42,363 nt of DNA from Moraxellaceae bacterium (GCA_030684415.1 JAUXNL010000035.1:1-42363), one strand, 5' to 3'. Shown: positions 1 through 42,363, numbered from the stretch's first letter. The notes: generated from the letters alone by a model not told the origin. Numbers and translations are program-made.

Positions 1-131
1 AGCGGCCCTTCGGTTCCCGGTTTGTCCTGGATTTTGGCCTCCGGAATGCCGGCCGCTTGAACCCGGGACACCAGGCCTGCGCTCAGCACGGCGGCGCCGG
101 CTCCGAGCAGAAAATCACGTCGATTGGTCAT
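1..131 (-). CDS. Multicopper oxidase (CopA-like), N-terminal part only, TAT signal peptide; continues beyond left edge
   Basis: Reverse strand reads MTNRRDFLLGAGAAVLSAGLVSRVQAAGIPEAKIQ..., a twin-arginine RRDFL leader; located next to a TolC-like gene and copRS-like genes. Confidence 0.6.
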   Translation of the reverse strand, partial: MTNRRDFLLGAGAAVLSAGLVSRVQAAGIPEAKIQDKPGTEGP

Positions 132-145
132 GGAAAAACTCTCGT

Positions 146-1558
146 TCAATGGTCGGCTGCGGCGGCATCAGTGGCCATCGTGGCCGCACGGGCTGGCGGG
201 CTCATGCCGCCCCCGGCACCCTGCAGCGTGCTGGTCAGGTCGGCCTCGGCCACCCAAAAATCCTCCAGCGCCGCCAGATAGGCATCGGTGCTGGCGGCCT
301 GATCCCGGGCCTGAGCCAGCAGCTCAAAGGTGCTGATCAGCATGCCGTTGTAGCGCAGCAACACCTCATCCGAGATTTGCTTCTGCAGCGGCACAATCTC
401 GTCGCGATAGTGCCGGCTCAGGTCGTAGGCGGTGCGGTAGCGGGTATAGGCATCCCGGGATTCGCTGCGGGCATTGACGGCGGTTTCCGCCACCTGGGCC
501 AGGGAACGACGGTAAATGGCTTCTGCCTGAGCCACGCGGGCGCTACCAAAATCGAACAGCGGCAACTCAAGGCTGACCTCAAAGCCGGTCTGTTTCGGTA
601 GCTCGTTCGAGGTGTTGTATTCGTAGCCCAGATTCAGCACGTTGATGAAGCGCGTGACCTTGGTCAGCCTGAGCGCACGCGCCGTGTTGTCGGCATTGCG
701 CTTGGCCATCTGCACGTCGATACGTTGATCCAGCGCCTGCTGCTCCACCTGGTTCAGCTCGCGGGGTGTGCCCGGTAGCTCAGGCAGGGATTCGGGCAGC
801 TTGACGGTGCCGGCATCCATGACGCCCAGCAGCCGTATCAACCGTTCCCGGGCGGCCAAAGCCTCGGTTTCAGCGCGGGCACGTTGCGCCGTGGCGGCGG
901 CATAGAAAGCCTGCTCCCGGGCGGCGTCCAAGCGACTGATGTTGCCGGCCTGCGCCAAGCTGCGGGCTAGGTCGCGACCAGCCTCGGCGGCTGCCTGCAC
1001 ATCGGCGGCGTAACGCGCGCGCTGGGCGCCGGCGACGGCCGCGAAATAGTTGCGGCGGGTTTCCCGCGCCAGATTCAGCACGGCCCGGGTCGTATTCAGC
1101 TTGGCGCTTTCCAGGCGCTGCTTTTCCAAGGGGGCTCGCGCTGGCAAGGTCAACAGGCCGATCAGGTCAAAGGTGATGCTGCGCTCGATTTCGCGCTCGT
1201 CGCCCTGGGTCAACCGGGCCACCGAGATACGAGGATTGCGCAGGCGCGTGGCAGCCACTACCTCGGCTTCGGTGAGGCGCAGCTCTGCGAAAGCCCGCTG
1301 CAGGCCCGGGTTGTTGATCAGGGCCAGGGCCACCGCATCTTCTACCCTCAGGGGCTGAGCCAGAAGCTCGTCACGGCGCTGGGCGCGGGTCTCGGCGCTC
1401 ATGGCTTGGGGCCGGGTCTCTTGTCCCATCAGGCGGCTGGCCTGCGCCCGCACCTCACCCTCTCCACCATCGGAGGACAGGGTGGCACAGGCGCCTAAGC
1501 TACCGGCCAGGACGGCCACCAGAATTGCGCGTGCCAACGGCTGGCGAGGCGCTCTCAT
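146..1558 (-). CDS. TolC-family outer membrane protein
   Basis: 470 aa ORF with lipoprotein-like leader (SLGACATL), repeated coiled-coil pattern and motifs such as RNPRISVARL, LPLFDFGSARVAQAEA typical of outer membrane efflux proteins. Confidence 0.85.
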   Translation of the reverse strand: MRAPRQPLARAILVAVLAGSLGACATLSSDGGEGEVRAQASRLMGQETRPQAMSAETRAQRRDELLAQPLRVEDAVALALINNPGLQRAFAELRLTEAEVVAATRLRNPRISVARLTQGDEREIERSITFDLIGLLTLPARAPLEKQRLESAKLNTTRAVLNLARETRRNYFAAVAGAQRARYAADVQAAAEAGRDLARSLAQAGNISRLDAAREQAFYAAATAQRARAETEALAARERLIRLLGVMDAGTVKLPESLPELPGTPRELNQVEQQALDQRIDVQMAKRNADNTARALRLTKVTRFINVLNLGYEYNTSNELPKQTGFEVSLELPLFDFGSARVAQAEAIYRRSLAQVAETAVNARSESRDAYTRYRTAYDLSRHYRDEIVPLQKQISDEVLLRYNGMLISTFELLAQARDQAASTDAYLAALEDFWVAEADLTSTLQGAGGGMSPPARAATMATDAAAADH

Positions 1559-1866
1559 CGGTTACCTCCATGCGGCATATCGCTGTCAGACGTGCCCGGC
1601 ATGTCGGCATCCTGTGATTCTTTGGGAGCCTCTTTTTGGGCATCAGGAGACGAACCCATGGTGTGACCGGCGTACCCGGAGGGCTCATCCATCACCAAGG
1701 CATGGGTCTCCCGCCAGTCACGTACGGCAGGCTCTGACCAGGCCTGATATCCGCTGAACGCACTGGTATGACTGGCAGGAGTCGGGAGGGACTCAGGGGC
1801 CGCCACTACGGCCGCCGGCATCCACAAGAGAGTGACCACGACGGGGAATCGCATGAAAAAATCCAT
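1555..1866 (-). CDS. Small secreted His/Met-containing protein of the copper cluster, function unknown
   Basis: 103 aa with N-terminal signal sequence; overlaps the downstream TolC gene by 4 nt; same-operon arrangement. Confidence 0.6.
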   Translation of the reverse strand: MDFFMRFPVVVTLLWMPAAVVAAPESLPTPASHTSAFSGYQAWSEPAVRDWRETHALVMDEPSGYAGHTMGSSPDAQKEAPKESQDADMPGTSDSDMPHGGNR

Positions 1867-1925
1867 CAGGAAGCTCCGATGGGAAGATCATGCGACTGGG
1901 TGCAGGACAACAAGCTGACGTGGAA

Positions 1926-1940
1926 ATTACATTCCTGTCA
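1926..1940 (-). promoter_or_regulatory. Candidate CopR-type box in the divergent intergenic region
   Basis: Plus strand ATTACATTCCTGTCA = minus strand TGACA-N5-GTAAT; resembles the CTGACAN5GTAAT motif described for Pseudomonas CopR (recalled, not searched). Confidence 0.5.
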
Positions 1941-2008
1941 TCTTCGCTTAATCTTACAAAAAGTCGGTATTGTGATGGCCATATACCCTGGCATGAGACG
2001 AGCGCCCC

Positions 2009-2701
2009 GTGAAAATCTTGCTGGTTGAAGATGAAGCCAAGACGGGTGAGTACCTGAAACAAGGCCTCACCGAGGCCGGCTATACCACCGACTGGGTGAA
2101 AGACGGGCTGGCCGGGCATCATCATGCCCTCTCCGAAGATTACGACCTGGTGATTCTGGATGTGATGCTGCCCGAGATCAGTGGCTGGCAGGTGCTGGCC
2201 GCCATTCGCCGCGCCGGAAAATCCATGCCGGTGCTGTTTTTGACGGCCCGAGATCAGGTGGAGGACCGAGTCAAAGGTCTGGAGCTGGGAGCCGACGATT
2301 ACCTGGTCAAACCCTTTGCCTTCGCCGAACTTTTGGCCCGTGTCCGTACTCTGCTCCGGCGGGGCCGCAGTCGTGAGCCTGAGCTGTTGCAGGTGGCGGA
2401 TCTGGAGCTGGATGTCCTGCGCCGGCGTGCGGTGCGAGCGGGACGCCGCATCGACCTTACGGCCAAGGAATTCGCCCTGTTGGAGCTGCTGATGCGACGC
2501 CAGGGCGAGGTGCTGCCGCGCTCCCTCATCGCCTCCCAGGTCTGGGACATGAATTTCGACAGCGACACCAATGTCGTCGAGGTGGCCATCAAGCGCTTGC
2601 GCACCAAGGTGGAGACGGGCGTTGAAACCAAGCTCATCAACACCGTGCGCGGTATGGGTTATGTACTGGAGGCTCCTGCGGATGACGCTACTGATGCGTA
2701 A
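2009..2701 (+). CDS. copR: Heavy-metal response regulator, OmpR/PhoB family (CopR/CusR-like)
   Basis: [33 protein letters not shown]...LVILDVMLP...[18 protein letters not shown]...winged-helix C-terminus ...[13 protein letters not shown]. Confidence 0.93.
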
Positions 2702-4109
2702 ATCCATCACGCTCCGTACCAGCCTCCTGTTCACTTTGCTGGCGGCGGTGGTATTTGCATTCATGGGGCTGGTTATCCGGGCTTCCGTCAGTCATCACTT
2801 CAGCGAGCAGGACAGCAGCGCCCTGGAAGGCAAGCTGGAGTTGATCCGGCACATCCTGCTCACGAACGAGTCAGGGGATGCCGAGCGACTGCGGCGTCAA
2901 CTGGGGGATGCCCTGGTCGGGCATCATGATCTGTCCGTACGCATTCGCCATTCGGGTGGCCCCGAGCTTTTTAGCTCCGGACACGCGTCCATTCCGGATG
3001 CTGTGCTCCAGAAGACGACTGTATTCCCTGCAAAGGGCGCACTGCCACTGCTCACCTGGTCTTCGGAGGACGCGACTTATCGTGCCGTTGCCGTTCGGGT
3101 CCTGACCCCCAATCCGCCTCAGAGCTGGGAAATCAGTATCGCCGTCGATACACGGCACCATGCAGAATTCCTGACGGTGTTCGAGCGCGAACTTCTTGTG
3201 ATCGGCGCAGGCGGTCTGCTGCTCATGGCCGTCCTGGGATGGCTGGCAACGCGCCGCGGTTTGCAGCCGGTGCAGCATATGGCGCATGTGGCCGAAGGCA
3301 TTTCGGCGCAACGACTGCAGGACCGGCTTCCAGCAACTGATGTGCCGGTTGAGTTGCAGCCGCTGGCCCGGGCCTTTAACGAGATGCTGGATCGCCTGGA
3401 AGACTCGCTGCGCCGGCTCTCTGACTTCTCCTCCGATCTGGCGCATGAACTGCGTACACCTATCAATAACCTGATGACGCAAACACAGGTTTCATTGGCC
3501 AAGCCGCGCAGTGCCGAGGAGTACCGCGAAGTGATGTACTCGAATCTGGAGGAGTTCGAACGTCTGGCCCGCATGATTGCTGACATGCTGTTTCTGGCCA
3601 AGGCGGATAACGGCCTGATGATTCCGCATCAGGAGCCGGTGAACTTGCGTCAGGAGATTGAAGCGGTTTTTGAGTTTTACGATGCACTGGCGGCCGAAAA
3701 AATGGTGGCCCTGTCACTGCAGGGCAATGCCATTGTCACAGGTGATCCGCTGATGTTACGTCGCGCCATCAGCAATCTCGTCTCCAACGCTGTTCGCCAC
3801 AGTCTGCCCGACACAACCGTCACGGTCAGATTGATAACGGAGCAGGAGATGGTGCGTCTGGTGGTGGAGAACACGGGGGACAGTATCACTCGCGACCAAC
3901 TGGACCGGGTATTCGACCGTTTCTACCGGGCCGATGCATCACGACGCCGCAGTGACGAAGGCGCAGGACTGGGGCTGGCCATTACTCGCTCCATTGTCCG
4001 AGCCCACTGCGGCCAAATTACGGTAGCCTCCAATGAAGGCAAGACCCGTTTTCAGGTGACCTTGCCGATCACGCCTGCGCCTTTGGAGGCGACGGGCGTG
4101 AGGGAATGA
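2694..4109 (+). CDS. copS: Heavy-metal sensor histidine kinase (CopS/CusS-like)
   Basis: Two TMs, HAMP, H-box [15 protein letters not shown] boxes ([23 protein letters not shown]); start chosen at [10 protein letters not shown] overlapping the copR end (an alternative ATG lies at 2682). Confidence 0.9.
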
Positions 4110-4510
4110 GTATACTTAATGCCATGAGCCGCCCACTTCGCCAACGCATAGCTCTGTTCCTGAGCCTAATCATGGTCACCTTCACGGTGTGCCAGGGTAT
4201 GGCGTTGGCGGCAATGCCAAAGGGAGGCATGCCGGTCCCGATGCAATCGGCCGGCATGTCCTGCCATGAGGCGCCGGGCGTTGACCCCGCCATTGCAAAG
4301 CCGGACTGCCCCAGCGACTGTGAGCACGTGGTCAAGGCCTCTGATTCCGGACCGCAGTTTTGCCCCTTGAGTCAGGTGGTGGCCTTCGTGGCCTATCAAT
4401 GGCCTGACCTCAGTCGGGAGGCAGGTGCCATCCAGCTAGCCGCTTTGCCCTTACACGACCCCATTACCGATCCCCCTCCCACCCTCCGCTATCATCGCTT
4501 CCGCGAATAG
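4106..4510 (+). CDS. Small secreted/membrane metal-associated protein, unknown function
   Basis: 134 aa, signal-like N-terminus, several Cys/Met/His (GMSCHEA, DCPSDCEHV); overlaps copS end by 4 nt. Confidence 0.6.
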   Translation: MSILNAMSRPLRQRIALFLSLIMVTFTVCQGMALAAMPKGGMPVPMQSAGMSCHEAPGVDPAIAKPDCPSDCEHVVKASDSGPQFCPLSQVVAFVAYQWPDLSREAGAIQLAALPLHDPITDPPPTLRYHRFRE

Positions 4511-4563
4511 CCCCTCCTGGCCGGCCCCGTGCCGGTGATTTCGCCTACCCGTCAGTTTTCACG

Positions 4564-4579
4564 CTGACACCCCGGTATT
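4564..4579 (+). promoter_or_regulatory. Second candidate CopR-type box upstream of the cupredoxin gene
   Basis: CTGACACCCCGGTATT versus CTGACAN5GTAAT: one mismatch in the second half-site. Confidence 0.45.
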
Positions 4580-4616
4580 GGTTTTTACGCGAAATTCACA
4601 ACCCAGGAGTCTTATC

Positions 4617-5141
4617 ATGACAATTCGCATCCTCGCGCTCGCCTTACTGAGCGCCTCCCTGCTGTCTACCCCGGCCTTGGCTGAACCCGTTGACACCCAT
4701 GTCGATTACGGTGGCCCTCGGGCCGTGCCGCATGAGCACGGTGACATCTATTCCTTTGGCCGCCCCGGCCAGGAGAAATACGCCCGCCGCGCCATCACCC
4801 TGACGGCAAGTGACGACATGCGCTATTCCGAATCCACCCTGGACTTTGCGCAGGGCGATACGGTCAAGTTCGTGTTCACCAACGCCGGTAGCAATCCGCA
4901 TGAGTTCGTGCTGGCCGACAAACGCACCCAGGACAAGGTCGAAAAAGCCCGGCCCGATCCGGAGTCCGTGAAGAGTCCGCCGTATTCCCTGCTGCTGGCC
5001 CCGGGTGAGACCCGGACCCTGGTCTGGCAATTTGACCGGTTTGGGGTCTTCGAGGTCGCCTGCCATCTACCCGGGGCTTACAAGGCCGGCATGGTGACCT
5101 ACATCAGCGTCCCCATGGCGCCGAAGCGCGGCTGGCGCTAA
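4617..5141 (+). CDS. Cupredoxin-domain periplasmic copper protein (CopI-like)
   Basis: Signal peptide plus plastocyanin-like pattern: TNAGSNPHEFVL ... FEVACHLPGAYKAGM (H, C, H, M copper ligands). Confidence 0.82.
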   Translation: MTIRILALALLSASLLSTPALAEPVDTHVDYGGPRAVPHEHGDIYSFGRPGQEKYARRAITLTASDDMRYSESTLDFAQGDTVKFVFTNAGSNPHEFVLADKRTQDKVEKARPDPESVKSPPYSLLLAPGETRTLVWQFDRFGVFEVACHLPGAYKAGMVTYISVPMAPKRGWR

Positions 5142-5159
5142 GCCTTCCCACTACGTACC

Positions 5160-5186
5160 GCAGCAGCCGGATGTGCCGGCTGCTGC
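5160..5186 (+). terminator. Strong stem-loop between the cupredoxin gene and cusC; terminator/attenuator candidate
   Basis: GCAGCAGCCGG-ATGTG-CCGGCTGCTGC, 11-bp perfect stem, followed by weak TTCTGT tract. Confidence 0.55.
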
Positions 5187-5226
5187 TTCTGTCACTCAGT
5201 GACACGGATTTGTGTGGGGAGACATC

Positions 5227-6492
5227 ATGCCCGCTGTATTTTCCCGGACCCGCTACGGGATCTGTTTAGGGGTGACCTTGCTGACCTTAGTCGGCCCTGC
5301 GGCCGCCGAAGGATTGCGCTTTGAAGCGGCCCTGCAGGCTGCCGAGGCTAGTACACCTCAGTTGCAAGCCCGTCGCGCGGCCGTGGCCAGTGCCACCGAG
5401 GCTGCGCCAGCGGCGGATGCCTTGCCCGACCCCAAGGCCTTTATCGGCCTCGACAACCTGCCTATCGACGGCCCGGATCGCTTCAGCACCAGTCGTGACT
5501 TCATGACCATGCAGAAGATCGGGCTCATGCAGGATTTCCCGAATGGCGGCAAGCGCCAGGCCCGGGCCGACGCCGCCCAGGCGCAGGTCAGTCAGGCCGA
5601 AGCCCAACTGCACCTGGACCGTGTCACGGTCCGGATCGAGACCGCGACGGCCTGGCTCAACCGCTATTACCTGGAGCGCCAGATCGGCCTACTCGATGAA
5701 CTCGACCGCGATAACCGGCTGCTGGCCGATGTCGTTAAGGCACAGCTCGCGGCCGGTAAAGGAATGGCGGCCGACGCTTTGCTGCCCAGCCAGGAAGGCA
5801 TTGCATTGGGCAACCGGCGTGACGAGTTGCAACGGGATCGGGCCAAGGCCGAAGCCGCGCTGCAACGCTGGGTGGGCAATGTGTCCCAGCTGGGGCTAGC
5901 GGGCGAGCCGCCGCAGTTCACTGTCGATGCTGCCCAGCTACGTCAGCATGTAGAACACCATCCCGAGCTGCTGCTGTTCCAGCCCATGGCGGCCCAAGCC
6001 ACGGCGGAGCTGCACACGGCCGAAGCCGCGCGCCGACCGGATTGGGGGGTGGAGCTGGCCTATCAGAACCGTGGCCCCGCCTTTAGCGACATGGTGTCCT
6101 TACAGGTCACTCTGGACCTGCCGCTGTTCACCGGCACGCGGCAAAACCCCCTGGTCCGTGCCCGGCAGCAGGCCCTGCTCAGCATTGAGGCGGAGCGGGA
6201 AGCCATGCTGCGCGAACACCGAGCCACGCTGGACGCTGAGGTAGCGGACTACGCCGCGCTCACACAACAACTGAACCGCCAGCAACAGGAGGCCTTACCC
6301 CTGGCCCGGCAGCGGGTCGAGCTGCAATTGGCGGCCTATCAAAGCGGCCGGGCCGATCTGACCCTGGTCCTGCAGGCGCGCCGCGAACTCCGGGACAGCC
6401 GGCTTCAGGCCATCGCCCTCGAAAACCAACAACAAGTGCTGGCCGCTCGCCTGCATTACCTCTTTGACGATCATGAGGAGACCGCGCCATGA
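5227..6492 (+). CDS. cusC: TolC-family outer membrane component of Cus-type RND efflux
   Basis: ATG at 5227 (MPAVFSRTRYG...), efflux outer-membrane protein pattern, immediately upstream of adaptor and HME-RND genes. Confidence 0.85.
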   Translation: MPAVFSRTRYGICLGVTLLTLVGPAAAEGLRFEAALQAAEASTPQLQARRAAVASATEAAPAADALPDPKAFIGLDNLPIDGPDRFSTSRDFMTMQKIGLMQDFPNGGKRQARADAAQAQVSQAEAQLHLDRVTVRIETATAWLNRYYLERQIGLLDELDRDNRLLADVVKAQLAAGKGMAADALLPSQEGIALGNRRDELQRDRAKAEAALQRWVGNVSQLGLAGEPPQFTVDAAQLRQHVEHHPELLLFQPMAAQATAELHTAEAARRPDWGVELAYQNRGPAFSDMVSLQVTLDLPLFTGTRQNPLVRARQQALLSIEAEREAMLREHRATLDAEVADYAALTQQLNRQQQEALPLARQRVELQLAAYQSGRADLTLVLQARRELRDSRLQAIALENQQQVLAARLHYLFDDHEETAP

Positions 6493-7991
6493 AGCGGAAT
6501 TACCTGAAATTTGCGGCGATATTGCTTGCCGTGGCGAGCCTTAGCGGGGGCCTCGGCTATTGGCTCGCCCAGCGTCCGCCCACCATGCTGATGACTACCA
6601 CAGAAGCTCCTTCGGATCAGGAACGCAAGGTGCTGTATTGGTACGACCCCATGGTGCCCAACCAGCACTTTGACCAGCCGGGCAAATCGCCCTTCATGGA
6701 CATGCAGCTCGTGCCCCGCTATGCCGACGAGAGCGCCGATGAAAGCGGCAACGCGGGTGGCATCACAATCAGCAGTGCCCTGACCCAAAACCTGGGCGTG
6801 CGCTATGCCACGGTCGAGCGCGGCCAGTTGCCGTCAGCGGTGGAGGCCCCGGCCAACGTGGTCTTTAACGAGCGCGATGTGGCCATCGTGCAGACCCGGG
6901 CCGCCGGCTTTGTGGAACGCGTCTATGCGCGGGCGCCGGGTGACGTGATTGCCCAAGGGGCGCCCTTGCTTGACATTCTGGTGCCGGAATGGGCCGGCGC
7001 CCAGGCCGAGTATCTGGCCCTGCAACGCAGCGGCGATGAGGACCTGACACGGGCGGCCCGCGAGCGGCTGCGTCTCTTGGGCATGCCAGAGGCAGCCATT
7101 CAGCGCCTGGTAAAAAGCGGCCAGACGCAAACCCGCTTCACGGTGACGGCACCGATTGCCGGCGTCATCCAGGCGCTGGACATCCGCCAGGGCATGACCG
7201 TCAGCTCCGGTATGACCGTGGCCCGCATCAACGGCCTGGCCACGGTGTGGCTGGAGGCGGCCGTGCCCGAGACCCAGGGCGGCAGCCTTGCCGTGGGCCA
7301 GCCGGTGGCCGCGCTGTTGGCCGCCTATCCCGGCAAGTCCTTTGAGGGCCGGGTCATCGCCCTCCTGCCGGAGGTGAATCCCCAGAGCCGCACGCTGCGG
7401 GTGCGCATGGAGTTTGCCAATCGAAGGCAGGAACTGCGGCCCGGCATGTTTGCGCAGGTGCAGCTGGATACGAAGGCGCAGCAGCAAATGCTGCTGATTC
7501 CCAGCGAAGCCCTGATCCGTACCGGCAAGCGCAATATCGTCATCGTGGCGGAAGGGGACGGGCAATTCCGCCCCGTCGAAGTCACCCCGGGCAGCCAAGC
7601 CGGCGGCAAGACCGCCATTATGGCGGGCCTGGAAGCCGGCCAGAAGGTTGTGGCCTCGGGGCAGTTCCTGATTGATTCGGAAGCCAGCCTGACCGGTGTG
7701 CTGGCGCAGATGAAGACGACGGCGGAGCAAGAGCCGGAGTCACAGGCATCGGCAGCGTCGGGTCTCATCGAAGCAAGTGGCGTGGTTGAGGCTCTGGGCC
7801 ACCAGGACATCACACTCTCGCACGAGCCCATTCCCGCCTTGGACTGGCCGGCCATGACCATGCCCTTTGCCCTCGACAAGGCGGCGTCCACGCAGGGCTT
7901 GAGGAAGGGCCAGCGCGTGCAGTTCGCTCTGGAAAAACGGGGTGATGATCTGGTGGTTGTCCGCCTCCGCGCGATGGAGGGCCGGCCATGA
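6489..7991 (+). CDS. cusB: RND periplasmic adaptor CusB-like with N-terminal heavy-metal-binding motif and C-terminal CusF-like domain
   Basis: [29 protein letters not shown] metal-binding segment; HlyD/CusB body; C-terminal [36 protein letters not shown] is CusF-like. Confidence 0.9.
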
Positions 7992-10900
7992 TCGGTCGTT
8001 TGATTCACTGGTCCATTGCCAACCGTTTTCTGGTCATCCTGGCCACGGTTTTTATGACCGCCTGGGGTATCTGGTCGATCAAGATGACGCCGGTCGATGC
8101 GTTACCGGATCTGTCTGATGTGCAGGTCATTATCCGCACGAGCTACCCCGGGCAGGCCCCGCAGATTGTGGAAAACCAGGTGAGCTATCCGCTCAGCACC
8201 ACCATGTTGTCGGTGCCGGGCGCGAAGACGGTGCGCGCCTATTCCTTCTTCGGTGACTCCTTCGTTTATGTGCTGTTCGAGGACGGCACCGACCCCTACT
8301 GGGCGCGCTCACGGGTGCTGGAATACCTGAACCAGGTGCAGGGTCGCCTGCCCGCCAGCGCCAAGCCCGCTCTGGGGCCGGACGCCACCGGAGTGGGCTG
8401 GGTGTATGAATACGCCCTGGTGGACCGCTCGGGGAACCATGATCTTTCACAGTTGCGTGCGCTGCAGGACTGGTTCCTGAAGTTCGAGCTCAAGGCTCTG
8501 CCCAATGTCGCCGAAGTCGCCACCGTGGGGGGCATGGTCAAGCAGTACCAGGTGGTATTGGACCCGGCCAAGCTTGTGGCCTATGGCATCCCACAGAGCA
8601 AGATCATTGGGGCCATCCAGCAGGCCAACCAGGAAAGCGGCGGTTCGGTGCTGGAAATGGCCGAAGCGGAGTACATGGTGCGTGCCAGCGGTTATCTCCA
8701 ATCCCTGGAGGATTTTCGCGCCATTCCCCTGGGGCTGGCCGCCGGGGGCATTCCGGTGCGGCTGGGAGATGTTGCCACGGTGCAGATCGGCCCGGAGATG
8801 CGTCGCGGCATTGCCGAACTGAATGGTGACGGGGAAACCGTCGGTGGCGTTATCGTGCTGCGCTCCGGCAAGAACGCGCGCGAAACCATTGACGCCGTCA
8901 AAGCCAAACTGGCCGAACTGAAAGCCAGCCTGCCGGCCGGCGTAGAGATCGTGCCCACTTATGATCGCTCAGCGCTGATCGACCGTGCCGTGGACAATCT
9001 CAGCCATAAGCTGCTGGAAGAGTTTCTGGTGGTGGCCCTGGTGTGCGTCGCCTTCCTCTGGCATCTGCGCTCCGCGCTGGTGGCCATCATTTCCCTGCCG
9101 CTCGGGGTGCTGATGGCCTTTATCGTCATGCAGCACCAGGGCCTCAACGCCAACATCATGTCGCTGGGCGGTATTGCCATTGCCATCGGCGCCATGGTGG
9201 ACGCGGCCGTGGTCATGATCGAGAACGCCCACAAGCGCATCGAGGCCTGGCAGCACGAGCATCCGGGCCAGACCTTGCAGGGCGAGGCCCATTGGCGGGT
9301 GATTGGTGAGGCCGCCAGCGAGGTCGGGCCGGCGCTGTTTTTCAGCCTGCTCATCATTACGCTGTCGTTCATTCCGGTCTTTACCCTGCAGGCGCAGGAA
9401 GGCCGCCTGTTCGGGCCCCTGGCCTTCACCAAGACCTATGCCATGGCTGCGGCGGCCGGCCTTTCCGTGACCCTGGTGCCCGTACTCATGGGCTTCTGGA
9501 TTCGTGGCCGCATCCCCGAGGAGCAGCGCAATCCGCTCAATCGTTTCCTGATCGCGATCTACCAACCCTTACTGGACAAGGTCCTGGCCCGTCCCAAGAC
9601 CACATTAGCTATCGCGGTGCTGATTTTCTTGACAGGGCTGTTCCCGCTCTCTCGTCTGGGAGGGGAATTCATGCCGACCCTGGATGAAGGCGATCTGCTC
9701 TACATGCCCTCGGCCCTACCGGGGCTGTCAGCGGCCAAGGCCTCACAGCTGCTGCAGCAGACGGACCGCATGATACGCACCGTGCCCGAAGTGCAATCGG
9801 TGTTCGGCAAGGCCGGCCGCGCCGAAACCGCCACCGATCCCGCGCCCCTGGAAATGTTCGAGACCACCATCCAGTTCAAACCCCGCGAACAATGGCGCCC
9901 CGGCATGACCCCGGAAAAATTGGTCGAGGAACTCGACCAGGCGGTGAAAGTACCGGGCCTCAGCAATATCTGGGTACCGCCTATTCGCAACCGCATCGAC
10001 ATGCTGGCCACCGGCATCAAGAGCCCCATCGGGGTCAAGGTCTCCGGCACCAAGCTGGCCGACATCGACCGTATCGCTCAGGATGTGGAGCGGGTCGCGA
10101 AGACCGTGCCAGGCGTTAGCTCGGCCCTGGCGGAGCGGCTGACCGGCGGGCGTTATGTGGATGTGCGCATTAACCGCGAAACCGCCGCACGCTACGGCCT
10201 CAACATCGCCGACGTGCAGTCCGTGGTGAGCTCAGCCGTGGGCGGCGAAACCATCGGGGAGACCGTCGAAGGCCTGGCGCGCTTTCCCATCAATGTGCGT
10301 TACCCGCGCGAGCTGCGCGATTCCCTGGAAAACCTGCGGCAACTGCCGGTGCTTACTGAGCTGGGGCAGCAGATCACGCTCGGCACCGTCGCGGACATCC
10401 AGGTCACCGATGGCCCGCCCATGCTCAAGAGTGAGAACGGCCGACCCTCGGGCTGGGTCTATGTGGATGTGCGCGGCCGCGACCTGGCCTCGGTGGTCGA
10501 GGATCTGCACCATGCCATCCAGCAGCGGGTCAAGCTCAGCCCCGGTATCAGCCTCAGCTACTCCGGTCAATTCGAGTTCCTGGAGCGCGCCAATGCCCGG
10601 CTGAAGATCGTAGTGCCCGCCACGCTGCTCATCATCTTCGTGCTGCTGTATCTGATCTTCCGCCGGGCCGACGAGGCCCTGCTCATCATGGCCACGCTCC
10701 CATTTGCGCTCACTGGCGGCATCTGGTTCCTCTACCTGCTGGACTACAACCTTTCAGTGGCCACCGGCATCGGCTTTATTGCCTTGGCCGGCGTGGCCAC
10801 CGAGTTCGGCGTCATCATGTTGCTCTACCTGAAGCACGCGCTTTTTGAGCGCCAGGAACAAGGAGTGGCGATCACTACGCCGGTGCTAGATGACGCCCTG

Positions 10901-11140
10901 CGGGAAGGCGCGGTGTTGCGCGTGCGGCCCAAGGCCATGACCGTCGCCGTGATCCTGGCCGGTCTGCTGCCCATCCTGCTGGGCAGCGGCACCGGCTCCG
11001 AGGTCATGAGCCGCATTGCCGCGCCCATGGTGGGCGGCATGATCACGGCGCCGCTGCTATCGCTCTTTCTGATTCCTGCGGCCTACCGACTGATGCGACA
11101 GCGCCGAGAACGTAGCGAGCCGGAGGCCTCTCATGATTAA
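7988..11140 (+). CDS. cusA: Cu(I)/Ag(I) heavy-metal RND permease CusA
   Basis: 1050 aa [31 protein letters not shown] in TM4 fits the Cu/Ag-type signature; Met-containing periplasmic domain. Confidence 0.93.
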
Positions 11141-11339
11141 GCGCTACCTTTAGCTCGGCAGACATGGAGAAAAGCACCATTACCGAACTCAAACCGGCGA
11201 AGTAAGTGGCGAGCTCCCTCAAGCACTCACTTTGGCGTGTTAGCGGAACGCCGATTGTGTGACCTGATTGAATTACTCCAAAACCTGCAGTAGCGGCCCC
11301 GAAGGGGGGCACAAGATGCTACGCAGGCCCCTGTGGTTG

Positions 11340-11357
11340 GGCAGGCTTCGGCCTGCC
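11340..11357 (+). terminator. Hairpin with T-rich 3' flank downstream of cusA
   Basis: GGCAGGC-TTCG-GCCTGCC followed by ATTCTTTTAT on the plus strand. Confidence 0.45.
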
Positions 11358-11363
11358 ATTCTT

Positions 11364-11585
11364 TTATGACTGCCCCGTGCAGCAACCGCCATCCTGCCTC
11401 GGTGGGCACGGTACCGAGCCAAACGAGCAAAACACGCAGCAGTCGCTGGGATGGGGACGCAACAGCACCTTGCAGTTGCTGCATTCGTAAAAGTACTGGC
11501 AGGCATCCGTGGGCATGGTCTCCTGCTTGGCGAAGCCGCAATGCGGACAGGTCAGCACCGATACAAGAATCTGGACACTCATCAA
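11364..11585 (-). CDS. GDCCVxC-domain small Cys-rich protein (mer-associated)
   Basis: 73 aa: LTCPHCGFAKQETMPTDACQYFYECSNCKVLLRPHPSDCCVFCSFGSVPCPP, matching the GDCCVxC (seleno)protein pattern; here all Cys, no in-frame TGA. Confidence 0.78.
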   Translation of the reverse strand: MMSVQILVSVLTCPHCGFAKQETMPTDACQYFYECSNCKVLLRPHPSDCCVFCSFGSVPCPPRQDGGCCTGQS

Positions 11586-11589
11586 GCGT

Positions 11590-11871
11590 TCACTTTGGTT
11601 TCTGCACGGTGGCGGGATAGCCCGCGCTCGTGGTTGCCCGGATCAGAATTTCCGGCCGGGTTTGGTCGGGGTCATAGCTGACCGTGGCCGTTTTCTGCTG
11701 AAAATCGACCGTGGCCGCGCTCACCCCCGGCACCTTTTCCAGTGCCTTGCGGACGGTGATCGGACAGAGTTGGCAGGTCATGTTTTGCACGGAAAGCACG
11801 ACCGTTTGTGGGGTTCCCGCCCAAGCCGGCAGGGTGAGTAGCGCGATGAGCAGCAGGATCAGGCGGCGCAT
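11590..11871 (-). CDS. merP: Periplasmic mercury-binding protein MerP
   Basis: 93 aa with signal peptide and HMA motif LSVQNMTCQLCPITVRKAL. Confidence 0.9.
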   Translation of the reverse strand: MRRLILLLIALLTLPAWAGTPQTVVLSVQNMTCQLCPITVRKALEKVPGVSAATVDFQQKTATVSYDPDQTRPEILIRATTSAGYPATVQKPK

Positions 11872-11891
11872 GATGAGGTCTCCTCTTTTGA

Positions 11892-12239
11892 TCAATTGAA
11901 TAGCGGGACCAGCCAAGGCACGACCAACAGGCCCAGCAGTAGCGGTCCCACCAGCCAGAACAGCAGGCGCTGGCGGTGCAACACGGTGGGATCGGCACAG
12001 GGCGTGCCTGGCACGCAGACTGGCCGCTGGAGATAGAGCCGGTAAAAGGCCCAGCCCAAAAAACCCACAGTCAAGGCCACAAAAAGTGGCCGGTAAGGTT
12101 CCATGCGGGTCAGGTAGCTGACCCAGGCACCACCGATGCCCAAGGACAGCAGGATCAGGGGCGCGACGCAGCACAAGGAGGCGCCGATACTGGCCAGGGC
12201 TGCAGCCAGCAGGTACTTGGGGGAGGACCAACTTTGCAT
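11892..12239 (-). CDS. merT: Mercuric ion transport protein MerT
   Basis: 115 aa, three TMs, ASLCCVAPLILLSLGIGGAW vicinal Cys pair and second CVPGTPC Cys pair. Confidence 0.9.
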   Translation of the reverse strand: MQSWSSPKYLLAAALASIGASLCCVAPLILLSLGIGGAWVSYLTRMEPYRPLFVALTVGFLGWAFYRLYLQRPVCVPGTPCADPTVLHRQRLLFWLVGPLLLGLLVVPWLVPLFN

Positions 12240-12268
12240 GGCTTACTCCGTGGTAGTGATCAGGGTGT

Positions 12269-12300
12269 ATGATAAACCCTGTACCGCGGTACGGAATCAA
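12269..12300 (-). promoter_or_regulatory. MerR-type operator/promoter for merTP (overlong spacer)
   Basis: Minus strand TTGATT - 19/20 nt containing the palindrome GTACCGCGGTAC - TATCAT; lies between divergent merT and merR. Confidence 0.8.
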
Positions 12301-12310
12301 GAGGTGGGCC

Positions 12311-12754
12311 ATGAGTGACTTACTCTCCATCGGTCAGCTGGCGTCCGCCGGCGGGGTCGGCGTGGAAACCGTCCGCTACTACCAGCGGCGTGGCCTGCTG
12401 GCGGAGCCGAACAAGCCCTTGGGCGGCCACCGGCGCTATCCGGCAAGGATGATCCAGCAGCTGCGCTTTATCCGGCGCGCCCAGGCCCTGGGTTTCACGC
12501 TGGAGGAAATCGAGGTGCTGCTGCAACCGCATACGGATGTCTGCGGCGACACTCGGGCCCTCGCCGTGCACAAGCTCGACCTGATCGATCAGAAAATCCA
12601 AACGTTGACCGACATGCGCGCGGCGCTGGCGGGACTGGTCGTGCGCTGTGCCCAAGCACCGTCAGAGCAGTGCCCGATCATTGAAGCCCTGTTCGAGGCC
12701 AGCGCCGGCGACGCTTGGTTCCATGCAGATGCAGAACGGCGGCCCCATGATTGA
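12311..12754 (+). CDS. merR: MerR-family metal-responsive regulator (Hg(II)-type)
   Basis: MSDLLSIGQLASAGGVGVETVRYYQRRGLL; Cys in TDVCGD and RCAQAPSEQCPII metal-binding loop; divergent from merT. Confidence 0.88.
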   Translation: MSDLLSIGQLASAGGVGVETVRYYQRRGLLAEPNKPLGGHRRYPARMIQQLRFIRRAQALGFTLEEIEVLLQPHTDVCGDTRALAVHKLDLIDQKIQTLTDMRAALAGLVVRCAQAPSEQCPIIEALFEASAGDAWFHADAERRPHD

Positions 12755-13694
12755 CCAGTATCTTGATGCCGCGACCCGACCACAGACCCGCCGTAGCTAC
12801 CGGGCGGCCATTGAGCATTTTGAAGCGGAATGGGGTGGTTTCTTGCCGGCCACGGCCGACAGCATCGCCCGTTACCTAGCCACTTATGCGGGGCAACTGG
12901 CGGCCAATACGTTGAAACTGCGGCTGGCCGCCCTGGCCCAATGGCATATCGACCAAGGTTTTCCGGATCCGACTAAGGCGCCCGTCGTCAAAAAAGTCCT
13001 GAAAGGGATTCGTGTGCTGCATCCGGCGCGGGAAAAACAAGCCGTGCCATTGCAGTTGCACCAATTGGAGCAGTTGGCGGCCTGGCTCATGACCAAAGAG
13101 CAAGAGGCGGCCAGGGCAGATGATCAGGCTCAGCGGCTGCGTTGCTGCCGGGATCGGGCCTTGATCCTGTTGGGCTTCTGGCGGGCATTCCGGAGCGACG
13201 AACTCTGTCGATTGCGCATCGAGGACAATGCATTGCACCCCGGGCAAGGCTTGGCGCTTTTTCTGCCGCGCAGCAAGAGCGATCGACGCAACGAAGGAAC
13301 CCACTTCAAAGTACCGGCACTCAGCCGATTGTGTCCGGTGGAGGCGTACCAGTCCTGGATGGAGCTGTTGCCTCGACAACAAGGCCCCGTGTTCTGCGCC
13401 GTCGATCGCTGGGGACATGCTAGCGACAGCGCATTGCATCCCAACAGCATCATTCCCTTGCTGCGGATACGCTTACAAGAGGCGGGCATCAGCGATGCCG
13501 ATTTGTACAGCAGCCATTCCTTGCGCCGTGGCTTTGCCACTTGGGCCAATGGCCAGGGCTGGGATGTGAAAGCGCTGATGGAATATGTCGGCTGGAAGGA
13601 TATGAAGTCCGCCTTGCGCTACATCGACGCGACGCCTCATTTTGGTGACGCGCTTGCTCTTCATGCCGTTCCCGCCGTCCCGCTAGCAAAATAA
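12747..13694 (+). CDS. Tyrosine recombinase (TnpI-like) linked to Tn3-family transposase, copy 1
   Basis: 315 aa; tyrosine recombinase motifs FRSDEL, SSHSLRRGFATWA, EYVGWKDMKSALRYI; ATG lies inside the merR 3' end (8-nt overlap). Confidence 0.85.
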   Translation: MIDQYLDAATRPQTRRSYRAAIEHFEAEWGGFLPATADSIARYLATYAGQLAANTLKLRLAALAQWHIDQGFPDPTKAPVVKKVLKGIRVLHPAREKQAVPLQLHQLEQLAAWLMTKEQEAARADDQAQRLRCCRDRALILLGFWRAFRSDELCRLRIEDNALHPGQGLALFLPRSKSDRRNEGTHFKVPALSRLCPVEAYQSWMELLPRQQGPVFCAVDRWGHASDSALHPNSIIPLLRIRLQEAGISDADLYSSHSLRRGFATWANGQGWDVKALMEYVGWKDMKSALRYIDATPHFGDALALHAVPAVPLAK

Positions 13695-13717
13695 CCACAC
13701 GCGCCAGGCATGGAAGT

Positions 13718-15294
13718 ATGAGTAGCGTCAACGAAACCGCATATCCCCAGCTCAAAGCCGAATTTACCCTCAAGGAACTGCGCGGCATTTACACGCCGTC
13801 GCCAGCCGAACAGGGCTTTGTCTTCAGCCAGTATCGGCAGGCTCCTACACGTGCCTGCCTGCTGATCCAGCTCAAGGTGCTGCAACGCCTCGGCTACTTC
13901 ATGCCGCTTCGCCAGTTGCCACGACCAGTCGTCGAACACGTGTGCGAGTGTGCCGGTTTGCGGCCACCCACACCCTCGGCCCTGACCACCTATGACAAAT
14001 CCGGCAGCAAATCGCTGCATCAACAACGCATACGAACCCATCTCAACATTCGGCAAATGGATGCCGCCGCTTGGCGCTGGCTTGACAGCATTGCTCACAA
14101 GGCGGCCGCCACCAAGCAGGAGTTGCCAGACATTATCAATGTTTTGATTGAGGAATTGGTCCGACAGCGGTATGAGCTGCCTGGTTTTACGCGCCTGTCA
14201 AAACTTGCCGCACAGGCACGTGTCACGGTGAATGAACAAATCTATCAGCAGGTGATGGGGCGACTCACGCCGACCGACATCCAGCGTTTGGACCGCCTGT
14301 TACAGCCAGGCTCCAGCGGCAGTCGGTGGGATGATCTGAAGCGAGAACCCAAGCGCCCGACGGTTCGTGAAATAGCCAGCTTTCTCAAACATATTGCCTG
14401 GCTTCAGGAGTTAGCACAGGGACTGCCCGTCGTCACCGATATTGCCGCCACCAAACGTGCGCAGTTGACCCTGGAGGCCCGCGCTCTGGACCAGGCAGAG
14501 ATGCGTGACCTGCGGCCCGAGAAACGCTATACCCTCGAAGTGCTCTTGCTGCGTTCGCAGCTGCAGAAAGCGATGGACGATGTTACCGAGATCTTCATCA
14601 AAACACTGGCGGGCATGCACCGGTCTGCCGAACTTCGCCTGCAGGAGTATCGTCTGAAACAGGCCGAGCAGGTGGATCGCCTGGTCATCCAGTTCCGCGA
14701 TTTACTGTCCGTCATCGAGGATGACGAGACCGCCCAGAGCTTGTCCACGCGAATTGCCGGGGCGCTTCAGGGCGAGCCAGCAATATGGCTAGCCCAATGT
14801 GAGGAATATCTGGCCTATGCAGGCAATAATGCCTTTCCTTTTTTGCTTAAGCCCTACGGTACGCTGCGTTCTTTACTGTTTCAGTGCCTGGAAGTCTTGT
14901 CACTGAGGCCCAGCTCGCAAGACGACAGCGTGCTGCACGTCTTGGCCTGGCTGAAGCAATATCGCTCCAGCCATCGTGAGTTCATCGGGGTAGACCGCCA
15001 CAACCTTGCCGACTTGGAACTGTCCTGGCTGCCCGAAAAATGGCATCGCCTAGTGTTCGGCAAAAAACCTGACGAGGGGGACACACTATTTCTGCACCGG
15101 AAATACCTGGAGCTGGCTGTTTTTTCCCAGATCATGCAAGACCTGAAGTCCGGCGATCTCTATGTTGAGCACAGCGATCAATATGACGACTACCGGGAGC
15201 ATCTGGTGTCATGGGAGGAGTATGAGCAGGAAATCGCTCAGTTCGGCGAACTTGTCGGCCTGCCCGTGGACGGCCAAGAGTTTGTGACCGCCTC
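13718..15294 (+). pseudogene. Tn3-family transposase, N-terminal part only (DDE catalytic region lost)
   Basis: Aligns with the first about 525 residues of the full tnpA at 29150; homology stops at [11 protein letters not shown] and the next bases belong to a cusA-like gene. Confidence 0.88.
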
Positions 15295-16016
15295 CCATGC
15301 TCAAGAGTGAGAACGGCCGACCCTCGGGATGGGTCTATATGGATGTGCGCGGCCGCGACTTGGCGTCGGTGGTCAAAGACCTGCGCCAAGCCATCCAGCG
15401 CCAAGTCAAACTAAGCCCCGGTATCAGCCTCAGCTACTCCGGTCAGTTCGAGTTCCTGGAGCGCGCCAATGCGCGCCTGAAGGTCGTGGTGCCGATGACG
15501 CTGCTCATCATCTTTGTACTGCTGTATCTGATCTTCCGCCGGGCCGACGAGGCTCTGCTGATCATGGCCACGCTGCCGTTTGCGCTCACTGGCGGCATCT
15601 GGTTCCTCTACCTGCTGGACTTCAACCTCTCGGTGGCCACCGGCATCGGCTTTATCGCGCTGGCGGGCGTGGCGGCCGAGTTCGGCGTCATCATGTTGCT
15701 GTACTTGAAGCACGCACTTTTCGAGCGTCAAGAACAGGGCTTGGAAATTACTACGCCGGTGCTCGACGACGCGCTACGTGAAGGCGCGGTGCTGCGTGTG
15801 CGGCCCAAGGCCATGACGGTAGCGGTGATCCTGGCCGGCCTGCTGCCCATCTTGCTGGGCAGCGGTACCGGGTCTGAGGTCATGAGCCGCATCGCCGCAC
15901 CCATGGTGGGCGGCATGATCACGGCGCCGCTGCTGTCGCTCTTCATCATTCCGGCGGCTTATCGGCTGATGCGGCAGCGCCGCGAACGCACCGAACAGGA
16001 GGCCTCCCATGGTTAA
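15295..16016 (+). pseudogene. CusA C-terminal fragment (about 239 aa) from a second cusA, fused to truncated tnpA
   Basis: [21 protein letters not shown]... about 93% identical by eye to the C-terminus of CusA at 10421-11140; no 5' two-thirds present. Confidence 0.9.
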
Positions 16017-16079
16017 AGGCGACTTCGGCTACGCGAGCAGATCAACGTGCAAGGCAGTCGGGTGGTCATCCCGAGAAAG

Positions 16080-16262
16080 CTGAACTTACTCAAGGGCAAT
16101 GCCGATTTAGGCCGTGGCCTGTATCGGTATCGTCATTTGGTGAAAAGCGACTTTGCGCGTTTGAAGCAATACCGAGCCGTCGCCAGTCGTTTCGACAAGC
16201 TGAAGAGAAACTATGAAAGTGTGGTCGCTATGGGGTGTGTTGCCCTCTGGCTGCCCATGTGA
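16080..16262 (+). pseudogene. IS5-like DDE transposase C-terminal remnant
   Basis: LGRGLYRYRHLVKSDFARLKQYRAVASRFDKLKRNYESVVAMGCVALWLPM resembles RHLVE..F..LK..R.IATRYDK..... of IS5-type transposases. Confidence 0.7.
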
Positions 16263-16320
16263 AACGTCAACAGACCCTAGCTATAACAGCTTGTATGACA
16301 CTTCCCTTGCCTGACTGAGG

Positions 16321-17460
<1,140 letters not shown>

Positions 17461-17599
17461 CGATCACAGTCGCTTGTTAGATAGATTCCTGCGAAAATTC
17501 CACGAATCCCGGCCTATTTGACCGGTCTTCATGCGGCGGCCTGCAGCGCTAAAATGGCGTAGTACTGCAGGGTCAGATTCATCATGGAATCGTGAAGGT

Positions 17600-17941
17600 T
17601 CAATATTTGCCGGTGTGATTGGCACCGATATAGTTGCCAACATCATCCAGCAGAATATAGATCGTTTGCTTTTCTTTATCTTTCTCGGCCGGATTGTTGA
17701 AACTGACGACCCAAAGTGCGCCAGCTGGCGTTACCTTGGATGCAACGTCCTTCAGTTTTTTCTGCTGCCAAGAGCTGGCCAGTTTTTTGTCCATCACCAG
17801 GGCTTCCAGAATCATTTCCCCGCGAGCGGTGGCAACTTCCTTGGTGATGGGCTCTTCGTCGATGTGATTGCCATGACTGAGGACCATGCCGGATACCAGC
17901 AAAAGCATGGCGCCTATGAGGAATTGCTTGATCATCTTCAT
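17600..17941 (-). CDS. DUF6488-like small periplasmic protein
   Basis: 113 aa signal peptide protein MKMIKQFLIGAMLLLVSGMVLSHGNHIDEEPITKEVATARGE..., next to HupE/anchor genes. Confidence 0.65.
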   Translation of the reverse strand: MKMIKQFLIGAMLLLVSGMVLSHGNHIDEEPITKEVATARGEMILEALVMDKKLASSWQQKKLKDVASKVTPAGALWVVSFNNPAEKDKEKQTIYILLDDVGNYIGANHTGKY

Positions 17942-18010
17942 GTAAAACTCTCCAGGTTGTAAAAATAAAAAGGGCTTTCAGAACACGATGGGATCGCCAT
18001 AAATATGCGG

Positions 18011-18625
18011 TCAGGGCCGATACAGCTTTTCGTAATAGCCACTGGTTCTGACCGTGACAGTGACCGGGCCAGAGTTCTTGTTGCGCCAGTACCAGCCATG
18101 AGTGCCGTTAAACGGTGCCTCAAAGGCGCCGTTGTCTGTCGTTTGATTGCGGCCTTTCCAAAAGCTGGTGAATTCGTCTGAGGTGGTGTTCAGCTTTTCA
18201 CCGTGCATGTCGAAATTCACCGCTCCACCTGCGGCTGACCACGTAAAGAAGAAACGATCCCCGGTCTTCATCAGGGCCTTGATCTCTGCGCCTTCGCCGG
18301 GTGCCAGCGTGACGGAAAGCTCATCGTTGCGGTAAGCAACCGTAGACTTCCAGACAGCATCCAGTACGGATACCGGTGCTGTAATGGATGGTTCGACTGC
18401 GGCGGCTTCTGTTTGCGGTAGCAGGCTGGTCTCACCGCCACTCAAAGCGGTTAGGCCTAGTCGTTGGCCGATGCCGGTCGGATCAATGCCGTACTCGGCC
18501 GGCAACACGGCTGTCAGCAGAATACCAATAGCCACCGCAAGAGCGAGGAGCGTGGCCTTCAGCAATTGGGCAACAGATGGCAATGCTCTGCGGTTGATAT
18601 GCGTTATATCGGTCATGTTGTTCAA
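18011..18625 (-). CDS. Transmembrane anchor protein associated with HupE/UreJ
   Basis: 204 aa, one N-terminal TM, periplasmic domain ending in FNGTHGWYWRNKNSGPVTVTVRTSGYYEKL; overlaps HupE-like gene by 4 nt. Confidence 0.65.
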   Translation of the reverse strand: MNNMTDITHINRRALPSVAQLLKATLLALAVAIGILLTAVLPAEYGIDPTGIGQRLGLTALSGGETSLLPQTEAAAVEPSITAPVSVLDAVWKSTVAYRNDELSVTLAPGEGAEIKALMKTGDRFFFTWSAAGGAVNFDMHGEKLNTTSDEFTSFWKGRNQTTDNGAFEAPFNGTHGWYWRNKNSGPVTVTVRTSGYYEKLYRP

Positions 18626-19356
18626 ACTCCGAAGTGGGTGGCGTAACCCACCAGTTGATATCCGGTCAGCACAAATCCGGCCGACATAAGCGCGACGTTG
18701 GCCGCGAAGCTTTGGTGCTCAAACGTATCAGTGCGCCGCCAGAAACTTATGGCAATAAGGATGGCGCTCAAGGCCAGCAACTGCCCGATCTCAACCCCCA
18801 CATTGAAAGCCAGAATATTGGGCACCAGGCCTTCACTGGAAAACGTGAATTCCTGCAACTTGGTCGCCAGACCAAACCCGTGGAAAAAGCCGAAGATAAG
18901 CACCATGGCTTTGGTATTGGGCTGGAAGCCGAGAGCGCGCTTGAAAGCCCCGAGATTATCGAGCGCCTTGTAAACGACGGATAAGCCGATAATGGCATCG
19001 ACAATATAGGGGTCGACGTGTGTCCCGCTCAGCACGCCATAGAGCAGTGTCACGCTGTGACCTATCGCAAACAGCGTCACATAAATGCCGATATCCTTCA
19101 TGCGATAGAGAAAGAAAATCACCCCCACCAGAAAGAGCAGATGGTCATAGCCCGTGACCATGTGTTTGGCGCCGAGATAGATGAAGGGCAGCAACTGCAT
19201 GCCACTGCTTTGCTCAATGAAGGTCTTGTCATCATCGGCCACGCCGTGGGCAAATGCCTCCGGAGTCATGAAGGTGATCAAAAACAACATTACTAAAAAA
19301 CCAATAGCCCTCATCCAAAGTGGCCGTGGCCGCTGAAGAACTACATATTTATCCAT
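18622..19356 (-). CDS. HupE/UreJ-family membrane protein (putative Ni/Co permease)
   Basis: FAHG leader, LGAKHMVTGYDHLLFLVGVIFFL, FGFFHGFGLATKLQE motifs; start at MDKYVVLQ. Confidence 0.83.
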   Translation of the reverse strand: MDKYVVLQRPRPLWMRAIGFLVMLFLITFMTPEAFAHGVADDDKTFIEQSSGMQLLPFIYLGAKHMVTGYDHLLFLVGVIFFLYRMKDIGIYVTLFAIGHSVTLLYGVLSGTHVDPYIVDAIIGLSVVYKALDNLGAFKRALGFQPNTKAMVLIFGFFHGFGLATKLQEFTFSSEGLVPNILAFNVGVEIGQLLALSAILIAISFWRRTDTFEHQSFAANVALMSAGFVLTGYQLVGYATHFGV

Positions 19357-19476
19357 CGCTTTATTCCTCATGCGCGAGATCCCACATAAATTCACGAATC
19401 ATCCTGTGTTATCTCTGAAAATGGCTGGGTGTTGGGGGCTCCATGGTATGAAACGGTTAAGTGCCCAGACTCAAAC

Positions 19477-19770
19477 TTAATGGGTGTGTCCTGGCGCGAA
19501 ATAGATAATCGCCATGCCCATCACCGCCACGAGCGCGCCGGCAATATCCCAAGGGGTGGGTTGTATCCCATCCACCCACCAAAGCCAGACGATGGCCGTG
19601 GCAATGTACACCCCGCCATAGGCCGCGTAGACCCGGCCGCTGGCGATGGGATGCAGGGTCAACAGCCAGACAAAGAGCCCCAGGGCCAGTGCTGCCGGCA
19701 ATAGCAACCAAATGGATTTTCCCTGCTTTAACCAGAGATAAGGCAGGTAGCAGCCCAGGATCTCGGCCAC
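19477..19770 (-). CDS. YnfA/UPF0060-family small membrane protein; native start unclear
   Basis: [13 protein letters not shown]...[24 protein letters not shown]; in-frame homologous codons continue upstream to 19803 (GTA-AAA-GTT-TTC-GCG...) without a canonical start. Confidence 0.75.
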
Positions 19771-19856
19771 AGCCGTCAGGGCATATAACGCGAAAACTTT
19801 TACTCACTCGCTCCCATCAACATCAACGAAAAGCCGGACTTCCCTGTCCGGCATCG

Positions 19857-23338
<3,482 letters not shown>

Positions 23339-23350
23339 GGTCTTGTCCCC

Positions 23351-24847
23351 TTAGTGGTCGTGTTCGGCTTCGCTCTTGCCGATATCGGCCTTGAGCAGAA
23401 AGCTGTTTTTGCCGACATACTCCTGACCGGCCACGAGGCCTTCCAGGATTTCCACACGCTGACTGCCGCGACGTCCCACAGTCACCGGTCTGACCTCGAA
23501 CTGATTCCCGTATTTGGCATACACCACGGTCCAGTCGCGGAAGGATTGCAGCGCCTCATTGCTCACCGAGACAGCGGCCGTCACCTCGGCGCGGGTGATG
23601 CGGGCCTTCACGAACTGTCCCGGCTTCCAATCGATGGCCTTGTCCAGGGCCACGTACACCGCAGCGGCCCGGTTGCTCTCGCTGAGTTGCGGGCTGACCA
23701 CTTGCACGCGACCGCCGCCCGTGACCGTGCCATTGACCTGCATTACACGCACGGACTGTCCTGCCTTAAGGCCGTCCAGTTGGGCCGGTGCAGCCGAAAG
23801 CACGGCCACCAGACGATCCAGATCCGCGATGGTGAATAAGGCCGATTCCGGGGTGACGCGCTGGCCGGGCGCCAGATCGCGCGCTGTGACCCGGCCACTG
23901 CGAGGAGCGCGCAATACCAGACGGGCCAGATTGCCGGGCTGCTCCAGGCTGAGGGACTTCAGGTCGCCTTCACTCAGGCCAAACGAGAGCAGAGCGGCCC
24001 GACTGCTGGCGAGATTGATGTCGGCTTCGACCTTGGCGCTTTTGGCCGCCAGATAGTCCTGCTCGGCCGTGATCTTTTCTTTCCAGAGCATGGCTTCGCG
24101 CTGAAAGGTGGATTCCGCCAACCGGCCTCGCTCACGTGCCTCCAGGTAATTGCGCTTGAGATCAGCCAGTTCTCGGCTCTCCAGGATGGCCAACGCCTCC
24201 CCAGCCTTAACTGACTGTCCCAAACCCACCGGCGCCGACACTACAATGCCGGCCACCGGGGCCAACACCACCGCCTCACTGTTGGGTGCGACGCGGATTT
24301 CACCTTGCAGCTCGACCTCATCCCCCAGCAGGGCCGGCTCCGCTTTCAGGATTTCCAGGCCAGCACCCTTGACCTGCTCCGGATTGAGTTCAACCCGCCA
24401 CTCGATTTGGTCGTACTGGAAGGCGTAGGATTTTTGCTGGTAGGTGGCGGCGAGCTTCACGGCGAAGGAATGCGGCTCATACACCACCTGATCGCCCAAC
24501 AGATAATCGGCCTTGGGCGCAAATCGGATGGTCTGTACGGCCCCCAGTCGCTCCAGAGTAATGGTCAGATTGACGCTCCTGGGATCCAGCGGCTTGTCGT
24601 TCAGCGTGGGGTAGACCCGGAACTCGGGTTCGACCCCGTCCTCGAAAATGGTGACCTCCAGGCCCAGACCCTCCTGTTCAAACAATTTGCCGCGATGCGG
24701 GCCGCGGGGAATCTCCTCCGCCTCGGCTTCGTGGCCATGGGCAGTGGCCTCGTGGCCATGCTCTCCCTCATGGTCATCCTGGCTTTGGCTGCAGGCTGCT
24801 AGCAAAACGACCATAAGGGCCGTAGTCATTAAAACGGGGATTTTCAC
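23351..24847 (-). CDS. czcB: RND periplasmic adaptor, CzcB-type, with His-rich leader and extra N-terminal domain
   Basis: Lipoprotein-like leader LLAACSQSQDDHEGEHGHEATAHGHEAE; HlyD-type body; C-terminal TVGRRGSQRVEILEGLVAGQEYVGKNSFLLKADIGKSEAEHDH. Confidence 0.9.
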   Translation of the reverse strand: MKIPVLMTTALMVVLLAACSQSQDDHEGEHGHEATAHGHEAEAEEIPRGPHRGKLFEQEGLGLEVTIFEDGVEPEFRVYPTLNDKPLDPRSVNLTITLERLGAVQTIRFAPKADYLLGDQVVYEPHSFAVKLAATYQQKSYAFQYDQIEWRVELNPEQVKGAGLEILKAEPALLGDEVELQGEIRVAPNSEAVVLAPVAGIVVSAPVGLGQSVKAGEALAILESRELADLKRNYLEARERGRLAESTFQREAMLWKEKITAEQDYLAAKSAKVEADINLASSRAALLSFGLSEGDLKSLSLEQPGNLARLVLRAPRSGRVTARDLAPGQRVTPESALFTIADLDRLVAVLSAAPAQLDGLKAGQSVRVMQVNGTVTGGGRVQVVSPQLSESNRAAAVYVALDKAIDWKPGQFVKARITRAEVTAAVSVSNEALQSFRDWTVVYAKYGNQFEVRPVTVGRRGSQRVEILEGLVAGQEYVGKNSFLLKADIGKSEAEHDH

Positions 24848-26097
24848 TGCGAGTTCTCCTGTGCCAGGCCCATGAGGGCATCCAGCCGATTGCGCTGACG
24901 GTGGTAGTCCGTCAGGGTGTCGAGATAGTCAAAACGGGTGTCGATAAGCGCGCGCTGGGCATCCAGCACATCGAGCAGGCCGAACTTGCCGAAGCGGTAG
25001 CCCTTGTTAACGGCCTCGAAGGCTTCTTCACTGGCTGGGAGTACTGTTTTCTCAAAAGCCGTCAGTTGTTGCTCCAGGCCCTGCACCTGCGGGTAGAGGG
25101 ACTCAAGTTCGGCCTGTAGCCCCTGGGCTGTGGCTTCCTGCCGGGCCTCGGCCTCACGCAAGCGCGCTTCTGCCGCGTGGGTGGCTCCCTGGTTGCGGTC
25201 AAACAGCGGCAAGGGCAGACCAATCCCCATTTGCCAAGCAGACTCTCCGGCATCCTCGAACTGGGTCTGGCCCACGCTCAGGGTTACGCTGGGCAAGCGA
25301 CCGGCTCGGGCGGCGCGCAGGCCGGCTTCCCGAGCCTGGGTTTGGGCCTCGGCTTCCTTGAGGGCGGGATTGCGGGTCAGTGCCTGGGACAGGGCTTCGG
25401 CCGGAGGCAAGGGCTGCACCGGCGGCAATTCCTCCGGCAAAGCCCCAAAATCCGGGGTGCGGAGCCCCTGCAAGGTGGCCAGCTTCTGCCGTGCCGCGAC
25501 CAGTGTGAGCCGGGCCCGTTGTTCACGTCGCTGCAGGGCGGCAGCGGCTACCTCAACGCGGGTCAACTCGACTGGTGACACCTTGCCAGCCCTTACCTGG
25601 GTGGCGACAGCGTCGCGGGTGCTGCTAACCACCTGACTCAGTTCCTCGGCAAAGGCCACGCGCTGCTGTGCCGCCAGCACGTCCACCCAGCCGCTACGCA
25701 CTTCGGCGAGCAGCAGACTCTGCTCTTGTCCTGCGCGTAGGCGTGCCGCCTCGGCGTCGCCTTGCGCGCTGTCACGGCGGGCGCTGCGTCCGCCTGTCAG
25801 CTCCAGGCGCTGGCTCAGTTGCCAGGTGGAGGTGGGGCCGTCGAGGCCGGTAAGCTTGTCGTTGCCCAGATTCTCGCGGTTGAAATTAAGCTCGGGGTTG
25901 GGCAGCAGGCCGGCTTGCTGGGCCTCGCCCTCGGCCGCCTCGGCCGCTGCACTGGCTGCAGACAGGTTGGGATTACGGGCCAAGGCCCGTTGTTCAGCCT
26001 CGGCCAGGGTCAAGCCCAGGCTCGCCGCCGGTAGTGAAATGCCACAGAGCAGCACGGCCAGATACAGGCCGCGCCGTTTAAACGGTATGACAGGCAT
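24844..26097 (-). CDS. czcC: CzcC-type outer membrane efflux protein
   Basis: 417 aa TolC/CzcC-like; overlaps czcB by 4 nt. Confidence 0.88.
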   Translation of the reverse strand: MPVIPFKRRGLYLAVLLCGISLPAASLGLTLAEAEQRALARNPNLSAASAAAEAAEGEAQQAGLLPNPELNFNRENLGNDKLTGLDGPTSTWQLSQRLELTGGRSARRDSAQGDAEAARLRAGQEQSLLLAEVRSGWVDVLAAQQRVAFAEELSQVVSSTRDAVATQVRAGKVSPVELTRVEVAAAALQRREQRARLTLVAARQKLATLQGLRTPDFGALPEELPPVQPLPPAEALSQALTRNPALKEAEAQTQAREAGLRAARAGRLPSVTLSVGQTQFEDAGESAWQMGIGLPLPLFDRNQGATHAAEARLREAEARQEATAQGLQAELESLYPQVQGLEQQLTAFEKTVLPASEEAFEAVNKGYRFGKFGLLDVLDAQRALIDTRFDYLDTLTDYHRQRNRLDALMGLAQENSQ

Positions 26098-26161
26098 GAT
26101 GCCTCCCTCATTGGAAAACTCGGAGTCCGGCCACGGCCGGTGAGATCACCACGAGGAAGCT

Positions 26162-26581
26162 TTAATGCCGGAGCACGGTGCTCCGGATCAGGCGGGGTAA
26201 AGAGTTGCGATGCAGCAGGGGTGGCCATCGAAGCGTCAAACGCCGCAGCAGCGGCAGCTTCCAGGTCAGGAGTAGCGGCAAGAGAGCCAGGAGCAATCCC
26301 AGCAGGGATTTTGTCTTGGCATCCGGCGTGACAGGGTCGGCCGGCTTCAGATCCATGTGGTGGTGATCACTACAGCTGACCTGACAGCCGTCGTCAGCTG
26401 TTACGGGCGCAGCCGCAGCTTCATGGCTCAACATTACGTCATAGTGGCCGCCATGCCAGTTGCTGCTCACTTGGTGCCCGCTGAGACCCGCTAGAACCTG
26501 GACCAGCACCAGACCATTCTGGGCCAACAGATAGGCCAGAAGGATCAAGGGGGTCAAAAGTTGAAAGTGACGGCGGGTCAT
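26162..26581 (-). CDS. Small membrane protein of the metal efflux cluster, unknown function
   Basis: 139 aa with two hydrophobic segments and CQVSCSDHHHMDLKP metal-ligand-rich loop. Confidence 0.55.
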   Translation of the reverse strand: MTRRHFQLLTPLILLAYLLAQNGLVLVQVLAGLSGHQVSSNWHGGHYDVMLSHEAAAAPVTADDGCQVSCSDHHHMDLKPADPVTPDAKTKSLLGLLLALLPLLLTWKLPLLRRLTLRWPPLLHRNSLPRLIRSTVLRH

Positions 26582-26628
26582 GAGCAGCGTAGTGATTTTC
26601 CGTTAAAGGCGGCGTTACGCCGGCGCCA

Positions 26629-27765
26629 TCATACCACCAGGGCGTACCAGCCCTGATAGCCCACATACAGCCCGACCAAGAGGATCAAGCCGCCGGAGAA
26701 AAACGGCGCCTTGCGGGCAAACTCGCCAAAGCCGCTCCACCGTGAGCTGGCATGCTTCACGCTCAGCGCCGCCAGGATACCCGAGGCCACCATGGTCAGG
26801 GCCAGTCCAATACTGAAGCACAGCACCAGAACGGCTCCCAGTGTGAACTCCTTGAGCTGTAGGCAGAGCAGCAGCACGGTGATGGAGGCCGGACAGGGAA
26901 TGAGACCACCGGTCAGCCCGAACAATAGGATTTGCCCGTTGGTGATTTCCCGGTTGGCAAACCGACGACGAATGTCGTTGGCGTGCGCGAGCTCGTGCGC
27001 ATCCTGGTAGCCCGAACTCGCCTCCAACGCCGCGAACTCCTTCAGGGCGTGCGCGTGGCCGGGCTCGGTAAACTCCACATCAAAAGCATGGCTGTGATCG
27101 CCGTGGTGCATCGACAGGCGCACCAGAAACTCATGCGGTTCCGGAATCGTCTGCGATGACTCCAGATAATCCGATTTCTGCACGAGCGTGAACGGCATCC
27201 GGCTTCCGTCCGCGCGCTCGATCTCCAGCGAGTACGTTACCGGATGAGAGCGCAGCAGCCCGGTCTTTTGTGAGGCAGGTGCGTAGAGCCGGAAGCGTGG
27301 CGGCACATTATCTTCAAAAATCTCCAGCCGCAGCACGCCATGACCAGTATCGATCACCTTGGACGCCTCATGGGGGTGATCGTGATCATGTGAATGGTCG
27401 TGGTCATGGCCCGCCCCGTGCTGGTGGCGCCACGTCCGCCACAGCATCCAGGCTGCCACCCCCACGATCAGCACGGCCGAGGCCAGCTGAAAATACGGTT
27501 CCGAGGTCTCGGCATCCCAGCGTCCGCCAAAATGCAGGCCCACCAGCGCCACGATCCAGACCACGGCGGTATGCGAGAGAGTTGCCGCCAGCCCCAGCAT
27601 GACGGCCTGGCCGACGGTGCCGCGAATTGCCACGATGAAGGCTGCCATCATGGTCTTGCTGTGTCCCGGCTCCAGGCCGTGCAGGGCACCCAGCAGGATG
27701 GCACTAGGAATGAACAGCCAGGCATGGGCCGAGCCCTGCTGAAGCAAGGAAGCGAATTCAGTCAT
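26629..27765 (-). CDS. rcnA: RcnA/NiCoT-like nickel/cobalt exporter with His-rich loop and inserted soluble domain
   Basis: ALHGLEPGHSKTMMAAFIVA, HDHDHSHDHDHPHE loop, GLTGGLIPCPASITVLLL; divergent from RcnR-like gene. Confidence 0.88.
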   Translation of the reverse strand: MTEFASLLQQGSAHAWLFIPSAILLGALHGLEPGHSKTMMAAFIVAIRGTVGQAVMLGLAATLSHTAVVWIVALVGLHFGGRWDAETSEPYFQLASAVLIVGVAAWMLWRTWRHQHGAGHDHDHSHDHDHPHEASKVIDTGHGVLRLEIFEDNVPPRFRLYAPASQKTGLLRSHPVTYSLEIERADGSRMPFTLVQKSDYLESSQTIPEPHEFLVRLSMHHGDHSHAFDVEFTEPGHAHALKEFAALEASSGYQDAHELAHANDIRRRFANREITNGQILLFGLTGGLIPCPASITVLLLCLQLKEFTLGAVLVLCFSIGLALTMVASGILAALSVKHASSRWSGFGEFARKAPFFSGGLILLVGLYVGYQGWYALVV

Positions 27766-27789
27766 GACGAATACTTGTGTAGAATGGGG

Positions 27790-27804
27790 TACTCCCCGGG
27801 AGTA
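27790..27804. promoter_or_regulatory. Candidate RcnR operator 1
   Basis: TACTCCCCGGGAGTA, 7-1-7 perfect inverted repeat, TACT-N7-AGTA format. Confidence 0.7.
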
Positions 27805-27810
27805 TATGTA

Positions 27811-27825
27811 TACTACCCCCCACTA
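27811..27825. promoter_or_regulatory. Candidate RcnR operator 2
   Basis: TACT-A-CCCCCC-ACTA; reverse complement of the E. coli RcnR site TACT-G6-N-AGTA with one mismatch. Confidence 0.65.
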
Positions 27826-27843
27826 TATGCCGAGGTCTAGTCC

Positions 27844-28116
27844 ATGGCTCACATCCTCCGCGACAAGGACAAGCTGCTTGCCCGCATTCGCCGTATCCAG
27901 GGTCAGGCGGCCGGCCTCGAACGCCTGCTGGATGCGGGTAGCGACTGCCAGGAAGTGCTGCAGCAGATCGCCGCCATCAAGGGGGCCGTCAACGGCCTGA
28001 TGTACACCGTGCTGGAGGGGCACCTCGTCGAGCATGTAGTGCATGAGCCTGATGCCCGGCAGCGCGAGCAGGATTTTGAGGTGGTGCTGCAGGTGATCCG
28101 GTCATATTTGAAGTAA
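27844..28116 (+). CDS. rcnR: RcnR/CsoR-family Ni/Co-responsive repressor
   Basis: MAHILRDKDKLLARIRRIQGQ...DCQEVLQQIAAIKGAVNGLM...EGHLVEHVVH; His3, Cys35, His60, His64 equivalents present. Confidence 0.9.
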   Translation: MAHILRDKDKLLARIRRIQGQAAGLERLLDAGSDCQEVLQQIAAIKGAVNGLMYTVLEGHLVEHVVHEPDARQREQDFEVVLQVIRSYLK

Positions 28117-28140
28117 AGGCAGGGAGGCCTCGGAGTTCCC

Positions 28141-29124
28141 ATGACGGTTGATCGCTATATCGACGCGGCGACTCGTGCCAACACCCGCCGCAGCTACCGC
28201 AGTGCCATTGAGCATTACGAGGCCGAATGGGGCGGTTTTCTGCCCGCGACGGCGGACAGTGTGGCGCGGTATCTCGCGGCCTATGCAGGTAACCTTTCGA
28301 TCAGCACCCTGAAGCTGCGACTGGCGGCGCTCGCACAATGGCATCTCGACCAGGGTTTTCCCGACCCGACCAAGGCGCCGATGGTCAAAAAGGTGCTCAA
28401 AGGCATCCGGGAATTGCATCCCGAACGTGAGAAGCAAGCGGCACCTCTGCAACTGAGCCAACTGGAACAGCTAGCGGCCTGGCTACTGCGGGAGGAGAGC
28501 ATGGCCAACGATGCGGGTGACAAGGCTCGCGGAATGCGCTGCCGCCGGGATCGTGCCTTGGTTCTATTGGGTTTCTGGCGTGCCTTTCGCAGCGACGAAC
28601 TTTGCCGCCTGCGCCTTGAGGACAGCGTGATTCATCACGGCCAGGGCCTGTCACTCTATCTGCCACGAAGCAAGGGGGATCGGCGTAACGAGGGGACGCA
28701 CTACAAGGTGCCGGCCTTGAGTCGCCTCTGTCCGGTAACCGCCTACCAGGCTTGGGCGGAATCAATGCCTCGGCAACACGGCCCGGTTTTCTGTGCCATT
28801 GATCGCTGGGGTCGTGTCAGCGACACGGCCATGCATCCCAACAGCATCATCCCCTTACTGCGAAGCCTTTTTCAGCAGGCCGGCATCGCCGATGCCGCGC
28901 TCTACAGCAGCCACTCCTTGCGCCGCGGCTTTGCCACTTGGGCCAATGGCCAAGGCTGGGATGTGAAAGCGCTGATGGAATATGTCGGCTGGAAGGATAT
29001 GAAGTCTGCCTTACGCTACATCGATTCGGCAGATCCCTTCCGACAGCAGCAGATCAACACCAGCCTGGCGCTCAGCGACCAGGTGTTAGTTGCGCTGACC
29101 GAGAATGCCGCCCCGATGGAATGA
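28141..29124 (+). CDS. Tyrosine recombinase (TnpI-like), copy 2
   Basis: 327 aa, closely similar to copy 1 including SSHSLRRGFATWANGQGWDVKALMEYVGWKDMKSALRYID; begins 24 nt after rcnR. Confidence 0.87.
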   Translation: MTVDRYIDAATRANTRRSYRSAIEHYEAEWGGFLPATADSVARYLAAYAGNLSISTLKLRLAALAQWHLDQGFPDPTKAPMVKKVLKGIRELHPEREKQAAPLQLSQLEQLAAWLLREESMANDAGDKARGMRCRRDRALVLLGFWRAFRSDELCRLRLEDSVIHHGQGLSLYLPRSKGDRRNEGTHYKVPALSRLCPVTAYQAWAESMPRQHGPVFCAIDRWGRVSDTAMHPNSIIPLLRSLFQQAGIADAALYSSHSLRRGFATWANGQGWDVKALMEYVGWKDMKSALRYIDSADPFRQQQINTSLALSDQVLVALTENAAPME

Positions 29125-29149
29125 TGTTGATCTTCTCGGACCACCGCTC

Positions 29150-32113
29150 ATGAGCCACATTGACGAAACTGCCTATCCGCAGCTGAAGGCCGAGCCGACT
29201 GCTCAGGAATTGGAGTCAATTTACACCCCCTCGGCGGCCGAGAAGACCTTTGTCTTTGCGCAATATCAGCGGCAGCAGACTCGCACCTTCCTGCTGATCC
29301 AGCTCAAGCTCATGCAACGCTTGGGCTACGTGCCGGCTTTGGCCACGGTGCCTGCGGACATCCTGCAGCATATCTGCAAGAAGGCCCGCCTGCCCAAGCC
29401 CGGCAAAGAGGCCTTGACACACTATGAACGCACTGGCCACAAAACCCGCCACATGCAGTGCCTGCGTAATTACCTGAAGTTGTCCGTTGTCGATGCTGAC
29501 GCACGAATCTGGCTCACGCAGCGCGCCGAACTGGCGGCACAGACAAAACAGGAACTGCCAGACATTATTAATGTGTTGCTCGAAGAATTGATCCGGCATC
29601 GTTACGAATTACCGGGCTTCACCGTTTTGTCGCGGCTTGCCCGGCAGGCCCGCACGGCCGTCAATGAGCGGTTGTATCTGGCGGTGGAAAAGGGATTGTC
29701 TCCGGTCACGATGTCACGGCTGGATCAGTTGCTGACGGGCCAGCCCGGCCGCAGTGGCTGGGATCAGGTGAAACGTGAACCGAAGCGGCCAACGGCCCGC
29801 GAGGTAGCGAGCTTTCTGCAGCACATCCAGTGGCTGATGGGTCTGGCCGAAGGGTTGCCGGCATTAAAGGATGTGGCTGTCACCAAACGCCAGCAACTGG
29901 TCTTGGAGGCGCGAGCCCTCGATATTGCCGAGATGCGCGCTCTCAAGGCGCCCAAACGATACACGCTTGCTGTGTTGTTGGTGCAATCGCAGATGCAAAA
30001 AGCCATGGATGATGTGGCCGAGATGTTCATCAAAACCCTGCGCAACCTACATCATGTTGCTGAGACTCGGCTGCAGCAATATCACCTTGAGCATGCCGAG
30101 CAGGTAGACAAGCTGGTGGGTCAGTTCCGGGAAGTGCTGAACGCACTACAAGACGTAAATGCGCCGGCCGAGCGCTTGGCGCGGGTGGAACAGGTCGTGG
30201 GCGATCCCGAGCCCTGGATTGCTCAGTGCGATGAGCATATTGCTTTCGCCGGCAACAATTATTATCCCTTTTTGTTGCAGCCGTACCGCGTTAAACGGGC
30301 CTTGCTCTTCCAGTGCCTAGAGGTACTGAGTCTGAAATCATCTTCGCAGGATGACTCGCTGCTGCAGGCCTTGTGTTGGCTGCGCCCCTATCGGAACAGT
30401 CATCGCGAATATATTCCGCTCGCCGGCCCGGACGAACTACCGTTGCACTGGCTGCCGGAAAAGTGGCGACGCTTGGTGCTGGGCAAAGGCAAGCCGAACA
30501 CACCGCCGGGGATGATCCATCGAAAATACCTGGAGTTATGCCTGCTCTCGCAAATCATGCAGGAGCTAAAATCGGGTGACCTCTATGTCGAGCACAGCGA
30601 CCAGTATGACGATTATCGGGAGCATCTGGTCAGCTGGGAAGATTATCAGCAAGAGCTGACAGCCTACGGCGAGATGGTGGGGCTGCCGGTAGAGGCCGAG
30701 GCATTTGTTAGCACCTTGCGGCAGGAGTTAGTGAGCCTGGCACTGCAGGTCGATGAGCGTTTTCCCGATAACGAGCATGTGGATATTGGCGAGTCGGGTT
30801 TGGTGATCCGCCGTACCGAGCGGGCACAACCACCGGCGCAGTTGGAGGCTATCGACCAAGCCATCATTCGGACCATGAAGGAGGTCAGCATCCTCGATGT
30901 GCTGACCGAGACCGAGCAGTGGTTGGACCTCTATCGCCTGTTCGGGCCGTTGTCCGGCTTGGAGGCCAAGATAGACGATCCGCGCAAACGGTTTCTCACG
31001 ACATTGTTCTGCTACGGCTGCAATCTGGGGCCCAGTCAAACTGCACGCTCCGTGAAAAGCCTGAGTCGCAAGCAGGTGGCTTGGCTCAACCTGCGCCATG
31101 TCACCGAGGAGCGTCTGGACAAGGCCGTGGTTAAAGTCATCAATGCCTACAATCGTTTTGCTTTGCCGCGATACTGGGGCACCGGCAAACACGTCTCAGC
31201 CGACGGCACGAAATGGAATGTCTACGAGCAAAACTTGCTTTCCGAGTACCACATTCGCTATGGAGGATATGGCGGCATTGGCTATTACCATGTCTCTGAC
31301 AAATACATCGCCTTGTTCAGCCGCTTCATTCCCTGCGGCGCCCATGAAGCGATCTATATTCTGGACCCCTTGGTGGATAACGAGTCCGACATCCAGCCGG
31401 ATACCGTGCATGGCGACACTCAGGCGCAAAGCGCCCCGGTCTTCGGGCTGGCCCATCTTCTTGGCATTAAACTGATGCCCAGGATTCGCGGGATCAAGGA
31501 GCTGACCTTCTTTAAGCCGGAGAAGGAGACGGAATACCAACATATCAGCCGGCTATTCACCGGCACCGTGGACTGGGACCTGATTGCCCGGCACTTGCCC
31601 GACATGCTGCGGGTCGTCATCTCCATCAAGGCGGGGAAAATCACCCCCTCCATGATCCTGCGTCGGCTCGGCACCTACAGCCGCAAGAACAAGTTGTACT
31701 TCGCCTTCCGCGAACTGGGGAGGGTGGTACGGACGCTATTCCTGCTGAATTACATCAACGACGTCGAGCTGCGCCGCACCATCCATGCAGCCACCAACAA
31801 GAGTGAGGAATTCAATAACTTCGCCAAATGGCTGTTTTTTGGCGGGGACGGCATCATTGCGGAGAACGTGCGTCACGAGCAGCGCAAGGTCATCAAGTAC
31901 AATCATTTGGTGGCCAACATGGTCATTCTGCACAACGTACAGTCCATGTCCCGGGTTCTGAAGCAGTTGCAGCAGGAAGGCCATCCGATTGACGAGGACA
32001 TTCTCAAGGGCTTGTCACCGTACCGGAACATCCATATCAACCGGTTCGGCGATTACATGCTGGATCTGCAGCGCAAGGTCGACCCCATCGATTTTAAAAT
32101 AACGTTTCATTAG
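29150..32113 (+). CDS. tnpA: Tn3-family transposase, full length
   Basis: 987 aa; DUF4158-like N-terminus and DDE domain (SADGTKWNVYEQ..., DTVHGDTQAQSAPVFGLAHLLG, EEFNNFAKWLFFGGDGIIAENVRHEQRK). Confidence 0.95.
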   Translation: MSHIDETAYPQLKAEPTAQELESIYTPSAAEKTFVFAQYQRQQTRTFLLIQLKLMQRLGYVPALATVPADILQHICKKARLPKPGKEALTHYERTGHKTRHMQCLRNYLKLSVVDADARIWLTQRAELAAQTKQELPDIINVLLEELIRHRYELPGFTVLSRLARQARTAVNERLYLAVEKGLSPVTMSRLDQLLTGQPGRSGWDQVKREPKRPTAREVASFLQHIQWLMGLAEGLPALKDVAVTKRQQLVLEARALDIAEMRALKAPKRYTLAVLLVQSQMQKAMDDVAEMFIKTLRNLHHVAETRLQQYHLEHAEQVDKLVGQFREVLNALQDVNAPAERLARVEQVVGDPEPWIAQCDEHIAFAGNNYYPFLLQPYRVKRALLFQCLEVLSLKSSSQDDSLLQALCWLRPYRNSHREYIPLAGPDELPLHWLPEKWRRLVLGKGKPNTPPGMIHRKYLELCLLSQIMQELKSGDLYVEHSDQYDDYREHLVSWEDYQQELTAYGEMVGLPVEAEAFVSTLRQELVSLALQVDERFPDNEHVDIGESGLVIRRTERAQPPAQLEAIDQAIIRTMKEVSILDVLTETEQWLDLYRLFGPLSGLEAKIDDPRKRFLTTLFCYGCNLGPSQTARSVKSLSRKQVAWLNLRHVTEERLDKAVVKVINAYNRFALPRYWGTGKHVSADGTKWNVYEQNLLSEYHIRYGGYGGIGYYHVSDKYIALFSRFIPCGAHEAIYILDPLVDNESDIQPDTVHGDTQAQSAPVFGLAHLLGIKLMPRIRGIKELTFFKPEKETEYQHISRLFTGTVDWDLIARHLPDMLRVVISIKAGKITPSMILRRLGTYSRKNKLYFAFRELGRVVRTLFLLNYINDVELRRTIHAATNKSEEFNNFAKWLFFGGDGIIAENVRHEQRKVIKYNHLVANMVILHNVQSMSRVLKQLQQEGHPIDEDILKGLSPYRNIHINRFGDYMLDLQRKVDPIDFKITFH

Positions 32114-32138
32114 GAATAACAATTGGTTAGATAATAAT

Positions 32139-32648
32139 TTGGCGCATTTTTCCAGAATCCCGGCCAACCCTCATTTCCCGGAAACCTGGCAAGAGGTCGT
32201 GCAATTCGATGACAGCGGCGAGAAGCATGTCGCTGATGTCCGCACCGCCAACGGCATGGTGATCGAGTTCCAGCATTCCGCGATCACCACCGCCGAGGCG
32301 CGCTCCCGCGAGCGCTTCTACAAGAAGATGATGTGGATCGTGGACCTGCACCGGAATCCCAACGAGTTCTACATGTTCAAGATGGGGCTGGAATTTGCCC
32401 TCTCCGGCATGCGGGACGGGGTGGTGGGCATGCCTTGGTACGGCCGCAGCAAGCTCCTGCACAACTGGTCATGGGCGTCCGTGCCCGTCCTCTTTGACCT
32501 GCGCATGGGTGACGACCTCTGGCTGTTCAAGGGCTTCGAGAAGGGGGAAACCATCGAGCACGTTGACCGCTACCTCGTGAAGCACATCTCCAAGCGCGCC
32601 CTCATCGAAAAAAACGGCGGCACCTATGCTGAAAGACAAGCTGATTGA
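32139..32648 (+). pseudogene. CoiA-like competence/nuclease family protein, 5'-truncated
   Basis: HFPETWQEVVQFDDSGEKHVADVRTANGMVIEFQHSAITTAEARSRERFYKKMMWIVD; no plausible N-terminus, begins about 26 nt after tnpA stop. Confidence 0.65.
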
Positions 32649-32928
32649 CACCATCGAGCCGCAAATCTACGGCCTTGCCGTGCGCTACCTGGCAGGGGAA
32701 ACCCTGCGTGCGCTGCAGCCGGAGTCCGGGCTGTCCTTTGCCCTCATGCACAAGAAAATGCTGCTGCTGTGTCGCCTCATCGGGCACCGCGAAGGCCTCA
32801 CGTTCGACTCCTTCCACGCCATGAAGCCGTGGAAGCTGAAGCTGATGCGCCTGATCGAGCGGGAGCACCAGGTCAGGTTTGCGCCGACGGACGCCGACGC
32901 TGCACCGCAACTTTCACCGGCCGGATGA
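32626..32928 (+). CDS. Hypothetical protein
   Basis: 100 aa ORF overlapping the CoiA-like 3' end; no family recognised. Confidence 0.45.
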   Translation: MLKDKLIDTIEPQIYGLAVRYLAGETLRALQPESGLSFALMHKKMLLLCRLIGHREGLTFDSFHAMKPWKLKLMRLIEREHQVRFAPTDADAAPQLSPAG

Positions 32929-32946
32929 CGGCCCAAGGACCCGACC

Positions 32947-33303
32947 ATGTGCGGACGCTACAATGTCAGTGACCGGCCAGAGACGCAACAGCTGCTGACA
33001 GCTCTTCGGGTGGAGGGAAGGGCGGTCCCGCGACGCAACATCGCGCCCGGCGCCCATGGACAGTTCGTCATCGAGCGGGACGGGCAGCGCGAGCTCCTGG
33101 ACGGCCTCTGGTCGCTGCGTGTTCCTTCGCGGACGACACCGGCGCGCATCGTCAGCTGCCACCACCATTCGGCGCGGGTGCTGAACAGCAATCCCCAGGC
33201 GGCCGGCGAGAACATTGCCGTGTTCCGCTATGTAAGAGATCGTTGCGCTCGATTGAGCGGCGCTCACCAGCAGGACTGCAGAAGAGCAAGGACACCTACA
33301 TGA
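32947..33303 (+). pseudogene. SRAP/HMCES (YedK-like) fragment, N-terminal only
   Basis: MCGRYNVSDRPETQQLLTAL...RRNIAPGAHGQFVI...LLDGLWSL then homology is lost; catalytic Cys2 retained but rest of domain missing. Confidence 0.6.
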
Positions 33304-33620
33304 AAAAATCCCATTTGGCGGCGACCGCGGCCGTCCTCGCCACCGTCCTTCTCGGGGCGGGCGGCTATCTTCTCCTGAACGACGAGAGCGCAGCGCTACG
33401 CGCGGCCAAGAAGCAATACGGTTGGGGCGGCGCCGAGTTCGATTTTGTGGCTATCGTCCGGGACCGCGAGACCTCCCTCTGCGACAAAACCGCCGACATC
33501 GGCGCTACCAGCAAGCTGACGGGCGTGTCCCGCAACGTCGAGTTTTGCCACTACAAGCGTGAGCTAGGCTGGACCTCGAGCCCGGCACAGGCCGCAATCG
33601 ACATGAAGCGCTTCAGTTGA
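33300..33620 (+). CDS. Hypothetical secreted protein
   Basis: MKKSHLAATAAVLATVLLGAGGYLLL signal/TM, 106 aa; Cys pair in mature part. Confidence 0.5.
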   Translation: MKKSHLAATAAVLATVLLGAGGYLLLNDESAALRAAKKQYGWGGAEFDFVAIVRDRETSLCDKTADIGATSKLTGVSRNVEFCHYKRELGWTSSPAQAAIDMKRFS

Positions 33621-33714
33621 TGCTGCTGTGCAGCTGCAGCGTCAGGCAGATGACTATGGCATCGACGCCAAATAACGCGAGCAATAGCCACGACAAGCTA
33701 TAAAAATGACGGCG

Positions 33715-34214
33715 CATCTGACATTTGAGTGGGTTGCCGGGTAGAGCTCAAGCCCGCCGCGGTGAAACAGGATGTCTGACTTGAAGTTGTCAATGTTACG
33801 ACAGCCGCGCGATTTGCAGATCAGTTTCTAAATCCTCGCATTGACACTTTCCGATTTCGCATTCGTGATCGGGTGCTTGTAGTAGTTCAGCAAACCCCTG
33901 AGATGACGCTTCACGGTTTTGGCGGCCGCGATGACGGCGGCCAAAATATTATGCGTGGCCCAATAGTATCAGCGATCAAAGAACTTGCGCGCCCACGCCT
34001 CACTGCGATAGCTCCACATATCCTTCAGCTGCTCTGTGATGTCCCAAGCCCGTAACGTCTTCAGGTTCATGCCCTTCAGGTCATTGAATGCCAAGCGCTG
34101 TTCGCTTCCTTTGTTCTCGACATTGCGGAACCACAGGTATTTCGAGCCCTTCAGGCGCGCGTTGCCATCTGTTGCCTCGTAGATAAACCGGGGCAGATGC
34201 TCCGATACACGCCC
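33715..34214 (-). pseudogene. ISL3-family transposase C-terminal remnant with two nonsense codons
   Basis: Reverse strand: LKGSKYLWFRNVENKGSEQRLAFNDLKGMNLKTLRAWDITEQLKDMWSYRSEAWARKFFDR*YYWATHNILAAVIAAAKTVKRHLRGLLNYYKHPITNAKSESVNARI*KLICKSRGCRNIDNFKSDILFHRGGLELYPATHSNV. Confidence 0.82.
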
Positions 34215-37200
34215 TTAATCCTCACGCCTCACCTTGAACCAGGCGGCGTACATGGCGGGCAGACTGAGCAGGGTGAGCGCCGTGGCCACGATCAGCCCGC
34301 CCATGATGGCCACTGCCATCGGCCCCCAGAAGGCGCTGCGCATCAGCGGGATCATGGCTAGCACCGCGGCGGCCGCGGTCAGCATGATGGGACGGAAGCG
34401 ACGCACGGCGGCATCCACAATGGCGGTCCAGCGATCCACCCCGGCGGCAATGTCCTGCTCGATCTGGTCGATCAGGATCACTGAGTTGCGGATGATCATG
34501 CCGTTCAGCGCGATGATGCCGAGCGTGGCCACGAAGCCCATGGGCTTGTTGAGCAGCAGCAGGGTGAGCGAGGCGCCGACGATGCCGAGCGGGCCGGTCA
34601 AAAAGACCAGCAGGCTGCGCGCGAAGCTGCGCAGCTGCAGCATCAGCAGCGTGAAGATGATGAAGAGCATGAGCGGCACCTTGGCGGCTATCGAATTCGT
34701 GCCGCGCTTGGATTCCGCCACCGTGCCGGCGATCTCGATCCGGAAGCCAGCCGGCAGCTTTGCCCGCAGCGCCTGCAGCTGCTCATCCAGGCGCAATGCC
34801 ACTGTCGCACCCTGTATGCCCTCGCGCACATCTCCCTGCACGGTGATGGCGTAGTTGCCGTTGTAGCGCCAGAGGATGCCGGGCTCCCAGTCGAACCGGG
34901 CATGGCTGACCTGCGCCGAGGCGATGGAGGTGCCGCTGGCGGTCGGCATATAGGCACTGGCAAAGGCGGTGATGGTGTTGCGCTCGGCTTCGGGCTGGCG
35001 CAGCACGATGGGAAGCTGGCGGTTGTCTTCGCGGTAGAGCCCGATCGGCAGGCCCGCCAGGATGGTTTCGCTGGCCCGGGCCACGCCTGCGTTGTCGACC
35101 CCAAGCGCCCGCGCGCGCGCCTGGTCGATGTCGAGGCTCAGGACCTTGATCTCCTCGTTCCAGTTGTCGTTGATGCCGCGCATGTCGGCGTCCAGGCGCA
35201 GCACGCCCTTCACGTTCTCGGCGATGGCGCGTACCTGCGCGGGGTCCGGGCCAACCACGCGAAACATCACCGGGTAGGGTACAGGCGGTCCATTGGGCAG
35301 CAGCTGGACGCGTGTGCGGACTTCCGGGAACTCCTGCGCCAGCAGGCGCGGCAGCTCGCGGCGGATGCGCTCGCGGTCCTCGTGCGAGGCCGGCAGCACA
35401 ATGAGCTGGGAGACGTTGTCCTGCGGGAAGATTACTTCCAGGGGCAGGTAGAAATGCGGCACGCCAGAGCCGATAAATGACGACACCGATGTCACGCCTT
35501 TGATGTCGTTCAGCCGCTTTTCGACGCGAGTGGCCAGGTTCTCGCTGGCGGCAAACGATGAGCCTTCCGGTAACCAGAGGTCGACGAGGATCTCGGGACG
35601 GCTGGAATCGGGGAAGAACTGCTTCTCCACCGCCTGCATGCCGGCGATGCCCAGCACCAGCGCGCCGACGGTGGCGCCGATAGTGAGCCAGCGGTGTTGC
35701 ACGCAGTAGTCCACGGTGCGCCGCACGCTGCGGTAGAAGGGGGTGTCGAACACTTCGCCGTGGCAATGCGGCTGATCGCGCAGCAGCTTGTAGCCGAGAT
35801 AGGGCACGAAGTAGATCGACACGAACCAGGAGATCAGCAGCGCCGCCGTGGTCACCGCGAAGATGGCGAAGGTGTATTCACCCACCGCGGAGTTGGCGAG
35901 GCCGATGGGCAGGAAGCCCGCTGCCGTGATCAGGGTGCCGGTCAGCATGGGCATGGCGGTGGCGCTGAAGGCATAGGTGCTGGCGCGCAGGCGGTCCAGG
36001 CCTTCCTCCATTTTACGCACCGTCATCTCGATGATGATGATGGCGTCGTCCACCAGCAGGCCGAGCGCGATGATGAGCGAGCCCAGTGAGATCTTGTGCA
36101 GGTCGATGCCGGCCCAGTTCATCACCAGGAAGGTGGCGGCGAGCACGGTGGGAATGGAGAGCGCCACCACGAGGCCGGGGCGGGTATCGATGCGCCAGGG
36201 GTTCTTGTGCAGGCCGAGCGCGAGAAAACTCACCCCCAGCACGATGATGAGCGCCTCGGCCAGCACGCGCAGGAATTCGTGTACGGACAGCGCCACTGCC
36301 GCCGGCTGGTCCTGCATCTGCTCGAGTTCGATACCAACCGGCAGGTGCTGACGCAGTTCGGCGGTGGCAACATTCAGGCTTTCGCCCAGCTTGATGATGT
36401 CGCCGCCCTTGGCCATGGAGATGGCCAGTGCGGTGACCTCGCGACCGTTGTGCCGTACTTTCGGCGCGGGTGGGTCTTCGTAGCCGCGCACGATGGTGCC
36501 GAGGTCGCCGAGGCGAAAGGTACGGCCGTTGAAGCGCAGTGGCAGCGCGCGCAATGCCTCGACGCTGTCGAACTGGCCCCCGATGCGCACCTGCAGCGTG
36601 TCGCTGGGGGTGTGCAGCTCGCCGGCGAACGCCACGGCGTTCTGTGCGTTCAGGGCGGCAACCATCTCGGGCAGGCCGATGCCGAGCCGTGCGAGCTTGC
36701 GCTGCGAAATCTCGACATGGATTTGCTCCTGCTGGAGGCCGAGCAGCTCAACCTTGGCCACAGTGGGCACTTGCAGCAGCCGCTGACGTATCAGATCGGC
36801 GTGATCGCGCAATTCGGCGGACGAGAAACCGTCACCGGAGAGGGCATAGATGACGCCATATACATCGCCGAATTCATCGTTGAACACCGGCCCCTGCACG
36901 CCTGCCGGCAGGTGCTGGCGCATGTCGCCGATTTTCTTGCGCACCGTATACCAGATTTGAGGAACGTCCCTGGCCTGGGTGGAGTCCGTGAGTTCTATCA
37001 GGAAGGTGGTCTCGCCGGGCTTGGAATAGTTGCGGATCCTTTCCATGCTCGGCATTTCCTGCAGCGTCTTCTCGATGGGGTCGGCGACCTGCTGGGCCAT
37101 CTGCGTGGCGGTGGCGCCGGGCCAGAAGGCGCGGATCACCATGATGCGGTAGGTGAAGGGGGGATCTTCGTCCTGGCCGAGCTGGAAGTAGGCGGCGCTG

Positions 37201-37334
37201 CCGGCGATAAGCAGCACGATGAGCAGGTAGAGGGTGATCGCCGGGTTCTGGATGGCGATGCGCGAGAGGTTGAAGCGCTCGGCGGTCCGGCCGGCAGCGG
37301 CGTTGTTGTGGTCAGGGTGGTGGTTGGTCGTCAT
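34215..37334 (-). CDS. RND efflux permease (non-HME, drug/solvent-type)
   Basis: 1039 aa with FNLSRIAIQNPAITLYLLIVLLIAGSAAYFQLGQDEDPPFTYRIMVI and RND core motifs (GLLVDDAIIIIEM). Confidence 0.9.
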   Translation of the reverse strand: MTTNHHPDHNNAAAGRTAERFNLSRIAIQNPAITLYLLIVLLIAGSAAYFQLGQDEDPPFTYRIMVIRAFWPGATATQMAQQVADPIEKTLQEMPSMERIRNYSKPGETTFLIELTDSTQARDVPQIWYTVRKKIGDMRQHLPAGVQGPVFNDEFGDVYGVIYALSGDGFSSAELRDHADLIRQRLLQVPTVAKVELLGLQQEQIHVEISQRKLARLGIGLPEMVAALNAQNAVAFAGELHTPSDTLQVRIGGQFDSVEALRALPLRFNGRTFRLGDLGTIVRGYEDPPAPKVRHNGREVTALAISMAKGGDIIKLGESLNVATAELRQHLPVGIELEQMQDQPAAVALSVHEFLRVLAEALIIVLGVSFLALGLHKNPWRIDTRPGLVVALSIPTVLAATFLVMNWAGIDLHKISLGSLIIALGLLVDDAIIIIEMTVRKMEEGLDRLRASTYAFSATAMPMLTGTLITAAGFLPIGLANSAVGEYTFAIFAVTTAALLISWFVSIYFVPYLGYKLLRDQPHCHGEVFDTPFYRSVRRTVDYCVQHRWLTIGATVGALVLGIAGMQAVEKQFFPDSSRPEILVDLWLPEGSSFAASENLATRVEKRLNDIKGVTSVSSFIGSGVPHFYLPLEVIFPQDNVSQLIVLPASHEDRERIRRELPRLLAQEFPEVRTRVQLLPNGPPVPYPVMFRVVGPDPAQVRAIAENVKGVLRLDADMRGINDNWNEEIKVLSLDIDQARARALGVDNAGVARASETILAGLPIGLYREDNRQLPIVLRQPEAERNTITAFASAYMPTASGTSIASAQVSHARFDWEPGILWRYNGNYAITVQGDVREGIQGATVALRLDEQLQALRAKLPAGFRIEIAGTVAESKRGTNSIAAKVPLMLFIIFTLLMLQLRSFARSLLVFLTGPLGIVGASLTLLLLNKPMGFVATLGIIALNGMIIRNSVILIDQIEQDIAAGVDRWTAIVDAAVRRFRPIMLTAAAAVLAMIPLMRSAFWGPMAVAIMGGLIVATALTLLSLPAMYAAWFKVRRED

Positions 37335-37349
37335 GTCGGATTCCCGTGC

Positions 37350-38429
37350 TCAGCGCTTGGGCGGTGTGAACGGGACGACCTTCTGGCCCTCCGCGAGCAT
37401 ATGCACGCCGGCCGTCACGACCTGCTCGCCGAAGGCGAGGCCCGCCACGATCATGTCGTTGCCGTCGGCGCCGACGATCTGCACCGCCCGCTGTTTCACG
37501 GTGGAGGAAGGCGCGTCGTAGACCCATACCAGTGATTGTCGGTTCTTGCCAAACACCGCTGACACGGGCAGGCGCACGCCACCGCCTTTCGGCGCGGGCA
37601 ACGTCAGGTACAGCGTGGCGGACTGGCCGAGGGCGAGGGCATCGGCCGGCGCCTTCACGGTGTAGCGGGCGCGGAAGGTGCGGGTGACCGGGTCGGCGGC
37701 GGCGGCGAGCTCGCGCAGCGTGGCTGGCAGTCTCATGTCAGGGCGCGCCCACAGCGACACTTCGGCCCTTGCTGCCCGGGCCAGCATCGTACGATTCTCG
37801 GGGAATTCCACTTCGATTTCGCGCGGGCCGTCCTGCGCGAGCCGGATCACCTGCTGGCCGGCCCCGACGACTTCGCCGACATCCGCCAGCACCGCCACCA
37901 CGATGCCGTCGCTGTCGGCGCGTAGCACGGTATCGGCGAGGCGGTTCTTTTGTAGCGAGAGGCCACTTTCTGCCTGTTGCATTTGTGCTTCCGCTGCAGA
38001 GAGTTCAACGCGCTTGCGCTCCAGGTCCGTGGCGGAAACGAAACCTTTTTTAGCGAGTTCTTGATAACGCGAATAGTCGGCGCGCGCGTTCTCCATCCGC
38101 GCGGTGGCAGCGGTGAGCGCCGAGTCGGCGGACTGGTCGGAGAGATGGAAGTCGCGTGCGTCAAGGCGAGCGAGCTCCTCGCCACGGCGCACGCGCTGAC
38201 CGCTTTCCACACGCCGTGAGATGAGCTTTCCGCCGACTCGAAAACCCAGGCCAGACTCCACGCGCGCCTTCACATCCCCGGCGAGTTCTGCCACGTTAAC
38301 GCCCTGGGTTTCACCTGCCGTCATCAGCTTGACCGGGCGAGGGGGCGAAAGAGGGGGATCTTCGCGACAGGCACAAAGGGCCATGGCAGCAGCAACGATG
38401 AGCAGGGAGGGGGAAATTGTTCTTTTCAT
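37350..38429 (-). CDS. RND periplasmic adaptor
   Basis: MKRTISPSLLIVAAAMALCACREDPPLSPPRPVKLM lipoprotein leader; RVESGQRVRRGEELARLDARDF lipoyl motif. Confidence 0.88.
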   Translation of the reverse strand: MKRTISPSLLIVAAAMALCACREDPPLSPPRPVKLMTAGETQGVNVAELAGDVKARVESGLGFRVGGKLISRRVESGQRVRRGEELARLDARDFHLSDQSADSALTAATARMENARADYSRYQELAKKGFVSATDLERKRVELSAAEAQMQQAESGLSLQKNRLADTVLRADSDGIVVAVLADVGEVVGAGQQVIRLAQDGPREIEVEFPENRTMLARAARAEVSLWARPDMRLPATLRELAAAADPVTRTFRARYTVKAPADALALGQSATLYLTLPAPKGGGVRLPVSAVFGKNRQSLVWVYDAPSSTVKQRAVQIVGADGNDMIVAGLAFGEQVVTAGVHMLAEGQKVVPFTPPKR

Positions 38430-38740
38430 TGACGTTTTTTCTTTTGTCATTTTAGTCGAAGGTGGAAGCCGTACCCGGGCTGCCAGCTGTAGGCACCTGC
38501 TCGCGGACAAAGGCGTGTTCAGAAATTATCGGCGGCGAGACGAATACGAGGCAGCATCCATCATCAAATGATGAGGGTCGGTAATCGAGCAATAGGACTG
38601 CACTCTGTTGAATTTCCTGACTGAAAACAAGTTGGCCTCGATAGCGAAGAATGCTTTTGCGGCGCTGCAATTGCTTGTGGCGGATCACAATGGCCCCCTG
38701 TGCATGGACGATGGTTTTTCCAAGTGCCCTGCTGGCAATT

Positions 38741-38775
38741 GCTCTATAGCTCTATAGCTCTATAGCTCTATAGCT
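38741..38775. repeat. Octanucleotide tandem repeat (GCTCTATA)n, about 4.4 copies
   Basis: GCTCTATAGCTCTATAGCTCTATAGCTCTATAGCT read directly. Confidence 0.95.
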
Positions 38776-38829
38776 TGTGCCTGCCATGAATCAGGCTGGC
38801 GCGTAATGCCACCGCCAAGCACTTCCACA

Positions 38830-40080
38830 TCATGCGGACTGCATTGCCGCCAGGATACGATAAACATCAGCTTCATCCATGTAGCGGGGGACGGGATACA
38901 TGCCATGCGCCTCGTCCAGCGCCTTACGAGCGATGGCGGGATAATCGTTCGAGCGCAGCATGCTGGCGGATAGCTGCAGTGGCAGCGCCGCCAGAAGCGC
39001 ACCTACTCGCTGTATGAGGGCGTCGGCAGCGGCAGCATCGTTCGCTCTCAGGTCTGCCAGCCCCAGCATTCGCGCCAGACGGGCAAGCCGCGGTTCGCGG
39101 GCGGAAAGATTGAATCTGAGGACATGGGGCAGCACCATGGCATTTGCCCGGCCGTGCGGCACGGCATAGCAAGCGCCGAGCTGATGGGCAATCGCATGCA
39201 CATAGCCGATGGCCGAGGTATTCAGGCAGATTCCGGCGTAGTGGGACGCCAGCGCCATGGCTTCACGTGCCGCCAGGTTGGAGGGCTCAGTGCAGGCCCG
39301 CTCGAGATTATCCAGGATGAGCCGTATCGCCGTTCCGTTGAGGCGGTCGGTGTGCGGATTGGCAAACTCGCTCATCCAGCCTTCCAGCGCATGGGTTAGC
39401 GCATCGATGCCCGTTTCGGCGGTTACCGCGGCCGGCATGCCGGCCGTGATGCGCGGATCCAGGGCGGCGGCCAGCGGAATCATCGCGGGATCGACAACCA
39501 ACGCTTTTTCGTGGGTGACGCTATCCGAAATGACCGCCGCGATGCTGGCCTCCGAGCCCGTGCCGGAGGTGGACGGCACGACAAAAAGCGGCAATGCCGG
39601 CCGCCGGCCCTTGAGCACCCCTACCAGCTGACGCGGCGATTTGCCGGTCGACGCCGCCAGCGCGATCACTTTGCCGGTATCGATGGCCGATCCGCCCCCC
39701 ACCACCAGCACGGCATCTGCGTTGGCCGATCGACAGGCGCGCAGGCCCGCCTCCACGACTTCAAAGCTGGGATCCGGCCTCACGCCGTCATAAAGCGCGG
39801 TCGCCACGCCGCGGTCATGCAATGCGGTGGCAAGCGGCGTGATGACGCCCAGCCGTTTCAGCACATCGTCCGTCACGATCAGAACACGGCGATAGCCTTG
39901 GTCGGCAATGCTGTTGCAAAGCCGGAGGGCGGCGCCTTCCCCGATGAAGATCAGGGGCTGGCTGACGGGTAATACCTTGATGATCGCCTTGAGGGCACCG
40001 AGCTTGGGGAGGGCCGTGAGGCGGCTGAGCAATGCGGGCATGGTAAAGAATCCGGAGCAGGCTGGACCTGCTGACTTCAT
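38830..40080 (-). CDS. Iron-containing (group III) alcohol dehydrogenase
   Basis: DAVLVVGGGSAIDTGKVIA, PSTSGTGSEASIAAVI, TAETGIDALTHALEGWMS, HAIAHQLGACYAVPHGRANAMVLPHVLRFN; start at 40080 or 40041. Confidence 0.9.
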   Translation of the reverse strand: MKSAGPACSGFFTMPALLSRLTALPKLGALKAIIKVLPVSQPLIFIGEGAALRLCNSIADQGYRRVLIVTDDVLKRLGVITPLATALHDRGVATALYDGVRPDPSFEVVEAGLRACRSANADAVLVVGGGSAIDTGKVIALAASTGKSPRQLVGVLKGRRPALPLFVVPSTSGTGSEASIAAVISDSVTHEKALVVDPAMIPLAAALDPRITAGMPAAVTAETGIDALTHALEGWMSEFANPHTDRLNGTAIRLILDNLERACTEPSNLAAREAMALASHYAGICLNTSAIGYVHAIAHQLGACYAVPHGRANAMVLPHVLRFNLSAREPRLARLARMLGLADLRANDAAAADALIQRVGALLAALPLQLSASMLRSNDYPAIARKALDEAHGMYPVPRYMDEADVYRILAAMQSA

Positions 40081-40089
40081 GAAGGCGGT

Positions 40090-40132
40090 GGAGAAATCAC
40101 GCGCTCTCTGAAGGGGAGCGCGTGATTTCTCC
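40090..40132. other. Perfect 17-bp inverted repeat (extendable with GU pairs)
   Basis: GGAGAAATCACGCGCTC ... GAGCGCGTGATTTCTCC (40090-40106 / 40116-40132). Confidence 0.9.
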
Positions 40133-40163
40133 AGAGGCCCGGCGCTAAACAAGGCATCGCTTC

Positions 40164-41400
<1,237 letters not shown>

Positions 41401-41408
<8 letters not shown>

Positions 41409-42162
41409 TCTGTTTCTCCTGTGCGGGCATGAGAGGGCTCTGCCCGCCGGCGAAGGCTTCGAGCAGGGCATTGATCTTGCGCTCGTGGCGCAAGGCGAAC
41501 AGCCGGTTGACGGCCGGCAGGACAACGTGCAGCAAGGGGGCGATCTCGTCATCGTCCAGAGAGGAAAGCTTTTCCTTGAACAGCTGAACCTCGGCGTCGA
41601 AAAGGCAATCCACCGCGTGGGTAATAAAACGCATGTCGTGCGGTGAGAGCCCTCGCGCCGGGCCGAGGCCGGTGCTGCGAATCGCCTGCCAAAGCTGCAG
41701 CACCTCGGCCTCGGCGGGATCGGGAACATCCTCGTCGTCTGAGCTGATCATGCCGGTCTCGCGCAGCGTCGCCACCTCCTGCGCCGGCAGGCCGATTTTC
41801 TTCGCAAGGGCGGCGACCGACACCTGTCCCGGCTGCGACGCTGCCAGGAGATCGGCGAGCCGCTGCTGGCGGATGCGTCCGATCAGGGCGCGTTGGGTGG
41901 GCGTGAAGTCATAGTTGTCGTGATCGTGGAGCAGCGCCTTGATCGCCTTGAGCGGCAGGAGGTGCTGCTCCTGGAGGTCGCGGATCACCCCCAGGGTGTG
42001 CACGTGCTGATCCGAGTACCAGCCCATGTTGCGCGCCGTCTTGTTGGCGGGCGGCAACAGGCCCTCACGGAGGTAGAAGTGGATCGTCTCTTTTGGAACG
42101 CCGGTGAGGCGCACCAGGTCGCCCATGCGCAGCTGTCCGGTGCCTGTGCCGTGGGGCGTCAT
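41401..42162 (-). CDS. MerR-family transcriptional regulator
   Basis: MGDLVRLTGVPKETIHFYLREGLLPPANKTARNMGWYSDQHV HTH; overlaps the diiron gene by 8 nt. Confidence 0.85.
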
Positions 42163-42363
42163 GGCAGCCGCTCCCCGACGCTCACGGCCACCCGGCCATG
42201 CGGATAGGCGCAGCAGGCCAGCACGGCGCCAGAGGCAACCTCCGCTTCAGTCAGGCAGTTGGGCTGGTCCATGGCGATATCCCCACTTTGCCGGGTGACG
42301 CGGCAATGCCCGCATCCCCCCATGGTGCAGCTGAAGGGCAACGGCAGGCCGGCGCGCAGGCCG
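42159..42363 (-). CDS. [2Fe-2S] ferredoxin domain protein, C-terminal part; continues beyond right edge
   Basis: GLPLPFSCTMGGCGHCRVTRQSGD...NCLTEAEVASGAVLACCAYPHGRVAVSV plant-type ferredoxin Cys pattern. Confidence 0.82.
   Translation of the reverse strand, partial: GLRAGLPLPFSCTMGGCGHCRVTRQSGDIAMDQPNCLTEAEVASGAVLACCAYPHGRVAVSVGERLP

Follow-up and report, generated by a model that had tools for sequence, protein, structure and literature searches.

The periplasmic adaptor CzcB and an RcnA-like exporter, both encoded in a 42,363-nucleotide stretch of a Moraxellaceae bacterium (the window, meaning the whole stretch analyzed), contain copies of one homologous domain family of ∼95 amino acids, an unnamed beta-sandwich labeled here the EPHxF domain. 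The first-pass annotation had claimed that the same soluble domain is present in the CzcB N-terminus and in the RcnA-like exporter, and this was borne out by BLASTP, profile-profile comparison, and predicted fold. The domain is common to three exporter superfamilies (RND, NicO, and CDF), a relationship that is real and apparently not previously described. Metal pick-up is poorly understood for exporters of the CzcB, RcnA, and DmeF types, which handle Ni, Co, Zn, and Cd; for Cu/Ag export, CusF is the known donor. One domain with a motif that is invariant in all three exporter types provides a single testable hypothesis of metal pick-up, and it would also give an annotation to part of the classic CzcB sequence and of the proteins for nickel resistance carried by clinical plasmids of Klebsiella and Enterobacter.

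Within the window, czcB (23351..24847, minus strand) encodes an RND periplasmic adaptor in which TIGR00999, RND_mfp, and HlyD_D23 match residues 170–490 only, and Pfam gave no match over the EPHxF domain. The TIGR00999 score of 155 bits lies below the cut-off of 319, and TIGR01730 scored above its cut-off; the HlyD/CzcB core and the adjacent czcC and czcA identify the protein as a CzcB-type RND adaptor. An N-terminal signal with a lipobox (LAAC19) is followed by a short His-rich stretch read from the translation (residues 26–40; 24728..24772, minus), the periplasmic EPHxF domain (residues 48–151; 24395..24706, minus), the adaptor core, and a C-terminal HDH tail. The domain was located by an AlphaFold beta-sandwich and by its profile (E 5.8e-39, the CzcB copy being by construction a member of its own profile), and its span includes both the adaptor-type motif GPHRG (residues 49–53) and, from the conservation table, EPHSF (residues 124–128; 24464..24478, minus). 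The same strand carries czcC, an outer-membrane factor (24844..26097; PF02321 E 3.5e-50), the czcA RND pump (19857..22985; PF00873 1116 bits), and, between czcB and czcA, a gene for a P-II-like small protein (22997..23338; PF00543 E 2.8e-11) that has the same position in Thauera plasmid pTX1. A small His-containing protein with an N-terminal hydrophobic segment (26162..26581, minus) had no match in Pfam or NCBIfam; it is found in the same place in a congener (locus L057), as the first gene of a czc operon with the order small protein-czcC-czcB-czcA and without rcnRA beside it.

The RcnA-like protein (26629..27765, minus; PF03824 E 4e-41, NF007454 E 9e-134) is an rcnA/ncrC-like Ni/Co exporter of the NicO family, an assignment given by an NF007454 score of 445 bits against a cut-off of 195 and by a divergent rcnR. 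Because matches to the NicO model bracket the EPHxF domain (residues 1–135 and 121–273), the domain is an insert. It lies in the TM3–TM4 loop (residues 141–234; 27064..27345, minus), with a profile match of E 8.8e-34 and an AlphaFold beta-sandwich. It contains EPHEF (residues 209–213; 27127..27141, minus; conservation table) and is flanked by His-rich stretches, the one before it, read from the translation, covering residues 114–133 (27367..27426, minus). NicO proteins without the domain occur in genomes of the same class (e.g., G004, G049, and G055, where no domain match was found), so the domain is optional in this family. The rcnR-like gene for a Ni/Co-responsive repressor (27844..28116, plus) scored 82.6 bits with PF02583 and 121 bits with NF011613, below the 138-bit cut-off of the latter, and rcnRA adjoins a tyrosine recombinase and a Tn3-family transposase (28141..32113, plus; PF00589 E 1.9e-11 and PF01526 E 1.9e-151), as does a relative on a Burkholderia plasmid.

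Whole-protein BLASTP aligned CzcB residues 63–149 with residues 145–234 of the RcnA-like protein at 34% identity over 90 amino acids (52.4 bits, E 1e-11). In the profile-profile comparison, 41 CzcB-type sequences matched 11 NicO/CDF-type sequences with 99.3% probability (E 2.3e-20), and the controls, specifically one reversed and 29 column-shuffled profiles, reached at most 4.2%; the similarity is therefore not due to chance. Ten representative copies had no significant match in the Pfam release used, all NCBIfam matches on the two window proteins fell outside the domain, and a search of PDB sequences with the EPHxF profile returned nothing meaningful, and thus no sequence-related solved structure. 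PF25971, a model for the N-terminal domain of CzcB in newer InterPro/Pfam releases, may cover the adaptor version and is not known to extend to NicO or CDF carriers. A literature search covering few subscription papers turned up no report that connects the domains of CzcB, RcnA, and DmeF.

AlphaFold predicted the same eight-strand beta-sandwich with the same strand order for both copies, at moderate confidence (pLDDT 80 for the RcnA-like domain and 74 for the CzcB domain); the alignment used for CzcB consisted mostly of NicO rows, and the two models are thus not fully independent. The EPHxF motif was nearly invariant both in 62 adaptor copies (E 98%; P, H, and F 100% each) and in 113 copies of the cytoplasmic type (E 97%; P and H 98% each; F 99%). 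Positions kept at 97–100% in both groups were E69/E151, R100/R184, E124-P-H-x-F128/E209-P-H-x-F213, and E149/E234 (CzcB/RcnA-like numbering), with no Met among the conserved positions. Best PDB matches of both models included Helicobacter pylori CrdA (9ll2, 9ll4) and a DUF4426 protein (3uc2), with weak best Foldseek E-values of 5.8e-4 to 4e-3; CrdA matched both models at TM 0.60–0.69 (E 7.6e-4 to 3e-2). Since these E-values are modest and the fold is common, the match is taken as a lead on function and not as membership. The fold search first pointed to membership in the YtkA/CrdA family (PF13115), to which CrdA probably belongs, as did the fusion of YtkA domains, in tandem, to other adaptors. 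Membership was rejected at the level of sequence, as hmmscan gave no match even at E 10 and profile-profile comparison gave 2%; the EPHxF domain also lacks a Met-rich metal site of the YtkA/CrdA type.

Carriers in the opened loci comprised, after deduplication, 94 NicO proteins (a count inflated by seeding the large scan with RcnA), 62 RND adaptors, and 16 CDF proteins, together with two fragments and three small membrane-anchored proteins, at least one of which belongs to a czc-type cluster. No carrier unrelated to metals was present among these loci, and the small carriers had a degraded motif or no strong His flanks. Domain matches were found in 32 of 274 genomes sampled from the class, many of them in CzcB-type adaptors, and in 57 of 399 sampled from the phylum; an alignment mixing 18 sequences proved too diverse to be used in collection scans, and two scans of viral contigs found nothing. 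In the phylum sample, some CDF exporters carried one or two N-terminal copies, each tandem copy with its own His-rich tail, and others a C-terminal copy. Plasmid searches recovered the domain in the NcrC/RcnA proteins from Klebsiella and Enterobacter and also, as a surprise, in the CDF protein DmeF, within the TM4–TM5 loop; for N-terminal, loop, and C-terminal CDF carriers alike, Pfam confirmed the CDF assignment and left the domain stretch unannotated. The earlier observation that the domain directly follows a His-rich stretch held for both window copies and for nearly all NicO and CDF copies, but not for most CzcB-type adaptors: at least four His in the preceding 40 residues were counted in 89 of 94 NicO, 6 of 6 DmeF-type, and only 21 of 62 CzcB-type proteins. 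A C-terminal HxH tail was present in 57 of the 62 domain-bearing adaptors, and any His tail in 2 of 19 domain-free adaptors, although these are related sequences and the counts are not independent.

The carriers place the domain on either side of the inner membrane. CzcB brings its copy into the periplasm by means of a lipobox-containing signal sequence. In CDF exporters, the TM4–TM5 loop and both termini are cytoplasmic. Escherichia coli RcnA has six TMs and a C-tail that cysteine accessibility has placed in the periplasm (PMC11589881), and its TM3–TM4 loop is therefore cytoplasmic, as also predicted elsewhere (PMC11247825); the His loop of ZnT7 is likewise cytosolic (PMC10409766). With CzcB copies exported and RcnA and CDF copies cytoplasmic, the domain thus works on both sides. 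A tree of 114 copies, built on few columns and with many weak forks, placed all 62 adaptor copies on one side of a 99/99 branch and the NicO and CDF copies, partly intermixed, on the other. Because these clades split deeply, the two window copies are old relatives and not products of a recent duplication; recent copying of the domain between czcB and the rcnA-like gene was ruled out by the 34% identity and the separate clades.

The first-pass annotation had described a mobile metal-sensing or metal-donor domain. Homology, mobility, and solubility all stood, and a metal-handling role is plausible given that all large carriers recovered export metals. Because a third exporter family and both membrane sides carry the domain, it is probably a general metal-catching attachment and not a relay between the two window proteins. 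We lean slightly toward a domain that recruits or loads divalent metal, attached to several unrelated exporters and acting in cis on its own exporter. The conserved Glu and His would bind Ni(II), Co(II), Zn(II), or similar ions, the flanking His-rich segments may help metal binding and feed the site, and the domain would load or concentrate metal at the mouth of its own transporter. For CzcB, this would happen on the periplasmic side, next to the entrance of the RND pump, and for RcnA and CDF proteins on the cytoplasmic side, next to the transmembrane entry; each copy would serve its own transporter, with no relay between CzcB and RcnA. More tentatively, and short of even confidence, a single metal-capturing family mirrored on both inner-membrane faces might load RND adaptors, NicO, and CDF exporters, the founding CzcB included, with EPHxF and the conserved Glu as its metal site. 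Counted in support of a loading role were the metal-only carriers, the CusF-CusB and YtkA fusions, the ZnT7 loop, and the HxH tail association; counted against it were the small number of ligands, one conserved His and several Glu, from which a tight site would have to be built, and the conserved Arg residues, which could mean a purely structural network. The cytosolic His loop of ZnT7 has been proposed from structures to recruit Zn (PMC10409766), and deletion of dmeF causes Co/Ni sensitivity, the protein having a His-rich stretch between TM4 and TM5, whatever the EPHxF-domain status of that strain (PMC6044271).

Two other functions for the domain were weighed against metal loading. It is possible, but unlikely, that the domain serves in cis as a gate or allosteric sensor responsive to metal, in which metal binding would alter its packing against the transporter and switch transport on without delivering the ion. 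In all large carriers the domain is attached next to the transport domain, its Arg and Glu pattern would suit a switch, and CDF cytoplasmic domains are reported to move on metal binding (PMC3962391); however, the tandem N-terminal CDF copies with their long His-rich linkers resemble extra binding capacity. Also doubtful, and given a little less weight, is a structural packing or oligomerization module that binds no metal and leaves the metal work to the His-rich flanks. The invariant Arg, Pro, Phe, and Glu could form a folding core, beta-sandwiches are common packing modules, and the existence of domain-free NicO proteins means that export does not need the domain. Nevertheless, the domain occurs only in metal exporters and in the small proteins, at least one of them in a czc-type cluster, and the His of EPH is kept at 98–100% on both membrane sides, which a pure spacer would not need.

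The further suggestion that the CzcB and RcnA-like copies coordinate metal handover in one operon did not survive and is now highly improbable. Both genes are in tandem on one strand in the window, one other locus (L083) repeats the pairing with a domain-bearing CzcB, CzcA, and a domain-bearing NicO protein in a row, and metal that RcnA releases into the periplasm could be taken up there by CzcCBA. Even so, the two copies face opposite sides of the inner membrane and fall in separate clades, only 1 of 80 NicO loci had a domain-bearing CzcB nearby, and the congener czc operon has no rcnRA beside it. Among the genomes opened, a part of all hits in the class, family, and phylum samples, only the window's own contained both a NicO-type and an adaptor-type copy. 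The czc/rcnRA pairing in the window looks like a chance product of mobile-element traffic. Convergent or composition-driven likeness arising from His-rich and acidic residues has a negligible probability and was refuted, since both proteins do have low-complexity His-rich stretches but the alignment lies outside them, BLASTP was run with composition adjustment, and shuffled profiles scored ≤4%.

The closest known systems share either the domain or its presumed role. CzcB of Cupriavidus metallidurans CH34 (pMOL30), the founding CzcB, has the same domain at residues 76–182 (i-E 9e-21), which follows a His-rich stretch as in the window and has a GPNGG start and an EPHVF motif; however, this copy is more divergent, the protein has an uncleaved N-terminal hydrophobic segment and no clear lipobox, and no rcnA is present in the annotated CH34 stretch examined. 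NcrC, or long-loop RcnA, of Klebsiella and Enterobacter plasmids (AMRFinder 'ncrC') is the same NicO exporter with the same insert and is annotated as a resistance protein, but on the plasmid examined it adjoins an MFS exporter (NcrA/NirA) and a regulator, whereas the window gene adjoins a czc operon. DmeF and other CDF exporters carry the domain in the TM4–TM5 loop or at the N- or C-terminus of an unrelated transporter family; RcnR-type regulators lie alongside in the DmeF plasmid cases, and the N-terminal CDF type is often tandem. Among metal-related proteins, H. pylori CrdA came closest in fold to both models; it binds copper in the periplasm as part of the CrdAB-CzcBA pump (PMC9182242) and differs in being Met-rich and without His, in binding Cu/Ag, and in standing alone instead of being fused, and the EPHxF domain showed no sequence relation to the YtkA-type domains tested. 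CusF, fused to CusB in the window itself (6489–7988), is likewise a metal-binding domain on an RND adaptor, although it comes from another family, which binds Cu(I)/Ag(I) and is covered by a Pfam model of its own. On the best reading, with its metal binding putative, the EPHxF domain would be comparable to CusF on CusB in role, but not in sequence.

A small His-containing protein of the window (26162-26581, minus strand) matched no known family; it is conserved in a congener, where its gene heads the czc operon. A second small gene, encoding a P-II-like protein (22997-23338, minus strand), lies between czcB and czcA; a gene of this kind occupies the equivalent position in the Thauera plasmid pTX1 and is missing from the congener czc operon at locus L057. 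Downstream of czcA, on the same strand, is a membrane protein of the HupE/UreJ_2 family (18622-19395), a family linked to uptake of nickel or cobalt.

Among CDF exporters, the EPHxF domain occurred as two tandem N-terminal copies, each followed by a His-rich tail, at four loci (L157, L160, L162, and L164), and as a weakly matching C-terminal copy with flanking His residues at three others (L106, L175, and L180). The domain was also present in three small membrane-anchored proteins from a single genome (L170, L171, and L172), encoded near RND or CDF genes; two of the three proteins had the motif degraded to EPLxF. Truncated NicO genes at L106 (10060-10650) and L096 retained part of the domain and are apparently decaying copies.

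The window also encodes a CusB-type adaptor (6489-7988, plus strand) whose N-terminus carries a heavy-metal-binding domain (PF19335) and whose C-terminus is fused to a CusF domain (PF11604), an adaptor-chaperone fusion of known kind. Elsewhere, three CusB-like adaptors (L188, L189, and L191) carried two N-terminal YtkA domains containing Met-rich motifs, forming a parallel to the EPHxF domain.
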